Part shown: one piece after another, positions 1 to 64,000 of the stretch
How the letters are laid out: every line of letters begins with the position of its first letter
Numbering within the stretch: position 1 is the stretch's first letter
Origin: Chloroflexota bacterium
GTDB taxonomy: Bacteria; Chloroflexota; Limnocylindria; Limnocylindrales; CSP1-4
NCBI GenBank assembly: GCA_016191345.1
Contig: JACPOU010000051.1
Span: 1-64,000, forward strand
Direction of reading: 5' to 3'
Length of the DNA: 64,000 bases
Notes under the pieces: generated by a model
What the model saw: only the letters and a program-made list of their open reading frames with translations
Told to the model about the DNA's origin: nothing
Database searches by the model: none
Translations under genes and position numbers: made by a program

Positions 1-292
1 GACCGCGCTCAGGACGGCAGAGTCGCGCCAGGGGCGAGCGTGAATGCGCGGGAATTGACCCGTGAGGCGGGTCAGCCGGGCGGCGCACCGGGGAGTTCCG
101 CCCGGCCGCCGGGCGGTGCCGCAGCGCGGAGGCCGCCACCGCCCCTTGACCACGGCCGCCTGCGCTCGGTGACCCGGCTCAGGACTCAATCCGGAACCAA
201 TCGAGCGTGTGACGGCGCTCAGGACGGCAGAGTCGCGCCAGGGGCGAGCGTGAATGCGCGGGAATTGACCCGTGAGGCGGGTCAGCCGGGCG
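1..292. repeat. 82-bp direct repeat pair (copies 1-82 and 211-292)
   Basis: Two copies of about 82 bp lie 210 bp apart and differ at one base (position 4 against 214). Each holds a short inverted repeat, GACCCG-TGAGG-CGGGTC (57-73 and 267-283). The stretch between them also has a partial copy of the start of the unit near 170-190. No gene is convincing before 506; the frames open here are low-complexity Arg/Gly/Ala. The left copy touches the window edge, so more copies may lie outside. Confidence 0.9.
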
Positions 293-312
293 CACCAGCG
301 GCGCACCAGCGG

Positions 313-384
313 CGCTGGCGCGGGCGCTGGCGCGGGCGCTGGCGCGGGCGCTGGCGCGGGCGCTGGCACGGGCGCTGGCGCGGG
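313..384. repeat. 12-bp tandem repeat, six units
   Basis: Six consecutive units of CGCTGGCGCGGG; the fifth has one substitution (CGCTGGCACGGG). It follows directly on the second 82-bp repeat and ends about 120 bp before the first credible gene. Read as protein it would be pure Gly-Ala or Arg-Trp, so it is most likely a non-coding microsatellite. Confidence 0.9.
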
Positions 385-505
385 TCCCTCACCGTGCAAC
401 GCGCTCGAAAGCCCCGGGGCGATCGCGGACGGCCGGCCGCACGGCCCCACGGTGAACGATGGCCGGGACTGCCGGGTGGCCCGGCGCCCTGAAGGAGCCA
501 GAGCG

Positions 506-709
506 ATGTGCATGAACTGTGGCTGCGGGAAGCCAGACGACCGGCACGGCAATGCCGCCAACCTGACCGTGGACGATCTTCGACAGGCCGGCGAGGCGAA
601 CGACCAGGACCTCCGGACCACGGCCCGGAACATCCTCGAGGCCGTCGACATCGTGGATGGCCACGGAGCGGGCGGCGCCCAGCGGGGCACCCCGGCCACC
701 GAGTCCTGA
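506..709 (+). CDS. 67-residue Cys-rich N-terminus small protein, unknown function
   Basis: Starts MCMNCGCGKPDDRHG, so the first seven residues carry three cysteines (C2, C5, C7); then a hydrophilic, acidic body with TVDDLRQAGEAN and a helical NILEAVDIVDGH segment. The ATG at 506 is preceded by GAAGGAG at 491-497 with good spacing, which decides this start over longer upstream readings through the repeats. The Cys cluster at the extreme N-terminus could bind a metal or be redox active. I do not recognise an assigned function; small proteins with this kind of opening occur in high-GC Gram-positive-type genomes. Confidence 0.7.
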   Translation: MCMNCGCGKPDDRHGNAANLTVDDLRQAGEANDQDLRTTARNILEAVDIVDGHGAGGAQRGTPATES

Positions 710-754
710 GCGGCACCGTGACCCGGTCCGGGCGCGCGGCCTGAGGAGCGGGGG

Positions 755-1900
755 ATGGCCATCTTCGCCTCGATCGCCGGCCTCGCCGGTCGGTTCGTCG
801 GCCGATTCCTGACGACGACCCTCGGCTGGGCCTCGACGCTGCTCTTCGGCCGCGTGCCCGAGCGCCGCCAGGTCTGGTTCGCGGTGCTCACGTTCGGATC
901 GCTCGTGTGGGTGGCCACCGTTGCCGGGATCGTCGTCCCGACGGTCGGGACGCTGCTCCTCGCGCTCATGCCGCTGCCAGGCTGGGTGGACGAGAACACC
1001 GTCCGGCTGGGCATGCTGGCGGCGGCACTCGTCCTTCCCGCGATCCTGGGAGCCGTCACGCTCCTCATTGCCGATGCGGATGAGCGATCGACCTCCGGCG
1101 GGCGTCTCGGTGCGATCCTGCGCGGCTATCCGTTGACGCCCGTGCTCGCGGGCACGTTGGTGCTGCTGGCGGGCGTCGGGATCGTCCGCAAGGCGAGAGC
1201 GGTGGTGTCGGGCCGGGCCACCACCCATGTCGCGCTGGTGATCCGGCCGCGCCGCTATGACGCGCTCGTCGCGAAGCTGGAGCGCGTCGTGCGGGATGCC
1301 GGGGTTGCCGATCGCGTGCGCGACGGATCACGGCTGCTCACCGCCCCGGCCCGGTTGCTCGCCTCGATCTCCGGCGCGGGGATCCGAAGTCTCGTCCCGG
1401 ACCGGCTCGCGGTCCTGGAGGGGCCCGACTTCCAGCTCCACGTCTATCCGGCCGACCTCGCGTTGAGCGGTCGCAAGCTGGCCCTCGCCCGCGGCCGGGC
1501 GGCGGTCATGCGGGAGCTGCGCTCCGATGACGCGTGGTTCACGACCGACCGCGCTGCCCAGGAGATCGAGGACCTGCTCGCGTCGCTCGGCGATCCCGCC
1601 GGACCGCGCGACGCGGCCGCGCTCCAGGCCATCGACCGTCGCCTCGCGACCGAGGCGATCGACGCCGAGCAGTGGGACGTCCTCTATCGGCGCCGGTTGC
1701 AGGTCACCGCGGACGCGACGGGCACCGACCTCGGCGAGCCGGCCGCCGAGCCGCTGCGCCGCCGCGGGCCCGGCCAGCCGCGGGACACGGATCGGCCGCG
1801 CCTCCGCCCCGGCCTCGGAACCATCGTGGGGACCGCCGTGGCCGTCCTCGTGGCGCTCGACCTCGTCCTCGCGTTCCGCCAACCGGAGGAGCCCGCATGA
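755..1900 (+). CDS. Integral membrane protein with a cytosolic middle domain, unknown
   Basis: 381 residues. Hydrophobic segments lie near residues 38-70 (possibly two), 86-107 and 127-147, and a last one near 352-371, so a loop of about 200 mostly hydrophilic residues is held between the third or fourth and the final membrane span. The loop is rich in Arg/Asp/Glu (VIRPRRYDALVAKLERVV) and shows no motif I know. GGAGCGGGGG just before the ATG acts as ribosome site. The stop overlaps the start of the following F420-type oxidoreductase by 4 nt (ATGA), so the two are probably translated together. Confidence 0.75.
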   Translation: MAIFASIAGLAGRFVGRFLTTTLGWASTLLFGRVPERRQVWFAVLTFGSLVWVATVAGIVVPTVGTLLLALMPLPGWVDENTVRLGMLAAALVLPAILGAVTLLIADADERSTSGGRLGAILRGYPLTPVLAGTLVLLAGVGIVRKARAVVSGRATTHVALVIRPRRYDALVAKLERVVRDAGVADRVRDGSRLLTAPARLLASISGAGIRSLVPDRLAVLEGPDFQLHVYPADLALSGRKLALARGRAAVMRELRSDDAWFTTDRAAQEIEDLLASLGDPAGPRDAAALQAIDRRLATEAIDAEQWDVLYRRRLQVTADATGTDLGEPAAEPLRRRGPGQPRDTDRPRLRPGLGTIVGTAVAVLVALDLVLAFRQPEEPA

Positions 1901-2889
1901 ACCATCGCTCGCGCCCACCCATCCGGCTCGGCTACGCGCTCTCGAGCGAGGAGCATCGGCCGGTCGATCTCGTCCGGAACGCCGCCGACGCGGAGCAGGC
2001 CGGCTTCGACTTCGCGATGATCTCGGATCACTTCCATCCGTGGATCGATCGCCAGGGCCAGTCCCCGTTCGTCTGGTCCGTCCTCGGCGGCATCGCCCAG
2101 GCGACCTCGCGCCTCGTGGTCGGGACCGGCGTGACCTGTCCGACGATGCGAATCCACCCGGCGATCCTCGCCCAGGCCGCGGCCACGACGGCGGATCTCC
2201 TGGCCGGCCGCTTCTGGTTCGGCGTCGGCACCGGCGAGAACCTTAACGAGCACGTGCTCGGCCAGCGCTGGCCCGCCCACGCCGAACGGGCCGCGATGCT
2301 CGAGGAGGCGGTGGCGATCATCCGATCGCTCTGGACGGGCGAGGTCGTCAGCCACCGGGGCGATCACTTCGAGGTCGTGAACGCGAGGTTGTACACCCTG
2401 CCCGAGGCGCCCCCGCCGATCCTCGTCGCGGCCTCCGGCCCGGATGCCGCGGCGCTCGCCGGTCGCATCGGCGACGGGCTCATCACGACGGGTCCGGAGC
2501 CCGACGTTGTGGAGGCGTTCGACGCCGCGGGCGGTGCGGGGAAGTCGCGCATCGGTCAGGTCAGCATCTGCTGGGCGCCGAGCGAGGCCGCGGCCCGCAG
2601 GACGGCGCTCGAGTGGTGGCCGACCGCTGCGATCCCCGGCGAATCCGGACAGGAGCTGCCGATGCCGGCCCACTTCGAGCAGCTGGCCGCCATGGTCACG
2701 GAGGCCGACGTCGCCGAGCGGATCTCGTGCGGCCCGGATCCCGAGCGGCACGTGGCGGCGATCCGGACGTACGTCGATGCCGGGTTCGACCACGTCTACA
2801 TCCACCAGGTGGGTCCGGACCAGGCGGGCTTCCTGCGCTTCGCGCGGCGCTCGCTCCTGCCGGCCCTCGAACAGGCGACCGCCGCCTGA
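1897..2889 (+). CDS. LLM-class F420-dependent oxidoreductase (G6PD-like subfamily)
   Basis: 330 residues, a luciferase-like TIM barrel. Opening IRLGYALSSEEH, then DFAMISDHFHPW, SRLVVGTGVTCP, GRFWFGVGTGENLNEH and PPPILVAASGPDAAALAG match the F420-dependent glucose-6-phosphate dehydrogenase-like group of the family (established family knowledge). Likely a cytosolic hydride transfer enzyme using coenzyme F420; the substrate cannot be read from sequence. The ATG overlaps the upstream stop by 4 nt. Its presence implies the cell makes or scavenges F420. An FMN-dependent relative is possible but less likely given the GTGENLNEH signature. Confidence 0.88.
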   Translation: MNHRSRPPIRLGYALSSEEHRPVDLVRNAADAEQAGFDFAMISDHFHPWIDRQGQSPFVWSVLGGIAQATSRLVVGTGVTCPTMRIHPAILAQAAATTADLLAGRFWFGVGTGENLNEHVLGQRWPAHAERAAMLEEAVAIIRSLWTGEVVSHRGDHFEVVNARLYTLPEAPPPILVAASGPDAAALAGRIGDGLITTGPEPDVVEAFDAAGGAGKSRIGQVSICWAPSEAAARRTALEWWPTAAIPGESGQELPMPAHFEQLAAMVTEADVAERISCGPDPERHVAAIRTYVDAGFDHVYIHQVGPDQAGFLRFARRSLLPALEQATAA

Positions 2890-2900
2890 GGAGGCACGAG

Positions 2901-3101
2901 ATGGTCAACGATCCGAGTCCGCGTCCCGCCGATGATCCGCCGGGCGGCCCGCTGCCGGGCGGCCCGCTGCCGGGCGGCCCGGACCCCGGCCGTGGCCCGG
3001 TCAGCGAGGACGTCCCGCCGAGCGATCCCGGCGACCCGCCACCGGACGCTCAGGTGGCGCCCGGGGACGAGTCGTCGCCGGACTTCATGCGACCCGGCTG
3101 A
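2901..3101 (+). CDS. 66-residue proline-rich disordered protein
   Basis: Starts MVNDPSPRPADDPP and consists almost wholly of Pro, Gly and Asp, with three near-identical GGPLP repeats (15-bp units at 2940-2985). CTGAGGAGGCACGAG before the ATG is a strong ribosome site, and the gene follows the oxidoreductase stop by 11 bp, which argues for real translation. Acidic and without hydrophobic core; no function assignable. Confidence 0.55.
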   Translation: MVNDPSPRPADDPPGGPLPGGPLPGGPDPGRGPVSEDVPPSDPGDPPPDAQVAPGDESSPDFMRPG

Positions 3102-3137
3102 GGGCCCGCCCGGGGAGATCCCGGACGAGGCGGCCGC

Positions 3138-3371
3138 TCAGCGCTGCTGGAGCCGGTCCCGGAGGGCGTCGAGGAGCTGCTCGGCGTGCTCGCTGTCGTC
3201 GGTGGCGAGCCGCTGGAAGAGGCCGGCCGCCTCGGTGCCGTCAGCGGCGTACATCCGGTACGCCTCGATGGCCTCGAGCTTGGACGTCAGCGCCTGGAGC
3301 AGGTCATACGTCACGTCGTCGACCGGGCTCGTGCCGGGCGCCGTCGGATCGTCGGTGGTCGTGTCCTGCAT
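3138..3371 (-). CDS. 77-residue ferritin-like helical protein
   Basis: MQDTTTDD start, followed by two amphipathic helices: YDLLQALTSKLEAIEAYRMYAADG and EAAGLFQRLATDDSEHAEQLLDAL. A Glu in the first helix with a SEHAE motif in the second resembles one half of a di-iron ferritin-like or rubrerythrin helix pair (family knowledge); two copies might pair to build the site. A consensus GGAGG lies just upstream of the ATG at 3371. It converges on the disordered protein ending at 3101. Metal binding is an inference. Confidence 0.65.
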   Translation of the reverse strand: MQDTTTDDPTAPGTSPVDDVTYDLLQALTSKLEAIEAYRMYAADGTEAAGLFQRLATDDSEHAEQLLDALRDRLQQR

Positions 3372-3603
3372 CGATGGTCCTCCGGATTCGGGGGGGGTAA
3401 GGTGCCCGCCCGATGGTCATCCGGCAGCGATCGCGGGCGGGCGCGCCGAGGCGCGCCAGCCGTTGCAGGCGCCTGACGTTCGAGTCGCGTGGGATCGAAT
3501 TGCCACGCGCCGACGGCACCGCGCGAACGGCTGCGATCCCGGTGCAACGCGACGGGTTGCCGATCCCGACCGGGCGTTGCCCTGGGCCGCACAGACTTGG
3601 TCC

Positions 3604-4581
3604 ATGGAATCACCGATCGTGGACGTCGTGATCCCGGCCGCGCGGTCGACTGCGGGGCTCGGGGCCACGCTTGCCTCGTTGGCCGCCCAGCGATATCCGG
3701 CCTTCCGCGCGACTGTCGACATATCGCCCGGCCTGGAGGCCGGCGCATCCCTCGACGCCCTCGTCAGGCTCCTCGAGGCGCGCGGCCACCCGGCCCATCT
3801 CGAGGCCTCGGCGTCGGGTGGTGGCGGGCCGATCCGCGACCTGAATCGCCTGAGGGGCAGCGCGCCCTACCTCCTGGTCGTCGAGGAGGGTGTGTTCCTG
3901 GAGCCGGACCTCATCGGGCGCCTCGTCGCGGCAATGCGGTCCACCCCGAGCGGCTTCGTGGGCTCGTCCGCCGTTTCGCTCGACGCGCGCAGCGAGCGGG
4001 CCGCGCGGGGCCCGGCGGGGATCTCCTTCTGGGACGGTCCCGTGCGGCCGGAGGTGCTCAGCGAGGCTGCCCAGGCGGAGCGTCGTCGGCTGCACCGTGG
4101 CGCGAGCCTCCAGGACCTTCGCGAGCGGCTCCCGCGGACCCGTGACCGCCTCTACCGCATCGCGGATATCGACGGCTGCGTCCTGTACGACACGGAGAAG
4201 CTGCGCTCGGTCGGTGGCTTTCCGGCCGTCGAGCCGGGCTCGGCGGATCACCGGGCTGGCGATGTCGGCTCCGGCCTTCCGGATCCCGGGCAGGGCGTCG
4301 TCCAGCGGCGCCTCCTGGCGCGCCACGGCGGCGCCGGCCTCTTCCCGAGCGGTGCCTTCCGGCTCGTCCCTGCGGTCGCCATGGCGGCGCCCACGGTCCT
4401 GGGTGACGCCGGCGGCGATCGGCCTGCCGTCGAGGGCAGTCGCCGCCTGTCCCGAGGTCATCTCCTGCTCCGCACCCGCCAGCCACGTCGCCCGATCGCC
4501 CGGCACCGCCGCCGGGTCGCGGGGCGGCGAGGGCGTCACGGATCTGCAAGCCGGGTCCGCCCGGCACTGGCGCCGCGGTAG
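3604..4581 (+). CDS. Glycosyltransferase family 2-like protein, divergent or decaying
   Basis: 325 residues from the ATG at 3604. The N-terminus PIVDVVIPAARSTAGLGATLASLAAQ fits a GT-A nucleotide-sugar domain; LLVVEEGVFLEPDLIGRL stands where family members have an acidic DxD-type strand; IADIDGCVLYDTEKLRSVGGF and GGAGLFPSGAF match the later core. Between these, DHRAGDVG lacks the usual GED pattern and carries an apparent insertion, and everything after PSGAF is an Arg-rich tail with no family resemblance. This points to loss of frame near the 3' end. No clear ribosome site precedes the ATG. Activity is doubtful. Confidence 0.55.
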   Translation: MESPIVDVVIPAARSTAGLGATLASLAAQRYPAFRATVDISPGLEAGASLDALVRLLEARGHPAHLEASASGGGGPIRDLNRLRGSAPYLLVVEEGVFLEPDLIGRLVAAMRSTPSGFVGSSAVSLDARSERAARGPAGISFWDGPVRPEVLSEAAQAERRRLHRGASLQDLRERLPRTRDRLYRIADIDGCVLYDTEKLRSVGGFPAVEPGSADHRAGDVGSGLPDPGQGVVQRRLLARHGGAGLFPSGAFRLVPAVAMAAPTVLGDAGGDRPAVEGSRRLSRGHLLLRTRQPRRPIARHRRRVAGRRGRHGSASRVRPALAPR

Positions 4582-4673
4582 TCGCAGGTCCGGAGACTTG
4601 GAGCCGCAGATTGCCCAGCCGCCGTCCCGCCGGCCACGAGGCCGGTGACGCGGAACAGCCCGAGCGTGCCGAC

Positions 4674-5423
4674 ATGACCGAGCTCCTTGCCCGCCTCCTC
4701 GCGAATCCCCTCGTGACCAGCGTGATGCTCGGCCTCGGCGCGTCCCTGCTCGGCCTGTGGCTCGCCGGATGCTGGTGGGCGTACCAGGATGCCGGACGCC
4801 GCAGCGGCCCGGGACTGGCGCCGTTCGCGGCGGCCGCATGGATCTTCCTGTCGACGCCGGCGCTGCTGCCGCTCTCCGTCGCGATCTACAGCCTCGTCCG
4901 GCCCCAGGAGGCGGCCGGTGATCGCCGGGTCCGCGGGCTCCTCGGGAGCCTGGATCCGCGGGAGCTCGACGATCCGGCGTGCCCTGCCTGCGCGAGGCCC
5001 GTGGAACAGGCGTGGCGGCGCTGTCCCGCCTGCGCGACGTGGCTGGGCCTGCAGTGCGACCGCTGCGACCGCTGGGCGCCTCGCGATGCGGAGATCTGTC
5101 CGTGGTGCGCATGGGTGCCCGGTGAGCCGACGAATGCTCTGGCCGCCGCGGCCGTGGGTGCCTCCCCGATGTCCGTCCCGGCGGCCTCCCCGGCGTACCC
5201 GACGGTTGCCGCCGATTCAACCATCCCTCCGATGCCCGTTGCCGCCATCGCAACCGCGGCGCCCGGCACGGCCGTTGTCTCCGGGGCCGCTCGTCGAGGG
5301 CCCGCGCCGCGTGCCCCGCGCTCCACGACGGCGACTCGCGCGGCACAGCATCGGACCCCCGGTGGCCGGTGGTCCCGCATCCGCGGTTCCGCTGGCCGGG
5401 CCGAGGGTCCGGTCGAGGCTTGA
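4674..5423 (+). CDS. Membrane protein with two zinc-ribbon modules
   Basis: 249 residues. Two membrane spans (about 12-35 and 48-74) are followed by a cytosolic part with eight cysteines in four CxxC pairs: C103/C106, C117/C120, C128/C131 and C142/C145, as in double zinc-ribbon (DZANK-like) domains. The tail of about 100 residues is Ala/Pro-rich and ends strongly basic. MTELLARLL gives a natural membrane-protein start; an in-frame ATG at 4611 would add 21 hydrophilic residues. Possibly binds nucleic acid or a protein at the membrane. It is convergent with the CsbD-like gene. Confidence 0.68.
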   Translation: MTELLARLLANPLVTSVMLGLGASLLGLWLAGCWWAYQDAGRRSGPGLAPFAAAAWIFLSTPALLPLSVAIYSLVRPQEAAGDRRVRGLLGSLDPRELDDPACPACARPVEQAWRRCPACATWLGLQCDRCDRWAPRDAEICPWCAWVPGEPTNALAAAAVGASPMSVPAASPAYPTVAADSTIPPMPVAAIATAAPGTAVVSGAARRGPAPRAPRSTTATRAAQHRTPGGRWSRIRGSAGRAEGPVEA

Positions 5424-5434
5424 GCGAGATGACC

Positions 5435-5671
5435 TCAGCGGTGCGTTTCGCCCTCCACAGCGCCGTCGGCTCGACCGCGCTGGTAGTCCATCTCGCGGCT
5501 GGCTTGGTCGGCCTTCTCGTGGGCCTTGTCGCCGAGGTTCTCGGCGCCGTGCCGGATGCGATCGCCCGCGTTCGCGAGCTTGTCGCCGACCGATTCGTCA
5601 CCGTCGGCCTTGCGCCAGGTGGCCTTCGCCTGGTCCTCGACGTCGCGAGCCGTTCGCTTGATATCAGACAT
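5435..5671 (-). CDS. CsbD-like hydrophilic stress protein
   Basis: 78 residues, starting MSDIKRTARDVEDQAKATWR, with repeated Lys/Ala/Asp/Glu amphipathic turns (DKLANAGDRIRHGAENLGDKAHEKAD). Composition and length match CsbD and LEA-like general stress proteins. CCACGGAGGAACAGGC upstream holds a consensus ribosome site. It is divergent from the membrane-anchored protein at 5833, so the two probably share a regulated intergenic promoter region. Assignment to the CsbD family is by resemblance, not a strict motif. Confidence 0.65.
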   Translation of the reverse strand: MSDIKRTARDVEDQAKATWRKADGDESVGDKLANAGDRIRHGAENLGDKAHEKADQASREMDYQRGRADGAVEGETHR

Positions 5672-5832
5672 GCCTGTTCCTCCGTGGTCGGAGCCAACGC
5701 TCCGCTGGAAGCGACCGTACGTGGCAGTTCCTCCGTCCCGCGCCCCGGCGGACGGATCGGACGTTGCAGTCCGATGACATCGGGGACAGCACCCGGGAGG
5801 CGTTCTCCCGCATTCGTTCGAGGAGGCCAGTG

Positions 5833-6234
5833 ATGGCGAAGGATCCCGTGACCGAGGCACGAACCTCGGGTTCCACGTCGAACGGCAACGGCCGCGCCGA
5901 CAGCTCCAGCCGGGCGGCCGAGGCACGCGACGCCGTCCGAACCGCGACGACCCAGGTCGGCGAGGCCGTGGACACGATGCGGACCTCGATCCCGGAGGTC
6001 GCCCGGGCGTCGCGCGAGATGGTCGACGACGCGATGCGCCGCATCGAGGCCGGCTCCGACCAGCGAGTGTCCACCGGCGTGACGCTCTCGCTGGGGCTCG
6101 CCATCGGCATGCTGCTGGGTGGCGCACCCCGGATCCTCATCGCCCTGGCCCTCGTCCCGGTCGCGGCGATGGGCATGGTCCTCATGGACCGGCGGACCGG
6201 CACGCGGCCGGTCGGGGGGAGCCGGGGGGCCTGA
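5833..6234 (+). CDS. Membrane-anchored helical protein (YtxH/DUF883-like)
   Basis: 133 residues: a polar Ser/Ala/Thr/Arg-rich N-terminal half with a long helix (AEARDAVRTATTQVGEAVDTM... SREMVDDAMRRIEAG), then two close hydrophobic stretches (about 81-96 and 101-117) near the C-terminus. This is the layout of DUF883/YtxH stress proteins. AGGAGG at 5821-5826 supports the ATG at 5833. It is divergently paired with the CsbD-like gene and followed by a strong hairpin terminator. Confidence 0.62.
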   Translation: MAKDPVTEARTSGSTSNGNGRADSSSRAAEARDAVRTATTQVGEAVDTMRTSIPEVARASREMVDDAMRRIEAGSDQRVSTGVTLSLGLAIGMLLGGAPRILIALALVPVAAMGMVLMDRRTGTRPVGGSRGA

Positions 6235-6261
6235 CACTCGGGCACGTCGCTCGGACAGGAC

Positions 6262-6293
6262 GACGCCGCGTCCCGCCAGCAGGACGCGGCGTC
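6262..6293 (+). terminator. Hairpin terminator after the membrane-anchored helical protein
   Basis: A perfect 12-bp stem, GACGCCGCGTCC (6262-6273) and GGACGCGGCGTC (6282-6293), with an 8-nt loop, starting 27 bp after the stop at 6234. There is no long U run, which is common in genomes this GC-rich. Confidence 0.75.
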
Positions 6294-6362
6294 GCTGCGT
6301 TCGGGGTTTGGAACCCGTCGATCCGGGAGCGGGGAGCGGCGAGCGCGCCGCCCGTTGGCCGC

Positions 6363-6450
6363 GTTCACGACTGGTGATGGGCCGCGTCGCCGATTTGCGG
6401 TGCTCACGACTTGGGGCCCGCGCGTCGCCGGTTTGCGGTAGTTCACGACT
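6363..6450. repeat. 39-bp imperfect tandem repeat
   Basis: Units 6363-6401 and 6402-6440 share starts (GTTCACGACT / GCTCACGACT) and ends (GCGTCGCCGRTTTGCGGT). A third copy begins at 6441 (GTTCACGACT) and then diverges. It lies in the gene-free stretch after the terminator. Confidence 0.75.
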
Positions 6451-6731
6451 CTCGGCGGGCGCGACCGCCCGAGGGAGCGAGCGGTCGGAGGAGGGTGGAG
6501 CCGACGGGGAGGCCGGCTCCGGAGGAACGTGGCGACGAGGGTGTTCGCCGCGCCTGCGCGAATGGTGGCAAATCGCCCGTCGCCCCCGGCATCTCACCGG
6601 TTCGGCGGCACGTTGCAGTCGCATGTCGATCGTCGCGCCGATCGACAGGGGTCCACTTGGGGCTCCGATTCTCGTCCGGCGGATCAAACCAGCGGGCCGG
6701 GAGCGTCCGGCGGGCGAATCGTGCGCTCGGG

Positions 6732-6960
6732 TTCCGACCCACGGCAGGAAAGCGTCCATCGAACCGTCGCGGCCGCCCCGGCGGCGCCCGTCATTCGAGA
6801 TGATTCCGCCCCAGGGAAGCGGGCGGCACTCGCGCCCAAGTTGTTCCGCCCCACGAAAGCCGGGCTCGGCTCCTTCCGCCCCACGGAAGGAAGGGGCAGG
6901 GCCAGGGTAGAAGCGGCCGTTCGGGGCCGTAGGCGGCTTGCGGTTTCCGTGCCACGGAAC
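6732..6960. repeat. Family of short hairpin motifs, TTCCG-CCCCA-CGGAA
   Basis: Sixteen-nt motifs at 6804-6819, 6844-6859, 6874-6889 (perfect TTCCGCCCCACGGAAG) and 6945-6960 (TTCCGTGCCACGGAAC), with a weaker one at 6732. Each can fold into a 5-bp stem; sequence drift sits mainly in the right arm. Start-to-start spacing is 72, 40, 30 and 71 bp. No gene covers them. Confidence 0.7.
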
Positions 6961-7075
6961 GATGCTGACGGTTGGCGACTCGGCCGCGCGGGCGAGTCGC
7001 CGGCGCCGCGCCCCGGGCGCGGCGAGCCCGGCGAGGAGCTGGCTGGCGCGGCGACTGTCGCGCGGTCATACCGTC

Positions 7076-7462
7076 TCAGTCCGCGGGCATCGCCTCCGCG
7101 GCCAGGATCTCGAGGACGGCGGCCTGGGCGTCCCGCGCGATCGTGTCGCAGCGATGGATCGCCGCCTTTTCGGGCGCCGTCCCGACCAGGACGGTCCGGA
7201 GCTTCGCCGAGCGGCCCCGGCACCGCTCCACGTCGGTCGTCAGGTACCAGGCGGGAGCGTCGGGCCGCGTGGGGGCCTCCGGCACGACCGAGGTCGCCCA
7301 CGGCGCCAGCAGCCCATCCTCGGGCCTGAGCTCCCCGACGAGGGTGACCGCATGACCGGCATCCTCGAGGAAGCCGAGGGAGCGGACCGCGTCGGCGTCG
7401 AGGCCATGGCCCCCGTCAGGGCCGCTCGCCAGCGCCGCGCGGTCGACGTAGACGCGGGTCAC
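7076..7462 (-). CDS. Unknown 128-residue protein coupled to the SRPBCC gene
   Basis: Starts at a GTG whose last two bases and the next base form part of the stop of the upstream SRPBCC gene (GTGA overlap, 7459-7462), so translation is probably coupled. The sequence reads VTRVYVDRAAL ... SLGFLEDAGHAVTLVGEL ... AWYLTTDVERC ... TVLVGTAPE ... CDTIARDAQAAVLEILA. The alternation of short strands and helices looks like a truncated Rossmann or HAD-type alpha/beta fold; no catalytic DxD is visible. No ribosome site is needed given the overlap. Function unknown. Confidence 0.6.
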   Translation of the reverse strand: MTRVYVDRAALASGPDGGHGLDADAVRSLGFLEDAGHAVTLVGELRPEDGLLAPWATSVVPEAPTRPDAPAWYLTTDVERCRGRSAKLRTVLVGTAPEKAAIHRCDTIARDAQAAVLEILAAEAMPAD

Positions 7463-7920
7463 GAGCGCCTCGACCCCACCGATCCGCGCCAGGCACCCGT
7501 CTCCTGGCCACGGGCCTCGATGAACGCCTTGAAGCGCTCGAGGTCGGCCTTGGCTCGCCGGGCCACGAAGCCGAGGGCATCGCCGGCGGTCTCGAGGGGG
7601 CCCTCGGGATCGACGTCGAGGTCGAGCGAGAGTCGTGTCGAGTCCGCTCCGGCCGCCTCGAACCGGACCGAGCCGTCGTTCCGCGCCCCATCGATGCTCC
7701 GCCAGGCGATCAGCCGATCGGGCTCCTGGTCGGTGATCTCGGCTCGCCAGTGCTTGACCTTGCCGGCGATCGTGGCCGTCCAGTCGAGCGTCCGGTCGTC
7801 GAGCTGAATGACCCGGTCGATTCCCTCCATGAACTGGGGGAAGGTCTCGAACTGCGTCCACTGGTCGTAGGCGACGCGAAGCGGGACATCGACCTCGATC
7901 GTTTCGCTGATGCGGGACAT
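7459..7920 (-). CDS. SRPBCC/START-type protein (polyketide cyclase-like)
   Basis: 153 residues with the typical opening MSRISETIEVDVPLRVAYDQWTQFETFPQFMEGI, then VIQLDDRTLDWTATIAGKVKHWRAEITDQEPDRLIAWRS and a C-terminal helix ADLERFKAFIE. This is the helix-grip fold of SRPBCC proteins, which bind hydrophobic ligands in a deep pocket. A GGAGG lies 8 bp before the ATG at 7920. The ligand cannot be read from sequence. It overlaps the next gene by 4 nt. Confidence 0.88.
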   Translation of the reverse strand: MSRISETIEVDVPLRVAYDQWTQFETFPQFMEGIDRVIQLDDRTLDWTATIAGKVKHWRAEITDQEPDRLIAWRSIDGARNDGSVRFEAAGADSTRLSLDLDVDPEGPLETAGDALGFVARRAKADLERFKAFIEARGQETGAWRGSVGSRRS

Positions 7921-7964
7921 GCTGGCCTCCTGGTCATGGCCGTCGGAACGGCCGATTCAAGCGA

Positions 7965-7992
7965 GGACGCCCACCGTTGCCGGTGGGCGTCC
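7965..7992 (-). terminator. Perfect hairpin between the GlsB-like and SRPBCC genes
   Basis: GGACGCCCACCG (7965-7976), loop TTGC, CGGTGGGCGTCC (7981-7992): a perfect 12-bp stem. It is placed 49 bp past the end of the - strand gene at 8042 and before the next - strand gene, so it likely ends the upstream transcript. No U run follows. Confidence 0.7.
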
Positions 7993-8041
7993 ATCGCCGG
8001 GCTGGTTGGCTCGTCGTTCGAGCGACGAGCGGGGTCGTCGG

Positions 8042-8323
8042 TCAGACGACGCCGCGACCCGTCCGGGTGCGGCCGGTGAGCGCGTTCCAGACGACGACGG
8101 CGATGATCGCGCCGATGGTCGCGGTCACGATCGAGCTGATGTCGAGCGCGCCGTTGATCGCGTCGACATTGAACAGGGCGCTGGCGAGGAACCCGCCGAC
8201 AAGCGCGCCCACGATGCCGAGCACGATGTGCCCGAGGACGCCCATGCCCTCGTCGCCCTTGACGAGGAAGCCGGCCAGGTAGCCGGCGATCGCCCCGAGG
8301 ACGATCCACGCGATGATGCTCAT
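8042..8323 (-). CDS. GlsB/YeaQ/YmgE family stress-response membrane protein
   Basis: 93 residues, MSIIAWIVLGAIAGYLAGFLVKGDEGMGVLGHIVLGIVGALVGGFLASALF ... VVVWNALTGR: three Gly-rich membrane helices with the GxxxG spacing of the transglycosylase-associated (GlsB/YeaQ) family. These small proteins sit in the envelope and are usually stress induced. GGAGG six bases before the ATG at 8323 decides this start over a TTG two codons upstream. It fits with other stress-type genes nearby. Confidence 0.92.
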   Translation of the reverse strand: MSIIAWIVLGAIAGYLAGFLVKGDEGMGVLGHIVLGIVGALVGGFLASALFNVDAINGALDISSIVTATIGAIIAVVVWNALTGRTRTGRGVV

Positions 8324-8444
8324 GAACAACCTCCATCCCGTTGCGCGGGGGTTCGTCCGAACCCACCACGACTCTCGCCGATGGAGGCGGCGTCTCCGAC
8401 TACGCGATGCCGACTGGCCGTAACAAATGCGTGCCGAGCCGCGA

Positions 8445-10814
8445 TCAGACCCGGATCACCACCTCGAGCGACCCGCTCCGCCGAAGGACCTCGGCGCTGG
8501 TCGTGCCGCGCCAGCGGTGGAAGAGGAGATCCACCGTCTCGCTGCCGACACGGAGGTTGTGGACGGTCACCTTGCCGAGCCATGACGGCAGGTGGGGGCG
8601 GTCCAGCTCCAGCCGGCCCTCGACGGCCCGCGCCTGCATGCCGAGCATGGTCTGGAGGAGGGAGAGCGGTGCGGCTGCGGCCCACGCCTGGGGCGAGCAG
8701 GCGACCGGGTAGGGGACCGGGACGGTCGCGCGGTCACGGGGAAAGCCGCAGAACAGCTCCGGCAGGCGGAAGTCCGGCGAGTGGCGTGCCGCCTCGAAGA
8801 TCCGGGTCGCGATCCGGTTCGCCTCCTCGTGGCGGCCCACACGCTTCAGCCCCGCGGCCACGATCGCGTTGTCATGGGGCCAGATGCTGCCGGAGTGGTA
8901 GCCGATGGGGTTGAAGCCCGGCTGGCCGGCGGCGTAGGTCCGGATGCCCAAGCCGGAATCGAGGGCCGGGCTCGTGAGCCGCTCCGTCATCTGGGCGACC
9001 CGCTCGTCGGGCACGATCCCGCTCCACAGGCAGTGCCCCGGGTTCGAGGTGATCGAGCCCGCCTGCCGCTTGTCGGCGTCGAGGGCGACGGCATGGAAGC
9101 CGACGTCCGGCATCCAGAAGGCCGCATCGAAGCGGCGACGGAGCTCCGCGGCCTCGGTCGTGAGGCGCACCGCGAGGTCGTCCTCGCCGATGAGTCGGGC
9201 GAGCTCGGCGACCCGCAGCTTGGCGTCGTAGACGTAGCCCTGGACCTCGGCGAGCGCGATCGGCGGCTCGGCGATCGCCCCGTCGCGATGGCGGATCCCG
9301 TCGCTCGAGTCCTTCCAGCCCTGGTTGAAGAGGCAACGCTCGTCGCCGCGCAGGTACTCGACGAAACCGTCGCCGTCGAAGTCGCCATCGGTGTCGATCC
9401 ACCGCAGGGCGGCGAGCACGTTCGGCCCGAGGGACCGCACGAGGCCCAGGTCACCCGTCCAGCGGGTCGTCTCCGAGAGGAGGACGAGCCAGAGGGGCGT
9501 CGAATCGACGGATCCGTAATACGGCCGGTGCGGGATCTCGCCGGTCCGGACCATCTCCCCGGACCGCAGCTCGTGGAGGATCTTGCCGGGGGCCATGTCC
9601 CGGCTCGTGTCGTAGGCCGTCGCCTGCCAGTCGGCCAGGACGCGGAGCGTGTCGACCGCGAGCCACGGCATGAAGGGCAGGGCCTCGAGGGCCGTGATGA
9701 TCGTGTCCCGGCCGAAGAGCGTGACGAACCACGGGACCCCGGCGGCCACGTAGTGGAGGCCCGGCCGTGGCCCGTCGTTCATCAGGAGGCGAAGGTCGGC
9801 GACGCTCCGGTGGATGGCGAGGTCCAGGAGCTCGCCATCCGAACTCACGCGCGCGGTCTGCTCGGTCCATGTCCGGTAGTCGTCATCCGCCCGCTCGGGC
9901 ACGGCCATGGGAGCGGTGCCCGGGGTCATGGCGTGGACGGGGTGGCACGCCGAGGCGAGACGCTCGGCGGCGTCGGACTCGGCCGCGTCGACCGTGCCGG
10001 ATCCGGGCACCTCGCCGGCGCCGCTTCGGCCGGCTTCGCCGACCCGCTGGAGGTCGCTCCAGCAGCGCCACTCGACGTCCGTCGATTCGCCGGCCGGGAC
10101 GGTCGCGGTCCAGCGGATGCGAACCGATCCCTCGCCGCCCTCGCCCAGGGCGATGTCCGCCGCGGGCAGGTCCCTTCGAGCGGTGACCTCGGCCGGGGAG
10201 AAGGCCAGGTAGGTCCTCCGCACGAGCGAATCGAGCCCCACGTACGAGAAGACGAGCGTCCGGTCCGTGGCCGCCGTCTCGAGGAAGTGGCCGCGGGCCG
10301 CCCGCGTGCGGCCGCGGACCTCGAAGATGTCCGCGGCGTCGGCGTCCAACTCCAGGTCGAGCACGATCGACTGGGCGTCGGCACTGAAGTTCGTGACCGT
10401 GATCTGCTCGCCGAGCCCGTCGCCGATCCAGCGCCGCCGGTTGATCGAGAGGGACTGCCGGGCGACGGCGACGGTCAGCTTGTCGTCCTGGTTGCGGCGG
10501 TATTCCGGGTTCGTCAGCTGGATGGTGCCCTCGTGGTTCGAGGCGACCTGCGAGCGCAGCAGGGTGGGCCGGACACCGTTCATCCGGAGGACGGCGCAGG
10601 ACAGCAGCCGCGTGTCGAGGTCGTACAGGCCGAGCCCGCGGCCATCGGGATGGATGTCGCCGAACGTGTCGGTGAGCAGGTAGAGGTTGCCGTGCTTGAG
10701 CACGGCAACGCCACCGAGGTCGGTTGCGGGGTGGATCGTGGGGGCGGGAGCCGGCAGCCAGCGGACGCCCGCGTCGGGCGTCGCCTGCCGGTCCGCGATC
10801 GTCTGGCGGGCCAC
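8445..10814 (-). CDS. Amylo-alpha-1,6-glucosidase (glycogen debranching enzyme type)
   Basis: 789 residues from the GTG at 10814. The N-terminal beta domain (about 20-330; HGNLYLLTDTFGDIHPDGRGLGLYDLDTRLLS) is the GDE_N_bis domain. The C-terminal (alpha/alpha)6 catalytic domain contains GVPWFVTLFGRDTIITALEALP, GEIPHRPYYGSVDSTPLWLVLL, DSSDGIRHRDG and GYHSGSIWPHDNAIVAAGL. Expected to hydrolyse alpha-1,6 branches of glycogen-like glucans in the cytosol. No good ribosome site precedes the GTG and an open frame extends to 10931, but that extension is Arg/Cys-rich and unlike the family. A single gene; no other glycogen gene is in the window. Confidence 0.9.
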   Translation of the reverse strand: MARQTIADRQATPDAGVRWLPAPAPTIHPATDLGGVAVLKHGNLYLLTDTFGDIHPDGRGLGLYDLDTRLLSCAVLRMNGVRPTLLRSQVASNHEGTIQLTNPEYRRNQDDKLTVAVARQSLSINRRRWIGDGLGEQITVTNFSADAQSIVLDLELDADAADIFEVRGRTRAARGHFLETAATDRTLVFSYVGLDSLVRRTYLAFSPAEVTARRDLPAADIALGEGGEGSVRIRWTATVPAGESTDVEWRCWSDLQRVGEAGRSGAGEVPGSGTVDAAESDAAERLASACHPVHAMTPGTAPMAVPERADDDYRTWTEQTARVSSDGELLDLAIHRSVADLRLLMNDGPRPGLHYVAAGVPWFVTLFGRDTIITALEALPFMPWLAVDTLRVLADWQATAYDTSRDMAPGKILHELRSGEMVRTGEIPHRPYYGSVDSTPLWLVLLSETTRWTGDLGLVRSLGPNVLAALRWIDTDGDFDGDGFVEYLRGDERCLFNQGWKDSSDGIRHRDGAIAEPPIALAEVQGYVYDAKLRVAELARLIGEDDLAVRLTTEAAELRRRFDAAFWMPDVGFHAVALDADKRQAGSITSNPGHCLWSGIVPDERVAQMTERLTSPALDSGLGIRTYAAGQPGFNPIGYHSGSIWPHDNAIVAAGLKRVGRHEEANRIATRIFEAARHSPDFRLPELFCGFPRDRATVPVPYPVACSPQAWAAAAPLSLLQTMLGMQARAVEGRLELDRPHLPSWLGKVTVHNLRVGSETVDLLFHRWRGTTSAEVLRRSGSLEVVIRV

Positions 10815-11083
10815 GGGCCCATTGTCCACCGAAGACGCGACGCATGGGCTGCACGGGTCGCGGGTGGCCTCGCGCGGGCATGACAGGTGGCAGCCGCATC
10901 GCTGCCGAGGCGCCCCGCCTCGCGTCCGCATCGCGTCCGCGTCGCCGGCCGGACCGTGATACCCGACTGCAAGAGCCTGCCCGCGCGCATGGAGCGGGGC
11001 CGTACCGGTCCGGCGGGGAGACTGCGGGCATCGGTTGCATCCACGGCAGCCGGCCGGGGCAGAGAGAAGGTCGGGTCGACGGC

Positions 11084-11335
11084 ATGGCCATCATCGGGGA
11101 ACCACGAACCGCGCAGGACGATCCCCCGGTCCCCGTGCTCGCAGCCCGCGACGCCGAACTGACGACGCGCGAGCTGATCGCGCGCATGGAGCGGAGCGGG
11201 TGGCCGCGCGCGCAGGCCGGCAACCTCGTGGCGCTCCTGTACGGCATCCGGCCCGCCACTCCTGGCTGGACCGTCCACGAGATCGAGCACCTCCGGTTCC
11301 TGCGGGCCCTGGTGGACGCCGGTCTCGAGCACTGA
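11084..11335 (+). CDS. 83-residue helical protein of unknown function
   Basis: MAIIGEPRTAQDDPP, then ELTTRELIARMERSGWPRAQAGNLVALLYGI and WTVHEIEHLRFLRALVDAGLEH: two helical pairs resembling a small helix-turn-helix or adaptor fold. GAGAGAAGG at 11062-11070 may serve as ribosome site, though the spacing is long. It ends 5 bp before the penicillin-binding protein start, so they may be co-transcribed. I do not recognise a family. Confidence 0.5.
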   Translation: MAIIGEPRTAQDDPPVPVLAARDAELTTRELIARMERSGWPRAQAGNLVALLYGIRPATPGWTVHEIEHLRFLRALVDAGLEH

Positions 11336-11340
11336 GTCCG

Positions 11341-14160
11341 GTGCGATCCAGGGCACGCCGGGCAACCATCCGTCCTGCCGGCCGCAATCGCGCGATCCTC
11401 CTCGCCCGCACCCGCCGCCGACCGCCCGTGTCGCGAGCCCGCCGGATCGTCCTCTCGGGCCTGGCCGGGATCCTCCTCCTCGCCGTCGTCGGCGGCGGCC
11501 TGCTGGGACTCGGCGGGATGTCGGTCCTCAACGCCATGGCCGCCGGCCTCCCCGACCCGACGGAGCTGGAGCGCCTCACGTTTCCACAGCCGACGATCGT
11601 CTACGACCGTTCCGGCACCGTCGAGCTCGCCCGCTTCCAGCAGGAGGGCCGGCGCGTCGTCGCCTACGAGGAGCTGCCGGCCCTGCTCATCGACGCCACG
11701 ACCACGGCCGAGGACCGGACGTTCTGGGGCAACGGCGGCTTCGACCCCAACGCAATCCTTGCCGCGGCTGCGGGCAACGTGGCCGGCGAGCAGGAGCGGG
11801 GCGCCTCGACGATCACCCAGCAGCTGGTCCGGGCCCGGCTGCTCCCATCCGAGCTCACCGCATCGGCATCCGACCGCTACGTCCGCAAGGTCCTCGAGCT
11901 CATCCAGTCGGCACGGGTGACCGGCGCCTTCCCCGGCGAGGCCGGCAAGCGCCGGATCATGGCCGCCTACCTGAACCAGAACTTCTACGGCCATGGCGCG
12001 TACGGGATCGCGGCCGCGGCGAAGGTCTACTTCGGGCTCGACGACCTGGCGGCGCTGACACCGGCCCAGGCCGCGCAGCTGGCGGCCCTGCCAAAGGCGC
12101 CGACGAACTACGACCTCTACCAGTACGCGACGAAGGACGCCGAGGGCCGCCTCGTGGTGGACCCCGCATCGCCGCCGGTCGTCCGCCGGAACTGGATCCT
12201 GGACAACCTCTCCGGCTCCCGCTGGACCCGCCTCAGCGCCGCCGAGCTCCTGGCCGCAAAATCGGAGCCCGTGGTCCTGGCCGGCGAACCGAAGGACCGG
12301 CTGCTTGCCGGCCATTTCACATGGCAGGTCCGCCGCCAGCTGGAGTCGATGCTCGGCGGGCCCAACCAGCTGGAGACCGGCGGCTATCGGGTCGTGACGA
12401 CCCTCGACTGGTCCGCCCAGCAGATCGCCGAGAAGTGGATGACGGCCGCGGTCATCGCCCCCAACCTCGAGCCGGGCCGGGCGGCCGCCCTCCTCGACCA
12501 GCTCGAGATCCCCAAGGGAGACCGAGGCTGGATCAACAACCTTCGCGGCAAGGATCTCCGCAACGCGGCCCTGGTCGCGCTCGACTACCGGACGGGCGAC
12601 GTCCTCGCGTACCTCGGCAGCGCGGGGTACGACCAGGAAGCCCTCGCGAGCGCGAAGTTCAGCCCGATGTACGACGCCGCCGGGGACGGCGGCCGCCAGC
12701 CGGGATCGGCGTTCAAGCCGATCGTCTACGCCACCGCCTTCGACCAGGCCCGGCTCACCCCAGGCAGCGTCCTGCTCGACATCACGACCAAGTTCGACAG
12801 GGCCACCGGCTGGGCACCGCGCGACGCGGATCAGCTGGAACGCGGCCCCGTCCTCGTCCGCAAGGCCCTCCAGTACTCGCTCAACATCCCCGCGATCCGG
12901 GCCTATGGCCGGGTCGGGGCCGAGGCCGTCGCGGACATGACCGAGCGCCTCGGGATCCGCTTCCAGAACGGCCGCGATTCGATCCTCCAGGCCGGGCTTG
13001 CGGCGGCGATCGGAACGGTCGAGGTGCGACCCCTCGATCTCGCTTCGGCGTACGGCGCGATCGGCAACGGCGGGATCGCGACGCCGCCCCGGATGATCCT
13101 CTCCGTCGAGGGCCCCGACGGGACGCCGGTCTTCAGGGCCGGCTCGCCGCAGGGGACCGCCGCGATGTCGCCGCAGGCCGCGTTCCTGGTGACCGACATC
13201 CTCGCCGGCAACACGGATCCGGCGCAGAACCCGATCTGGTCGGCGGCGCTCGAGATCCGCAACGGCCCGAACGGCGAGCGCCGGCCAGTGGCGGTCAAGA
13301 CGGGGACGGCGAACGAGGCGAAGGACTTGGCGACGTACGGCTTCGTCGCGCCGCCGGCCAGCCCCGAGGCGCCCGCCGTCGCGGTCGGAATCTGGATGGG
13401 CAACAGCGACCACTCCACGCCCCAGACGAAGAAGCCGGCCACCTCACTGACCGGCGCGGCGCCATTCTGGCGCGCCTTCGTCCGCGACTTGACCGCAGGC
13501 CAGCCGATCGCGGCGTTCGCGCCGCCGCCGGGCGTGGTACAGGCCCGGATCGACGCCTGGACCGGCGGCGCGCCCGGGGCATGGACGAAGGAGACGACGA
13601 CCGAGTGGTTCGCGGACGGCACGCAGCCGGGAGCCGCCGGTGCCGTCGATCCGCCCGGCCTCCTGTACGCCAGGGAGTGCGGCAGCTGGCGGGTGGATCC
13701 CCGCAAGGTGGACCAGGGCCCCGATTGGTGGGCCGCCGACGTGGAGGACTGGCTCGCCCGGGCCCGGCGCGGCGTCGGCGTCGCGGGTCCGTACGGCTCC
13801 CGGACGGCCTACTTCTGGGAGCGGACCGGCTGGGGCGGGAAACTGATCGGCGGCGGCTGCACGACGCCCCAGGGCGGCGACAAGGGCAACGGCGGCAACG
13901 GCAACGGCGGCAATGACAAGGGCGGAAACGGCAATGGCGGGGGCGGTGGCGGCGGTGGTGGCGGTGGCGGAGGAGACGCTCCGTCCCCGACGCCGGAGCC
14001 CGCGCCGACGACCGTTCCCGACCCGACGCCGGCACCTACGACATCCGGTCGGAGTCGCCGACGGGCGCGACGCCGGGCCGGGAGCCGGGCGGGGAGGTCG
14101 AACCGCCCGGAGCCGCCCGCACGGGTCACGCGGACGTTGCGACCGGCGGCATCGCTGTGA
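11341..14160 (+). CDS. Class A penicillin-binding protein (transglycosylase/transpeptidase)
   Basis: 939 residues. An N-terminal membrane anchor (about 38-62) precedes a GT51 glycosyltransferase domain with catalytic E124 in AEDRTFW and RGASTITQQLVR; then a transpeptidase domain with S456-A-F-K459, S513-L-N and K653-T-G-T. It polymerises and crosslinks peptidoglycan outside the membrane. After the catalytic core come a linker, a Gly/Asn-rich run with about a dozen consecutive Gly, a Pro/Thr stretch and an Arg-rich end. The GTG at 11341 sits just after the previous stop; a GTG at 11428 nearer the anchor is an alternative. Confidence 0.93.
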   Translation: MRSRARRATIRPAGRNRAILLARTRRRPPVSRARRIVLSGLAGILLLAVVGGGLLGLGGMSVLNAMAAGLPDPTELERLTFPQPTIVYDRSGTVELARFQQEGRRVVAYEELPALLIDATTTAEDRTFWGNGGFDPNAILAAAAGNVAGEQERGASTITQQLVRARLLPSELTASASDRYVRKVLELIQSARVTGAFPGEAGKRRIMAAYLNQNFYGHGAYGIAAAAKVYFGLDDLAALTPAQAAQLAALPKAPTNYDLYQYATKDAEGRLVVDPASPPVVRRNWILDNLSGSRWTRLSAAELLAAKSEPVVLAGEPKDRLLAGHFTWQVRRQLESMLGGPNQLETGGYRVVTTLDWSAQQIAEKWMTAAVIAPNLEPGRAAALLDQLEIPKGDRGWINNLRGKDLRNAALVALDYRTGDVLAYLGSAGYDQEALASAKFSPMYDAAGDGGRQPGSAFKPIVYATAFDQARLTPGSVLLDITTKFDRATGWAPRDADQLERGPVLVRKALQYSLNIPAIRAYGRVGAEAVADMTERLGIRFQNGRDSILQAGLAAAIGTVEVRPLDLASAYGAIGNGGIATPPRMILSVEGPDGTPVFRAGSPQGTAAMSPQAAFLVTDILAGNTDPAQNPIWSAALEIRNGPNGERRPVAVKTGTANEAKDLATYGFVAPPASPEAPAVAVGIWMGNSDHSTPQTKKPATSLTGAAPFWRAFVRDLTAGQPIAAFAPPPGVVQARIDAWTGGAPGAWTKETTTEWFADGTQPGAAGAVDPPGLLYARECGSWRVDPRKVDQGPDWWAADVEDWLARARRGVGVAGPYGSRTAYFWERTGWGGKLIGGGCTTPQGGDKGNGGNGNGGNDKGGNGNGGGGGGGGGGGGGDAPSPTPEPAPTTVPDPTPAPTTSGRSRRRARRRAGSRAGRSNRPEPPARVTRTLRPAASL

Positions 14161-14252
14161 TGGGTCTGTAAGGCGATCCGGGCTCCGCAGCCATGGGCAT
14201 CGAGCGCCGCGGGCCCTACGCTCGCCGGACGCCTCAACGGAGCGAGGAGGGT

Positions 14253-17200
14253 ATGGACGCGCTCGAGGACACCATGACGGCCACGGCCGCCGCCCCGGAC
14301 TTCCCGCTGGAGCGCCTCGCCGGCGTGGTGAACGCCGTGGCGGACCCGATCACGGTCCAGGCCGCCGACGGTCGCGTCGTGTTCGCGAACGTGGCCGCGG
14401 CCCGCGCGTCCGGCCTGGAACATCCGGACCAGCTGATCGATGGCGCGCCGGCGGCCGTCGCCCGGTACGACCTGTTCGACGAGACCGGCCGGCGCCTTGG
14501 CGCCGACGACCTCCCCGGTCGCGTCACGCTCCGGACCGGACGCGGCGCGTCGCAGCTCCTTCGCTACCGGGATCGCGTCACCGGTGGGGAGCGGTGGGCC
14601 CGCGTGTCCGCCTTCCCGATCGCCGGCGACGACGGTCGCTGCCAATTCGCCGTCAACATCATCCACGACCTGACCGACCACAAGGCCGTCGAGGAATCTC
14701 TCCGCGTCAGCGAGTCCCGTGCCCGGCTCCTCGCCGATGCGACCCGCGACCTCGATGAGTCGCTGGACCTCGACCGGACGATCGCCACGGCGATGGCCCT
14801 CGCCGTGCCCGCGCTCGCGGACTGGGCCACGCTCGACCTCGTCCGGGCCGACGGCACGGTCGAGCGTGTCGCCGCGGTCGCGGCGGACCCGGAGCTGGAC
14901 GACGTGGCAGCCCGGCTTCGCGCCCACTCGATCGAGCCCGGGATGGGCCGCGCGGGGGATCGGGCCATCGCCGAGCGGCGGGTCGTCATCGCGGCATTGG
15001 GCGAGTCTCCCCTGTCGCCGGACCCTCGCCGGCCCGGGCTGATGGAGGCGATCGATGCGCTCGGCACCACCAGCGCGATGGCCGTCCCGCTCCTCGCCCG
15101 CGGGGCAATCGAGGGCGTGCTCTTCCTGGCGAGCAGCCGCCAGTCCCGGAGCTACGACGCCACGGACGCCGCCTACGGCCTGGAGCTCGGGCGGAGGATC
15201 GCCCTTGCCGTCGGGAATGCCCGCCTGTACGCCGCCGAGCAGCGTGCCCGGCGCGAGGCGGAGTCGGCGGTCGTCCGGGCAGACCGCCTCCAGTCCCTCA
15301 CCGCCGCGCTGGCCCTCGCCCGCTCGGCGCGAGTGGTCGCGGGGAGCGTCGTCGAGCTCGGCCTGGCGGCCGTCGGCGCACGGGCGATGGCCGTCGCCGT
15401 CGTGGGCGGGTCCGAGGATTCGCTCCACCTCGTCGGCTCGAACGGGGCATCGGGTCCGCTCGACGAGTGGCAGCTCGCCATTCCGCTCGAGAGCGACGAC
15501 CCGATGGCGGAGGCGGCCAGGACGAGGTCACCGCTGTGGTTCGGGGACGCAGCGGACGCGACGGTCCGCTGGCCCGAGGCGCCTCGCCTCACCGGGACGC
15601 CGCCCGCCGGCGCGATCGCGTACCTGCCGCTCGTCGCCGAGGATCGACCGATCGGCTGCCTGGTCGTCGAATTCGCGGAGCCGCAGGCCTTCGACCGGGC
15701 CCAGCAGGAGCACCTCGGGGCGATCGTCGAGCTCTGCGCCCAGGCCATGGATCGCGTTCGATTGACGGAAGCGCGCGAGGCGCTCCTGGGCGACCTCGAG
15801 GTCCAGCGCAACCGGTTCGAGACGATCATCCGGCACCTGCCGAGCGGCGTCATCGTCGCCGATGCGCCGTCCGGGCGGACGCGGATCGTCAACGGCGCCG
15901 TGGAGCGGATCCTCGGAGCCGCGAGCCTGGAGCGCGGGGTCTGGAACGCCGGCCTCGGTTTCGAGCGCGCCGACGGGACCCCGTATGGTCCCGGCGAGTG
16001 GCCGCTGGAGGCGACGATTCGGACGGGCGAGGCGGTGCCGGAGGAGGAGGTCCGCGTACGCCGGCCCGACGGGTCCACCTGCTGGATCGCCGTGCGCGCC
16101 GCGCCGATCCAGAACGCGCGAGGTGCCGTCGTTGCCGGCATCGCGGTCTTCGAGGACATCACCGGGCGCCGCGAGCAACGGCAGCGCGCCGAGTACCTCG
16201 CCCGGGCGAGTGCTGTGCTCGCCTCGTCGCTGGACTTCGAGCAGACGATCGTGGGCGTGGCGGAAATGGCCGTCCCCACGGTGGCGGACTGGAGCGCGGT
16301 CGACGTCGTCGGCGATGACGGCGAGATCCGGAGCCTGGCGCTCGTCCACGAGGACCCGGCCCGGATCCCGGCCGTCGAGGCGCTCCGGGCAGCCCTGGCC
16401 GGTGCCGGGGTGGAGTCAACGGCGGCACGCGTGATCCGGACGGGGGAGAGCGTGGTCGTCGACGATTTCTCGCGCGAGGCGATGGAGTCGGGGATCGAGG
16501 CTCTCCGTTCGCGCGGGCTGTCGGCGACAGCCCTCGACCTCGTCGAGTCGATCGAGCTCTCATCGCTCATCTGCGTCCCGCTCATCGCCGGGGGCCGGAC
16601 GATCGGCGCCCTGACCCTGGCGACGTCGGGCGCCCAGCGGCGGCTCGGTCGGCGGGACCTGCCCTTCGCCGAGGAGCTCGCGGCCCGGGCCGCGTCTGCC
16701 ATCCAGAACGCGGCCCTCTTCCGCGACGGGGCGCGATTCCGGACGATCCTGGACGCGGTCCGCGACGGGGTCACGATCGTCGACCCGGCGACGCTCCAGA
16801 TCACCTATGCCAACGATGCCGTCCTCGAGCAGCTGGGGAGGACCCGGGACGAGGTCATCGGCCACACCTCGAAGGAATGGACGGAGGGGCTGACCGCGGA
16901 CCGGCTGCGGGAGCTCGTCGCGCCGCTCGTCTCGGGCGAAGTGGCGTCGCGGAGCCTTGACGTCACCCGGATCCGGACGGACGGCACGCGGATCCCCGTC
17001 GAGATCCGCTGGCAGCCGGTCGAGCTTGCCGGCCTCGGTCTGCAGCTCGTGGCGATCAGCCGCGACATCCGCGACCGGATCGCCACGGAGGCCCGGCTCA
17101 AGGAACTCGCCGCGGCGGAGCATGCCCGAGCGGCCGAGCTCAACGCGATCATCCGCGCCATCGGCGAAGGGCTCGTCGTGATGGACGGCCCCGGCCGGAT

Positions 17201-18146
17201 CACGATGGCGAATCCGACGGCCCGCAATCTCCTCGAGCCCATCGACGCGTGGACCCTCGATGCGGTCCTGGACCGGCTCGAGGACCCGGACGGCGTCGCC
17301 CGCTCCGCGATGACGGTGCCGGGCATCGCCGCAACACTCCGGCTCCGGGCGCCCGCGGCCGCCTGGATCGAGATCAGCAACTACGCCGTCGGCGATGAGG
17401 TGCCCACGGGCGAGCACATCATCATCCTTCGGGACGTGACGCTCGCCCGCGAGCGCGAGGCCGTCCGGGACGCGTTCGTCGGGATCCTCTCGCACGAGCT
17501 CCGGACGCCCGTCACGACGATCTATGCCGGGGCCAAGGTCCTTGCCCGGAGCGAGAGCCAGATGGAGCCCGAGGCGCGACGCGAGATCTTCGACGACATC
17601 CACATCGAGGCGGAGCGCCTCCACCGGCTCGTCGAGGACGTGGTCGCCCTGACCCGCTTCGGGGAGGGCGCCCTCGAGATCGGCAACGAGCCGGTGCTCC
17701 TCCAGCGCGTCGTGCCGACCGTCGTCCGGTCCGAGCAGGCCCGCTGGCCGCAGGGCCGCTTCGAGGTGGACCTCTCCCCGGACCTGCCACCGGTCTCGGG
17801 CGACCGGACGTACCTGGAGCAGGTCATCCGCAACCTGCTCGCCAACGCGGTGAAGTACGGCGGCGTCGGGGCGCCGATCCGCCTCGTCACGAGGACCGAG
17901 GGCGACGAGGTCAGCGTCCGGGTCCTCGACGAGGGGCCGGGCTTCCCCGAGCAGGAGGGCGACCGCCTCTTCGAGCTCTACTACCGCTCGCCGACCACGT
18001 CGTCGCAGGCGAGTGGCTCGGGGATCGGCCTCTTCGTCTGCGCCCGCCTGATCGACGCGATGGGCGGCCGGATCTGGGCGAGCAACCGGCCCGCGGGCGG
18101 CGCGGAGTTCGGCTTCGCCCTCAAGGTCATGTCCGAGGACACCTGA
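14253..18146 (+). CDS. Soluble multi-sensor histidine kinase with PAS and GAF domains
   Basis: 1297 residues with no membrane span. Domains in rough order: PAS 18-148, GAF 165-320, second GAF-like 346-506, PAS 513-640, GAF 650-823, PAS 826-943, PAS 960-1063, HisKA 1070-1140 with H1081 in LSHELRTP, HATPase 1180-1293 with N1198 in RNLLANAVKYG, DEGPGF and GSGIGLFV. A cytosolic sensor kinase integrating several ligands or redox states. GAGGAGGG before the ATG fixes the start. No response regulator is adjacent and it converges on the CorA-like gene 13 bp away, so its partner is encoded elsewhere. PAS heme or flavin ligands cannot be decided from sequence. Confidence 0.92.
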   Translation: MDALEDTMTATAAAPDFPLERLAGVVNAVADPITVQAADGRVVFANVAAARASGLEHPDQLIDGAPAAVARYDLFDETGRRLGADDLPGRVTLRTGRGASQLLRYRDRVTGGERWARVSAFPIAGDDGRCQFAVNIIHDLTDHKAVEESLRVSESRARLLADATRDLDESLDLDRTIATAMALAVPALADWATLDLVRADGTVERVAAVAADPELDDVAARLRAHSIEPGMGRAGDRAIAERRVVIAALGESPLSPDPRRPGLMEAIDALGTTSAMAVPLLARGAIEGVLFLASSRQSRSYDATDAAYGLELGRRIALAVGNARLYAAEQRARREAESAVVRADRLQSLTAALALARSARVVAGSVVELGLAAVGARAMAVAVVGGSEDSLHLVGSNGASGPLDEWQLAIPLESDDPMAEAARTRSPLWFGDAADATVRWPEAPRLTGTPPAGAIAYLPLVAEDRPIGCLVVEFAEPQAFDRAQQEHLGAIVELCAQAMDRVRLTEAREALLGDLEVQRNRFETIIRHLPSGVIVADAPSGRTRIVNGAVERILGAASLERGVWNAGLGFERADGTPYGPGEWPLEATIRTGEAVPEEEVRVRRPDGSTCWIAVRAAPIQNARGAVVAGIAVFEDITGRREQRQRAEYLARASAVLASSLDFEQTIVGVAEMAVPTVADWSAVDVVGDDGEIRSLALVHEDPARIPAVEALRAALAGAGVESTAARVIRTGESVVVDDFSREAMESGIEALRSRGLSATALDLVESIELSSLICVPLIAGGRTIGALTLATSGAQRRLGRRDLPFAEELAARAASAIQNAALFRDGARFRTILDAVRDGVTIVDPATLQITYANDAVLEQLGRTRDEVIGHTSKEWTEGLTADRLRELVAPLVSGEVASRSLDVTRIRTDGTRIPVEIRWQPVELAGLGLQLVAISRDIRDRIATEARLKELAAAEHARAAELNAIIRAIGEGLVVMDGPGRITMANPTARNLLEPIDAWTLDAVLDRLEDPDGVARSAMTVPGIAATLRLRAPAAAWIEISNYAVGDEVPTGEHIIILRDVTLAREREAVRDAFVGILSHELRTPVTTIYAGAKVLARSESQMEPEARREIFDDIHIEAERLHRLVEDVVALTRFGEGALEIGNEPVLLQRVVPTVVRSEQARWPQGRFEVDLSPDLPPVSGDRTYLEQVIRNLLANAVKYGGVGAPIRLVTRTEGDEVSVRVLDEGPGFPEQEGDRLFELYYRSPTTSSQASGSGIGLFVCARLIDAMGGRIWASNRPAGGAEFGFALKVMSEDT

Positions 18147-18159
18147 CGCCGGCGAATCG

Positions 18160-19131
18160 TCAGAGCCAGCCCCGGAGCCGCGAGACGCCGAGCGTCGCGG
18201 TGGCCATGAGCAGCATCGCCCCGATGACGAGCCAGAAGTTGCTCGTGGTGTCGAAGAACTCGAGCCCGAAGTTCATGCCCATGATCCCGGCCAGAACGAC
18301 GGCAGGGAGCAGGACCGCGTTGAGGATCGTGAGGCGCTTCACCACCTCGTTGACCCGCTGCCCGGTGCTGCTCTGGTGGAGCGCGACGGACCCGACGAGC
18401 AGCTCCCGGACGGCCTCGATGGCGGAGATCGTGGACTCCAGGCGATCCACGAGGCCGGGCCACGGCCGGCCGAGGGCGGCGATCTCGAAGTCGGGCCGGG
18501 CGAGCGGCCCGAAGACCTCGCGATGGGGCGCCAGCAATCGGCGGAGCATCGCTCCTCGCCGGCGGAGGGTCACCACCTCGTTGAGGTAGGCCTCTGCCGC
18601 ATTGCCCCGGATCGCGAGCTCGTCGAGAACGTCGACGCGGCGTTCGATGGCCTCCACGTGACGCAGGTAGCAGGAGAGGATCTCGTCGGCGATCACCGCC
18701 AGGAGCGCCGCCGCGTCGAGCACGCCGAGCCCGAGCTCGCCGCGGAGCTGCCGGATCGCGGCGTCGACCGCATCGAGGCGCCCGTCGTGGATGGTGACGA
18801 CGACGTTCGAGCCGGCGATGAGGTCGAGGGTTCCGGATTCGACCGCCTGGGACCCCGGAGCTCCATCGTCCGGGGCAGCCACCGCGGTGACGCGGATTCT
18901 GACCCAGCCATCGTGCCGGGAGAGACTGGGACGATCGGCCTCGGCGGCCCGCGGCCGGACGTGGACCGGCGCCGCGACCGCGTCGAGCGCCGCCCGGAGC
19001 TCCTCCTCGCCGCTGCCGTCGATGTCCACCCAGAGGAGCCGGCTCCGGCCGAGGGACCGGAGGACCTTCCGCTCCAGCTCGACCTCACGCTCGGCGCTGT
19101 GCGCCTCGAACAGGACGGCTCGAACGGTCAC
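18160..19131 (-). CDS. CorA-like divalent cation transporter
   Basis: 323 residues. A cytosolic N-terminal alpha/beta funnel domain with long helices (AEAYLNEVVTLRRRGAMLRRLLAPHREVF) leads to two C-terminal membrane helices. The first ends in G285-M-N287 (GIMGMNFGLEFF), the signature of the CorA selectivity loop. It forms a homopentameric Mg2+/Co2+ channel in the family. The start is a GTG at 19131 with only a weak upstream ribosome site. Zinc-efflux ZntB-type relatives share the fold, so the ion is not certain. Confidence 0.9.
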   Translation of the reverse strand: MTVRAVLFEAHSAEREVELERKVLRSLGRSRLLWVDIDGSGEEELRAALDAVAAPVHVRPRAAEADRPSLSRHDGWVRIRVTAVAAPDDGAPGSQAVESGTLDLIAGSNVVVTIHDGRLDAVDAAIRQLRGELGLGVLDAAALLAVIADEILSCYLRHVEAIERRVDVLDELAIRGNAAEAYLNEVVTLRRRGAMLRRLLAPHREVFGPLARPDFEIAALGRPWPGLVDRLESTISAIEAVRELLVGSVALHQSSTGQRVNEVVKRLTILNAVLLPAVVLAGIMGMNFGLEFFDTTSNFWLVIGAMLLMATATLGVSRLRGWL

Positions 19132-19152
19132 GCGTCGATGGAGAGGCGCGCG

Positions 19153-19281
19153 TCAGCGCGCCAGGTTGAGCAGGAGCGCAGCCACGAACGCGAGACCCGA
19201 CAGGACGTACTCGACGACGCGCATCGACATCTCGGGCCTGGGCTGGACCACGGTCTGATCGATCACATTCGGCTGGTCCAC
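19153..19281 (-). CDS. 42-residue single-span membrane protein
   Basis: GTG start at 19281 with GGCGGAGGCAGACC directly upstream, a strong ribosome site. The peptide is MDQPNVIDQTVVQPRPE followed by one hydrophobic helix (VVEYVLSGLAFVAALLLNLA). The N-terminus (VDQPNVIDQTVV) resembles the linker before the membrane part of the YggT-like protein at 21642 (VVEPVHQTVVDRQTVV), hinting that it is a miniature relative. Ends 21 bp before the CorA-like gene start. Confidence 0.55.
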   Translation of the reverse strand: MDQPNVIDQTVVQPRPEMSMRVVEYVLSGLAFVAALLLNLAR

Positions 19282-19673
19282 GGTCTGCCTCCGCCGGGCG
19301 GTCGGCTGGCGCGACCTGCGCCATCGCCTCGGTCTGTTCGAAGGTTCGCGAACCCGCCATCCCCGGCGCGACGCATCGCGATCGAGGGTTGTGACAGGGC
19401 GATTGCAGCCCATCGCGACCGCGGGTCGCGACGCGCCGGCGGCACGCCGGGCCTGCCTCCCCGGCGCCTGCGCCGCGGATGCCGCTGGTCGAGGTGCCGC
19501 CGGGTGCGATGCCCGTGACAGGGGACTGCAACGGCTCGGCCGCGTTCGTTCGCCTGCCCGGGTCCTCCCGCCGGATACGGTCCTGGATGTCCCCGGCAAC
19601 GCCGCGGACCCTGGGGATGGACGACCTGCGGGCGCCTCCCCGGAGCCACCCTGAACCCTCGAGAGGTGTCTGC
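19282..19673. other. 392-bp intergenic stretch between divergent genes
   Basis: Separates the 42-residue membrane protein (-) from the small lipoprotein (+), so it must hold both promoters. I see no RNA gene, repeat or convincing reading frame in it. Confidence 0.5.
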
Positions 19674-19889
19674 ATGAACCGACGACTAGCCTTGCTTGCC
19701 GTGGTCCTGGTGGCCGCGGCCTGCACCCCGGCCAGCTCGCCGTCCGGTGGTCTGGAGACCACCCCCCCGCTCTCGACTCCGGGCCCGACGCTCGAGAGCT
19801 CGATGCCCTCGTCGACGCCCTCCATGGAGGCGTCGTCCTCGCCCGAGCTGTCCCCCGGGTCCTCCGCATCCCCCCTCACCTCGCCGTAG
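19674..19889 (+). CDS. Small Ser/Pro-rich lipoprotein
   Basis: 71 residues: MNRRLALLAVVLVAAAC gives a signal peptide with lipobox VAAAC (C17 lipidated), followed only by Ser, Pro, Thr and a few Glu. A surface-exposed disordered tether; no enzymatic domain. GAGAGGTG precedes the ATG. A strong terminator follows 19 bp after the stop. Confidence 0.7.
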   Translation: MNRRLALLAVVLVAAACTPASSPSGGLETTPPLSTPGPTLESSMPSSTPSMEASSSPELSPGSSASPLTSP

Positions 19890-19907
19890 CCCCGACGGCG
19901 AGCTCAC

Positions 19908-19946
19908 GAGCCCCGAGGTCGACCTCCCCGACCTCGGGGCTCTTTT
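19908..19946 (+). terminator. Rho-independent terminator of the small lipoprotein gene
   Basis: Perfect 14-bp stem GAGCCCCGAGGTCG (19908-19921) and CGACCTCGGGGCTC (19929-19942) followed by TTTT, the clearest classical terminator in the window. Confidence 0.93.
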
Positions 19947-20046
19947 CGTGCCCGGCAGAGCCGGAGCGGCCGCGCTGCTCGCGCCCAACGGGATCCGCGC
20001 GAGGCCGGGCAGACGCCCGACGCCGGGCAGACGCCGGGCAGAACGA

Positions 20047-20072
20047 GACCCAAAGCCACGTGGCTTTGGGTC
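20047..20072. repeat. 26-bp perfect palindrome
   Basis: GACCCAAAGCCAC and its exact reverse complement GTGGCTTTGGGTC abut without a loop. It lies between the terminator of the + lipoprotein gene and the end of the - strand zinc-ribbon gene (20261). It could be a protein-binding operator-like site or a terminator for the leftward transcript; no U run is present. Just before it are three short GCCGGGCAGAC-type repeats (about 20000-20040). Confidence 0.85.
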
Positions 20073-20260
20073 ATCGTGTCGGCGAGGTCCCCGGACCCTC
20101 GTTCGCCGATTCCCAGCATCGGCGTGATCGAGTCGGAGCCGAGTGGCAGTGTCCGCCCCGGAGGCCCTGGTCCGGATGCCGGATCGGCGGAGTTCCATTC
20201 CATTCGCATTGCAGGGCGAATCCGGGCCCGGGCCATGCCCGGGCCCCGGTCAGCGCGAGG

Positions 20261-20491
20261 TCAGTGGGGGTGGTCCTCGTCGGGATCGTGCCGGCGCCCG
20301 CAGCTCGCGCAGACGGGGATTCCGTAGAACTTCCCGGCTCGTGCCTCGAGCTCCCGCTCCCTGGCCAGCTTCTCCAGCCGGCAGTGGCCGCACTGTGCGC
20401 ACGTGCCCACGGGCAGGAAGCACAGGCCGACGGCCACCAGGAACAGGGCGATCGAGAGCAGCCCGACGAGGTCCATCGCGGACAGGGACAT
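20261..20491 (-). CDS. 76-residue membrane protein with CxxC zinc-ribbon-like tail
   Basis: MSLSAMDLVGLLSIALFLVAVGLCFLPVG is one membrane helix; then CAQCGHCRLEKLARERELEARAGKFYGIPVCASCGRRHDPDEDHPH with CxxC pairs spaced like a zinc ribbon and a His-rich end. The ATG follows the upstream stop by 2 bp (TGACGATG), so it is in an operon with the single-span protein. Function unknown; a membrane-attached metal-binding protein. Confidence 0.65.
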   Translation of the reverse strand: MSLSAMDLVGLLSIALFLVAVGLCFLPVGTCAQCGHCRLEKLARERELEARAGKFYGIPVCASCGRRHDPDEDHPH

Positions 20492-20493
20492 CG

Positions 20494-20958
20494 TCAGACG
20501 TCCCGACCCTCGGAGGGGTCGTAGCTCAGGAGGGAGCCCTCGGCGGCCGAGATTCCCGTGGTGATGGTGGTCCCAGTTCCGGCGAACTCGGTCCCCGCGT
20601 CGACCGCGGAGTTCGATTCGCTCATCCGGTCGAAGCCCTCGAGCCCGTCCTCGGGCCAGGTCTCGCTCCGGTTCCGCGACCAGCTCTGGAGGACGAACGC
20701 CGTCGCGACGCCGGCGATGGCGACCACGCCGATGCCGGCGAGGATCCAGGGCCACGCCGTGCGGCGCTGGCGTCCGCGCATGCGGTCCACGGCCTCGTCG
20801 GCGCTGCGTCCGAGCGTCTCGAGGGACGGAAGGTCCACCCGCGACAGGTCGGGCAGGTGGTGCATCAGGTCGATCTTCGAGAGGTCGGGGAGCCGGTCGA
20901 TCCGATCGCGGATTTCCTCGATGGCGGGATCGATCGAGCGAAGAGCGGTAGCGGTCAT
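20494..20958 (-). CDS. 154-residue single-span membrane protein, unknown
   Basis: MTATALRSIDPAIEEIRDRIDRLPDLSKIDLMHHLPDLSRVDLPSLETLG carries repeated LPDLS(K/R)(I/V)DL units, then a membrane helix (about 78-98, WILAGIGVVAIAGVATAFVL) and an acidic, Ser/Thr/Gly-rich tail. AAGGAGGAACC before the ATG is an excellent ribosome site. First gene of a two-gene leftward operon. The repeat suggests an amphipathic membrane-hugging helix; no family recognised. Confidence 0.65.
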   Translation of the reverse strand: MTATALRSIDPAIEEIRDRIDRLPDLSKIDLMHHLPDLSRVDLPSLETLGRSADEAVDRMRGRQRRTAWPWILAGIGVVAIAGVATAFVLQSWSRNRSETWPEDGLEGFDRMSESNSAVDAGTEFAGTGTTITTGISAAEGSLLSYDPSEGRDV

Positions 20959-21177
20959 GTGGTTCCTCCTTGGTGACCCGATCCTGACCCCGCGCGCGAC
21001 GCACCCGGACCCACGGGAGCGGCCGTGCCATTGCAGCCGTGTGTCGCTCGCGGGCGCGGCGCGGTCCGGGCGGGCGCGGACGCAAGACCACTGCAAGTGC
21101 GCCCGCCTCCCCGGAGGTGGGCCGGCAAGGCAGGCAGGCGCAGGCTGCCCTGGCACGCCGCACGAGGAGCACGAACC

Positions 21178-21453
21178 ATGACCGATATCGAACGACCGAC
21201 CCCGGGCACGGCCCCCACGGAGGGTCGCAACGACCTCCCGCTCCCCGGCGCCGGCACGCCCAGCGACGCGATCGATACGCCGATCCCGGGACCGGCCGGT
21301 CCGCTCCGCGACATCGGCGACCAGCCGGAGGATCGGGAGACGCAGCGACGGGATGAGCTCGCCGACCGCGTCGGCGTCGGAATGCCCACCCCGGCGGGAT
21401 CGGTCCGCCCGGACGTCCTGCCCGACGTGGACCCGCCCGACCGGCCGATGTAG
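21178..21453 (+). CDS. 91-residue disordered Pro/Asp-rich protein
   Basis: MTDIERPTPGTAPTEGRNDL, then PGPAGPLRDIGDQPEDRETQRRDELADRVG; no hydrophobic core. CGAGGAG precedes the ATG, and the gene is divergent from the single-span protein at 20958. Similar in character to the disordered protein at 2901; likely a hydrophilin-like stress protein. Confidence 0.55.
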   Translation: MTDIERPTPGTAPTEGRNDLPLPGAGTPSDAIDTPIPGPAGPLRDIGDQPEDRETQRRDELADRVGVGMPTPAGSVRPDVLPDVDPPDRPM

Positions 21454-21641
21454 CCCTGGCCCTCGCGGTTCAAGGCCATCCCGGCCCCGGACGGCCGAAG
21501 CGCTGCCTCGCACCTGACGCGCGGATGCAAGACCCGGGCGGTCGGGGCGGGTCAGCCTGAATCCGCCTCGGGCCGACCCTCGAACGCGGGCGCTCCGGGA
21601 CCGAGCCTCGGCCCGGGAGGGTCGCCCAGGAGGAATCCACG

Positions 21642-22058
21642 ATGACCTATGAAGAGCGCGTCGTCCGTCGATCGGACGACCGGATCGTCAGCCCGGCCCC
21701 CGGCGTCGTCGAACCGGTCCACCAGACCGTCGTCGACCGGCAGACCGTTGTCAGCCCGAGTGGTGGCGAGGTCGGCCGGCGGATCGTCGTCCTCGTCTTC
21801 GGGATCATCCAGGCCCTCATCGTGCTCAGGATCGTCCTGCTGCTCCTGAACGCGCGCGAGGGCAACGACCTCGTCGCGTTCATCCTCAACACGAGCCAGG
21901 TCTTCGTCGCCCCGTTCGTCGGGATCTTCAACAACGACGCCCTGAAGTCCGGCGGCTCCGTGCTGGACATCGCCGCGATCGCCGCGCTCGTCGGCTGGAC
22001 GATCCTCGAGGCGATCGTGCTCTGGATCGTCAACGTCTTCCGACGCGAGACGGTCTGA
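21642..22058 (+). CDS. YggT-family membrane protein
   Basis: 138 residues. A polar N-terminus of about 45 residues (ERVVRRSDDRIV ... VVDRQTVVSPSGG) precedes hydrophobic helices VVLVFGIIQALIVLRIVLLLL and DIAAIAALVGWTILEAIVLWIV. The IQALIVLRIVLLLLNA and FVAPFVGIF motifs fit a one-copy YggT domain. CAGGAGGAATCC is the ribosome site. YggT proteins are linked to osmotic shock and cell division; the exact role here is unknown. Confidence 0.8.
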   Translation: MTYEERVVRRSDDRIVSPAPGVVEPVHQTVVDRQTVVSPSGGEVGRRIVVLVFGIIQALIVLRIVLLLLNAREGNDLVAFILNTSQVFVAPFVGIFNNDALKSGGSVLDIAAIAALVGWTILEAIVLWIVNVFRRETV

Positions 22059-22224
22059 CCTGACGCGCGCCCCGGACGCGGGTTCGCCCGCCGTCCGGGG
22101 CACCGTCCAGCCGGGCATGGAAACCGACCCGGCTCACCCCCTGGTGCCGGCCACGGCGGGCCTCGGCGAGCGACCCGCCGACCTCGTCGCTGGTCGGCGC
22201 CGCCATCCCCGAAAGGAGTCTCCG

Positions 22225-22392
22225 ATGCCGTCGAGCTGGTCGAGCAAGCGTGAGCGCCAGTACGAGCACATCAAGGACTCGTACGAGGACCGCGGCGTGT
22301 CCGAGAAGGAATCGGAGGAGCGCGCCGCCCGGACCGTGAACAAGGAGCGTGCGGAGCACGGCGAGACCAAGGGCCCCCGCAAGCCGGCCTGA
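22225..22392 (+). CDS. 55-residue basic protein of the type annotated as plasmid stabilization protein
   Basis: MPSSWSSKRERQYEHIKDSYEDRG ... EERAARTVNKERAEHG: highly charged and helical. The RERQYEHIK and AARTVNKERA signatures match a widespread small family often labelled plasmid stabilization protein, although no toxin or plasmid is nearby, so the label is probably historical. GAAAGGAG precedes the ATG at good spacing. Confidence 0.8.
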   Translation: MPSSWSSKRERQYEHIKDSYEDRGVSEKESEERAARTVNKERAEHGETKGPRKPA

Positions 22393-22552
22393 CGGCCGGC
22401 GCCCCGTTTGGGGGGGTCTCCCGCGTCCGCCGCCCCGCCGCCCGACGGGCCATCAGCGGACCCTCATCTCTGGTTCGCGGGATCCAATTCCGTGCGGCCG
22501 CCGTACTGTGCCTGAGACGCCCGTCCGGTCGGCGCCACTGGAGACAAACCGC

Positions 22553-22972
22553 ATGTTCCCCCGCGTTCGCGCCCTCGCTCTCCTCGCCGCCTTGGCGGTC
22601 ACTGCCTGTGGGGGCGGCTCCACAGGCTCCTCCGCCGCGACCCAGCGCGAGCCGGATCGGAGCGCCCCGGCGTCCGCTTCCGAGCTGCCGCCCGCGACGC
22701 CGGCCGGGAATCCCGCGGGAGCCGCCGCCGTGGCGATCGTCGACTACGGCTTCAACCCCGCCGACCTGACCGTCACTGTCGGAACGACCGTCACGTGGAC
22801 GAACACCGGAGGACGCCCACACACGGTCACGAGCATCGACGGGGGCTTCACGAGCAGTGGCACGCTGTCGAGCGGGAACACGTACGCGCAGACCTTTGCC
22901 ACCGCCGGGACCTTTGCCTACATTTGCGGCATCCACAACTCGATGAAGGGCACGATCACGGTCACGCCCTGA
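22553..22972 (+). CDS. Cupredoxin (plastocyanin/azurin-like) lipoprotein
   Basis: 139 residues. Signal peptide with lipobox LAVTAC (C19), Ser/Pro linker, then a cupredoxin domain (about 58-139) starting VAIVDYGFNPADLTVTVGTTVTWTN. Copper ligands are all present: H90 in RPHTVTS, C125, H128 and M131 in YICGIHNSMKG, a type 1 copper site. It is an extracytoplasmic electron carrier or copper-binding protein. The next genes are an ECF sigma factor and anti-sigma factor, 40 bp downstream, suggesting an envelope or metal stress regulon. Confidence 0.9.
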   Translation: MFPRVRALALLAALAVTACGGGSTGSSAATQREPDRSAPASASELPPATPAGNPAGAAAVAIVDYGFNPADLTVTVGTTVTWTNTGGRPHTVTSIDGGFTSSGTLSSGNTYAQTFATAGTFAYICGIHNSMKGTITVTP

Positions 22973-23012
22973 CCCGCTCGACAACGGCGACGGACGGGCC
23001 CACGATCCCCCT

Positions 23013-23717
23013 ATGCGCGAATCGCAGGCGGGAGCGCCCGCCGACGACGATGGCAGCGTCCCAGGGGACGGGGCGCTTCTGGAGCGCCTCGCCCGCGGCG
23101 ATGAGGCAGCGTTCATGACGGTCTACGATCGGTATGCCGACGCGCTGTTCGGGACGGCGTTTCGGTTCCTGCACGATCGCGAGGCCGCGGCCGAGGTCGT
23201 CCAGGAGAGCTTTCTCGCCCTGTGGCGCCGCGCCCGCCAGTTCGATGCCGCGGCCGGCTCGCTCGCCGGTTGGCTGCTGGGGATCGGCCGGAACCAGGCC
23301 ATCGATCGGCTCCGCGCCGAGGCCAGGCGGCCGCAGCTGCTTCAACCCACGCAATCGGGTCATGCCGCGCTCGACCGCGCTGGCGGGGAGAACGGACTGG
23401 ATTGGGCGAGCGCCCGACTGGCCGCCCCGAGGGCGGATGAGCCGCCCGAGGAGACCGATCGGCGATGGCTGCGAGCGCTTCTGCGCACCACCCTCTCCGA
23501 GATGCGGCCCGAAGAGAGAGAGGTCCTGGTGCTGGCCTACGACCAGGGGCTCAGCCAGTCAGATATCGCGGCGCGGCTGGGCGTTCCGATCGGGACGGTG
23601 AAGTCGCGAACGCGGCGCGCGCTGCTGCATCTTCGTGACCGCCTCGGCAGCGTTCCCGGCATCCGTCCGGCAGGGGCCCTCACCGAGGCGCGCGGCGAGC
23701 CCGAGGGTGTCCGATGA
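23013..23717 (+). CDS. ECF sigma factor (SigK-like)
   Basis: 234 residues. Region 2 (FMTVYDRYADALFGTAFRFLHDREAAAEVVQESFLALWRRA) and region 4 (EMRPEEREVLVLAYDQGLSQSDIAARLGVPIGTVKSRTRRAL) are complete. The stop overlaps the start of the RskA-like anti-sigma by 4 nt (ATGA), the standard arrangement. It directs RNA polymerase to a small stress regulon; the adjacent cupredoxin gene is a possible target. Confidence 0.95.
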   Translation: MRESQAGAPADDDGSVPGDGALLERLARGDEAAFMTVYDRYADALFGTAFRFLHDREAAAEVVQESFLALWRRARQFDAAAGSLAGWLLGIGRNQAIDRLRAEARRPQLLQPTQSGHAALDRAGGENGLDWASARLAAPRADEPPEETDRRWLRALLRTTLSEMRPEEREVLVLAYDQGLSQSDIAARLGVPIGTVKSRTRRALLHLRDRLGSVPGIRPAGALTEARGEPEGVR

Positions 23718-24568
23718 TCAACCGGACCCATGGCGAGGCGCAGGAACTGCTGGCGGATCTCGTGCTCGACGCCGGCGCCGTGGACAAGCTGGCGGATACG
23801 TCGCTCGCTGCCCACGTCGAGTCATGCGCGGAGTGCGGCCGGGACCTGCGGGCCGGGCAGCGAACGCGCGCGGCGGTACGCGCCGCCCTCGTGGGCCCGT
23901 ATGATCCGGCGCACCCGCTGCGGCTCGCCGAACTGGCGCATGACGAACCGATCCCTGCGCCAGCGGCGCTGCGTTCCGTGGTGAAGAACAGGGCGCGCAT
24001 CGGGATCATGGAGCCGTCAGCCGGCGTCGAGCCCCTCGGCGCGGAGGCTCCCAGGGTCGGAGTCGGGGTCGGGCGGCGTTTCCTGCCAGGCGGCCGATTC
24101 CTGCCACTCGTCGCCGCCCTCGCGCTGCTCGTCGCCTCCGGCGGGCTGTTGCTGGAGCAGGGCGCGCGGCTCGACGAAGCCCGGGCCGAGACGGCCGCCC
24201 TGCAGGCCGTGACGGCCACCCTCGATCGCATCCTCGCCGATCCTGCCCATCGCCTCGTGGACCTTCGGACAGCTGATGGCAGCGTCAACGGCTCATTGTC
24301 CTGGTCGAGCCGCGACATCGCGGTCCTGACCTTGGCTCTCGACCCGCCATCGCGAGACCAGGTCTACCTCTGCTGGATCGAGCGTGACGGCGTTCGGTCG
24401 CCCGTAGGAAGGATGCGGTTCGCGGGACGTGCGGCCTTCTGGACCGGTTCGCTCGATGAATGGGCGACGACGACGTTCGATGCCGGCGGAACGTTCGGGA
24501 TCAGCCTTGAGCCCGTCTCCGGTCCGGTCGGCAACCCGGCAATCCTCGTCGCCGATCTCGGCGGGTGA
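23714..24568 (+). CDS. RskA-like membrane anti-sigma factor
   Basis: 284 residues. A cytosolic zinc anti-sigma (ZAS) motif H34-x3-C38-x2-C41, a membrane span near 127-147 (LVAALALLVASGGLLL), then an extracytoplasmic RskA domain (LSWSSRDIAVLTLALDPPSRDQVYLCWIERDGVRSPVG). It should bind and inhibit the sigma factor encoded just upstream until an envelope signal triggers release. It ends 3 bp before the end of the oppositely oriented MttB-family gene. Confidence 0.92.
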   Translation: MINRTHGEAQELLADLVLDAGAVDKLADTSLAAHVESCAECGRDLRAGQRTRAAVRAALVGPYDPAHPLRLAELAHDEPIPAPAALRSVVKNRARIGIMEPSAGVEPLGAEAPRVGVGVGRRFLPGGRFLPLVAALALLVASGGLLLEQGARLDEARAETAALQAVTATLDRILADPAHRLVDLRTADGSVNGSLSWSSRDIAVLTLALDPPSRDQVYLCWIERDGVRSPVGRMRFAGRAAFWTGSLDEWATTTFDAGGTFGISLEPVSGPVGNPAILVADLGG

Positions 24569-24571
24569 GCC

Positions 24572-26095
24572 TCAGTCGCCTCGACGGCGGTTGTGGCGAC
24601 GCGCGTCGGCCGCGTTGACGAGGGCCACCGGATCAGGGGCCGGCGGCACGTAGGGCAGCTCCACCTGGTCGCGGAGACCGCTCCGGATGATCCGCTCCAG
24701 CTCCGCGACGGCGACCGGATCCGTGTCCACGGGCTGGTAGGCCGCCAGCCGACGGTCCACCTCGGCGATGCAGCGGGCGTTCGTGTCCGCGGCGCCTGAC
24801 TTCTCCCAGTTCTCGCGGTTGTCCCGCTCCCAGACCCGGCTCGGCAGGTAGAGCTCCGTCGGCCAGTGGGCGGACGTGTGCTCGGCCATGATCAGGTGCT
24901 GGTCGGCGAGCAGCTGCGCGACGATCCCGTCGACCGGCAGGTCGTCCACCGGCCGGACCTCCCGGACGAAGTGCAGGGCCTGGCCGCAGACCTCGTCGTC
25001 GAAGACGAGCTTCGGCAGGCTGAACACGAGCAGGAAGTCCAGCATCCCCGGCCCGGACACGCTGTTCACGCCGGCGAGCGCGGCGAGCAGCGCGGACGCG
25101 AACGTCTCGGCGCCGGCCTGCGCATCGAGGAGCTTTGCGTCCGTCAGCGCCATGTAGGACTGGCAGGGCAGGTTGAGCCGCTTCGCGACCGCCACGTAGG
25201 CGACGTCCAGCTGGAGCGCCTCGATCGCCGCCATCGGCGAGCTCGCGATCTTCATGTGGAAGGTCGCCGGTGCGCCGCCGAACAGGACCGGCGCGCCCGG
25301 CCGGATGAGCTGGGCCATCGTGATCCCGGCCAGGACGTCGATCGTGTGGAAGACCGTGGCCCCGACCGTCGTCACCGGGGCGATGAGCCCCTGGAGGGTG
25401 ACCGGCACGATCTCGACCGGGATGCCGGCCTCCACGCAGTCGATGAGGTTCTGACAGGAGTCCTCGCTGTACCGGAAGTTGCCGCTCGCGGTGATCGTGA
25501 AGATCGACATCGGCCGCGCGATGAGGTCGGCTCGATCCCGCCGGAAGAGCTGCATCATCTCGACCATCCGCTCGACGCCATGCTCGGTGAAGGCGCCCGA
25601 GACGACCGGCCGCTTCGAGTTCGTCAGCGTCAGGTAGAGGCGCCACGCATCGGCGACCGTGACCTCGATGTCGTCGTTGGTCGAGAAGGCGGTCGCGAGG
25701 TAGGCGATGTGCCGCATGCCGTCGGCGAGCCGGACGTATTCCACGAAATCCGTCGTCCCGGCGAGCCGGACCTCGCCGGTCCGGTGGTCCGCGACCTTGA
25801 GCCCGGACGAGCCCGGAACGAAATGGACCCGGTCGCCGCCGAGGTCGGCATGCGCGGCGCCGTCCCGGTCGAAGAGCACGAACGATGACGGCGCCGTGGC
25901 GAGCGCCCGCTTGACGACATCGCGCGGGAAGAGGACGCGCTGGCCGCTCGCGTCCATGGGCAGGCCGGCCGCCTGCAGTCGCCGCCGCATCTCGGCGCCG
26001 CGGACCTCCATGCCGGTCGTCGCGAGGACCCGCATCGCCTCGTCGAGGATCCGCTCGATGAGCGCGGGCTCCAGGATGCCGATCGAGGGACGCAT
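24572..26095 (-). CDS. Trimethylamine methyltransferase (MttB) family protein, non-pyrrolysine
   Basis: 507 residues from the ATG at 26095 ([33 protein letters not shown]). Motifs such as [20 protein letters not shown] and [27 protein letters not shown] place it in the MttB superfamily. The frame is open throughout, with no in-frame amber, so it belongs to the non-pyrrolysine branch, whose characterised members demethylate quaternary amines such as glycine betaine onto a corrinoid protein. No corrinoid protein, reactivase or second methyltransferase is adjacent. An upstream ATG at 26143 would add 16 Arg/His-rich residues and is unlikely. Confidence 0.88.
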
Positions 26096-26215
26096 CCGAC
26101 CATGGTGGGCCCCGTGGCAGCGTGCCGCACGGGCTCGTTGCACGTGATGGATCGTCTCGTCCTGCCAGGCGCAACGACGTCGGGCGCCGGGCGCCGGGCA
26201 GGCGGCCGGCCGATG

Positions 26216-27949
26216 TCAGGACGGGGTCAGCTCGGCCTCCTGACCGTGCACGAACCGGGCGGCATGCACGCGCGCGTGGGCGATCGCCTCGGGCGTCGAC
26301 GGGAAGACGTGGGCCGGATCGGCGAGGCGATCGAAGACCCCGAGCCGGCGAAGGATCCCGGCGTGCTCCGGGCGCGTTCCCGACAGCAGGACCGACACGT
26401 GGCGGTGCTCCAGCCGGGCGATCGTGTCGGCCAGCACGGTCGCCCCGGTCGCGTCGATCGTGGCCAGTCGCGAGAGGCGCAGCACGACGACCCGGACGTC
26501 GCTCACCTCCGAGAGCTCCAGCAGGAACGCATGCGCGGCACCGAAGAAGAGCGGGCCGTCGAGGCGAAAGGCGACGATGTGGGCGTCGAGGAGGGCCGCC
26601 TCCTCCGCGTCGTGATCGCCCGCATCGAGCGGAATCTCGTCGAGGCGCGCGGAACTCGCGACCTGCTGGAGCGCGAAGGCACCGGCGACGACGAGGCCCA
26701 GGATCACCGCGGTCACGAGGTCGAGGGCGATCGTGGACACCGCGACGAGGACGAGGACGACGGCATCGCCGCGCGTCGATCGCAGGATCGCCGCGAGGCT
26801 GGAGACCTCGATCATCTGGATCGCGGTGGCGATCAGGACCCCGGCCAGGGCCGCGAGCGGGATCCGGCCCACCCACGGAGCGGCGACGACGACGACGCCG
26901 AGGAGCGCCAGCGACTGGGTGATCGCGGCGAGCCTCGAGCGGGCACCGGACCGGACATTCACGGCGGTGCGGGCGATCGCCGCCGTCGCCGGCACGCCGC
27001 CGAACAACGGGACGACGAGGTTGGCGATCCCCTGCCCGAAGAGCTCCCGGTCGGAGTCGTGGCGCTCGCCGATGCGCATTCCGTCGGCGACCGTCGCCGA
27101 GAGCAGGCTCTCGAGCCCGGCGAGGGCGGCGACCGCGACGGCGGGCAGGATGAGCCGGGACACGTCGATCCCCGCTGTGTCCGGGATCGCGGGCAGTCCG
27201 AGGCCCGCCGGGATTGCCCCGATCGTGGCGACCGGGAGCCCGGTGGCGCCGACCACGATCGTGGCCACGACCACGGACCCGAGGGAGACGGGTAGGCCGG
27301 GCCGGAGGCGAGCGGCGACCAGCATCGCGGCCGCGATGCCGCCGGCGATCAGGAGCGATGGCCAGGCCGGTGCCGCGCTCCACGTCCCGATCGCGTCAGC
27401 GGCGGCGAGGAGGACCGTGCGCTGACCAGGCTGGGCAGCGACGCCCAACGCGCTCGGCACCTGCTGCAGGGCGATGATGATCGCGATCCCGATCGTGAAT
27501 CCCTCGACCACGGGGACCGGTACGTACCGCATCGCCCGACCCGCGCCGGCATACGCAAGGCCGATGAGGAAGACCCCGGCCAGGAGGCCGACGACGAGGA
27601 TCGCCTCGACCCCGAACTGGGCCACGATCGGGACGAGGACGACCGTCATCGCGCCGGTCGGCCCGCTGACCTGGAGGTGGCTGCCGCCGAAGAGGGCGGC
27701 CAGGATCCCTGCCACGATCGCCGTGACGATGCCAGCCTCCGCCCCCCGACCCGAGGAGATCCCGAACGCGAGCGCGAGGGGGAGTGCGACGACCGCGACG
27801 GTGAGTCCGGCGATGACGTCGCGCCGCGGATGGCGGGCCATCGCCCGGAGGTCGCCGCTCCGGGGCAGGAGCGCCCGGACCCGGTCGCGCCCCGTGGCGA
27901 GCGTGGCGTCCGCACCCGCGGAGACACGGGCGGCGGCCTCGGAGATCAC
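26216..27949 (-). CDS. SulP-family anion transporter with STAS domain
   Basis: 577 residues. A multi-span membrane domain beginning VIAGLTVAVVALPLALAFGISSGRGAEAGIVTAIVAG and containing SGPTGAMTVVLVP, then a C-terminal STAS domain (about 455-570; VVVLRLSRLATIDATGATVL). SulP proteins move sulfate, bicarbonate or other anions; substrate not decidable here. The start codon overlaps the ArsR gene stop by 4 nt, so the regulator and transporter form one operon. Bicarbonate uptake (BicA-type) is an alternative to sulfate. Confidence 0.94.
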   Translation of the reverse strand: MISEAAARVSAGADATLATGRDRVRALLPRSGDLRAMARHPRRDVIAGLTVAVVALPLALAFGISSGRGAEAGIVTAIVAGILAALFGGSHLQVSGPTGAMTVVLVPIVAQFGVEAILVVGLLAGVFLIGLAYAGAGRAMRYVPVPVVEGFTIGIAIIIALQQVPSALGVAAQPGQRTVLLAAADAIGTWSAAPAWPSLLIAGGIAAAMLVAARLRPGLPVSLGSVVVATIVVGATGLPVATIGAIPAGLGLPAIPDTAGIDVSRLILPAVAVAALAGLESLLSATVADGMRIGERHDSDRELFGQGIANLVVPLFGGVPATAAIARTAVNVRSGARSRLAAITQSLALLGVVVVAAPWVGRIPLAALAGVLIATAIQMIEVSSLAAILRSTRGDAVVLVLVAVSTIALDLVTAVILGLVVAGAFALQQVASSARLDEIPLDAGDHDAEEAALLDAHIVAFRLDGPLFFGAAHAFLLELSEVSDVRVVVLRLSRLATIDATGATVLADTIARLEHRHVSVLLSGTRPEHAGILRRLGVFDRLADPAHVFPSTPEAIAHARVHAARFVHGQEAELTPS

Positions 27950-28359
27950 CCTGGAACGGGGCTGGACGCGTCGGAGGACTCCAACCCGGGAGCGCTGGAG
28001 GTCTCGGCGGCCGCTGCGCCTCCGAGCTCCGGCTTCAGGAGGTCCCGGTCCTCGATGAGGCCGAGCAGGATCCGCCGCGCGGCGAGAAGCAGGTCACGGA
28101 CCTCCTCCACGCCGACCGAGTAGAGGACCTCGCCCCCATGCCGGCGCTGGCTCACGAGGCCGGCGCGGCGAAGCACGGCGAGCTGCTGGCTCAGGTTGCT
28201 CGGCTCGATGTCCATCCGGTCGAGCAGGTCGTGGACCGCATGCTCCCGCTCGGAGAGCAGCTCGAGGATCCGGATCCGCCCGGGATGACCGAGCGTCCGG
28301 AAGAACTCCGCCTTGGCCTGGTAGAGGGGGACAGACATCGAGAGGCTAGTTTTGCACAT
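27946..28359 (-). CDS. ArsR-family regulator of the SulP operon
   Basis: 137 residues: MCKTSLSMSVPLYQAKAEFFRTLGHPGRIRILELLSERE, then the winged HTH DRMDIEPSNLSQQLAVLRRAGLVSQRRHGGEVLYSV. A Cys at residue 2 is the only Cys; no ELCVCDL metal box is present, so classical arsenic or zinc sensing is not supported. It is the first gene of the operon and overlaps the SulP gene by 4 nt. The start could be 7 codons later at 28338. The tail after residue 110 is Ala/Ser-rich and disordered. Confidence 0.88.
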   Translation of the reverse strand: MCKTSLSMSVPLYQAKAEFFRTLGHPGRIRILELLSEREHAVHDLLDRMDIEPSNLSQQLAVLRRAGLVSQRRHGGEVLYSVGVEEVRDLLLAARRILLGLIEDRDLLKPELGGAAAAETSSAPGLESSDASSPVPG

Positions 28360-28745
28360 GAATGGATCTTCACGTTGAGAGCCTGGATCGATACCGTCGA
28401 TTCGGCGAGCCGATCCGCCCCCGGGCCCAGGGCCCCACGCTGATCCCGCCGCACGTCGCCCCGCCGCCCCGTCGCGCGTCGCGCGTATCGCGAGAACGCT
28501 TAGCAGCGCGCCAAACGCCGCCGAATCGCGGTCCAACGTCTCCCGGACGGCGGATTCGATGGCGCAATACGCGTCCTCGCAATCTTCGGGACGCCAGAGC
28601 GCCCCAATGGAGCTCCGGGAGCCTGCCAAGCGTGCCCGCTAAGCCTTCTTGCGATAGCAGCGTGACGACGGCGGCGAGATGGCGCGGCTGGGCTGAGGAG
28701 CGGCACGGCGAACCGTGCCCCGCTCGCGACTACGCTAGGCCTAGA
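28360..28745. other. 386-bp stretch upstream of the ArsR-SulP operon
   Basis: Should contain the leftward promoter of the ArsR gene near 28360-28400. I see no gene in the rest, which leads into the antiporter remnant. Confidence 0.5.
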
Positions 28746-28910
28746 CTCGTCTTCCAGCCGCTCGAGGTGGTTCCGGTCGGTGCTGCGGTCGGAATCAGCG
28801 CGCTGATCGCTCTCGACGGCGAGTCGAACTGGCGCGAGGGCGCCCTGCTGACGATCGGGTACGTCATCCTCGCGGTGTCGTTCTTCGAGTTCGGACGTCC
28901 GGTCGGCTGA
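28746..28910 (+). pseudogene. C-terminal remnant of a Ca2+/H+ antiporter (CaCA family)
   Basis: About 55 codons reading VGISALIALDGESNWREGALLTIGYVILAVSFF before a stop at 28910. The ALIALDGESNWxEGA motif followed by one hydrophobic helix is the C-terminal end of Ca2+/cation (ChaA/CAX-type) antiporters. No upstream sequence matches the rest of such a protein, which needs about 300 more residues, so this is a 5'-truncated relic. Confidence 0.7.
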
Positions 28911-29170
28911 CGAGGCCGTCGTCCGCGGCCTGCCGGCCGCCGAGGCGCTGGAGGCACGCGGCCCCGATACCACGTCCGCGGAGGTCGCCGGCGAATTGTC
29001 CACTCCACCCCTCCTGCACGTCCGATTTGCCACGCGGATGACCAGTTCCGCGCTGGCGCGCCTCGCCGTCAGCCGCCACCGTCAGCTTTACCCGAGGAAG
29101 CGAGGGCCTCGGGTTCCCCGCCGGCATGTTTCGGCGGCAGACCCGACCTCGAGACCGTGGAGGACAAGAG

Positions 29171-29737
29171 ATGTCTCCTCATCGCCGTGTCCGGGCAGGG
29201 TCGCTCGGAGTATCCCTGGCGATCTTGATGCTCGTCGCGTCGGCCCTGGTTGCGACAGCTTCGGCCGCAGGCAGGGGCGCCACGACCGTCCGCGGCACGC
29301 AGTCTGCCGCCGGCACCTGCCGTGATGGCGGCTATGCCATGACCGGCTCGCTTACAGGTTGCTGGTGGGTCCTCACGTTCGAGTCGACGTCCGACCCGGA
29401 CAAATCGCATTACCGGGCAACCGGCGAGGAACTTTTCGAGGGCTGCCTGGGTGATGTCTGCGGGACGTTCTCGACGACCTACTCGTTCACGGCGAAGACC
29501 GACGGTCCGTGGGCCGATGGAGCCCCCGAGATCCACGGCCGTTGCCACCATCCGGTGACGGGCGGCACCGGCGGCTTTGCCGGGGTGAGCGGTGAGCTCA
29601 GCTTCCGCGACATCGTCGACGTGTCACCGCCCTATTACCCCTATTGGGGCAACCTCCGTCTTGGCGGGAGCGTCGAAGGGGCCACACTGGCGGCCGCGCG
29701 GACACTGTCCGACGGCGGAACGGCCGACGCCTGCTGA
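29171..29737 (+). CDS. Secreted beta-rich protein, unknown
   Basis: 188 residues with a clear signal peptide (SLGVSLAILMLVASALVATASAAG). The mature part has six cysteines, aromatic strands (GCWWVLTFES, TFSTTYSFTAK) and VTGGTGGFAGVSGELSFRD. The GTGGFAGVSG turn occurs in secreted beta-barrel proteins of the allene oxide cyclase-like type, a weak resemblance. GAGGACAAGAG precedes the ATG. The less extreme codon use and GC of this and the next two genes differ somewhat from the neighbours, compatible with acquisition. Confidence 0.65.
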   Translation: MSPHRRVRAGSLGVSLAILMLVASALVATASAAGRGATTVRGTQSAAGTCRDGGYAMTGSLTGCWWVLTFESTSDPDKSHYRATGEELFEGCLGDVCGTFSTTYSFTAKTDGPWADGAPEIHGRCHHPVTGGTGGFAGVSGELSFRDIVDVSPPYYPYWGNLRLGGSVEGATLAAARTLSDGGTADAC

Positions 29738-29852
29738 GCGCTGCCAGACCGCGAGCACGTCTGAGGCGCCGTAGCGGCCATGCGGCGCCTCAGAGCCTCG
29801 GACCGAAGCGTGCGATGCTGGTCGCGTTCCGATCCACGTATCGAGGGTGATA

Positions 29853-30899
29853 ATGGCAGCGGATCGACCAAGAATCGCACTGTTTGCGTCCCCCGAGACG
29901 TCGGCATCGGTGCTCTACGGCCTGTTTGACGTGCTCATGTCAGTCGGCGCGGTTTACCCCGACATGACCACGGGCGAACCGGGCGACGCGCTGCTCGACG
30001 TCTCGATCGTGGCGGCGAGCCATGAGCCATTTCGCTGCTTCGGAAACATCCCGGTCGAGCCGCATTTCGCGATCGACGAGGTCGATGCGGTCGACGCAGT
30101 CGTCGTATGTGACCTTTATACCTCCATCCACGAGGCGCCCCGCGGCCGGTACGGAGCCGTGATCGAATGGTTGCGGCGGCTGCACAAGCAGGGCGCACTG
30201 ATCTCGTCCGTTTGCACGGGTTCCCTTCTGCTCGCCGAATCAGGACTGCTCGACGGTCGTTCCTGCGCTGGTCACTGGGCCTACGCCGATCTGTTCCGGA
30301 CGTCCTACCCGCAGATCGGGTTCGACTCCAGCCTGGTGCTCGACCTCGCTTCCGAGGCCGATGGGGTCGTCACCGCCGGCGGCGTCACCGCGTGGCAGGA
30401 CCTGACGCTCCACCTGATTACGCGCCTGTGCGGCGCCGAGCACGCGATCCGGACCGCGAAGGTCTATCTCCTTGGAGGCCATGAGGACGGTCAATTGCCG
30501 TTTGCGGCGATCGGACACTCGCGACGCAACGCCGATGCCGCAATCGGGCGATCGCTGAGCTGGATCGACGACAACATTGCCGCGGCGAACCCGGTCACGG
30601 CGATGGCCGATTCATCAGGCCTGACCAGGCGCACCTTCGCCCGCAGGTTCCGGACGGCGACCGGTAAGCGACCCATCGAATACGTCCACTCGCTCCGGAT
30701 CGAACGCGCGAGGGAGTTCATCGAGTCAGGGGTCGGCCCGATCGAGGATATCGGCTACCGGGTGGGCTACGAGGATCTGACGTTCTTTCGGCGCTTGTTC
30801 CGTCGGTCGACGGGACTCACTCCAGCCGCCTACAGGCGCAGGTACGCCACGATCACTCCCCTGCGCGTCGGCGCACCGCCGATGGCGGCGAGCGCATAG
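29853..30899 (+). CDS. GlxA-family AraC-type regulator with DJ-1/PfpI domain
   Basis: 348 residues. The N-terminal DJ-1/PfpI-like domain (about 1-200) has the elbow SVCTGSLLLAESGLLDGR with C at the usual nucleophile position and GHWAYADLF. The C-terminal AraC double HTH (about 225-330) contains MADSSGLTRRTFARRFRTATGKRPIEYVHSLRIERAREF and IEDIGYRVGYEDLTFFRRLFRRSTGLTPAAYRRRY. GAGGG at 29843-29847 favours the ATG at 29853 over a GTG two codons earlier. It lies 45 bp before a flavoprotein oxidase gene, its likely target. Confidence 0.9.
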   Translation: MAADRPRIALFASPETSASVLYGLFDVLMSVGAVYPDMTTGEPGDALLDVSIVAASHEPFRCFGNIPVEPHFAIDEVDAVDAVVVCDLYTSIHEAPRGRYGAVIEWLRRLHKQGALISSVCTGSLLLAESGLLDGRSCAGHWAYADLFRTSYPQIGFDSSLVLDLASEADGVVTAGGVTAWQDLTLHLITRLCGAEHAIRTAKVYLLGGHEDGQLPFAAIGHSRRNADAAIGRSLSWIDDNIAAANPVTAMADSSGLTRRTFARRFRTATGKRPIEYVHSLRIERAREFIESGVGPIEDIGYRVGYEDLTFFRRLFRRSTGLTPAAYRRRYATITPLRVGAPPMAASA

Positions 30900-30944
30900 G
30901 CGCGTCACACGCGGCCTCGCCCGAATTCTCAGGAGGCGTTCCCG

Positions 30945-32330
30945 ATGGTGACCGAATCCGTCATCACGACCGGGCTCCGCGACACGATCCGGGGACGCCT
31001 CATCACACCGGCCGAACCGGACTACGACACCGCTCGCCGGGTGTGGAACGGCATGATCGACCGCCGACCGAGCCACATCGTCGAGGCGGCGAATGTCGGC
31101 GACATCGCTCCCGTGATCGAGATCTCGCGGAGCAGCGGGCGGCCGCTGGCAATTCGCGGCGGCGGTCACAATGTCGCCGGCAACGGCACCGTCGATGACG
31201 GTATCGTCCTCGACCTCGGCCGTCTCAATGGGATCGACGTGGATCCGGAAGCCCGCCTGGTCCGTGTCGGAGCAGGCGCGAGGCTCGCGGATGTCGACGC
31301 CGCGACGGAGCCGTTCGGACTGGCTGTGCCGATCGGCACCGTCTCTGGGACCGGGATCGCCGGCCTGACGCTCGGTGGCGGCGTCGGCTGGCTCACGCGC
31401 CGGTACGGACTGACGATCGACAACCTCGTCTCGGCCGAGGTCGTTCTCGCGACGGGGGATCGTGTGATCGCGAGCCCGACCGAGCACCCGGACCTGTTTT
31501 GGGGCCTGAGGGGCGGCGGCGGAAACTTCGGCGTCGTCAGCTCGTTCACGTTCCGGGCCCACCCGCTCAACCCCGACGTGTTCGCCGGCACCCTGATCTA
31601 TGAGCTCCCGCGGTGGACCGAGGCACTCATGTCCTTCGCCAATCTCGCTCCCGACCTGCCCGACGATCTGACCTGCATGATCACGTTCATGGTGCCGCCG
31701 CCTGTCTCGGAGCTCGGCGACCGCGTGCTCATGTTCCTGGGCTTCGCGTGGGCCGGCACCGACCGGATCGAGGGTGAGGCCGTAGTCGGGCGGATCCAGG
31801 CTGCGTGCCTCCCCGACGTCGCGGTTCTCGAACCCACCCGCTGGATCGCCTTCCAGTCAGCGCTTGATCCGATGCTCTCGAAAGGCGTTCGCGCCTACTG
31901 GCGGAACGCGTCGTTCGAGCGGGTCGACGCGCCGATGATCGACACGTTGGTCGAGTGGTGCGGGTCACAGACGTGGTTCGGGACCGCCGCCGACCTTCAC
32001 CACATGGGCGGCGTCTACGGCCGCGTCGGCGAGGACGACACTGCCTTTCCGACCCGATCTGCGCAGTACTGGCTCAATATCTATGGTTACTGGCCGGCTC
32101 CTGCCGATGACGATTCGATGTCCGGCTGGGTACGCGGGCTTTCGGACGCCATGGCTCCTTACGCCATCGCCGGCCAATACATCAATTTCCTCGGGCAGGA
32201 CGCCGCGAACGCAGGGGTGAAGGCCATCGCGGCGTATGGTCCCGCGAAGCTCGAGCGTTTGACGCTCATCAAGCGCCGCTACGATCCCGAGAACGTTTTC
32301 CGGATCAACCACAACATCCCGCCCGGGTAG
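30945..32330 (+). CDS. FAD-linked oxidase of the BBE-like (VAO/PCMH) family
   Basis: 461 residues. The PCMH FAD domain has PLAIRGGGHNVAGNG, whose His is the usual 8-alpha-histidyl FAD attachment site, and GIAGLTLGGGVGWLTRRYGLTIDNLVSAE. In bicovalent members the second anchor is a Cys in YGLTCDNL; here it is Ile, so attachment should be through His alone. The C-terminal BBE motif is YDPENVFRINHNI. Oxidises a sugar, alcohol or alkaloid-like substrate, not identifiable. A small Gly-rich PCMH loop (LRGGGGNFGVVSSF) is intact. Confidence 0.92.
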   Translation: MVTESVITTGLRDTIRGRLITPAEPDYDTARRVWNGMIDRRPSHIVEAANVGDIAPVIEISRSSGRPLAIRGGGHNVAGNGTVDDGIVLDLGRLNGIDVDPEARLVRVGAGARLADVDAATEPFGLAVPIGTVSGTGIAGLTLGGGVGWLTRRYGLTIDNLVSAEVVLATGDRVIASPTEHPDLFWGLRGGGGNFGVVSSFTFRAHPLNPDVFAGTLIYELPRWTEALMSFANLAPDLPDDLTCMITFMVPPPVSELGDRVLMFLGFAWAGTDRIEGEAVVGRIQAACLPDVAVLEPTRWIAFQSALDPMLSKGVRAYWRNASFERVDAPMIDTLVEWCGSQTWFGTAADLHHMGGVYGRVGEDDTAFPTRSAQYWLNIYGYWPAPADDDSMSGWVRGLSDAMAPYAIAGQYINFLGQDAANAGVKAIAAYGPAKLERLTLIKRRYDPENVFRINHNIPPG

Positions 32331-32423
32331 GTTGAAGGGGCCGGTGGCACGCCCTGGCCCAGACCGTTCCCGCGGCGCCGGAGGGGGGAGTCGACGCCAC
32401 CGGACCGGTTGGGGGAGGAGGAC

Positions 32424-32669
32424 TCAGGCTGCGGCCGCCTCGGCCTCGGCGATCGGCTCGCTCGCGGGGATGGGCGTTCCATCGGTCGATTCGCCCGCAC
32501 CGACCTGGACGGCCAGCGCGCCCGCAGCGGATTCCGCCTCGAAATCGTTCTTGCGCCGGCCGCTCAGCATCTCGACGTGACCGGCGACGATCTCGGTCTT
32601 CCAGTGCCGGTTGCCCTGGTCGTCGTCCCAGGAGCGGGTCTGGATCCTGCCCTCGATCGCGACCTGCAA
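32424..32669 (-). pseudogene. ssb: C-terminal fragment of single-stranded DNA-binding protein
   Basis: The - strand reads LQVAIEGRIQTRSWDDDQGNRHWKTEIVAGHVEML, the last OB-fold strands of SSB, then a Ser/Glu/Ala tail ending EAEAAAA. The N-terminal 60 or so residues are missing: the frame is cut at about 32670, exactly where the IS630-like transposase relic ends, and nothing SSB-like follows on the other side of that relic. The usual acidic DDDIPF-type tip is also absent. A functional ssb must lie elsewhere. Confidence 0.82.
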
Positions 32670-32672
32670 GCG

Positions 32673-33225
32673 CTAGTGTCGCGATTCGCTGATCGCCCGA
32701 TCCTTGCGGACGGCCTTGGCGAGGATCTCGTCGGCGGTCTGGTCCACATGAATGGGGTCGAGCCGGTGTTCCAGTTGACGGTGAACGTGTCGATCATCGA
32801 GATCAGCTCCTTCACCGAGCCGAAGCTGCCCCGCCGGATGGCCTGGCGCGTGAGGATGCCAAACCACGTCTCGATCTGGTTCATCCAGGACGCGCTGGTC
32901 GGGGTGAAGTGGAAGGTGATCCGCGGATGACGCCTCGAGCCAGGTCTGGACATCCGGGGTCTTGTGGGTGGACGCGTTGTCGAGCACCACGTGCAGGTCG
33001 CCCTCGCGGGTGATCGCCCTGACCCAGGTTCACGCTGACCTCCGCCGCGATCCGCTTGTTCGCGACGCCATCGGCAGCGCGGATCACGATCCGGGCCCGC
33101 TGCGCGAGCCACTGCTCGCTCGTCCGGGCGCGGACCAGACGGTCGAGAACCGCCCGTTCATCAGGACTCACGATCAACTGGGGCGCGGGAGGATGGGCCA
33201 TGCGACGAAGCGTAGCTGCGATCAT
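32673..33225 (-). pseudogene. Decayed IS630-family transposase
   Basis: Reading leftward from 33225: an N-terminal HTH part (MAHPPAPQLIVSPDERAVLDRLV ... RARIVIRAADGVANKRIAAEVSVNLG), then a jump into the DDE_3 catalytic part (LHVVLDNASTHKTPDVQTWLEA), a frameshift to PRITFHFTPTSASWMNQIE and FGSVKELISMIDTFTVNWN, and a return to the former frame for ADEILAKAVRKDRAISESRH. About 550 bp remain of the usual ~1.0 kb, so there is an internal deletion near 33000-33030 plus two frameshifts. The TA in CTAG at 32673-32676 marks a possible TA target edge. Confidence 0.85.
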
Positions 33226-33396
33226 CACAATGGTCTGGTCACTTCGGTGCTGGGACACCAGGCCCTGCAGCGACGGCTCGGGGAGCGAGCCCGAGCGTGA
33301 CCGGCCCGGGGCCGCGGTCATAGCCCGATCGGGTTGGTGCGGAGTGGCCATGTTGGGTCGTGGCGGGACCCGGCCGGACCGGGGAGGCTGTCCGGG

Positions 33397-35460
33397 ATGG
33401 CCGACCACGACCGCTTCGCATCAGGACCCGCCGCGCCCGCATCCGGTCGGCGGCGCCGCTGGGGTGCGCCGATCCTCGGGCTCCTCCTCGCGGCCGCGCT
33501 GGCGCTGGCCCCGACGGCCGCAGCCGCGGGCTCCATGGCTCCCGCGTGCGATGGCGTGAATCTCCGGACGAGCGCATCGACCAGTGCGACCGTCAAGGTC
33601 AGGCTGGGCCTGGCGAACACGGTGACCGTCGGCGCGACCGTGGCCGGCGGCAGCTGGAGCACGATCTGCCCGACCTCCAAGGCGGGATCGACCTGGTTCC
33701 AGGTCACCCAGGTCAACGGGACGAGCGTGACGACGCTGTATGGCGTCACGTACCTCTTTGCCGCGACCGGCGTCCTCGCCGTCACCACACCATCGGCGCC
33801 CGCGCCGGACGCAACCGCATCGCCGTCGCCGACCCCGGCCGTCGCCCCCGTCGAGACGCCGCAACCGGCGACGACCCCCGTCCCGACCGCTGCCCCGACC
33901 GCGCCCCCGACCGCTGCCCCGACCGCCGCCCCGATCGCCGCCCCGACTGCTGCCCCGACCGCCGTCGTGGGCAGCGGCCAGAGCATGGTGCCCGCCTGCG
34001 ACGGCGCGAACCTGCGGACCAGTGCCTCGACGAGCGGAACCCTGAAGGTCAGGCTCGGCATCAACGGCAACAGCGTCGTCGTGAGCGGGACCGTGAGTGG
34101 CGGCAGCTGGAGCACCATCTGCCCGACCGCCAAGTCCGGCTCGAGCTGGTATCGCGTGACGAGCATCAACGGCGCGAGCGTCGCGACCCTCTACGGCGTA
34201 TCCGCGCTCTACGCGGCGAGCGGCGTCCTGAGCTCGGGCGTCACCGCCACGACGCCGGGCGTCACCATCCTCGGGGCCAGCACGACGTTCTTCGGCCGTG
34301 GCTACGGCCATGGCGTCGGCCTCTCCCAGTACGGGGCCCGGGGACGGGCGCTCGCCGGCCAGTCCGCGACGGAGATCCTCGCCCAGTACTTCGCCGGGAC
34401 GACGGTCGGGACGATCGCCGCCGGCCAGGCCATCCGCGTCCTCGTCCTCGACGACTTCACGGCCTCGGCCGCGGCCCCGCTGCTGATCTACGGCCGCGGC
34501 GGAGACTGGGAGATCGCCGGCATCGGCACCAGCTTCCCCGCCGACGCCCGGCTCCGGATGATCCCGACGACCAGCGGCACCACCACGACCTGGCGGGCAA
34601 TCGTCGACACGACGGCCGGTGCCGTGCTCTACAGCGGTCCCGTCCCGTCCGACAGCCGGATCCGCTCGAAGGTCGCGGGGGGCAGCATCCAGCTCTACTC
34701 GAAGCCCTCCACCTACGACCGCTATCGCGGCACGCTGCGCGTCCTCGCGACGGGCGCCCGCGTCGACGTCATCAACGAGCTGGACCTCGAGACGTACCTG
34801 CGCGGCGTCGTCCCGGCGGAGATGCCCTCGACGTGGCCGGCCGAGGCCCGGGCGGCCCAGACGATCGTGGCCCGGTCATATGCCGCCGTGCGCCTCCGTC
34901 CGGCAACCGGCACGTTCGACGTCTACGACGACACGCGGTCCCAGGTCTACGGCGGCATGATGCGGGAGACCCTCGCCGCCGACGCCACGGTGCTCGCGAC
35001 CGCGAACCAGGTCGTGAAGGCCGGCGCCGCCGTCGCGAACACGTACTTCCACTCGACCGGCGGCGGCGCGACGGAGAACAACGAGTATGTCTTCAACGCG
35101 TCGAGCGGCGCGGTCACGTCCACGCCGCTCGCGTACCTCCGCGGCTCGCCGGACCGGGACCAGGCCGGCGTCCCGTATGACGCCGGCGCGCCCGTTGCCA
35201 CGTGGCAGACGAAGGCGTACTCCGTCGCGGCACTCTCGGCGATCTTCGGCGCCGATGCGCGAACGAGCGTCGGCACGCTCGTGGGCTTCGACTTCCGGAA
35301 CCGCGGCGTCTCGGGGCGCCTCATCAGCGTCACGGTGATCGGCTCCACGGCGACGAAGACCGTGTCGGGCAACGTGTTCATCGCCGTGTTCAACGCTCGC
35401 AGGCCGCTCGCCGACCCGCCGCTCCGGAGCACGCTCCTCGCGGTCACGCCGATCCCGTAG
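33397..35460 (+). CDS. Secreted SpoIID/LytB-domain protein with two SH3-like repeats
   Basis: 687 residues. Signal peptide (GLLLAAALALAPTAAAAG), a first SH3-like repeat (MAPACDGVNLRTSAST ... GGSWSTICPTSK), a Pro/Thr/Ala linker of PTAAPT units, a second, near-identical SH3-like repeat (MVPACDGANLRTSAST ... GGSWSTICPTAK), then FGRGYGHGVGLSQYGARG and the SpoIID core (ELDLETYLRGVVPAEMPSTWPAEARAAQTIVARSYA, DDTRSQVYGG, YFHSTGGGATENNEYVF). SpoIID proteins cleave denuded glycan strands of peptidoglycan; the repeats probably bind the wall. GGGGAGG lies upstream of the ATG. Not necessarily linked to sporulation. Confidence 0.9.
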   Translation: MADHDRFASGPAAPASGRRRRWGAPILGLLLAAALALAPTAAAAGSMAPACDGVNLRTSASTSATVKVRLGLANTVTVGATVAGGSWSTICPTSKAGSTWFQVTQVNGTSVTTLYGVTYLFAATGVLAVTTPSAPAPDATASPSPTPAVAPVETPQPATTPVPTAAPTAPPTAAPTAAPIAAPTAAPTAVVGSGQSMVPACDGANLRTSASTSGTLKVRLGINGNSVVVSGTVSGGSWSTICPTAKSGSSWYRVTSINGASVATLYGVSALYAASGVLSSGVTATTPGVTILGASTTFFGRGYGHGVGLSQYGARGRALAGQSATEILAQYFAGTTVGTIAAGQAIRVLVLDDFTASAAAPLLIYGRGGDWEIAGIGTSFPADARLRMIPTTSGTTTTWRAIVDTTAGAVLYSGPVPSDSRIRSKVAGGSIQLYSKPSTYDRYRGTLRVLATGARVDVINELDLETYLRGVVPAEMPSTWPAEARAAQTIVARSYAAVRLRPATGTFDVYDDTRSQVYGGMMRETLAADATVLATANQVVKAGAAVANTYFHSTGGGATENNEYVFNASSGAVTSTPLAYLRGSPDRDQAGVPYDAGAPVATWQTKAYSVAALSAIFGADARTSVGTLVGFDFRNRGVSGRLISVTVIGSTATKTVSGNVFIAVFNARRPLADPPLRSTLLAVTPIP

Positions 35461-35609
35461 CGCCTGGGCGGGGGCCCGTCGGGATCCGTGGTATGGTGCC
35501 TTCGCAACGGCGCCACCTGGGCGCCATCAGACGCGGCAAGACGATCACTCCCTCTCAACGGTTCACGGCGAGACAGGTTCGCTGGGCCGCATGAGAAGGA
35601 GTTTTTTCT

Positions 35610-35984
35610 TTGTTCACGAATGACAAGACGCTGATCTGTGCCGACTGCGGCCAGGAGTTCGTCTTCACGGCGAGCGAGCAGCAGTTCTACACGGATCGCG
35701 GCTTCAGCGAGCCGCGGCGGTGTGCGTCGTGCCGGGCCATCAAGAAGGCCCAGCGCGGTGATTCCGGCGGCAGCTCGTACAGCTCCGGCGGCGGCTACTC
35801 GTCCGGCGGCAGCGGCTACGGCAACGGCGGCGGCTACGGCGGCGGCGAGAGCCGCGGCGCGCGCGAGATGTTCTCGGCGACCTGCTCCAGCTGCGGCAAG
35901 GAAGCGCGGGTCCCGTTCCGCCCGAACGGCTCCAAGCCCGTCTACTGCTCGGACTGCTTCAGCACCCAGCGCGCGACGTACTGA
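35610..35984 (+). CDS. Zinc-ribbon CxxC protein with Gly/Ser linker, TTG start
   Basis: 124 residues. FTNDKTLICADCGQEFVFTASEQ...GFSEPRRCASCRAIKK is the first zinc ribbon; a Gly/Ser/Tyr linker (SSGGGYSSGGSGYGNGGGYGG) follows; FSATCSSCGKEARVPFRPNGSKPVYCSDCF is the second. This two-ribbon family is common in Chloroflexota and other environmental bacteria; a nucleic-acid role is likely but unproven. TTG at 35610 is the start, chosen because AAGGAG at 35596-35601 has ideal spacing and no ATG or GTG is available. The 125-bp leader contains a GGCGCC hairpin (35509-35525). Confidence 0.85.
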   Translation: MFTNDKTLICADCGQEFVFTASEQQFYTDRGFSEPRRCASCRAIKKAQRGDSGGSSYSSGGGYSSGGSGYGNGGGYGGGESRGAREMFSATCSSCGKEARVPFRPNGSKPVYCSDCFSTQRATY

Positions 35985-36066
35985 GCCACGGCCCGCCCTT
36001 GGGCCGGCCCGTATCCCAGGCCGCGCCCGGCGACATCGCCGGGCGCGGTTTCCATTCCCAACTCGA

Positions 36067-36201
36067 TCAACCCTCGATGAGCGGGTCCTTGACGACGTTC
36101 TCGGCGAGGAACCAGGCCAGCGTCTCGTGGCGCGCAGGACGTCGGCCCGCAGCGGCTGCGTCGGCCTCGCGCTCCATCGCCTCCCTCGGCCCCGCGCACA
36201 T
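36067..36201 (-). CDS. Possible 44-residue protein just downstream of tRNA-Gly
   Basis: MCAGPREAMEREADAAAAGRRP then RHETLAWFLAENVVKDPLIEG. The C-terminal half has a natural-looking helix and non-random composition. It starts 11 bp past the 3' end of the tRNA on the same strand, without a clear ribosome site for the first ATG; GAGGGAGG lies close before the internal Met at codon 9. Could be chance in this GC-rich DNA. Confidence 0.3.
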   Translation of the reverse strand: MCAGPREAMEREADAAAAGRRPARHETLAWFLAENVVKDPLIEG

Positions 36202-36211
36202 TACGAAGGAG

Positions 36212-36287
36212 TGGAGCGGGAGACGGGATTCGAACCCGCGACATTCTGCTTGGGAAGCAGACACTCTGCCAGCTGAGTTACTCCCGC
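36212..36287 (-). tRNA. tRNA-Gly (anticodon CCC), CCA encoded
   Basis: On the - strand the acceptor GCGGGAG (36287-36281) pairs with CTCCCGC (36222-36216). The D arm, an anticodon arm TCTGC-TTCCCAA-GCAGA with CCC in the loop, and a T arm with GGTTCGAATCC are all present. The discriminator T is followed by CCA (36214-36212). Decodes GGG glycine codons. Confidence 0.95.
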
Positions 36288-36420
36288 TCGGGAGGCCGTT
36301 CAGTCTAGCGGGAGCGGCCGTTCGCGCCAAGGCTGGGCAACGGCCTGCCCGGGACTAGGATCTCCCGGTGCGCCGACCTTCGACTTCACAGCCCGCGCCC
36401 ACCCCTCGCCGAGCCGCCAC

Positions 36421-37452
36421 GTGACCCGGCAGCTGGAGCTGACTCGCGAGCAGGTCCTCGCGTTCCGCCGCTCGGTCCAGGCCCTCGACGAGCGGCTGCC
36501 AGCCGGTCCCGCGTCGCTCCGACGCGCGGCCTGGGCGGGACTCTCGGACAGCATGCCGCGCGGGGCGCTGCTTTCGATCCACGCCCGCGTCGAGGGGACG
36601 ACCTCGGCCAGCTGGGAGGACCCCTCCCTCGCCCAGGTCTGGGGGCCGCGGTTCAGCGCCTACGTCGTGGCCCGCCAGGACGTCCCGGTCTTCACGCTCG
36701 GGCGGCATCCTGATTCTGCCGCCGGCCGGCGACGCGCCGAGGACGCGGCGACCCGGATCCGCGACCTCCTCGACGGCGCGACGATGACGTACAGCGCAGC
36801 CGGCCGGGCGCTCGGCGTGCCGCCGAACTCGCTGCGCTACGCGACCACGACGGGCACCATCCTCATCCGCTGGGACGGTGCGCGAAGGCCAACGATCCAG
36901 ACGATCCCGCCGCCGGGGGTCACCCCCGGGGCGGCCCGCCTCGAGCTTGCCCGGCGCTTCCTCCACGTCTTCGCCGTCGGGACCCCCACGTCGTTCAGCG
37001 CCTGGGCCGGCGTGAAGCCCGCCTCCGCCCAGCACGCCTTCGATGGCCTCCGACGCGAGCTCGTCGCCGCGCGGACGCCGGTCGGCGATGGCTGGATCCT
37101 CGCCGCCGACGAGCCGGCGATCGGTGCCGCGTCCGAAGCGGGATCGCGGGCCGCCGCGCCGGCCAGGCTCCTCCCGAGCGGCGACACCTACCATCTCCTC
37201 CAGGGTGCGGATCGGGCGCTGCTCGTGCCGGAGGCGGAGCGTCGCGGCAGGCTCTGGACGCCGCGAGTCTGGCCGGGCGCCGTCCTGGCCGATGGCGAGG
37301 TCGTCGGCACATGGCGCAGGGCCGGTTCGAACGTCGCCGTCGAGGCCTGGCAGCCGCTCACGTCCGCCGTCCGCGACGCGATCGAGACGGAAGCCGCATC
37401 GTTGCCGCTGCCCGACCTTCGTTCGCCGATCCGCGTCCGCTGGGAGCCCTGA
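36421..37452 (+). CDS. Winged-helix DNA-binding domain protein (HTH_42/YcaQ-like)
   Basis: 343 residues. MTRQLELTREQVLAFRRSVQALDERLP is the usual opening; later ARRFLHVFAVGTPTSFSAWAGVKPASAQHAFDGL and LLPSGDTYHLLQGADRALLVP, with LWTPRVWPGAVLADGEVVGTWRR near the end, match the HTH_42 (AlkX/YcaQ) family. Some members are interstrand-crosslink DNA glycosylases with a QxQ motif; no such motif is obvious here, so only the fold is claimed. GTG start at 36421. Ends 4 bp before the next gene. Confidence 0.85.
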   Translation: MTRQLELTREQVLAFRRSVQALDERLPAGPASLRRAAWAGLSDSMPRGALLSIHARVEGTTSASWEDPSLAQVWGPRFSAYVVARQDVPVFTLGRHPDSAAGRRRAEDAATRIRDLLDGATMTYSAAGRALGVPPNSLRYATTTGTILIRWDGARRPTIQTIPPPGVTPGAARLELARRFLHVFAVGTPTSFSAWAGVKPASAQHAFDGLRRELVAARTPVGDGWILAADEPAIGAASEAGSRAAAPARLLPSGDTYHLLQGADRALLVPEAERRGRLWTPRVWPGAVLADGEVVGTWRRAGSNVAVEAWQPLTSAVRDAIETEAASLPLPDLRSPIRVRWEP

Positions 37453-37456
37453 GCCG

Positions 37457-38629
37457 ATGCTCGCCGCGCAGCCCGCCACGTTCCTGATCGCCGACATCTC
37501 GGGCTACACCGGCTACCTTGCCGACGTCGAGCTGGATCACGCCCAGGACATCCTCGCCGACCTCGTCGGCGCGGTCGTGTCGGCGCTCCGGCCGAACTTC
37601 CGGCTGGCCAAGCTGGAGGGCGATGCCGCCTTCACCTGGACGCCGGGGGCGGCCATCGACGGCTCGATGCTCCTCGACACGATCGAGCGCTGCTACTTCG
37701 GCTTCCGGCGCCGCCGCCGCGATGTCCGGCAGGCGACGTCGTGCGAGTGCAATGCCTGTGTGCGCATCCCGGACCTCGACCTGAAGTTCGTCGTCCACCA
37801 CGGCACGACCATCGTCCAGAAGGTCGCCGGGCGGCAGGAGCTCCTCGGCTCCGACGTCATCGTCGTCCACCGGCTCCTGAAGAACGACATCGTCGAGCGG
37901 GAGGGCATCGAGGCCTACGCCCTGCTGACGCAGGCCTGCATCGACGCCGGCGACATCGATCCTGCGGCGCTCGGCCTCCGGCCGCACGTCGAGACGTATG
38001 ACCGGATCGGCGACGTGCCCGGCTGGGTGCTCGACCTCGAACGGCGGTGGCAGGAGGAGGAGGCTCGGGCACGTGTTCGCGTGGCCCCCGAGGACGCCGT
38101 CCTCGACCTGGCGATCACGACGACCGCGCCGCCGCAGGTCGCCTGGGAGTTCCTGACGAAGCCCGGCCAACGGATGTCCTGGCAGCCCTGGGTGACCGAG
38201 GTCACGATCGAGGGCGCGACCGGCGGCCGCCGCGGGCCCGGCTCCTCGAATCACTGCATGCATGGCAAGGACGCCGTCGTCGAGGAGATCCTCGACTGGC
38301 GGCCGTACGACTACGTCACCGACCGGACCATCCTTGACACGCCCGACGGGCCGGTGAAGGTCCTCCACACGATCGAGCTGGAGCCGGTCCCGGACGGGAC
38401 GGTCATCCACCTCCGGTTCGGCGCGCCCCGGACCAAGCGCGAGCTGGCACAGATGACCCACATCGGCCCCGCCTATGGCGAGGCGCTCCAGTCCGCGTTC
38501 CCGACCCTGCTCGCGCTCCTCGACGCCGAGGTCGCCGGTCGGTCGGAGGGACGCCCACCGGAGCCCGAGCTCGTGACCCGCAACCCGAAGGGTCCGCTCG
38601 CCGGCCTCCCGCCGGTCGCGACTGGCTGA
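37457..38629 (+). CDS. DUF2652 cyclase-like domain fused to an SRPBCC domain
   Basis: 390 residues. The N-terminal half (1-200) begins FLIADISGYTGYLADVELDHAQDILADLV and has FRLAKLEGDAAFTW and LKFVVHHGTTIVQKVAGRQELLGSDVIVVHRLL, a layout like class III adenylate/guanylate cyclase domains (DUF2652). The C-terminal half (about 205-355) is an SRPBCC module (LAITTTAPPQVAWEFLTKPGQRMSWQPWV ... GPGSSNHCMHGK). Metal-binding Asp residues of true cyclases are only partly present, so nucleotide cyclisation is uncertain. It follows the winged-helix gene by 4 bp, so they are likely co-transcribed. Confidence 0.85.
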   Translation: MLAAQPATFLIADISGYTGYLADVELDHAQDILADLVGAVVSALRPNFRLAKLEGDAAFTWTPGAAIDGSMLLDTIERCYFGFRRRRRDVRQATSCECNACVRIPDLDLKFVVHHGTTIVQKVAGRQELLGSDVIVVHRLLKNDIVEREGIEAYALLTQACIDAGDIDPAALGLRPHVETYDRIGDVPGWVLDLERRWQEEEARARVRVAPEDAVLDLAITTTAPPQVAWEFLTKPGQRMSWQPWVTEVTIEGATGGRRGPGSSNHCMHGKDAVVEEILDWRPYDYVTDRTILDTPDGPVKVLHTIELEPVPDGTVIHLRFGAPRTKRELAQMTHIGPAYGEALQSAFPTLLALLDAEVAGRSEGRPPEPELVTRNPKGPLAGLPPVATG

Positions 38630-38974
38630 CATCCGCGCCACGGCCGGCCGGCCCATCGACGGGAGTCGCGGTCCTCAACTGGCGCGGCAGTCCAGCCGTG
38701 AGCTGCAGCTACTCTCCCTGCCGGTCCGGGGGTCCAACCTTCCCGACCCGCGGCAGGCCCGACGGCCGCTCGAGTGGCCCGCGCTGGCTCCCGAGTCCTG
38801 CAGCCGACCCATAGCCCGGCCGGGGCTTGGCTACCAGTCCAGCGGTGGCAACGCGACGAGCCCACGCGACGAGTCCACGCGACGGGCCCTTCGCAGCGAC
38901 TGGCCCTTCGCAGCGAGCGATGCCGCTGCTACCCTCAGCCACTCCGACACGCCAGAACCCTGAGGAACACCGAG
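38630..38974. other. 345-bp intergenic stretch with a 17-bp dispersed motif
   Basis: Contains one copy of CTGGCGCGGCAGTCCAG at 38679-38695 (same motif as at 57930-58092), a weaker relative near 38780, three 13-bp units of GCGACGAGYCCAC near 38852-38890 and a doubled CCCTTCGCAGCGA near 38890. The promoter for the trpB-like gene should be at its right end. No gene seen. Confidence 0.65.
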
Positions 38975-40345
38975 ATGGCCGCTGACCGGACGAAGTTCAT
39001 CCTCGACGAGGACCGCATCCCCCGCAGCTGGTACAACATCGCGGCCGACCTGCCGACGCCGGCCCCGCCGGTCCTCCATCCCGGGACCGGCCAACCGATC
39101 GGGCCCGCGGACCTGGCTCCGCTCTTCCCGATGGAGCTCATCAAGCAGGTCGTCAGCCAGGATCGGGAGATCGAGATCCCGGGACCGGTCAGAGATGCGT
39201 ACCGCCTGTACCGGCCGAGCCCGCTCTTCCGGGCCCACCGCCTCGAGAAGGCCCTCGATACCCCCGCCCACATCTACTACAAGTACGAGGGCGGCAGCCC
39301 GTCGGGCAGCCACAAGCCGAACACCGCGCTGGCCCAGGCCTTCTACAACAAGGAGGAGGGCATCACCCGGCTCGCGACCGAGACCGGCGCCGGCCAGTGG
39401 GGCAGCGCCCTCGCCTTCGCGGGCGCGACCTTCGGGGTCGACGTGAAGGTCTACATGGTCCGCAGCAGCTATGACCAGAAGCCGTACCGACGCGTCCTCA
39501 TGGAGACCTACGGGGCGTCCGTCAGGCCCAGCCCGAGCGAGGACACGAACTACGGCCGCAGTGTCCTGGCCGACCGGCCCGATCACACCGGCTCGCTCGG
39601 GATCGCGATCAGCGAGGCGATCGAGGACACGGTCACGCATCCCGGAACGAGGTACTCCCTCGGCTCGGTCTTCGACTTCGTGCTGCTCCACCAGACGGTG
39701 ATCGGCCAGGAGGCGATCGAGCAGATGGCGATGGCCGACGAGGAGCCCGACGTCGTGATCGGCTGTGCGGGCGGCGGCTCCAACTTCGCGGGCCTGGCGT
39801 TCCCGTTCCTCGGGCGTGGCCTGCGCGGCGGCCCGAGGCCCCGGATCATCGCCGCCGAGCCGGAGGCCGCCCCGTCACTGACCAAGGGCGCTTACCGCTA
39901 CGACTTCGGCGACACCGCCCGGATGACGCCGCTCGTGAAGATGCACACCCTCGGCCACGACTTCATCCCCGAGCCCATCCACGCCGGCGGCCTTCGCTAT
40001 CACGGCATGTCACCGCTCGTATCGCTGCTCAAGGAGGAGGGCCTCATCGAGGCGCAGGCCGTTCACCAGCGAGCGTCGTTCGAGGTGGGCGTCCAGTTCG
40101 CCAGGGCAGAGGGCATCCTCCCTGCGCCCGAGCCGACCCATGCCCTCAAGGTCGCCGTCGACGAGGCCCTCGAGGCGCGCCGGTCGGGCCAGGCGAAGGT
40201 GATCCTGTTCAACCTTTGCGGGCACGGCCATTTCGACCTCTCGGCCTACGAGCGCTACCTTTCAGGGACGCTCGAGGACTACGAGTATCCGGCCGAGAAG
40301 GTCGCCGAAGCCCTCAGGGCGCTGGCGGGCCTGCCCGTCGGCTGA
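38975..40345 (+). CDS. trpB2: Tryptophan synthase beta-like protein (TrpB2 type)
   Basis: 456 residues, longer at the N-terminus than TrpB1 ([35 protein letters not shown]), which is the mark of TrpB2. PLP-binding Lys is K114 in [13 protein letters not shown]; the phosphate loop is [23 protein letters not shown] follows the family. Condenses indole with serine; TrpB2 enzymes often work without TrpA. No other trp gene is near, and the next genes are sugar-related. TGAGGA lies 9 bp before the ATG. Confidence 0.93.
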
Positions 40346-40391
40346 TGCCCAACGCCGGCCGGATCTGCGAGGCCATCCCCACGGAGGTTCC

Positions 40392-41363
40392 ATGAAGCTC
40401 GGCGTCTTCACCGTCCTGTTCGGGTCGCAGCCACTGGAGTCCGCCCTCGACCGGATCGTCGAGGCCGGGATCGACCGCGTCGAGATCGGGACGGGCAACT
40501 ACCCGGGCGACGCCCACTGCCGGCCGGCGGAGCTGCTCGCGGACGGCGCGGCGCTTTCCGGCTTCCGGGGCGCGATCTCCTCGCGGAACCTGGAGATCAG
40601 CGCCCTGTCCTGCCATGGCAACCCGCTCCACCCGCAGGCGCACGTCGCGCGCGCCAGCCACGAGACGTTCGTCCGGACCGTGGAGCTCGCGGAGCGCCTC
40701 GACGTGAGCCGGGTCAACCTCTTCAGCGGCTGTCCCGGGGATTCCGATGCCGCCCGCTACCCGAACTGGGTGACCTGCGCCTGGCCGAATGAGTACGGCG
40801 AGCTCCTGGAGTGGCAGTGGCGGGAGAAGGTCATCCCGTACTGGCGGGAGCAGGCGGCCTTCGCGGCCGCCCATGGCGTGCGCCTGGGCTTCGAGATGCA
40901 TCCCGGATTCGTGGTCTACAACCCGGCGACGCTCCTCCGCCTCCGCGATGCCTGCGGCGAGGCAATCGGGGCGAACCTGGACCCGAGCCACCTCTTCTGG
41001 CAGGGGATCGACATCGAGACGGCCATCGCCGAGCTGGGGCGGCACGGCGCGATCTTCCACACCCACGCCAAGGACACGGCGATCCACGCCGCGAACGCGG
41101 CGCTCAACGGCGTCCTCGACACGGTGCCGCTCGGCGAGGTCGGCCGCCGCTCGTGGGTTTTCCGGACCGTCGGCTTCGGCCACGGCGAGCTGGACTGGCG
41201 AAGGATCCTGAGCGCGCTCCGCCTCGCGGGCTACGAAGACGTCCTGTCGATCGAGCACGAGGACGCCCTCCTGTCGATCGACGAGGGATTCAGGAAGGCC
41301 GTCGCGTTCCTCCGCTCCGTGATGCCGTCCGAGCCGGCGATGTCCGAGGCCTGGTGGACGTGA
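40392..41363 (+). CDS. Sugar phosphate isomerase/epimerase (xylose isomerase-like TIM barrel)
   Basis: 323 residues. MKLGVFTVLFGSQPLESALDRIVEAGIDRVEIGTGNYPGD, SALSCHGNPLHP, VRLGFEMHPGFVVYNPATLLRL, GANLDPSHLFWQGID and FHTHAKDTAIH are the metal-binding strands (Glu, Asp/His, His, His) of the family. Probably a ketose/aldose epimerase or inosose dehydratase-like enzyme. GGAGGTTCC before the ATG. Its stop shares one base with the start of the Gfo/Idh/MocA gene (TGATG), a typical catabolic pair. Confidence 0.92.
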   Translation: MKLGVFTVLFGSQPLESALDRIVEAGIDRVEIGTGNYPGDAHCRPAELLADGAALSGFRGAISSRNLEISALSCHGNPLHPQAHVARASHETFVRTVELAERLDVSRVNLFSGCPGDSDAARYPNWVTCAWPNEYGELLEWQWREKVIPYWREQAAFAAAHGVRLGFEMHPGFVVYNPATLLRLRDACGEAIGANLDPSHLFWQGIDIETAIAELGRHGAIFHTHAKDTAIHAANAALNGVLDTVPLGEVGRRSWVFRTVGFGHGELDWRRILSALRLAGYEDVLSIEHEDALLSIDEGFRKAVAFLRSVMPSEPAMSEAWWT

Positions 41364-42559
41364 TGGCGGAGCCTGATCGCGTGGACGGCGAGCGCGCCGC
41401 CCGGCCGCCGCGGCTGCGGACCGCCGTGGTCGGGATGGGCTTCGTGGGGCCGTTCCACGTCGATGCCGTGCGGCGGGGCGGCTACGCCGACGTCGTCGCG
41501 ATCGTCGGGTCGGACGAGGCGCGCTCCCGGCAGCGGGCCGAAGCCCTCGGCGTCGCCCGCGGGACAGCCGAGTTCCGGTCCGTCCTCGACGACCCGACCA
41601 TCGACGTCGTCCACGTCTGCACTCCGAACCGGACCCACGTGGAGCTCGCGACGGCCGTGCTCGAGGCCGGCAAGCACCTCGTCCTGGAGAAGCCCGCCGC
41701 GCTCGACTCGGCAACGGCGTTCGAGCTCGCCGCCCTCGCCCGGCGCCGGGGTCGGCACGCGCTCGTCGCCCTGACCTATCGGGGCTACCCGATGGTCCGC
41801 CGGGCCCGGGCGCTCATTGCCGCCGGGGCCGCCGGGGACCTCCGGCTCATCCACGGCGGGTACATCCAGGACTGGCTCGCGAACGCCACGGACTACAACT
41901 GGCGCCTCGAGCCCGAGGCCGGGGGCGCGTCGCGCGCGGTCGCCGACATCGGGACGCACTGGTTCGACACCGCGGAGTTCATCTCCGGGCTGCGGGTCGA
42001 GGCGGTCTTCGCCGACCTGGCCACGTTCATCGATCGCCGGACCCGGCCGCTCGTCGCCGCGACTGCCTTCGGGACGGCGGACGGACCGACCGAGGACGTG
42101 ACCATCAGATCCGAGGACGCCGCGACGATCCTGTTCCGCTTCGAGGGCGGCGTCCGAGGCTCGGCCGTCATCAGCCAGGTGAGCCCCGGCCGGAAGAACG
42201 CGTTCCAGCTGGAGCTGGCGGGCGCCCGGGCGACCCTCGACTGGGCCCAGGAGGACCCGGAGCATCTCTGGGTCCGCAGCCGCGACGAATCGACGCTCCT
42301 GACCCGCGGTCCCGACGACGGCCCCGCGGTGGAGGTGGGCGTCCCCTCGCTGCCGGCCGGCCATCCCGAGGGCTGGGCGGAGGCCCTCCGTGACCTGCTC
42401 CGCCCGTTCTACGCGGCCATCGCCGCGGGAGCGGCCCCGGACGAGGATCCCGCCGCCGCGCCATACCCGACGCTGGACGACGGCGCCCGGGACGTCGCGT
42501 TCGTGGAGGCCGTCCTCGAATCGTCGCGGACGTCCAGCTGGGTGCCGCTGGCTCGCTGA
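41363..42559 (+). CDS. Gfo/Idh/MocA-family oxidoreductase
   Basis: 398 residues. The NAD(P)-binding start LRTAVVGMGFVGPFHVDAVRRGGYADVVAIVGSD has the GxGxxG pattern; VVHVCTPNRTHVELATAVLEAGKHLVLEKP contains the EKP signature. The C-terminal domain includes RAVADIGTHWFDTAEFI with the catalytic-type Asp and His. Acts on a cyclic polyol or sugar together with the upstream isomerase, to which it is coupled by a 1-nt overlap. Confidence 0.93.
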   Translation: MAEPDRVDGERAARPPRLRTAVVGMGFVGPFHVDAVRRGGYADVVAIVGSDEARSRQRAEALGVARGTAEFRSVLDDPTIDVVHVCTPNRTHVELATAVLEAGKHLVLEKPAALDSATAFELAALARRRGRHALVALTYRGYPMVRRARALIAAGAAGDLRLIHGGYIQDWLANATDYNWRLEPEAGGASRAVADIGTHWFDTAEFISGLRVEAVFADLATFIDRRTRPLVAATAFGTADGPTEDVTIRSEDAATILFRFEGGVRGSAVISQVSPGRKNAFQLELAGARATLDWAQEDPEHLWVRSRDESTLLTRGPDDGPAVEVGVPSLPAGHPEGWAEALRDLLRPFYAAIAAGAAPDEDPAAAPYPTLDDGARDVAFVEAVLESSRTSSWVPLAR

Positions 42560-42625
42560 GGTTCGCCCGGGCCACCGTGGCCCCGTCCGAGGACGTGTTG
42601 TGCTAATGTGACGTGGTTGGCAAAT

Positions 42626-42637
42626 AATCTATAGATT
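42626..42637. promoter_or_regulatory. Perfect AT-rich palindrome at the head of the heme operon
   Basis: AATCTATAGATT is a perfect 12-bp palindrome in otherwise GC-rich DNA, with a further half-site-like TAGATT at 42642-42647 touching the TTG start of the regulator. A candidate -35 TTGGCA (42617-42622) lies just before it, so a protein bound here would block the promoter. It is the best candidate operator for the first-gene regulator; the pairing is inference. Confidence 0.65.
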
Positions 42638-42647
42638 TAGGTAGATT

Positions 42648-43343
42648 TTGAAGCCTGCCGCGTCCCCCGCGATCGATTGGCTGAGTCTTTCCGAGGCCAG
42701 CCGGGTCCTCGGTGTCTCTCCCGCCACGGTTCGCCGCTGGGGCGATGCCGGTCGACTTCGAGTCTTCCTCACGCCCGGCGGTCATCGTCGCTTCTCGCGG
42801 GCCGGCCTCGAGCGCCTGTTGCCGTCGGCTCGCCTCGGCCGGCCATCCCTCAGCAGCGCCGGGCTCACTCCTGCCCGGCTGTCGAGGTCCTATCGGCGGG
42901 TCAGCCGCGGCGTATCCGCCGAGCTCCCGTGGGTTCTCGCCCTGTCGGACGATCAACGGGAACTCTTTCGCGTTGAAGGTCACCTCCTGGCCGAACGGCT
43001 CCTGCAGCACCTCGAGGCCAGGGATCCGGAGATCGCGTCGGATCTGCTTCGAGACGCGGCCTCCAATGCCGCGAGGTACGGCCGGCTTGCGGTGTCGATC
43101 GGCCTGTCCCTGAGCCAGACCGTCGAAGGATTCCTCCGCTTCCGGGCGCCGTTCCATCGGGAACTCGCACTGGCGGCGCAGCGCCGAGGGTTCGACGCTC
43201 ACGAAACGACATCGCTGCTCGCCTCGGCCGAGCGGGCGATGGACCAGCTCCTCGTCGCCACGATGACCGGACACAGCGTCGAGACGGTGACGAACGGCCG
43301 TCGTGCCCGCCGGGTCGCGGGGGCACCCGGATCCCGACGGTGA
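42648..43343 (+). CDS. MerR/excisionase-type HTH regulator heading the heme operon
   Basis: 231 residues with a TTG start at 42648 (TAGGTAG upstream as possible ribosome site; no ATG or GTG fits). HTH at 12-58: DWLSLSEASRVLGVSPATVRRWGDAGRLRVFLTPGGHRRFSRAGLERLL. The C-terminal 130 residues are all helical (FRVEGHLLAERLLQHLEARDPEIASDLLRDAASNAARYGRLA ... SLSQTVEGFLRFRAPFHRELA), resembling an RsbRD-N or globin-like sensory bundle, with His residues available for a cofactor. Its stop overlaps the hemA GTG by 4 nt, so it is the operon's own first gene. Sensing heme or a precursor is inference. Confidence 0.82.
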   Translation: MKPAASPAIDWLSLSEASRVLGVSPATVRRWGDAGRLRVFLTPGGHRRFSRAGLERLLPSARLGRPSLSSAGLTPARLSRSYRRVSRGVSAELPWVLALSDDQRELFRVEGHLLAERLLQHLEARDPEIASDLLRDAASNAARYGRLAVSIGLSLSQTVEGFLRFRAPFHRELALAAQRRGFDAHETTSLLASAERAMDQLLVATMTGHSVETVTNGRRARRVAGAPGSRR

Positions 43344-44491
43344 GCGCGCCATCGGGTGAGATCATCGTCGTCGCGGCCCATGCGCGGCGCGTCCCAGCCC
43401 CGGCGCGTGCCGCCCTGGCCGAGGCGTTCCGGGCCGTGCGGGGCGACGGCCTCCTTCTCGAAACCTGCCACCGGGTGGAGCTCTACCTTCCCTGGAGCCG
43501 GAGCGCGGAGGCCATCCCGGCCAACCTGCCGCCCGGCGTGGAGGTGTTGCGAGGTCCGGCCGCTGAACGGCATGCGTTGGAGGTCGCGGTCGGCCTCGAT
43601 TCCGTCGTCCTCGGTGAGGACCAGATCCTCCACCAGCTCCGCACGGCACTCGCGAGCGCCCGGGCAGGCAGCCCCGTCGCCTCCGAGATCGATCGCCTCA
43701 TGAGCCTGGCGCTGCGCGCCGGAAGGACCGCGCGCTCATGGCGCACCGGACCGGGGCGGACGCTGGCCGACGAAGCCCTCGATGCCTTCACGCGCCGGGG
43801 CATCCGGCTCGACGGCATGGACGTGCTGGTCGTCGGGACGGGCGAGATGGGCGAGCTGGCGGCGCTCCGTGCTCGTGCCGTCGGCGCACGGCCCGTCATC
43901 GCCAGTCGCTCGGCGGCCCACGCGGCCGCGAGCGCCGCCGCCCTGGGCGCGACAACAGTTGCCTTCGATCCGGGCGAGGCGGTCACGCTGTTCGGCGCCA
44001 TCGTCGTCGCCCTGGCCGGCCCGTGGCGACTGAGTCCCCCGACCATCGACAGGATCGCGAACGGGCCGGCGACGATCGTGGACCTTTCGATGCCGTCAGC
44101 CGTCCCGGACACATTGGTCCAAAGCCTCGGCGATCGCTACGTGTCCGTGGATGCGCTTGCCAGCGAGGCGGGCAACCCGGGCTCCTCGCGGGCCGGCGGG
44201 CGGGCCCGGGACCTGGTGGAGCGAACCCTTGTGGAGTTCGAGCGCTGGGCCGAGGGGTGGCAGCACCGAGCTGTCGCGCAGGCACTCGTCGAGCGAGCCG
44301 AGGCGGAACGGAGCGCGCAGCTGGCACGGCTCTGGCTGGTCGCCCCCGAGATCGAGCCCGCGGCGCGCCTGGCAGTCGAACGCATGAGTCGGCAGTTGAC
44401 CGAGCGGCTCTTTCGGGAAGCGCTGGAGCGGCTCCGCCATGACCCGGAGGGCCGGCTCACATCGGCCGCGCGGGAGTTGTTCTCGCTATGA
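43340..44491 (+). CDS. hemA: Glutamyl-tRNA reductase
   Basis: 383 residues, GTG start overlapping the regulator's stop. It reduces glutamyl-tRNA(Glu) with NADPH to glutamate-1-semialdehyde, the first committed step of C5 tetrapyrrole synthesis. Catalytic C43 sits in LLETCHRVELYLP; the family usually has TCNR, so H44 replaces Asn. VGLDSVVLGEDQILHQLRTAL and the Rossmann segment MDVLVVGTGEMGELAAL are clear, and a C-terminal dimerisation helix (VERMSRQLTERLFREALERLR) is present. About 30-60 residues shorter than many HemA proteins. Confidence 0.95.
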   Translation: MSAPSGEIIVVAAHARRVPAPARAALAEAFRAVRGDGLLLETCHRVELYLPWSRSAEAIPANLPPGVEVLRGPAAERHALEVAVGLDSVVLGEDQILHQLRTALASARAGSPVASEIDRLMSLALRAGRTARSWRTGPGRTLADEALDAFTRRGIRLDGMDVLVVGTGEMGELAALRARAVGARPVIASRSAAHAAASAAALGATTVAFDPGEAVTLFGAIVVALAGPWRLSPPTIDRIANGPATIVDLSMPSAVPDTLVQSLGDRYVSVDALASEAGNPGSSRAGGRARDLVERTLVEFERWAEGWQHRAVAQALVERAEAERSAQLARLWLVAPEIEPAARLAVERMSRQLTERLFREALERLRHDPEGRLTSAARELFSL

Positions 44492-46197
44492 GTGGCGATG
44501 ATGTCCGGGTCGGGACGCGCGGGAGTGCGCTGGCCATGGTCCAGGCCAACCTCGTGGCCGCGGCGCTCCTGCGCGTGGGGGCCCGGGCGAGCATCGTCGT
44601 CATCGAGACGGAGGGGGATCGCCGCCCGTCGGACCTGGCCTGGGGCGACGGCGTCTTCGTCGCCGCGATCGAGCGCGAGCTGCTCGCGGGCCGGATCGAC
44701 GTCGGAGTGCACAGCGCGAAGGACCTGCCCACCGTGCTCGACCGCCGCCTCTCCATTGCGGCCTTCCTTCCGCGCGCCGATCCGAGGGACGCGCTCGTCG
44801 TCCGCGACGGAATGAACGGCCGTCTCGACGAGCTTCCGCCAGGGGCAAGCGTTGGAACCGACAGCCCGCGACGCACCGGCTTCCTGCTCGCGCATCGCCC
44901 GGACCTTGATGTCCGACCGATCCACGGCAACGTCGATACCCGACTGCGACGCATGGATGCGGGCGAAGTCGACGCGCTGGTCCTGGCCGCGGCCGGCCTG
45001 GACCGCCTTGGGCTCGCCAACCGCATTGGCGAGCGCCTCGATCCCGTGCTGGTTCCGCCTGCGCCGGGCCAGGGCGCGATCGCCGTGCAGGCACGCTCCG
45101 ACGACCCGCTCGTCATGCTGCTCTCGAAGATCGACGACGCCGACACGCGACGCGCCGTCGAAGCTGAGCGGGACCTGCTGGCCGCGTGTGGCGGGGGCTG
45201 TCGATCGCCCATCGGCGCCCTCGCCCTGGCCGCCGGCGACCAGGTCGCCATCCAGGCCGGCCGAGTCGCGATCGACGGAACCGGCGCCCGCTCAGGGCGG
45301 CGCTCGGGACCGGCGGATGCGGTGCGGCAGATGGTCGCGGATCTCGCGGCGGTCGTATCGGCACCCGGCCCGTGGCGGCCCGAGGCGGCCGGCGCCGGAC
45401 GGCCGAGACGCCCTCGCGTGATCGTCACGCGCCCCGAGGGCCAGGCCGGGGCGCTCATGGCTGCGTTGCGTGATGTCGCGCTGGACCCGATCCCGACCCC
45501 GACGATCAAGGTTCACCTCGGTGCCCCTGACGGACCGCTCGACCGAGCGCTGCCGTGGATCGGAAGCTTCGCCTGGGTCGTCATCACGAGCGCGAACGGC
45601 GCCCGAGCCCTGCTCGCGGCCGCGGAGCGGATCTTCACGCCGTTCGAGGCAACGCGCCTCGCGGCGGTCGGTCCTCAGACGAGGATGGCCCTGGAAGCCG
45701 AGGGCGTCGACGTTGCGTTCCAGCCCACCGTCGCCACGGCCTCGGACCTCGGACGACAGTTGCCGATCACGGCGGGCGACGAAGTGCTGGTCGTGCGTGG
45801 TTCAACCGGTGGCGCGGAGCTGTCCGAGATGCTCGTTGCGCGCGGCGCGGTCGTCCACGAGGTTGTCGCCTACACGACCGAGGAGGCGCCACCTGAGTTC
45901 GGACGGCGTCTCCGGCAGGCCTTCGGCGAGGGTCCGGTGGCCGCCGCCGTCTTCACGAGCGGGTCCACCGTGCGAGGTCTCGTACGGCTCGCCGCGACGG
46001 AATCGATCCGCGTGGGCGGCCTTCCCGCGATCTGCATCGGACCCGAGACCGCCGCGGCCGCCGCCGCCGCGGGGTTCGAGGTGGTTGGCGTGGCCGAGTC
46101 GACGGAACCAGCGGTTCTGGCCGAGACCGCGGCCCGGGCGATTCGGGTCCGATTGCCCGCCCCGCCGCTCGCGCCGGCCGGAGGTTCGCCACGATGA
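44488..46197 (+). CDS. hemCD: Porphobilinogen deaminase / uroporphyrinogen-III synthase fusion
   Basis: 569 residues. The HemC part (1-295) has VRVGTRGSALAMVQANLV, HSAKDLPT, DSPRRTGFLLAHRPDLDVRPIHGNVDTRL and the dipyrromethane cofactor Cys C238 in CGGGCRSPIGA. A linker near 295-310 joins the HemD part (311-560: PRVIVTRPEGQAGALMAAL, WVVITSANGARAL, VVAYTTEE, AAVFTSGSTVRGL). The protein would make hydroxymethylbilane and cyclise it to uroporphyrinogen III in one chain. ATGA overlap with hemA. Confidence 0.95.
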   Translation: MSGDDVRVGTRGSALAMVQANLVAAALLRVGARASIVVIETEGDRRPSDLAWGDGVFVAAIERELLAGRIDVGVHSAKDLPTVLDRRLSIAAFLPRADPRDALVVRDGMNGRLDELPPGASVGTDSPRRTGFLLAHRPDLDVRPIHGNVDTRLRRMDAGEVDALVLAAAGLDRLGLANRIGERLDPVLVPPAPGQGAIAVQARSDDPLVMLLSKIDDADTRRAVEAERDLLAACGGGCRSPIGALALAAGDQVAIQAGRVAIDGTGARSGRRSGPADAVRQMVADLAAVVSAPGPWRPEAAGAGRPRRPRVIVTRPEGQAGALMAALRDVALDPIPTPTIKVHLGAPDGPLDRALPWIGSFAWVVITSANGARALLAAAERIFTPFEATRLAAVGPQTRMALEAEGVDVAFQPTVATASDLGRQLPITAGDEVLVVRGSTGGAELSEMLVARGAVVHEVVAYTTEEAPPEFGRRLRQAFGEGPVAAAVFTSGSTVRGLVRLAATESIRVGGLPAICIGPETAAAAAAAGFEVVGVAESTEPAVLAETAARAIRVRLPAPPLAPAGGSPR

Positions 46198-47231
46198 GCG
46201 TTGACCTGACGGGCATGCCCGCGAACGCGCCCTCCGGAGGCGACCTCCCCCTGCCCTCGATCCGGCTCCGCCGGTTACGGGGCAGTGAGCGAATCCGGCG
46301 ACTCGTCCGGGAGACGCGGATCGACCCCGCGATGCTGGTGGCGCCGCTGTTCGTCTGCGCGGGGAGTGGCGTCCGCGAGCCGATCGGGTCGATGCCCGGC
46401 GTGGCGCGTCTATCGCCGGATCTCGCCGCGATCGAGGCGGAGACGCTCGCGGCACTCGGGGTCGGGGGCCTCCTCCTGTTCGGCCTGCCTCGGGGCAAGG
46501 ACCCGATGGGATCCGAGGCGTCGGCCGACGACGGTGTCGTCCAGGACGCGTTCTCGCGGATCCGCTCGCTCCAGCTTCCGATCGTGACGATCGCCGACAC
46601 GTGCCTGTGCGAGTACACCGACCATGGCCACTGCGGGCCGCTCACGCGGTCGGGTGAGGTGGACAATGACGCGGCCCTCGAGCGTCTCGCCGCCACCGCC
46701 GTGAGCCAGGCCCGGGCCGGCGCCGACATCGTCGCCCCGAGCGCGATGATGGATGGCCAGGTGGCGGCGATCCGGGCGGCGCTCGACGGCGCGGGCTTCC
46801 AGGGCACGCCGATCATGGCCTACGCCGCAAAGCACGCCTCCGCGTTCTACGGGCCCTTTCGGGAAGCCGCCGGGAGCGCGCCGGCCCTCGGCGACCGGCG
46901 GGCCTACCAGATGGACCCGACGAATGGGCGCGAGGCGATGCGAGAGATGGCGCTCGACGTCGCGGAGGGCGCGGACCTGCTGCTCGTCAAGCCGGGCCTG
47001 CCGGGTCTCGACCTGATCGCCGCGGCGCGGCAGCGGTTCGACCTCCCGATTGCCGCATACCAGGTGAGCGGCGAGCACGCGATGATCGCGGCCGCCGCCG
47101 AACGCGGCTGGATCGATCGTCGCAACGCGACGCTCGAGGCCGTCGGGGCCATGGTCCGGGCCGGCGCCGGGATCGTCGTCACGTACGCTGCCGGCGATAT
47201 CGCCCGGTGGCTGGCGGACGAGCGATCGTGA
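46194..47231 (+). CDS. hemB: Porphobilinogen synthase (zinc type)
   Basis: 345 residues. Condenses two 5-aminolevulinate molecules. Zinc ligands C137, C139 and C147 in DTCLCEYTDHGHCG show the zinc-dependent form. Schiff-base lysines are K213 in AAKHASAFYGPF and K266 in LLVKPGLPGLD. IVTIADTC, APSAMMDGQVAAIR and AYQVSGEHAMI are intact. ATGA overlap with hemCD. Confidence 0.97.
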   Translation: MSVDLTGMPANAPSGGDLPLPSIRLRRLRGSERIRRLVRETRIDPAMLVAPLFVCAGSGVREPIGSMPGVARLSPDLAAIEAETLAALGVGGLLLFGLPRGKDPMGSEASADDGVVQDAFSRIRSLQLPIVTIADTCLCEYTDHGHCGPLTRSGEVDNDAALERLAATAVSQARAGADIVAPSAMMDGQVAAIRAALDGAGFQGTPIMAYAAKHASAFYGPFREAAGSAPALGDRRAYQMDPTNGREAMREMALDVAEGADLLLVKPGLPGLDLIAAARQRFDLPIAAYQVSGEHAMIAAAAERGWIDRRNATLEAVGAMVRAGAGIVVTYAAGDIARWLADERS

Positions 47232-47917
47232 CGGACCCCGCCAGCACGTACGTCCAGGCCCTGGCACTCAGCCTCGATCCGGCCTGGCGTCGACGCTCCG
47301 ATGACCGCCGCCGTCGCGAGGCCGCCTCGTTCTCGGATCTCCTGTCTCGCCCGGACGTGCCGCCGATGCGAACCATGGCCTACAGCTCCATCGGCATCGA
47401 GCCGGGCGTGGACCTGCTCCTGTGGCGCCGCGCCGACTCTGTCGATGCGCTCGAGGAGGCCGCCGCCGCCGTGCTCCGGACGGGCCTCGGGCGATGGCTC
47501 GAGGTCCGCCACTCCCTGCTCGGCCGGATCGGCCCGTCACAGTACGTCCGCAAGCCGACCGAACAGGAGCAGTCGCCGTTCGACGGCGCGCGATCGCGCT
47601 ACCTGATCGTCTATCCGTTCACGAAGAGCACGGACTGGTACCTGCTGCCCGCTGAGGCCCGGCAGGGGATCATGAACGAGCACATGCGGGTGGGCCATCA
47701 GTACCCGATGGTCCGCCAGGCGTTGGCGTACTCCTTCGGGCTGGACGGGCAGGACTTCGTCGTGGCCTACGAAACCGACGATCTGCCCGCGTTCGGAGAT
47801 CTCGTCCGGGCGCTGCGTGCCACCGAGAGCCGCCGCTCCACCGTCAACGACAATCCCATCCTTCTCGGAGTCCATCGCCCCGCCGGGGAGATCCTCCATC
47901 TCCTGGGTGCGCCGTGA
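47228..47917 (+). CDS. hemQ: Coproheme decarboxylase HemQ (chlorite dismutase-like)
   Basis: 229 residues, GTG start overlapping hemB by 4 nt. The Cld-fold protein carries the proximal heme His H152 in IMNEHMRVGHQYP, with YPFTKSTDWYLLP before it. In the coproporphyrin-dependent pathway HemQ converts coproheme to heme b using peroxide. No distal Arg of true chlorite dismutases is evident, and the operon setting settles HemQ. This implies that HemH here inserts iron into coproporphyrin III rather than protoporphyrin IX. Confidence 0.92.
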   Translation: MTDPASTYVQALALSLDPAWRRRSDDRRRREAASFSDLLSRPDVPPMRTMAYSSIGIEPGVDLLLWRRADSVDALEEAAAAVLRTGLGRWLEVRHSLLGRIGPSQYVRKPTEQEQSPFDGARSRYLIVYPFTKSTDWYLLPAEARQGIMNEHMRVGHQYPMVRQALAYSFGLDGQDFVVAYETDDLPAFGDLVRALRATESRRSTVNDNPILLGVHRPAGEILHLLGAP

Positions 47918-49206
47918 CGACCGCGCCAACGACAGCCGGCGTTTCGTCGGATCTCGTGCGTCGGGCCGAGAGCCTCTTTCCGGGCGGCGTGAACAGCCCC
48001 GTTCGCGCGTTCCGATCCGTGGCCCGGCCGCCCCTCCTCCTCCAGCGCGGCAAGGGGCCCCATGTCTGGGATGTGGACGGCCGCCGATACATCGACTACA
48101 TCGGGTCGTGGGGCCCCGCCATCCTCGGTCATGCCGACGCCGGAGTGATGGCGGCCATGTCGTCGGCCCTGAGCGACGGCCTGGCGCTCGGAGCGACCCA
48201 TCCGCTCGAGATCGAGCTCGGCGAGGCCATCCGCTTGGCGATGCCCTCGATGGAACGGCTGCGCTTCACGTCGTCCGGCACGGAAGCGGTCATGTCCGCC
48301 GTGCGCCTCGCCCGTGCCGCGACGGGCCGCGACCTCATCGTCAAGTTCGGGGGCGGGTACCACGGTCACGCGGACCATCTCCTCGTGAACGCCGGTTCGG
48401 GGATCGCGACGCACGGGATCCCGGGCAGCGCCGGCGTGCCCGACGGCGTGGCTGCGCTGACGGTCGTCCTGCCCTACAACGATCGGGGAGCCGTCGAGGC
48501 AGCATTCCGCATCCACCGCGGGCAGGTCGCGGCCGTGATCGTGGAGCCCGTGGCCGCCAACGTCGGCGTCATCCCGCCGGTGCCCGGATTCCTGGAGACG
48601 GTGCGGGCCGTGACCGCCGCGGACGGAGCGCTGCTCATCTTCGATGAGGTCATCACCGGCTTTCGCCTCGGTCGTGGCGGGGCCCAGGGTCTGATGGGCA
48701 TCACGCCCGACCTCACGACGCTCGGCAAGATCATCGGCGGCGGCATGCCCATCGGAGCGTACGGCGGCCGGGCGGACCTGATGGCGATGATCGCGCCCTC
48801 GGGTCCCGTCTACCAGGCCGGCACCCTGTCAGGGCATCCGCTCGCGATGGCGGCCGGAATCGCCACGCTCGCCGCGTTGACGCCGGAGCGCTACGAGGCC
48901 CTGGAGGCGACGGCCGCCGGGCTCGAAGCGGGGCTCAGGAGCGTGGCCGCCGCACCCGGCGGTCGCATCGCCCTGGCGCGTGTCGGATCCCTCCTGACGG
49001 TCTTCTTCGCGGACGAGCCGCCGGTCAATGCCGGTCAGGCTCTGGCCGCCGACCGCTCGGCGTTCACGCGGTTCTTCGGACAGATGCTGGACAGGGGAGT
49101 CCTCCTCCCGCCGTCGCCATTCGAAGCGTGGTTCGTCTCCATGGCCCACGGCCGTGACGAGATCGCCGCGACCATCACCGCCGTCACGGAGGCATTGACT
49201 GAATGA
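47914..49206 (+). CDS. hemL: Glutamate-1-semialdehyde 2,1-aminomutase
   Basis: 430 residues, GTG start overlapping hemQ by 4 nt. Converts glutamate-1-semialdehyde to 5-aminolevulinate. FPGGVNSPVRAFRSV, FTSSGTEAVMSAVRLARAATGRDLIVKF, YHGHADHLLV, LLIFDEVITGFRL and the PLP Lys K272 in TLGKIIGGGMPIGAYGG are diagnostic; SGTxAxMSA distinguishes it from other class III aminotransferases. Confidence 0.97.
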   Translation: MTTAPTTAGVSSDLVRRAESLFPGGVNSPVRAFRSVARPPLLLQRGKGPHVWDVDGRRYIDYIGSWGPAILGHADAGVMAAMSSALSDGLALGATHPLEIELGEAIRLAMPSMERLRFTSSGTEAVMSAVRLARAATGRDLIVKFGGGYHGHADHLLVNAGSGIATHGIPGSAGVPDGVAALTVVLPYNDRGAVEAAFRIHRGQVAAVIVEPVAANVGVIPPVPGFLETVRAVTAADGALLIFDEVITGFRLGRGGAQGLMGITPDLTTLGKIIGGGMPIGAYGGRADLMAMIAPSGPVYQAGTLSGHPLAMAAGIATLAALTPERYEALEATAAGLEAGLRSVAAAPGGRIALARVGSLLTVFFADEPPVNAGQALAADRSAFTRFFGQMLDRGVLLPPSPFEAWFVSMAHGRDEIAATITAVTEALTE

Positions 49207-50246
49207 GTGACCGCTTTCTCCGAGCCTGCCGCCGCGAGGCAGTCGACGCGACACCTGTCTGGTTCATGCGCCAGGCCGGTCGGACCTTTCCCGCCTATCG
49301 CGCCCTGCGCGAGCGCCATGGGATCCTCGAGCTCGCGAAGAATCCGGAGCTATGTGCCGAAGTGACCCTCATGCCGGTCCGCGAGCTCGGCGTGGACGCT
49401 GCGGTCATGTACGCCGACATCATGCTGCCGCTCGAGCCCATGGGCGTCGACCTGCACATCGAGCCCGAGGTCGGCCCGATCATCGAGCGACCGCTCCGGA
49501 CCATGGCCGACATCGAGGCCCTCCGAAAGCTCGATCCAGCTGTCATCGAATCCACCCTCGAGGCGATCCGGCTCGTCCGAAGGGAGCTGGAGGGCAGGGC
49601 CGCCGTCATCGGCTTCAGCGGCGCACCGTTCACCCTCGCCTGCTACCTCATCGAGGGCCGGCCATCGCGTGACTATGCGATGGCCAAGGCGTTCATGTAT
49701 GGACAACCGGCCGCATGGCACGCCCTGATGGATCGCCTGTCGGAAATGGCGATCGCGTACCTGCGGGCCCAGGTCGAGGCCGGTGCCCAGGTGGTCCAGC
49801 TGTTCGACAGCTGGGTCGGCGGGCTTGCCCCGGCCGACTACGAGGCCTTTGTCCAGCCGTACGTCCGGCGCATCGACGAGGCGCTGGCGGGCGTCCCGAC
49901 GATCCTCTTCGGAACGGGTACCGCCTCCCTGCTCGAGCTGACCGCGGCGTGTGGCAGTGACCTCGTCGGGGTCGATCACCGGATCTCGCTCGCCGATGCC
50001 TGGGCGAGGATCGGGTTCGACCGCGGCATCCAGGGGAACCTGGACGGCGCGCGCGTGCTCGCCGGCTGGGACGCCACCGAAGCGGGCGCCCGGCGCGTCC
50101 TCGACGAGGCAGCGGGCCGGCCCGGCCACGTGTTCAATCTCGGTCACGGCGTCCTCCCGGGCAGCGATCCGGCGATCCTTCGTCGGCTTGTCGACTTCGT
50201 GCACGAGACGACCGCTCGCGTGGACCTCGCGGCGGCCACGGCATGA
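49203..50246 (+). CDS. hemE: Uroporphyrinogen decarboxylase
   Basis: 347 residues, ATGA overlap with hemL. Decarboxylates uroporphyrinogen III to coproporphyrinogen III. VWFMRQAGRTFPAYRALRER holds the two substrate Arg residues; MYADIMLPLEPMG, GFSGAPFTLACYLIEG, VQLFDSWVGGLAPADYEAFV and GVDHRISLADAW are family signatures. Confidence 0.97.
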   Translation: MSDRFLRACRREAVDATPVWFMRQAGRTFPAYRALRERHGILELAKNPELCAEVTLMPVRELGVDAAVMYADIMLPLEPMGVDLHIEPEVGPIIERPLRTMADIEALRKLDPAVIESTLEAIRLVRRELEGRAAVIGFSGAPFTLACYLIEGRPSRDYAMAKAFMYGQPAAWHALMDRLSEMAIAYLRAQVEAGAQVVQLFDSWVGGLAPADYEAFVQPYVRRIDEALAGVPTILFGTGTASLLELTAACGSDLVGVDHRISLADAWARIGFDRGIQGNLDGARVLAGWDATEAGARRVLDEAAGRPGHVFNLGHGVLPGSDPAILRRLVDFVHETTARVDLAAATA

Positions 50247-51175
50247 GCGACCTGCCGGCTGATGCCGGCGTCCTCCTGATGACGTACGGCTCGCCGGACA
50301 CGATGGAGGAAGCGGATGTCGCCGCGTACCTCGCGAAGGTCCGGGGAGGCCGAACGCCGAACGCCGAGCTCGTCACGGAGTTCGCCCGGCGCTACCAGGT
50401 CATCGGCGGGTCGCCGCTGGTCGAGATCACGGCTCGGCAGGCGGCCGCCCTCGCGGCGCACCTCCATCGGCCCGTCCGGGCGGCGATGCGGTTCTCCGAG
50501 CCGACCATCGAGCGAGCGCTCCGCGTCCTCGCGGCAGAGGGTGCCCGGCGGGTCGTCGGGATCGTGCTGTCACCGCAGTACTCCCCGATGCTGATGGGAG
50601 GCTATGGACGAGACATCGAGGCGGCGCGGGACCAGATCGGCCCCGGGGCCCCCGCCGTCCGGATGGCGGGGGAGTGGTGGGCGGAGCCGGAATTCATCCG
50701 GGCCCTCGCGATGCGCGTCCGGGCCGCGCTGGCGCGACTCGGCGAGACGGAGCGCCGCAGTGTGGCCGTGCTCATGACTGCCCACAGCCTGCCGCGTCAT
50801 GTCGCCGAGCAGGAGCCGGGGTACCTGGAGCAACTGCGCGGCACTGCCCTCGCCGTCGCGGCTGCCGCCGGGCTCCCGGACGATGCCTGGCAGTTCTGCT
50901 GGCAGAGCGCAGGGCACGAGCCGGGCGAATGGATGCAGCCCGATCTCAAGGATCTCGTGGGTGACCTGGCAGCGACCGGCCGGAGCGCGATCCTGGTCGT
51001 CCCGGTCCAGTTCCTGGCCGACCACCTCGAGGTGCTGTACGACATCGATGTCGGCGCCAGGGAGCAGGCTGCCGTTGCCGGGATCGGGTTTGCGCGCATC
51101 GGCTCCCTCAACGACGATCCGGCGCTCGTCGCGGCACTCGGAAACGTCGCTCGCCGGACCCTGATGCCTGCCTGA
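50243..51175 (+). CDS. hemH: Ferrochelatase (coproporphyrin type by context)
   Basis: 310 residues, ATGA overlap with hemE, last gene of the operon. GVLLMTYGSP opens the protein; metal-site H181 in MTAHSLP and E263 in PVQFLADHLEVLYDID are present; SPQYSPMLMGGYGRDIEAA fits. The short monofunctional form without a C-terminal 2Fe-2S tail and the presence of hemQ indicate iron insertion into coproporphyrin III (CpfC role). A weak hairpin (GCGCCGCT...AGCGGCGC, 51212-51238) follows the stop. Confidence 0.95.
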   Translation: MSDLPADAGVLLMTYGSPDTMEEADVAAYLAKVRGGRTPNAELVTEFARRYQVIGGSPLVEITARQAAALAAHLHRPVRAAMRFSEPTIERALRVLAAEGARRVVGIVLSPQYSPMLMGGYGRDIEAARDQIGPGAPAVRMAGEWWAEPEFIRALAMRVRAALARLGETERRSVAVLMTAHSLPRHVAEQEPGYLEQLRGTALAVAAAAGLPDDAWQFCWQSAGHEPGEWMQPDLKDLVGDLAATGRSAILVVPVQFLADHLEVLYDIDVGAREQAAVAGIGFARIGSLNDDPALVAALGNVARRTLMPA

Positions 51176-51315
51176 CAACCCTCTCGCAACCCGCCGTGGC
51201 CCCCAATCGCAGCGCCGCTGCCGCCCGCTGAGCGGCGCGAGCGGCCGCCTTCGCCCCGACACTCGCAGGCAGGGTCCGCCACCGTTGCTCGGGCCCGCCT
51301 GGAGGACGACCCGCC

Positions 51316-52614
51316 ATGCGACGACTCGCGAGCGCATCCCTGGCAGCGGGCCTGCTGGCCGTGGCCGTGCCCGCGGCGGCCTTTGCGGCCGAGCCCGGCC
51401 AGATCGACACCGGCGACACGGCGTGGCTCCTGATCGCCACCGCCCTGGTGATGGTGATGCTGCCGGGACTCGCGCTCTTCTACGGCGGCCTCGTTCGCCG
51501 CAAGAACGTCCTCTCGACGATCATGCACAGCTTCTTCGGCCTGGCGATCGTCAGCGTCGTCTGGGTCGTCGTGGGCTTCTCGATCGCCTTCGCGCCCGAC
51601 GCCACCGGCACCGGCCTCTTCGGCGGCCTCGACTACCTGTTCTTCAACAACGTCGGCCTCGCGCCGCTCGGGACGAGCACGATCCCGTTCATCCTCTTCG
51701 CGGCCTTCCAGCTGATGTTCGCGGCCATCACCCCGGCCCTCATCACCGGCGCGTTCGCAGAACGGAAGCGCTTCGCGAGCTTCGTGATCTTCACCGTTCT
51801 CTGGTCGGTCGTCGTCTACTCACCGATCGCCCACTGGGTCTGGGCCTCCGACGGCTGGCTCTACAACCTCGGCGCCCTCGACTTCGCGGGCGGCACCGTG
51901 GTCCATGCCTCGTCCGGCGTGTCCGCCCTCGTCGTCGCCCTCCTCATCGGCCGCCGAGCGGTCAGCGCGGAGGGGATGGAGCCCCACGACATCCCGATGA
52001 CCGTCCTCGGCGCCGGCCTGCTGTGGTTCGGCTGGTTCGGCTTCAACGCCGGCTCCGCGCTCGCCGCAAACGGCCTGGCGGCCAATGCCCTCCTGGTGAC
52101 GAACACGGCCGCGGCGGCGGCGACGATCACCTGGGTCCTCGCGAGCTACGTCCACAGGCGCAAGGTCAGCGTCCTCGGAGCGGCCTGTGGTGCCGTGGCC
52201 GGCCTCGTTGCGATCACGCCCGCCTCGGGCTTCGTGACGGCCGGCGGCGCGCTCGCGATCGGCCTCATCGTCGGCGGCCTGTGCTACAGCGCGACGCTCC
52301 TCCGCGAGCGCCTCAAGATCGACGACGCCCTCGACGTCTTCGCGGTCCACGGCGTGGGCGGCACGTTCGGCGCGATCGCCACGGGGGTCTTCGCAACGGT
52401 CGCGATCAATGCCTACCCGGGCCTGATCGACGGCAACCCCGGCCAGGTCGTCACCCAGCTCATCGCGGTCGGGGCGACGATCACCTACGCGGTGGTCGCC
52501 ACGTTCGTGATCGTGAAGCTGGTCGACGTCATCCTCGGGATCCGGATCTCGGCCCGCGAGGAGGAGCTCGGCCTCGACCTCTCGACCCACGGCGAGGTCG
52601 CCTACCAGGCCTGA
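51316..52614 (+). CDS. amt: Ammonium transporter
   Basis: 432 residues. Signal-like N-terminus (ASLAAGLLAVAVPAAAFAAEP), then 11 membrane spans of the Amt/Rh fold: DTAWLLIATALVMVMLPGLALFYGGLVRRKN, the AHWVW segment after span four, DFAGGTVVHASSGVSALVVAL (pore His) and VFAVHGVGGTFGAIATGVF (second pore His). No P-II (glnB/glnK) gene is adjacent. It is followed by a terminator hairpin and then glutamate synthase, so uptake and assimilation of ammonium are side by side. Confidence 0.97.
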   Translation: MRRLASASLAAGLLAVAVPAAAFAAEPGQIDTGDTAWLLIATALVMVMLPGLALFYGGLVRRKNVLSTIMHSFFGLAIVSVVWVVVGFSIAFAPDATGTGLFGGLDYLFFNNVGLAPLGTSTIPFILFAAFQLMFAAITPALITGAFAERKRFASFVIFTVLWSVVVYSPIAHWVWASDGWLYNLGALDFAGGTVVHASSGVSALVVALLIGRRAVSAEGMEPHDIPMTVLGAGLLWFGWFGFNAGSALAANGLAANALLVTNTAAAAATITWVLASYVHRRKVSVLGAACGAVAGLVAITPASGFVTAGGALAIGLIVGGLCYSATLLRERLKIDDALDVFAVHGVGGTFGAIATGVFATVAINAYPGLIDGNPGQVVTQLIAVGATITYAVVATFVIVKLVDVILGIRISAREEELGLDLSTHGEVAYQA

Positions 52615-52634
52615 CCGGCCGCCCCATCCGAAGC

Positions 52635-52661
52635 GCACCCCGGGACCTCCACCCGGGGTGC
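52635..52661 (+). terminator. Hairpin terminator after amt
   Basis: GCACCCCGGG (52635-52644) and CCCGGGGTGC (52652-52661) form a perfect 10-bp stem with a 7-nt loop, 20 bp after the amt stop. No U tract. It may reduce readthrough into the glutamate synthase gene, 42 bp downstream. Confidence 0.7.
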
Positions 52662-52703
52662 CGCCTCTCCGCCTCCGCCACCTCCCCTGTCGAGGCCGCC
52701 ACG

Positions 52704-55700
52704 ATGCGACGCTCGCCCCAACCGCCACCGCTCTACGACCCGTCGACGGAGCACGACGCCTGCGGCGTCGGGTTCGTCGCCGACGCGGGCGGTCGATCCG
52801 CCGACCGGGTGCTGTCCCTGGCGCTCGCGGGCCTCGGCTCGCTGGGCCACCGCGGCGCGTTCGGGGCGGATGGCCGTTCGAGTGACGGCGCCGGCGTGGC
52901 GCTGCCGCTCGAGGCGGATCTGCTGGGGCTCATCTGTGGCAGCGTCGATGGTCAGGGGGGTGCCGCGAATGCCGCCGGCCGGCCGGCGGTCTTCCAGCTG
53001 TTCATGCCCCGCGGCCGAGCCCGTCGGGCCCGAGCCCGGTCGATCGTCGTCGCCGCGCTCGCCGAGGTCGCTCTCGAAGTCGGCGCCTGGCGCACGGTGC
53101 CCAGCGATTCCGAGGCCCTGGGACCTGCGGCGTTCGAGAGCCGTCCGGCGTTCGAGCAGGCGATCGTGCCGCGGCCGGGCCGTGCGGGCGGCAGCGGCGA
53201 GCGGCCGCTCGGCGATGCCGCCTTCGAGCGCCGGCTCCTCCTCGCCCGTCGTCGGATTGCGTCGGCCGCCATCGAGGGTGGCCTCGGCGAGCTGAGCGTC
53301 GCCTCGGGCTCCAGCCGGGTCATCGTCTACAAGGGCCTCGTCGCCGGGGACCGGCTTCCGCAGCTCTTCCCGGACCTCGCCCGGCCGCTCGCGACGACCC
53401 ATGCGACCTTCCACCAGCGCTACGCGACGAACACGCATCCGACCTGGAACCTGGCCCAGCCGTTCTCCATCCTGGCCCACAACGGCGAGATCAACACCGT
53501 CCGCGGCAACCGCGAGGAGGTCCGCGGCCGGGCGGCCGATCCCGATCCGGGCGGGCTGCTGGAAGCGATCCGGGAGCGCGGCCCGATCCTCAGCCCCGGG
53601 GTCTCGGATTCCGCCTCGCTCGACGAGGCCGTGGAGCTGCTCGTCGCGTCCGGCTGGACGGCGGCGACCGCACTGGCGGCCCTGATCCCGGATGCGCCGG
53701 CGCTCCGCACCGCCGGCGCCGCCACGGCCTCGCTCGGGATGGCCCGGTTGGCGGGTCTCCTCGCGCCCTGGGACGGGCCGGCGGCCCTGGTGTTCAGCGA
53801 CGGCCGCTCCGTCGGCGCGCTGCTGGACCGCAACGGGCTCCGACCGCTCGCCGTGGCGACGACGTGCGACGGACTGGTCGTCGCCGCCTCGGAGGCCGGG
53901 GCGGTGCCGCTCGACCCGGCCGAGATCATCGCCCTCGACCGCCTCGGGCCGGGCGAGATGCTCGTCGTGGAACCCCGGAGCCGGCGGGTTGTCGGCCGGC
54001 CGGGGCTCCGGCCACGCCGCGCCCGGGCGGCCGCGCTCCGGCGCCCCGCCGCGTTCTTCGCCGACACGCTTCCCTCGCAGCGGGCCGACCTCCGGCAGCC
54101 GGATCCGAGCGCTGGAGCGCGGTATCTCGCGGGCCTCGACGCGGAGCGGCTTCGCCTCGACATCCGGACCATGGCCCTCGACGGCCGGGAGCCCCTCTGG
54201 AGCATGGGCGACGACACGCCCACCCCCGGCTTCGGGCGGACGCCGCGGCGGGCCGTCGACCACCTGAAGCAGGCCTTCGCCCAGGTCACGAACCCGCCGA
54301 TCGACCCCGAGCGCGAGCGCCTGGTCGTGGACCTTCGCGTGACCGTGGGCCGCCGCCGGCCGCTCCTGGCCGGACCTCATGCGGCGCTGCCCCGAACGGT
54401 GCGCATCGAGCGGCCGGTCATCGCCGACCTCGAAGGGCTCGTGTCGGCGCTCCGCGCGCGCCGGGGCCGGGTCGCCGAGCTCGATGCGACCTGGCCAGTC
54501 GAGGCGGGGCCCGACGCCCTCGCGGCGGGCGTGCGTCGGCTGGCGACCGAGGCGGTTGCCGCCGCCGCGTCGGGGGCCGTGGCGGTCCTCGTCACGGACC
54601 GGCGCCTGGGCCTCGACCGGCTGCCCGTCCCGTCCGTCCTCGCCGTCGGTGCCGTCCATGCGGCCCTCACCGGAGCCGGCCTCCGCGGTCGGACCGACGT
54701 CATCGCCGACGCGGCCGACGTCATGGACGTCCATGCCCTCGCGATGTGCGTCGCGGCCGGGGCGCGTGCCGTCCGCCCGTGGCTCGCCATCCGGCTTGCC
54801 GCCGAGCTCGCCGGTTCGCGCGGTGCCGAGGCGCTCGACGTGACCGCGCTGACCGGGCGGCTCCTCGACGCGCTCGAGACCGGGCTGCGCAAGACGCTCG
54901 CCCGGATGGGGATCAGCTCCGCGGCCTCGTACGTCGGCGGGGCGTTCTTCGAGACGATCGACCTCGCGAGCGAGGTCACCGAGGCCTGCGTCCCGGCAGC
55001 GCTCGGCTGGGAGGGCACGATCGGCTTCCGGGACCTCGCCGAGCGACAGCTCGGGCTGCTCCCGCTGGCGCGCAGCCTGGACGCGACGGTGGTGCCCGAG
55101 GGCCGCGAGGTCCGCTATCCGGATCCGGGACGGGCCCGGTTCCGGTCCGACGGGGAGCTCCACCTCTACGCGCCGAAGGTCGTCGCCGCGATCCAGGCGC
55201 TCGCCGGCACCGGCGACCCCGCGCTCCAGGCGCTCGCCGGCACCGGCGACCCCGCGCGTGTTCCCGATGTCGCGGCGAAGCCGGAGTCGGCAACGCCGGA
55301 GGCGGCGAAGCCGGCCGTGGGTGCAGGATCCGGCCCGTCCGCCCTCGACCGCGAGGCGCCCGCCCTCGTCCGCGACCGGTTCGCCTTCCGTGCCGCCGCG
55401 CGCCGGCAGCCGGTCCCGCTCGGGGAGGTGGAGCCCGCGCCCGCGATCATTCGCCGCCTCGTCGTGAGCGCGATGAGCGTCGGCGCCCTCTCGCCCGAGG
55501 CCCACCAGGCCCTGACGATCGGCATCCAGCGCGCGGGCGGCGCCGCGAACACGGGGGAGGGCGGGGAGGACCCCGCCTGGTACGAGCCCGGCGAGGACGG
55601 CCGGCGCCGCGACGCCTCGATCAAGCAGGTCGCGAGCGGCCGCTTCGGGGTCACCGCGACCTACCTCGCGCGCGCGGAGCAGCTCGAGATCAAGATCGCC

Positions 55701-57413
55701 CAGGGCTCCAAGCCCGGCGAGGGCGGCCAGCTCCCGGCCCGGAAGGCGACGGCCTACATCGCGGCGCTCCGGCGCGGCCAGCCGGGCCGGGCCTACATCA
55801 GCCCGCCGCCGCACCACGACATCTACTCGATCGAGGACCTCGCCCAGCTGATCGCCGACCTTCGGGCGATCAACCCGGCGGCCCGGATCGGCGTCAAGCT
55901 GGTCGCCTCGCGCGGCGTCGGGACGATCGCCGCCGGGGTCACGAAGGCCGGTGCCGACTACATCCACCTCGCCGGTGGCGCCGGCGGGACGGGTGCCTCG
56001 CCCCTCAGCTCGATCAAGCACGTCGGCGTGCCATGGGAGCTCGGCCTGTCCGAGGTCCACCAGGTCCTCCTCTGGAACGGGCTCCGGGACCGCGTCGCGC
56101 TGCGGACGGACGGTGGCCTCCAGCGCGGCCGCGACCTGCTCATCGCCGCGCTCCTCGGGGCCGAGGAGTTCGCGCTCGGGACCGCGGCCCTCGTCGCGAT
56201 CGGCTGCGACATGGCCCGCCAGTGCCACCTCGACACCTGCCCGACGGGCATCGCCACCCAGCGCGACGACCTGCGGGCCAAGTTCACTGGCAGGCCCGAG
56301 CAGGTGGAACGGTATGCGACCGCTCTCGCCGAGGACCTGCGCGTCGAGCTCGCCGGCATCGGCGCCCGAAGCGTGGGGGAGATCATCGGCCAGGCGGCCG
56401 AGGTCCTGCGGCCAGTGGTCGCGAGCGATCGCGGCCTCCGGCGCGTGCTGGCTGCGCCGCGCTGGACCGCCTCCCTCGAGCGCCGCGCCGCGCCCGCAAG
56501 CGCCGCCCGGGTCGTGGCACGGGCGCCGGCGTCGCCGCTCGAGACGCGCCTTGCGGCCGCGCTCGTCGGCCACGGCGCCGTCCGCCTCGACGGCCTCCGG
56601 ATCACGACCGCGGAGCGGTCATTCGGCGCGGCGCTGACCGGGGCGGTGGAGCGAGGCTCGATCCGGATCCCGATCGACCTGGGCATCCGCGGCGCCGCGG
56701 GCCAGTCCTTCGGCGCATTCCTCGGGACCGGGATCACGATCCGGCTGGCCGGCACGGCCAACGACTACGTCGGCAAGGGCCTGTCGGGTGGGACGGTCAT
56801 CGTCGCCCCGGACCCGGATCTTCCCGCCGCTCACGGCACCCGGCCGCCGGCCGTCGCCGGCAACACCTGCCTCTACGGCGCGACCGGCGGCCGGCTCCAC
56901 GTCGTCGGGCGGGCCGGGATGCGGTTCGCGGTCCGGAACGCCGGTGCCGATGCCGTCGTCGAGGGGATCGGGCCGCACGGCGCCGAGTACATGACGGGCG
57001 GGACGCTGCTCGTGCTCGGGCCGATCGGGGCGAACTTCGGAGCGGGGATGACCGGCGGCCGCGCGTACCTCCTCGATCCCGAGGGGGCCGCGCGGGCCCG
57101 GATCGACGCGTCCAGCGTCACCGCCCGCCCGGTCCGAGCCGCAGCGGACCCCGAGGCCGAGCTGGAGATCGGGCGGCTCCTCCGGCTTCATCGGGATGCT
57201 GGGTCGCCGTTGGCGGCGCAGTTGCTCGCGGACGAGCCGGCGGCGATCGCCTCCTTCTGGGCCGTGGAGCCGCTCGCCGCCCCGGACGCCACGGCCGAGA
57301 CGGCGTCCGTGCCCGTGGTCCGGGCCGCGCCACCGCGGCTGCCGGCCCGCACGATCGGCCTCGAGACGCTGACGACGGCTTCCGCCTCGGAGGCCAGCGC
57401 CGTCGCGTCATGA
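52704..57413 (+). CDS. gltB: Glutamate synthase, large subunit
   Basis: 1569 residues. A 19-residue propeptide ends at C20 (TEHDACGVGF), the N-terminal nucleophile of the glutaminase domain, with LGHRGAFGADG and THPTWNLAQPFSILAHNGEINTVRGN following. The FMN synthase domain (about 900-1290) has SVGALSPEAHQAL, GEGGEDPAWY, KPGEGGQLP, SPPPHHDIYSIEDLAQLI and the 3Fe-4S cysteines C1168, C1174 and C1179 (CDMARQCHLDTCPTG). A GxGxG beta-helix closes the protein (GAGMTGGRAYLLDPEG). Makes glutamate from glutamine and 2-oxoglutarate. No gltD follows. Codons near 830-850 carry a duplicated 11-residue insert. Confidence 0.96.
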   Translation: MRRSPQPPPLYDPSTEHDACGVGFVADAGGRSADRVLSLALAGLGSLGHRGAFGADGRSSDGAGVALPLEADLLGLICGSVDGQGGAANAAGRPAVFQLFMPRGRARRARARSIVVAALAEVALEVGAWRTVPSDSEALGPAAFESRPAFEQAIVPRPGRAGGSGERPLGDAAFERRLLLARRRIASAAIEGGLGELSVASGSSRVIVYKGLVAGDRLPQLFPDLARPLATTHATFHQRYATNTHPTWNLAQPFSILAHNGEINTVRGNREEVRGRAADPDPGGLLEAIRERGPILSPGVSDSASLDEAVELLVASGWTAATALAALIPDAPALRTAGAATASLGMARLAGLLAPWDGPAALVFSDGRSVGALLDRNGLRPLAVATTCDGLVVAASEAGAVPLDPAEIIALDRLGPGEMLVVEPRSRRVVGRPGLRPRRARAAALRRPAAFFADTLPSQRADLRQPDPSAGARYLAGLDAERLRLDIRTMALDGREPLWSMGDDTPTPGFGRTPRRAVDHLKQAFAQVTNPPIDPERERLVVDLRVTVGRRRPLLAGPHAALPRTVRIERPVIADLEGLVSALRARRGRVAELDATWPVEAGPDALAAGVRRLATEAVAAAASGAVAVLVTDRRLGLDRLPVPSVLAVGAVHAALTGAGLRGRTDVIADAADVMDVHALAMCVAAGARAVRPWLAIRLAAELAGSRGAEALDVTALTGRLLDALETGLRKTLARMGISSAASYVGGAFFETIDLASEVTEACVPAALGWEGTIGFRDLAERQLGLLPLARSLDATVVPEGREVRYPDPGRARFRSDGELHLYAPKVVAAIQALAGTGDPALQALAGTGDPARVPDVAAKPESATPEAAKPAVGAGSGPSALDREAPALVRDRFAFRAAARRQPVPLGEVEPAPAIIRRLVVSAMSVGALSPEAHQALTIGIQRAGGAANTGEGGEDPAWYEPGEDGRRRDASIKQVASGRFGVTATYLARAEQLEIKIAQGSKPGEGGQLPARKATAYIAALRRGQPGRAYISPPPHHDIYSIEDLAQLIADLRAINPAARIGVKLVASRGVGTIAAGVTKAGADYIHLAGGAGGTGASPLSSIKHVGVPWELGLSEVHQVLLWNGLRDRVALRTDGGLQRGRDLLIAALLGAEEFALGTAALVAIGCDMARQCHLDTCPTGIATQRDDLRAKFTGRPEQVERYATALAEDLRVELAGIGARSVGEIIGQAAEVLRPVVASDRGLRRVLAAPRWTASLERRAAPASAARVVARAPASPLETRLAAALVGHGAVRLDGLRITTAERSFGAALTGAVERGSIRIPIDLGIRGAAGQSFGAFLGTGITIRLAGTANDYVGKGLSGGTVIVAPDPDLPAAHGTRPPAVAGNTCLYGATGGRLHVVGRAGMRFAVRNAGADAVVEGIGPHGAEYMTGGTLLVLGPIGANFGAGMTGGRAYLLDPEGAARARIDASSVTARPVRAAADPEAELEIGRLLRLHRDAGSPLAAQLLADEPAAIASFWAVEPLAAPDATAETASVPVVRAAPPRLPARTIGLETLTTASASEASAVAS
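55194..55256 (+). repeat. 33-bp in-frame tandem duplication within gltB
   Basis: Units 55194-55226 and 55227-55256 are identical over at least 30 bp and encode QALAGTGDPA twice. They sit in the low-complexity linker between the central and FMN domains, just before a run of Pro/Ala/Lys. A recent replication-slippage event that keeps the frame. Confidence 0.9.
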
Positions 57414-57485
57414 CCTCCGGAGGCCATCCGTCCCGATCGTGATGCGGGCCGCGGCCGTTCGTCGTCCGGCTGCAACCCCGCATCG

Positions 57486-57854
57486 ATGGCGGCCCGCGAC
57501 CCTCGGCAACCCGATCGTGCAGTCCGGATCCGCTCCGAGGACCCAAATGCCTCCCGGGCCTTCTACACGGAGCTCTTCGGCTGGACGTACCCGGCCGGTG
57601 GGTTCCCGGGCTACACATACGTCGAGAGCGGCGTGCCCGCCGGCACGATCCCGGGCGGCATCAGCCCCCTCCAGGGCGGCAGCCCGCTGGTCACGGTGTT
57701 CGCGGGCGTCCCGAACGTCCAGGAGGCGCTGGACCGGGCGGTCGCCCTCGGCGGCCGGATCGTGCAGCCGGCGCAAAGCGTGCCGGGCGTCACGTTCGGG
57801 CTGTTCGCGGACCCGCAAGGGCACGTCGTCGGGGTTGCCTCGAACGACGAGTAG
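57486..57854 (+). CDS. VOC-family (glyoxalase/bleomycin resistance-like) protein
   Basis: 122 residues: IRSEDPNASRAFYTELFGWTYPAG is the first beta-alpha-beta unit, and LVTVFAGVPNVQEALDRAVALGGRIVQPAQSVPGVTFGLFADPQGHVVGV is the second, with ADPQGHVVGV as the usual end. Single-domain VOC proteins dimerise to form a metal or ligand site; metal ligands are not conserved strictly enough to name a reaction. The ATG lacks a clear ribosome site. Confidence 0.85.
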   Translation: MAARDPRQPDRAVRIRSEDPNASRAFYTELFGWTYPAGGFPGYTYVESGVPAGTIPGGISPLQGGSPLVTVFAGVPNVQEALDRAVALGGRIVQPAQSVPGVTFGLFADPQGHVVGVASNDE

Positions 57855-57929
57855 CGGCCCCGGTCTCGCGGGCCCGTGCAGCGCCCCCGGCCGGGGCCGG
57901 GAGCACCACGCGGCGGGCAGCGCCGGCAG

Positions 57930-58092
57930 CTGGCCCGGCAGTCCAGATCGGGAGGGCAGGTGCCGTCCCAACTGGCCCGGGAGTCCAGTGGCCAAGGGGC
58001 GGCTCGATGGCGCCGGCCGCTGGCTCGGCCGGGCTGGCTCGCCGAGCCAGCGGCCGACCGATGACCCGCCCTGCTCTGGCCCGGGAGTCCAG
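57930..58092. repeat. Three copies of a 17-bp palindrome-ended motif
   Basis: CTGGCCCGGCAGTCCAG at 57930-57946, CTGGCCCGGGAGTCCAG at 57972-57988 and 58076-58092. The outer CTGG and CCAG are complementary. A fourth copy, CTGGCGCGGCAGTCCAG, is at 38679-38695. All four are intergenic. Confidence 0.85.
58014..58056. repeat. 15-bp-stem inverted repeat
   Basis: CGGCCGCTGGCTCGG (58014-58028) and CCGAGCCAGCGGCCG (58042-58056) are perfect complements with a 13-nt spacer. It lies between the second and third 17-bp motif copies in the 342-bp gap between the VOC and DUF1801 genes. Could end the VOC transcript. Confidence 0.8.
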
Positions 58093-58196
58093 CGCCCCGC
58101 GGCCGGCGACGGCGCGAGGGGCGACGATGCGGCGGGAGGCCCCGCGCCAGCCGGCGGCACCGTACGGCGGCCAGGCGTCCGGGGCATGATGCGACG

Positions 58197-58625
58197 GTGG
58201 AGCACCTGCCGCCCGAGGCGATCCTCGCCGACGCCCCGCCGCCGATGCGCGATGTCGCCGAGTGGCTGCGTGGCGTGATCGCGCGAGCCCTGCCCGGTGC
58301 CCTGGAACGCGTTCGGGCCGGCTGGCGGGTCATCGGCTACGACGTGCCGCTCACGCCGCGCCGTACGGTGTACGTCGCCTGGATCATGGTCCAGCGCGAG
58401 CACGTCCACCTCGGATTCCCCCAGGGCGTCCTCATGGCCGACCCGCGGCGGATCCTGGAAGGCGCCGGGATCACCAAGCGTGCTCGATGGACCACCATGA
58501 CGCCCGAAACCCCGATCCCGGAGGCCCACCTCGCTGCGCTGCTCCAGGAGGCGGCTCGCGTCGCGGGTCTGCCGACGGAGGAGCGACTGGCAATCGCCGC
58601 CGCCCGTGCCGGGGACGAGTCGTGA
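58197..58625 (+). CDS. DUF1801 (YdhG/YjbR-like) protein
   Basis: 142 residues, GTG start. MRDVAEWLRGVIARALPGALERVRAGWRVIGYDVPLTPRRTVYVAWIMVQREHVHLGFPQGVLMADP ... KRARWTTMTPETPIPEAHLAALLQEA matches the DUF1801 fold related to YdhG and frataxin-like proteins. Function unknown; some members bind metals or act in stress. Its stop overlaps the GNAT gene start by 4 nt. Confidence 0.85.
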   Translation: MEHLPPEAILADAPPPMRDVAEWLRGVIARALPGALERVRAGWRVIGYDVPLTPRRTVYVAWIMVQREHVHLGFPQGVLMADPRRILEGAGITKRARWTTMTPETPIPEAHLAALLQEAARVAGLPTEERLAIAAARAGDES

Positions 58626-59152
58626 CCGGCGAGCGTCTCTCCGACGGCGTGGTCACGCTCCGGCCATGGCGGCACGACGATGCGCCCGCCGTCTTCGAAG
58701 CCTGCCAGGACCCCGAGATCCCCCGTTTTGTGCCGATCCCCCAGCCGTACACGCTCGGCGACGCGCGCTGGTTCGTGGACCACGCGGCGGCCGGGGCGCG
58801 CACCGGCCCGAGTGCCCACTTCGCGATCACCGATCCGGCCACGGATGCGGTCCTCGGGGCGATCTCCCGGCACGGCCCCGTGGGCCATCGTGCCTCGATC
58901 GGCTATTGGCTCGCGCCCGCAGCCCGTGGCCGCGGGCTGGCGACGCGCGCGGTCCGGCTGCTCGTTGCGGTGACGTTCGGGACGACCCCGACGGTCCGGC
59001 TCGAGATCTCCACCGACCTGGCGAACGAGCGTTCCGGTCGCGTCGCGCTCCGGGCCGGATTCCAGCCCGAGGGGATCCGACGCGCATGGGACATCGATCG
59101 CGTCGGCACGCCCACAGACGCGATGTTCTACGTGACCGTCCGACCCGCCTGA
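58622..59152 (+). CDS. GNAT-family N-acetyltransferase (RimJ/RimL-like)
   Basis: 176 residues, GTG start in a GTGA overlap. LSDGVVTLRPWRHDDAPAVFEACQDPEIPRF, ASIGYWLAPAARGRGLATRAVRLLV with the acetyl-CoA pyrophosphate loop RGRGLA, and LANERSGRVALRAGFQPEGIRR are typical of the RimJ/RimL group acting on N-terminal amines or small amines. Co-translated with the DUF1801 gene. Confidence 0.92.
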   Translation: MTGERLSDGVVTLRPWRHDDAPAVFEACQDPEIPRFVPIPQPYTLGDARWFVDHAAAGARTGPSAHFAITDPATDAVLGAISRHGPVGHRASIGYWLAPAARGRGLATRAVRLLVAVTFGTTPTVRLEISTDLANERSGRVALRAGFQPEGIRRAWDIDRVGTPTDAMFYVTVRPA

Positions 59153-59166
59153 TCCGACCAACCTTC

Positions 59167-59396
59167 ATGCCTCGGCGGCATCGAATCGGTGGCGGGAACG
59201 CGGCCCCACGCCCGGGTGATGCCTCGGCGGCATCGAATCCGTGACGGGACGCGGCCCGACGCCCGGGTGATGCCTCGGCGGCATCGAATCCGTGGCGGGA
59301 ACGCGGCCCCACGCCCGGGTGATGCCTCGGCGGCATCGAATCCGTGGCGGGACGCGGCCCCACGCCCGCGCCGATGCCTCGGCGGCATCGGATCCG
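59167..59396. repeat. 51-52-bp tandem minisatellite, four units and a partial fifth
   Basis: Units start at 59167, 59219, 59270, 59322 and 59374 (last one partial). Each begins ATGCCTCGGCGGCATCG and, with the preceding G, contains the hairpin GATGCC-TCGGC-GGCATC. Units differ by single substitutions and 1-nt indels. Drifted hairpins follow at 59519-59535 (GATGTCTCCGGGGCATC) and about 59581-59597 (GATGCTTGGCGGCCATC), so an older array probably reached nearly to lipB. The 519-bp gap between GNAT and lipB contains no gene that I can support. Confidence 0.92.
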
Positions 59397-59671
59397 CCTC
59401 GATGACGGCCGACCGGCGCAGAACGATGTCCCCCACGCATCGCCTGGGCGCGGACGCGGCCCGGATCTGGCCCGCTCCCATGGGCGAGCGACCGGGCGAC
59501 GCGCCGGAACACCGGATCGATGTCTCCGGGGCATCGGCATCCATGCAGGCCTGCGGCGCGACCGGCGACTCCGCGGATTCGATGCTTGGCGGCCATCACG
59601 GCGCAGGTTTCCGCGTGCGCCTGCACCCTGACCGGAACCGGCGGCGAAGCCGCCCCTGCTATCGTCCCCGC

Positions 59672-60487
59672 ATGGATGGCGGAAGCGGGCGGGCGGCGCC
59701 ACACCGCGAGCAGCGCGCCGGGCGGCCCGGCCCGGTCGACGTGACGTGGCTCGGGCGGATCGCGTATCGCGACGCGTGGGCCCTCCAGAAGGCGCTCGTG
59801 GACGCGCGCGTCGCGGGCGACGTCGCCGACGCCCTGCTCCTCCTCGAGCACGACGCCGTCCTGACGCTCGGCCGCCAGGCGGATGAGGCCCATGTCCTGG
59901 CCCGCCCGGGCGAGCTCCGGCGCCGCGCGATCGAGGTCCTCCGCGTGGAGCGGGGCGGCGAGGTGACGTACCACGGCCCGGGGCAGCTGGTCGCCTACCC
60001 GATCCTCCGCCTCGGGGATCGAGGGATCCTCCTGCGGCCCCTCGTCCGGGCGCTCGAGGACGCGATGATCGCGACCTGCGAAGCGCTGGGCGTGGCCACG
60101 GTCCGGCGTGACGGCCATCCCGGCTGCTGGGTCATGGAGGGGGGGCGTCCGGCGCGGAAGATCGGGGCGCTCGGAATCCGCGTGGAGCGCGGCGTCGCCT
60201 ACCACGGCATCGCCGTCAACATCGACCCCGACCTCCGCGACTTCGAGCTCATCGACCCGTGCGGGATGCCCGGCCTCATCTCGACCTCGATCGCCGACGA
60301 GCTGGGCCGGAGCGCGGAGCCGCCCTCGACCGAGGCCGTGGAGCGCGCCGCGACGATCTTCGCGGACGCATTCGCCGTCACCCTCGGCGTCGAGATCAAC
60401 TGGGTCGCAGCGGAGCGGGTCCGCGCCCTGGCGGGGGAAGCCGTGACGCCGCGGGCCCCGCTTGCGGTCCCCGCCGGGGTGGCCTGA
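59672..60487 (+). CDS. lipB: Octanoyl-[ACP]:protein N-octanoyltransferase
   Basis: 271 residues. Transfers octanoate from acyl carrier protein to lipoyl domains of 2-oxoacid dehydrogenases and GcvH. VERGGEVTYHGPGQLVAYPIL is the LipB signature; the catalytic dyad is K163 in ARKIGALGI and C197 in DPCGMPG. A 22-residue Arg/Gly-rich extension precedes the family start at VDVTWLGRIAYRDAW, so the true start may be later. Followed after 2 bp by the GalT-like gene; no lipA in the window. Confidence 0.95.
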   Translation: MDGGSGRAAPHREQRAGRPGPVDVTWLGRIAYRDAWALQKALVDARVAGDVADALLLLEHDAVLTLGRQADEAHVLARPGELRRRAIEVLRVERGGEVTYHGPGQLVAYPILRLGDRGILLRPLVRALEDAMIATCEALGVATVRRDGHPGCWVMEGGRPARKIGALGIRVERGVAYHGIAVNIDPDLRDFELIDPCGMPGLISTSIADELGRSAEPPSTEAVERAATIFADAFAVTLGVEINWVAAERVRALAGEAVTPRAPLAVPAGVA

Positions 60488-60489
60488 CC

Positions 60490-61485
60490 GTGGCCGCCGG
60501 CCTCTTCGAGCTGCGCAAGGACCCGATCACGAGCTGGTGGGTCGCCACGATCGTGGATCGGGAGTTCCATCGCGACCGGTTCGCCCGCCACGCGAGCGAC
60601 GTCGACGACGGCGGCGACTGCCAGAACTGCCGCCTCCCCGAAGGCGGCGGGGTTCGCCTGCGCGTCCTCAAGGACTACGCGTTCCACGTCGTCGGGACCG
60701 AGGACGAGGCCCGCGAGCTCGACCAGCGCTTCGCCCAGGTCGCGATGTCCGATGCTCGGGCTGCCGGGAGCTGGCGGGCGATCGTCGCGCCGCCGCAGGA
60801 GCACCGGCCGCTGCACCAGGTCGGCTCTGCGATCGTCGAGCGGCTCGTCACCGGGGCCCGCGACGCGATCGTGACGGCCCGGACCGCGAACCAGACCGAC
60901 TACCTCCAGGTCGTCCAGAACTGGGGCGACGAATCCGGCGCCCGGACCAACCACCTCTGCCTCGAGACATACGACCTGCCGCAGATCCCGCACCGGATCG
61001 CCGAGGAGCTCGGCGGGGCCGCTCGATTCGTCATCCGGGAGGGAGAGTGCCCGTACTGCCGCCTCGTCCGGGAGGCGACGCGGACCCGCGAGCGGCTCCT
61101 CTGGGAGGACGCCGACAGCGTCGCCTTCGCACCGTGGGCGTCGCGGTCCGCCTTCGAGCTCTGGATCGTGCCCCGCCGCCACGACTCCGACTTCGGGCGG
61201 TCATCGGAGACGGACGTCCGCGCCACGGCCTCCGCCCTGCGGCACGTCCTCGCGATCCTCGCCCGGACCCTCGATGGGCCGCCGTACAACCTGATCCTCC
61301 ACACGGCGCCGCTCCGGGAGCGCGTCGACGCCACGTACCACTGGCACTGGGAGATCCATCCGAGGCTGCGCGAGATCGCGGGGCTGGAGCTCGGGACGGG
61401 CCTCCCGGTCAACCCGGTCTCGCCGGAGGACGCCGTCGAGGAGCTCCTGGCGAGGGCGGCCGGCACAGTCGAGGCGCCCGGGTGA
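60490..61485 (+). CDS. Galactose-1-phosphate uridylyltransferase-like zinc protein
   Basis: 331 residues, GTG start 2 bp after lipB stop. It begins FELRKDPITSWWVATIVDREFHRDRFA, as in GalT-like proteins. Zinc-type pairs C44/C47 (CQNC) and C187/C190 (CPYC), and a HIT-like motif H284-W-H286-W-E-I-H290 in TYHWHWEIHP where GalT has its catalytic HPH. The altered motif suggests a nucleotidyl transferase or hydrolase of the HIT superfamily other than classical GalT, perhaps an ADP-glucose phosphorylase-like enzyme. FELWIVPRRHDSDF supports the HIT fold. Confidence 0.85.
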   Translation: MAAGLFELRKDPITSWWVATIVDREFHRDRFARHASDVDDGGDCQNCRLPEGGGVRLRVLKDYAFHVVGTEDEARELDQRFAQVAMSDARAAGSWRAIVAPPQEHRPLHQVGSAIVERLVTGARDAIVTARTANQTDYLQVVQNWGDESGARTNHLCLETYDLPQIPHRIAEELGGAARFVIREGECPYCRLVREATRTRERLLWEDADSVAFAPWASRSAFELWIVPRRHDSDFGRSSETDVRATASALRHVLAILARTLDGPPYNLILHTAPLRERVDATYHWHWEIHPRLREIAGLELGTGLPVNPVSPEDAVEELLARAAGTVEAPG

Positions 61486-61582
61486 CGGACCCGCGTCACA
61501 CGAATCCGGATCGCCACGTCCCTCGGTTCGACAGCGCGCGGGCGGTTCCCCGTGCCTCGACGTCTCAGGTGGAAGGGGCACC

Positions 61583-62242
61583 ATGTTCGGCACCAGCGGG
61601 CCGGGGGGCTACGCGGTCGGCAGCCAGGCGTTCGAACGCCCGGCCAGTGGTGCCCCGATGAGCGGGACCTGGGACCACGATACGGCCGGTGCGTTCGTCG
61701 AGACCATGTTCGCGAAGCACCATGGCGAGATCTACGCCTACCTCCTCCGGATGCTGCGTGACCCCGAGCTCGCGGCCGACCTGACACAGGACGCGTTCGT
61801 GAAGGCCTACCGCGCCTACGACACCCTCGAGAAGGGCGAAAACGCGAGGGCGTGGCTCTACCAGATCGCCCATCGCGTCGCCCTCGACAATCTCCGTCGC
61901 CGGCGAATCGTCCGGTTCCTGCCGCTGACGGGCGATTCGAAGGGCTCTTCGCCGTCGGCCGAGCACCTCGCCATGGACCTCCGGTTGTCCGGTCCGCTCG
62001 AGCGAGCCCTGGCCCGCATTCCCGAGCGCCAGCGCGCGGCGCTCCTGCTCGCCGAGCTGCACGACCTGACCGGCCTCGAGCTCGCCGCGGCGCTTGGCGT
62101 CAGCCACGTCGCCGCGCGGGCCCTCCTGACCCGGGCCCGCCAGAGCCTCCGCGAGGCGCTGGCAGCCGAGAGGGCCGCGGAGGCCGCGACCGAGGCCGAG
62201 CGGGACGCGGCCTACGCCCGTGGCGAAGGCGCCGACCGATGA
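61583..62242 (+). CDS. ECF sigma factor
   Basis: 219 residues. Region 2: FVETMFAKHHGEIYAYLLRMLRDPELAADLTQDAFVKAYRAYDTLEKGENARAWLYQIAHRVALDNLRRR; region 4: ALARIPERQRAALLLAELHDLTGLELAAALGVSHVAARALLTRARQSLREAL. The HTH is slightly atypical. A 30-residue Gly/Ser-rich N-terminal extension may not be translated (GTGG...ATGAGC near 61658 is an alternative). ATGA overlap with the following anti-sigma-like gene. Confidence 0.92.
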   Translation: MFGTSGPGGYAVGSQAFERPASGAPMSGTWDHDTAGAFVETMFAKHHGEIYAYLLRMLRDPELAADLTQDAFVKAYRAYDTLEKGENARAWLYQIAHRVALDNLRRRRIVRFLPLTGDSKGSSPSAEHLAMDLRLSGPLERALARIPERQRAALLLAELHDLTGLELAAALGVSHVAARALLTRARQSLREALAAERAAEAATEAERDAAYARGEGADR

Positions 62243-64000
62243 CCCTGCCGTTCCGTCGCCGCCACCACGACAACGAGGCCTCGCACGACCGGGCCCGGGC
62301 CATCGCCGAGGCCGCGTTCGCGGCGGAGATGACCCCGGCCGACACGGCGTGGCTGGAGCAGCACCTGGCCGGCTGCACCGAGTGCGCCGCCGAGCAGGCC
62401 GCCTTCGCCGCCGACCGCGAGCTGCTGCGGACCCTCCGGGACGGGTCGCCGGCACCGCCCCGCGACCTCTGGGCCCGGACCGCCGCCGCGATCGAGCGGG
62501 ACGCCGGGCATCGCCCGCCGGCCGGCCACCGGCCGTATGGCGGGCCCCGGATCGGCCGGCTCCCGATCGGCGTCCTGTCGGGCGTGCTCGTGATCCTGGT
62601 CGTCATCGGGACCTCCCTCGTCCCGCGGACCGCCCCGCTTCCGAGCCTCACGGACTCGTCCGCGACCTCGATCACCGGCCGGGCCTCCCCGCCGCCCGAG
62701 CCGACGCCCCTTGCCGTCACCGCGCGCGCGCTCACCTACGTCCAGAAGCTGAGCGACGGCTCGTTCGACCTCGTCGTCGCGCCGATCGGCTACGTCTGCG
62801 CCGACGGCCCGGACGCCTGTGCGCCCCTCGACAACGAGTCCTCGACGCGCATCCGCCTCTCGGTCGAGCCCGAATCGGTGATCGTCTCGCCCAACGACGA
62901 CCAGCTTGTCGTCACGACCGGCAGGGAGGGATCGACGTCGGGCGAGGTCATCGTCCTGCCCAAGCCAACGACCGGGCCCACCCCCGGGCCGACCGATCCG
63001 CCCAGCTCGCCGCCATCCGAGGCCCCGCCGACGGACGTCCCGCCGACGGACGCCCCGCCGCCCACCCCGACGCCGGATCCCGACCTGACGCCCGTCCCCA
63101 CCGACGCCGGACCAAGCCAGACGCCGGACCCGGCCGCCGGTCGGGCGATCGTGACCGGCGTCATCGTCGTCGGCGAGACCGCGTACTCCGCGAACGGAGA
63201 GTGGCTGGCCTTCTCGGCCCGGCCCGTCGACGGAAGTGCGGGCCCGGATCTCTACGTCTGGCGTGTCGGTGACGCGCTCGCGAGACCCGTGACGGCGGAT
63301 CACGCGACGTTCTTCGCCGGCTGGCTCGGCGACCGCATCCTGGCCAGTCGCATCACGCCCGTCACGGAGCCCGTGCCGGGCGAGCCGGGAGCGTCCGCGG
63401 GGCCGTCCGCTTCGCCCGCCCCGACGACGAAGCCGGGCCGCAGCCCCAACCCGGGGTCCGGGAAGCCCAGCCCGTCGCCGAGCCTCGACGCCTCGGCCTC
63501 AGCCTCGGCCTCGGCCTCGCCCGAGCCCACGGCTCCCGTCGAGCGGCACCCCGTCTCGTTCCTGCTCGACCCGCTGTCGGGCGCGATGACGACGATCGAC
63601 GGCGTCGACGTCTGGCAGCCCATGGTGGACCTCGAGAGCCGGACCGTGGTCTACTGGTCCGGGACGGTCCTGCCCGATGCCTCGGGTACGGGCTGGGTGC
63701 CGGCCACCGGGCAGCTCCTCCTCGACCGCTGGGTGACGCCCGACCCGGTCCAGCCCTCGCCGGGCCCCGGCGAACCGGGCGGCCCGGGCCTTCCGCCGAA
63801 CCCGACGATCCCGGGCCCCTCGGTCGATCCGCTGGCCTCCCCGGATCCAACCTCGCGGCCCGGCCCGGCCGGCGACCCGGAGGTCCTCGCCGAGGGACCC
63901 GTCGGCGGCTTCGACGCCCGTTTCGACCCGGAGGGCATCCGGCTCGCGGTCTGGATCCCGGATCCGGAGAACAGCGACATCGGGACCCTTCGCCTGGTCG
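62239..64000 (+). CDS. Anti-sigma-like membrane protein with long Pro-rich exodomain (3' truncated by window)
   Basis: 587 residues to the window end with no stop. N-terminal ZAS motif H42-x3-C46-x2-C49 (HLAGCTEC), membrane span 108-127 (LPIGVLSGVLVILVVIGTSL), then an extracytoplasmic part built from beta-propeller-like strands (TAYSANGEWLAFSARPVDGSAGPDLYVWRVGD, DARFDPEGIRLAVWIPDPENSDIGTLRLV) broken by three long Pro/Thr/Ser-rich linkers. ATGA overlap with the sigma gene shows it is that factor's partner. Far longer than ordinary anti-sigma factors; a WD40/TolB-like sensor outside the membrane is inferred. Confidence 0.88.
   Translation, partial: MTLPFRRRHHDNEASHDRARAIAEAAFAAEMTPADTAWLEQHLAGCTECAAEQAAFAADRELLRTLRDGSPAPPRDLWARTAAAIERDAGHRPPAGHRPYGGPRIGRLPIGVLSGVLVILVVIGTSLVPRTAPLPSLTDSSATSITGRASPPPEPTPLAVTARALTYVQKLSDGSFDLVVAPIGYVCADGPDACAPLDNESSTRIRLSVEPESVIVSPNDDQLVVTTGREGSTSGEVIVLPKPTTGPTPGPTDPPSSPPSEAPPTDVPPTDAPPPTPTPDPDLTPVPTDAGPSQTPDPAAGRAIVTGVIVVGETAYSANGEWLAFSARPVDGSAGPDLYVWRVGDALARPVTADHATFFAGWLGDRILASRITPVTEPVPGEPGASAGPSASPAPTTKPGRSPNPGSGKPSPSPSLDASASASASASPEPTAPVERHPVSFLLDPLSGAMTTIDGVDVWQPMVDLESRTVVYWSGTVLPDASGTGWVPATGQLLLDRWVTPDPVQPSPGPGEPGGPGLPPNPTIPGPSVDPLASPDPTSRPGPAGDPEVLAEGPVGGFDARFDPEGIRLAVWIPDPENSDIGTLRLV

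What the first reader, a model, noticed from the sequence alone, without database searches (positions are those of the whole stretch)
42626..51175. Eight-gene heme operon whose own first gene is an HTH regulator with an AT-rich palindrome at its start
The sequence shows seven consecutive junctions that are all exact 4-nt ATGA/GTGA overlaps, from an HTH gene through hemA, hemCD, hemB, hemQ, hemL, hemE and hemH. The HTH protein has a C-terminal helical bundle with no metal-sensing Cys set. AATCTATAGATT, rare in this GC-rich DNA, plus a third TAGATT half-site, lies directly before its TTG start. Inference: an autoregulated, tetrapyrrole- or heme-sensing repressor or activator made in fixed ratio with the pathway enzymes. 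I know of no described heme regulator with this fusion.
Basis: partly seen in the sequence, partly recalled or inferred. Interest (0 to 1): 0.82.

Follow-up and report, generated by a model that had tools for sequence, protein, structure and literature searches.

The report
Globin-type self-regulator of heme operon
The first gene of this eight-gene heme-making operon encodes a DNA-binding protein with a predicted globin-like sensor half that likely shuts off its own operon by binding a twin TAGATTT site; versions of that site recur in front of its relatives across Chloroflexota, so it would be an undescribed way for bacteria to match heme production to need.

Summary
In detail: a BldC/MerR-type regulator gene and seven heme genes joined by seven 4-nt overlaps. 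The palindrome is an accident of this genome: 1 of 80 upstream regions has it. Conserved instead is a directional direct repeat, two AG[AG]TT[TC] half-sites 9-10 bp apart, TAGATTTAGGTAGATTT here (42632-42648). AGRTTTNNNNAGRTTT with up to one mismatch occurs twice in the 2.77 Mb home genome: before this gene and before its one full-length paralogue. In 1.0 Mb around relatives, 39 of 40 perfect sites lie just upstream of a family gene. It follows a -10 box at a fixed 29 nt in eight near relatives, a repressor's position. In the group holding the window 41 of 50 members directly precede a heme gene, 3 are near contig ends, 6 do not; three of the six follow a cytochrome-c gene. AlphaFold models of two family members suggest a C-terminal sensor-globin fold, as in RsbR, globin-coupled sensors and bilin proteins. 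Best reading: a dedicated autorepressor of heme synthesis, likely tetrapyrrole-responsive. Binding, repression and ligand are untested.

The parts
42601..42609 (+). predicted extended -10 promoter element TGCTAATGT (-10 hexamer 42604-42609)
   Evidence: TANNNT lies exactly 29 nt before the first AGATTT in 8 of 8 near relatives scored (window, L068-L074), 7 of 8 with the TG. The sigma-70 consensus scan found no -35/-10 pair here.
42632..42638 (+). operator half-site 1, TAGATTT
   Evidence: Direct repeat with 10-bp period; 12 of 12 match to AG[AG]TT[TC] x2. TAGATTTNNNTAGATTT with up to 3 mismatches has one match in the 2.77 Mb genome, here (the reversed-pattern control had 4).
42642..42648 (+). 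operator half-site 2, TAGATTT; its last T is the first base of the TTG start codon
   Evidence: AGRTTTNNNNAGRTTT with up to 1 mismatch: 2 matches in the genome, here and before the paralogue, reversed control 0
   Evidence: exact palindrome 1 of 80 upstream regions, loose inverted form 1 of 80, both the window alone
42648..43343 (+). regulator gene, 231 aa: BldC/MerR-type winged HTH (residues 11-58) plus predicted sensor-globin domain (about 64-214)
   Evidence: HTH_17 1.4e-10; BldC model 1.9e-12 but below its cut-off; AlphaFold model pLDDT 86.9; VIA-align
43340..44491 (+). hemA, glutamyl-tRNA reductase
   Evidence: PF05201 3.9e-20; below the NCBIfam hemA cut-offs; GTGA overlap
44488..46197 (+). 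hemCD fusion: porphobilinogen deaminase and uroporphyrinogen-III synthase
   Evidence: PF01379 4.4e-66 and PF02602 7.9e-43
46194..47231 (+). hemB, ALA dehydratase
   Evidence: PF00490 6.5e-129
47228..47917 (+). hemQ, chlorite-dismutase-type, likely coproheme decarboxylase (longest ORF from 47207)
   Evidence: PF06778 7.6e-46; below the NCBIfam HemQ cut-offs
47914..49206 (+). hemL, glutamate-1-semialdehyde aminomutase
   Evidence: TIGR00713 over cut-off
49203..50246 (+). hemE, uroporphyrinogen decarboxylase
   Evidence: TIGR01464 over cut-off
50243..51175 (+). hemH, ferrochelatase
   Evidence: TIGR00109 over cut-off

Best explanation
The 231-residue protein is likely a dedicated one-component autorepressor of the heme operon: its BldC-type winged HTH is predicted to bind two head-to-tail TAGATTT half-sites at 42632-42648, which follow a predicted -10 promoter box, and would thereby block transcription of its own gene and of the seven heme genes behind it. 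Shown directly: the operon, the repeat, its conservation and near-exclusive place before genes of this family, and the genomic linkage to heme genes. Inferred from the BldC precedent: cooperative head-to-tail binding, one protomer per half-site. Inferred from position: repression by occluding or road-blocking RNA polymerase, since with a start about 7 nt after the -10 box the repeat would lie at about +17 to +33. Predicted: the C-terminal ~150 residues fold as a sensor globin. Inferred and least certain (about 0.4): the globin binds a tetrapyrrole of the pathway as a co-repressor, giving feedback on the pathway. Apart from the paralogue's own site, no other strong copy is seen in the home genome, so the regulon is predicted to be this operon alone.
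For: Operator: in 78 scored upstream regions, two half-sites with 12 of 12 matches occur in 35 and in 0 of 1560 single-base shuffles; in the heme group 32 of 49 score at least 11 against 0.5% of shuffles; all 64 sites scoring at least 10 point the same way as the gene, ties having been given to that strand. Specificity: own genome; 20 relatives, 27 matches of which 12 lie within about 100 bp upstream of a family gene, 9 in the reversed control; in 999,318 bases of 80 loci 39 of 40 perfect sites, and 74 of 89 sites scoring at least 11, lie upstream of a family regulator. Position: 29-nt distance from TANNNT in 8 of 8 near relatives, 28-33 nt in 16 of 29 heme rows scored; in the paralogue clade a TTGAC/TANNNT promoter in 12 of 15 rows, 0.02 expected, upstream of the repeat. 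Function: 41 of 50 group members directly before hemA, hemCD, hemQ or hemB; of 13 further regulators in loci not seen before, 9 precede a hem gene, one of them 33% identical with a perfect operator. BldC binds direct repeats head to tail with AATTXXXX(C) units of 9 bp (PMC5859096, passages). Fold: both models match pXO2-61/pXO1-118, a stressosome RsbR-type domain, RsbR-N, DosC, AfGcHK and phycocyanins.
Confidence: 0.68

Rival explanations
1. The regulator controls the heme operon but senses something other than a tetrapyrrole made by the pathway: oxygen or NO through a bound heme, some hydrophobic ligand, or light through a bilin.
For: The same fold class holds heme gas sensors (DosC, AfGcHK), bilin binders (phycocyanin, photocobilin 8j2w) and RsbR-type domains. 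Paralogues with the same domain head unrelated genes. A heme-holding RsbR globin is reported as an oxygen sensor (PMC9237108, passages). Some members stand beside cytochrome-c genes.
Against: The commonest neighbours are the heme pathway genes themselves. No invariant proximal-type His; no Cys in the window protein for covalent bilin. I did not search systematically for respiratory or light-response neighbours.
Confidence: 0.35
2. The repeat is an RNA element in the untranslated leader, bound as RNA by the regulator or another factor, so control is post-transcriptional.
For: The sites scoring at least 10 have the orientation of the gene and where a promoter is recognisable they lie between it and the start codon; in the window the repeat overlaps the TTG start codon.
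Against: The protein has a DNA-binding HTH closest to BldC, whose solved complexes are with DNA direct repeats. The distance from repeat to coding sequence varies widely, while the distance from the -10 box is fixed among near relatives.
Confidence: 0.1
3. The protein is an activator of the heme operon, or acts as both repressor and activator, like classical MerR proteins.
For: MerR-type HTH.
Against: The site lies downstream of the recognisable -10 boxes, not between -35 and -10, and is a direct repeat, not a palindrome.
Confidence: 0.12
4. One reading: a symmetric dimer on the AATCTATAGATT palindrome.
For: The palindrome is exact and rare in this window.
Against: It is found in 1 of 80 upstream regions, and a loose inverted form in the same one only, while the direct repeat is widespread.
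Confidence: 0.03

Closest known systems
BldC (Streptomyces developmental regulator, MerR-like wHTH)
   Same: Closest solved DNA-binding domain by sequence profile (6.4e-10) and first in Foldseek (6ama, 6amk); direct-repeat sites with AT-rich half-sites about one turn apart (PMC5859096, passages).
   Different: BldC is a 68-residue wHTH without effector domain and a pleiotropic developmental regulator (same passages, abstract start); this protein has a C-terminal domain and a predicted regulon of one operon. Score 46.8 against a cut-off of 77 for NCBI's BldC model.
Rex of Streptomyces (rex-hemACD operon)
   Same: A regulator gene co-transcribed with and repressing heme genes (PMC5355995, passages), so regulator-first heme operons are known.
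   Different: Rex is an NADH/NAD-responsive repressor with a palindromic operator and at least 11 targets (same passages); no Rex domain is found here.
RsbR-type non-heme sensor globins (RsbRD_N, PF14361)
   Same: Predicted fold of residues about 64-214; PF14361 is annotated on 18 of 240 listed relatives (1 of 120, 17 of 120).
   Different: No PF14361 match in the window protein and in only 4 of 115 scanned relatives, best E 0.0015; here fused to a DNA-binding domain.
MabR/PucR-type regulators with a non-heme globin domain
   Same: Transcription factor with a globin-fold sensor domain resembling phycobiliproteins and RsbR (PMC11617747, section 2.2 read).
   Different: MabR has an N-terminal globin followed by GGDEF-like and HTH modules (passages); here a BldC-type HTH comes first and there is no GGDEF-like domain.
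Photoglobins / photocobilins
   Same: Globin-fold domain related to RsbR and phycobiliproteins; photocobilins bind biliverdin (PMC10151467 and PMC10979010, passages); 8j2w is among the VIA matches of the paralogue.
   Different: No B12-binding domain and no Cys in the window protein.
TipA/TipAS (MerR protein with a globin-like ligand domain; fold recalled)
   Same: MerR-type HTH plus a C-terminal helical ligand domain (recalled); weak, non-significant profile match E 0.57-0.59.
   Different: No TipAS domain among Pfam matches; direct repeat instead of a palindromic site.

Membership tests
BldC family | HTH_17/MerR-type wHTH closest to BldC | tested here: met
   HTH_17 1.4e-10; BldC 6ama/6amk first in PDB by profile and by Foldseek
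BldC family | score over NCBI's BldC model cut-off | tested here: not met
   46.8 bits against 77
BldC family | direct-repeat operator bound head to tail | tested here: inconclusive
   direct repeat present and conserved; binding not testable here
BldC family | wHTH only, no effector domain | tested here: not met
   about 150 further residues with a confidently predicted domain
RsbR-type sensor globin (PF14361) | globin fold of RsbR type | tested here: met
RsbR-type sensor globin (PF14361) | profile match of the protein itself | tested here: not met
   no PF14361 match at E<=0.1 in the window protein; 4 of 115 relatives at E<=0.01
heme-binding globin-coupled sensor | conserved proximal His | tested here: inconclusive
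   no invariant His in the domain; position 144 is Tyr 34, His 5, Asp 1, Gln 1 of 41; His209 33 of 41; structural register not available
photoglobin/photocobilin | B12-binding partner domain and Cys motif | tested here: not met
   no B12-binding Pfam match in the window protein; no Cys in it; partner proteins elsewhere not searched
classical MerR | palindromic site between -35 and -10 (recalled) | tested here: not met
   palindrome in 1 of 80; repeat downstream of recognisable -10 boxes
TipA | TipAS domain | tested here: not met
   not among matches of the window protein at E<=0.1 nor among the 17 families listed for 115 relatives at E<=0.01
Rex | NAD(H)-binding Rossmann domain (recalled) | tested here: not met
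   no such Pfam match; C-terminal half all-helical in the model

The most novel reading that the evidence does not exclude
A new class of bacterial one-component regulators: a BldC-type winged HTH fused to a sensor globin that binds the very tetrapyrroles the operon makes and, by head-to-tail assembly on a leader-embedded direct repeat, closes a self-contained feedback loop on the heme pathway. The heme form appears to be the old one, with gene copies later retargeted to other operons together with their own variant of the site.
Probability: 0.38. Interest if true: 0.82.

Novelty: new variant of a known kind. Interest (0 to 1): 0.64.

Why it matters
I found no description of how heme synthesis is controlled in the large, mostly uncultured Chloroflexota and Dormibacterota in the papers I could search. 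This gives a named candidate, a precise operator, a predicted regulon of one and a sensor domain of the fold that nature uses to hold heme and bilins. If a tetrapyrrole is the ligand, the globin fold would here measure the supply of its own kind of cofactor. The family also offers compact, apparently self-targeted repressor-operator pairs.

Tried and rejected
Palindrome operator: rejected. Regulon beyond the operon: in the own genome no further match except the paralogue's; in 20 relatives the 15 matches that are not upstream of a family gene are of the order of the reversed control (9), and no hem gene was found in their loci of about 1.5 kb either side. A weaker or different site elsewhere is not excluded. 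Cys- or CP-type heme motif: no Cys in the window protein, 27 of 41 linked members have none, none has CP. Heme-iron ligand by conservation: none invariant. Papers: BldC+globin+helix-turn-helix gave 0 papers; hemA+Chloroflexi regulator terms gave one unrelated paper; the listings showed nothing on this; one search listed one paper, not opened. The photoglobin paper itself is not held. Coproporphyrinogen oxidase by TIGR00562: no match over cut-off in the own genome. Terminator after hemH: none found in 51100-51400. Rows dropped: L117, L133, L144 (under 190 aa) from the tree; L067, L100, L112, L127 from the operator count. The extended -10 count of 21 of 50 is inflated, because the operator half-site can itself match; one search was used instead. 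The tree is rooted at its midpoint for drawing only, so 'group' means one side of a supported branch. The 20 regions hold 21 of the 52 places listed and were picked by hand; 7 of the 20 have the contig length of a locus already, so only 13 are counted as new.
Full report
What is in the sequence. The regulator ORF runs 42648-43343 on the + strand and starts with TTG. Pfam names the seven following ORFs as glutamyl-tRNA reductase, a fused porphobilinogen deaminase/uroporphyrinogen-III synthase, ALA dehydratase, a chlorite-dismutase-type HemQ, an aminotransferase that NCBIfam calls glutamate-1-semialdehyde aminomutase, uroporphyrinogen decarboxylase and ferrochelatase. All seven junctions are 4-nt GTGA or ATGA overlaps, with hemQ starting at 47228. 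The palindrome AATCTATAGATT is present once.

Who carries the regulator. 32 of 61 genomes (own plus 60 relatives) have a match at E<=1e-10, and 42 of 301 genomes drawn across the phylum, own included, at E<=1e-25. A scan of named genomes gave 80 loci, the number kept being capped: mostly Chloroflexota, some Candidatus Dormiibacterota, one Thermomicrobiales and a few labelled Actinomycetota. In a tree of 79 proteins (77 of those 80, the window and the own paralogue; three under 190 aa dropped) one 50-member group (support 99/93) holds the window. Counting a hem gene on the same strand that starts within 400 nt after the stop, 41 of 50 lie directly before one (hemA 32 plus the window, hemCD 4, hemQ 3, hemB 1), 3 stand within 600 nt of a contig end, and 6 are not linked. 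Of those 6, L118, L120 and L115 follow a gene for a NapC/NirT-type cytochrome c, with a cytochrome-assembly gene beside it in L118 and L120 and ResB too in L118 (Pfam); L113 has a near-identical upstream protein to L115. L095 and L099 show neither. L093 combines a cytochrome c gene upstream with hemA downstream. Two long-branch rows outside the group also lie upstream of hemA (L136 135 nt away, L146 998 nt away). A hand-picked further draw of 20 loci holds 21 regulators, 16 of them directly before a hem gene; leaving out 7 loci whose contig length equals one seen before, 9 of 13. One of these, L178, is only 33% identical and has a perfect operator. Heme linkage therefore looks old (inference).

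The operator. Reading the upstream regions showed a repeated TAGATTT-like word in one direction. Scored as two AG[AG]TT[TC] half-sites 9-11 bp apart in 78 regions, 35 match all 12 positions against 0 of 1560 single-base shuffles. By clade, at least 11 of 12: heme 32 of 49, the own paralogue's clade 15 of 15, two further clades 3 of 5 and 4 of 7, outliers 2 of 2. All 64 sites with at least 10 matches have the gene's orientation (ties were given to that strand), spacing 10 or 9 bp. In 999,318 bases of the 80 loci, both strands, 40 perfect sites occur and 39 are just upstream of a family regulator; at 11 of 12 it is 74 of 89. In the own genome, AGRTTTNNNNAGRTTT with up to one mismatch occurs twice: here and upstream of the paralogue at C1:16305. 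In 20 relatives there are 27 matches; by comparing coordinates, 12 are upstream of a family gene; the reversed control gives 9, and 4 of the 20 genomes have no match although they carry a family gene. The palindrome is found in 1 of 80 regions.

Where it sits. In the paralogue clade a TTGAC/TANNNT promoter is found in 12 of 15 rows (0.02 expected from shuffles) and in another clade in 5 of 8 (0.01 expected), upstream of the repeat. In the heme group such a pair is found in only 1 of 50. There, in the window and its seven scored near relatives, a TANNNT box lies exactly 29 nt before the first AGATTT, with an extended -10 TG in 7 of 8; over all 29 heme rows scored it is 28-33 nt in 16, at other distances only in 4, and absent within 45 nt in 9. 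The repeat in the window would then lie at about +17 to +33, inside the leader, assuming a start about 7 nt after the -10 box, and its second copy runs into the TTG start codon. A protein bound there is expected to hinder RNA polymerase, hence a repressor (inference). The consensus promoter scan found nothing in the window itself.

The ligand. Globins of this type share a fold with phycobiliproteins and with photoglobins, of which photocobilins bind biliverdin (PMC10151467, PMC10979010, passages; PMC11617747 section 2.2), and a heme-holding RsbR globin is reported as an oxygen sensor (PMC9237108, passages). In 41 heme-linked members no His or Cys of the domain is invariant: position 144 is Tyr in 34 and His in 5, His209 is His in 33; Tyr82 is Tyr in 40 but also in 15 of 15 of the paralogue clade. 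The window protein has no Cys. I therefore think a pathway tetrapyrrole the likeliest single ligand, at about 0.4, and do not claim iron coordination.

Paralogues. Other clades of the family head other genes: a conserved ~345-residue membrane protein without Pfam match, an M20-type peptidase, or stand alone (by eye; one example of each of the first two scanned), and most carry the same kind of site. The bases between half-sites begin ACC or GCC in 11 of 15 sites of the paralogue clade and in 0 of 29 of the heme group, which may keep the paralogues apart (inference).

What is known. Regulator-first heme operons exist: Rex is co-transcribed with hemACD in Streptomyces and represses that operon (PMC5355995, passages). 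BldC-type DNA binding and globin-type sensing are each known. Their fusion, its dedication to heme genes and the operator were not found in the papers I could search. I rate it a new variant of a known kind.

Noticed in passing
L067, L077, L078, L114: In these loci the regulator directly precedes hemCD, and no hemA or hemL is found in the stretch held. No GlutR_N match was found anywhere in genomes G001 and G031, which hold L067 and L077, nor in G010 (79, 92 and 64% complete); ALA-synthase matches stay below cut-off in all six genomes tested. The source of ALA is unclear.
   Followed up: partly
L082, L084, L088: Two regulator copies stand back to back, one before hemA and one before hemQ, as if the first and last parts of the pathway had separate control.
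   Followed up: no
L036:5953-6978 and the clade of L123, L132, L141: The own paralogue and its relatives overlap or abut a conserved ~345-residue predicted membrane protein (L036's has no Pfam match), with EamA-type and hydrolase-like genes and a galU-like gene further on in several (names by eye).
   Followed up: partly
window 51316-57413: Directly after hemH come an ammonium-transporter-like ORF (51316-52614) and a glutamate-synthase-like ORF (named by eye): nitrogen and glutamate supply next to the glutamate-consuming heme pathway.
   Followed up: no
L068-L074, between the -10 box and the repeat: Near relatives share a further similar stretch, GAGCGAGTCG...CACCTTC in several, between the -10 box and the repeat; the window does not keep it. 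Role unknown.
   Followed up: no
G000 C23:21199-21414: The coproporphyrinogen-oxidase step has no gene in the operon and, by TIGR00562, no match over cut-off in the genome (best partial match E 3.8e-11). Other oxidase families were not searched.
   Followed up: partly
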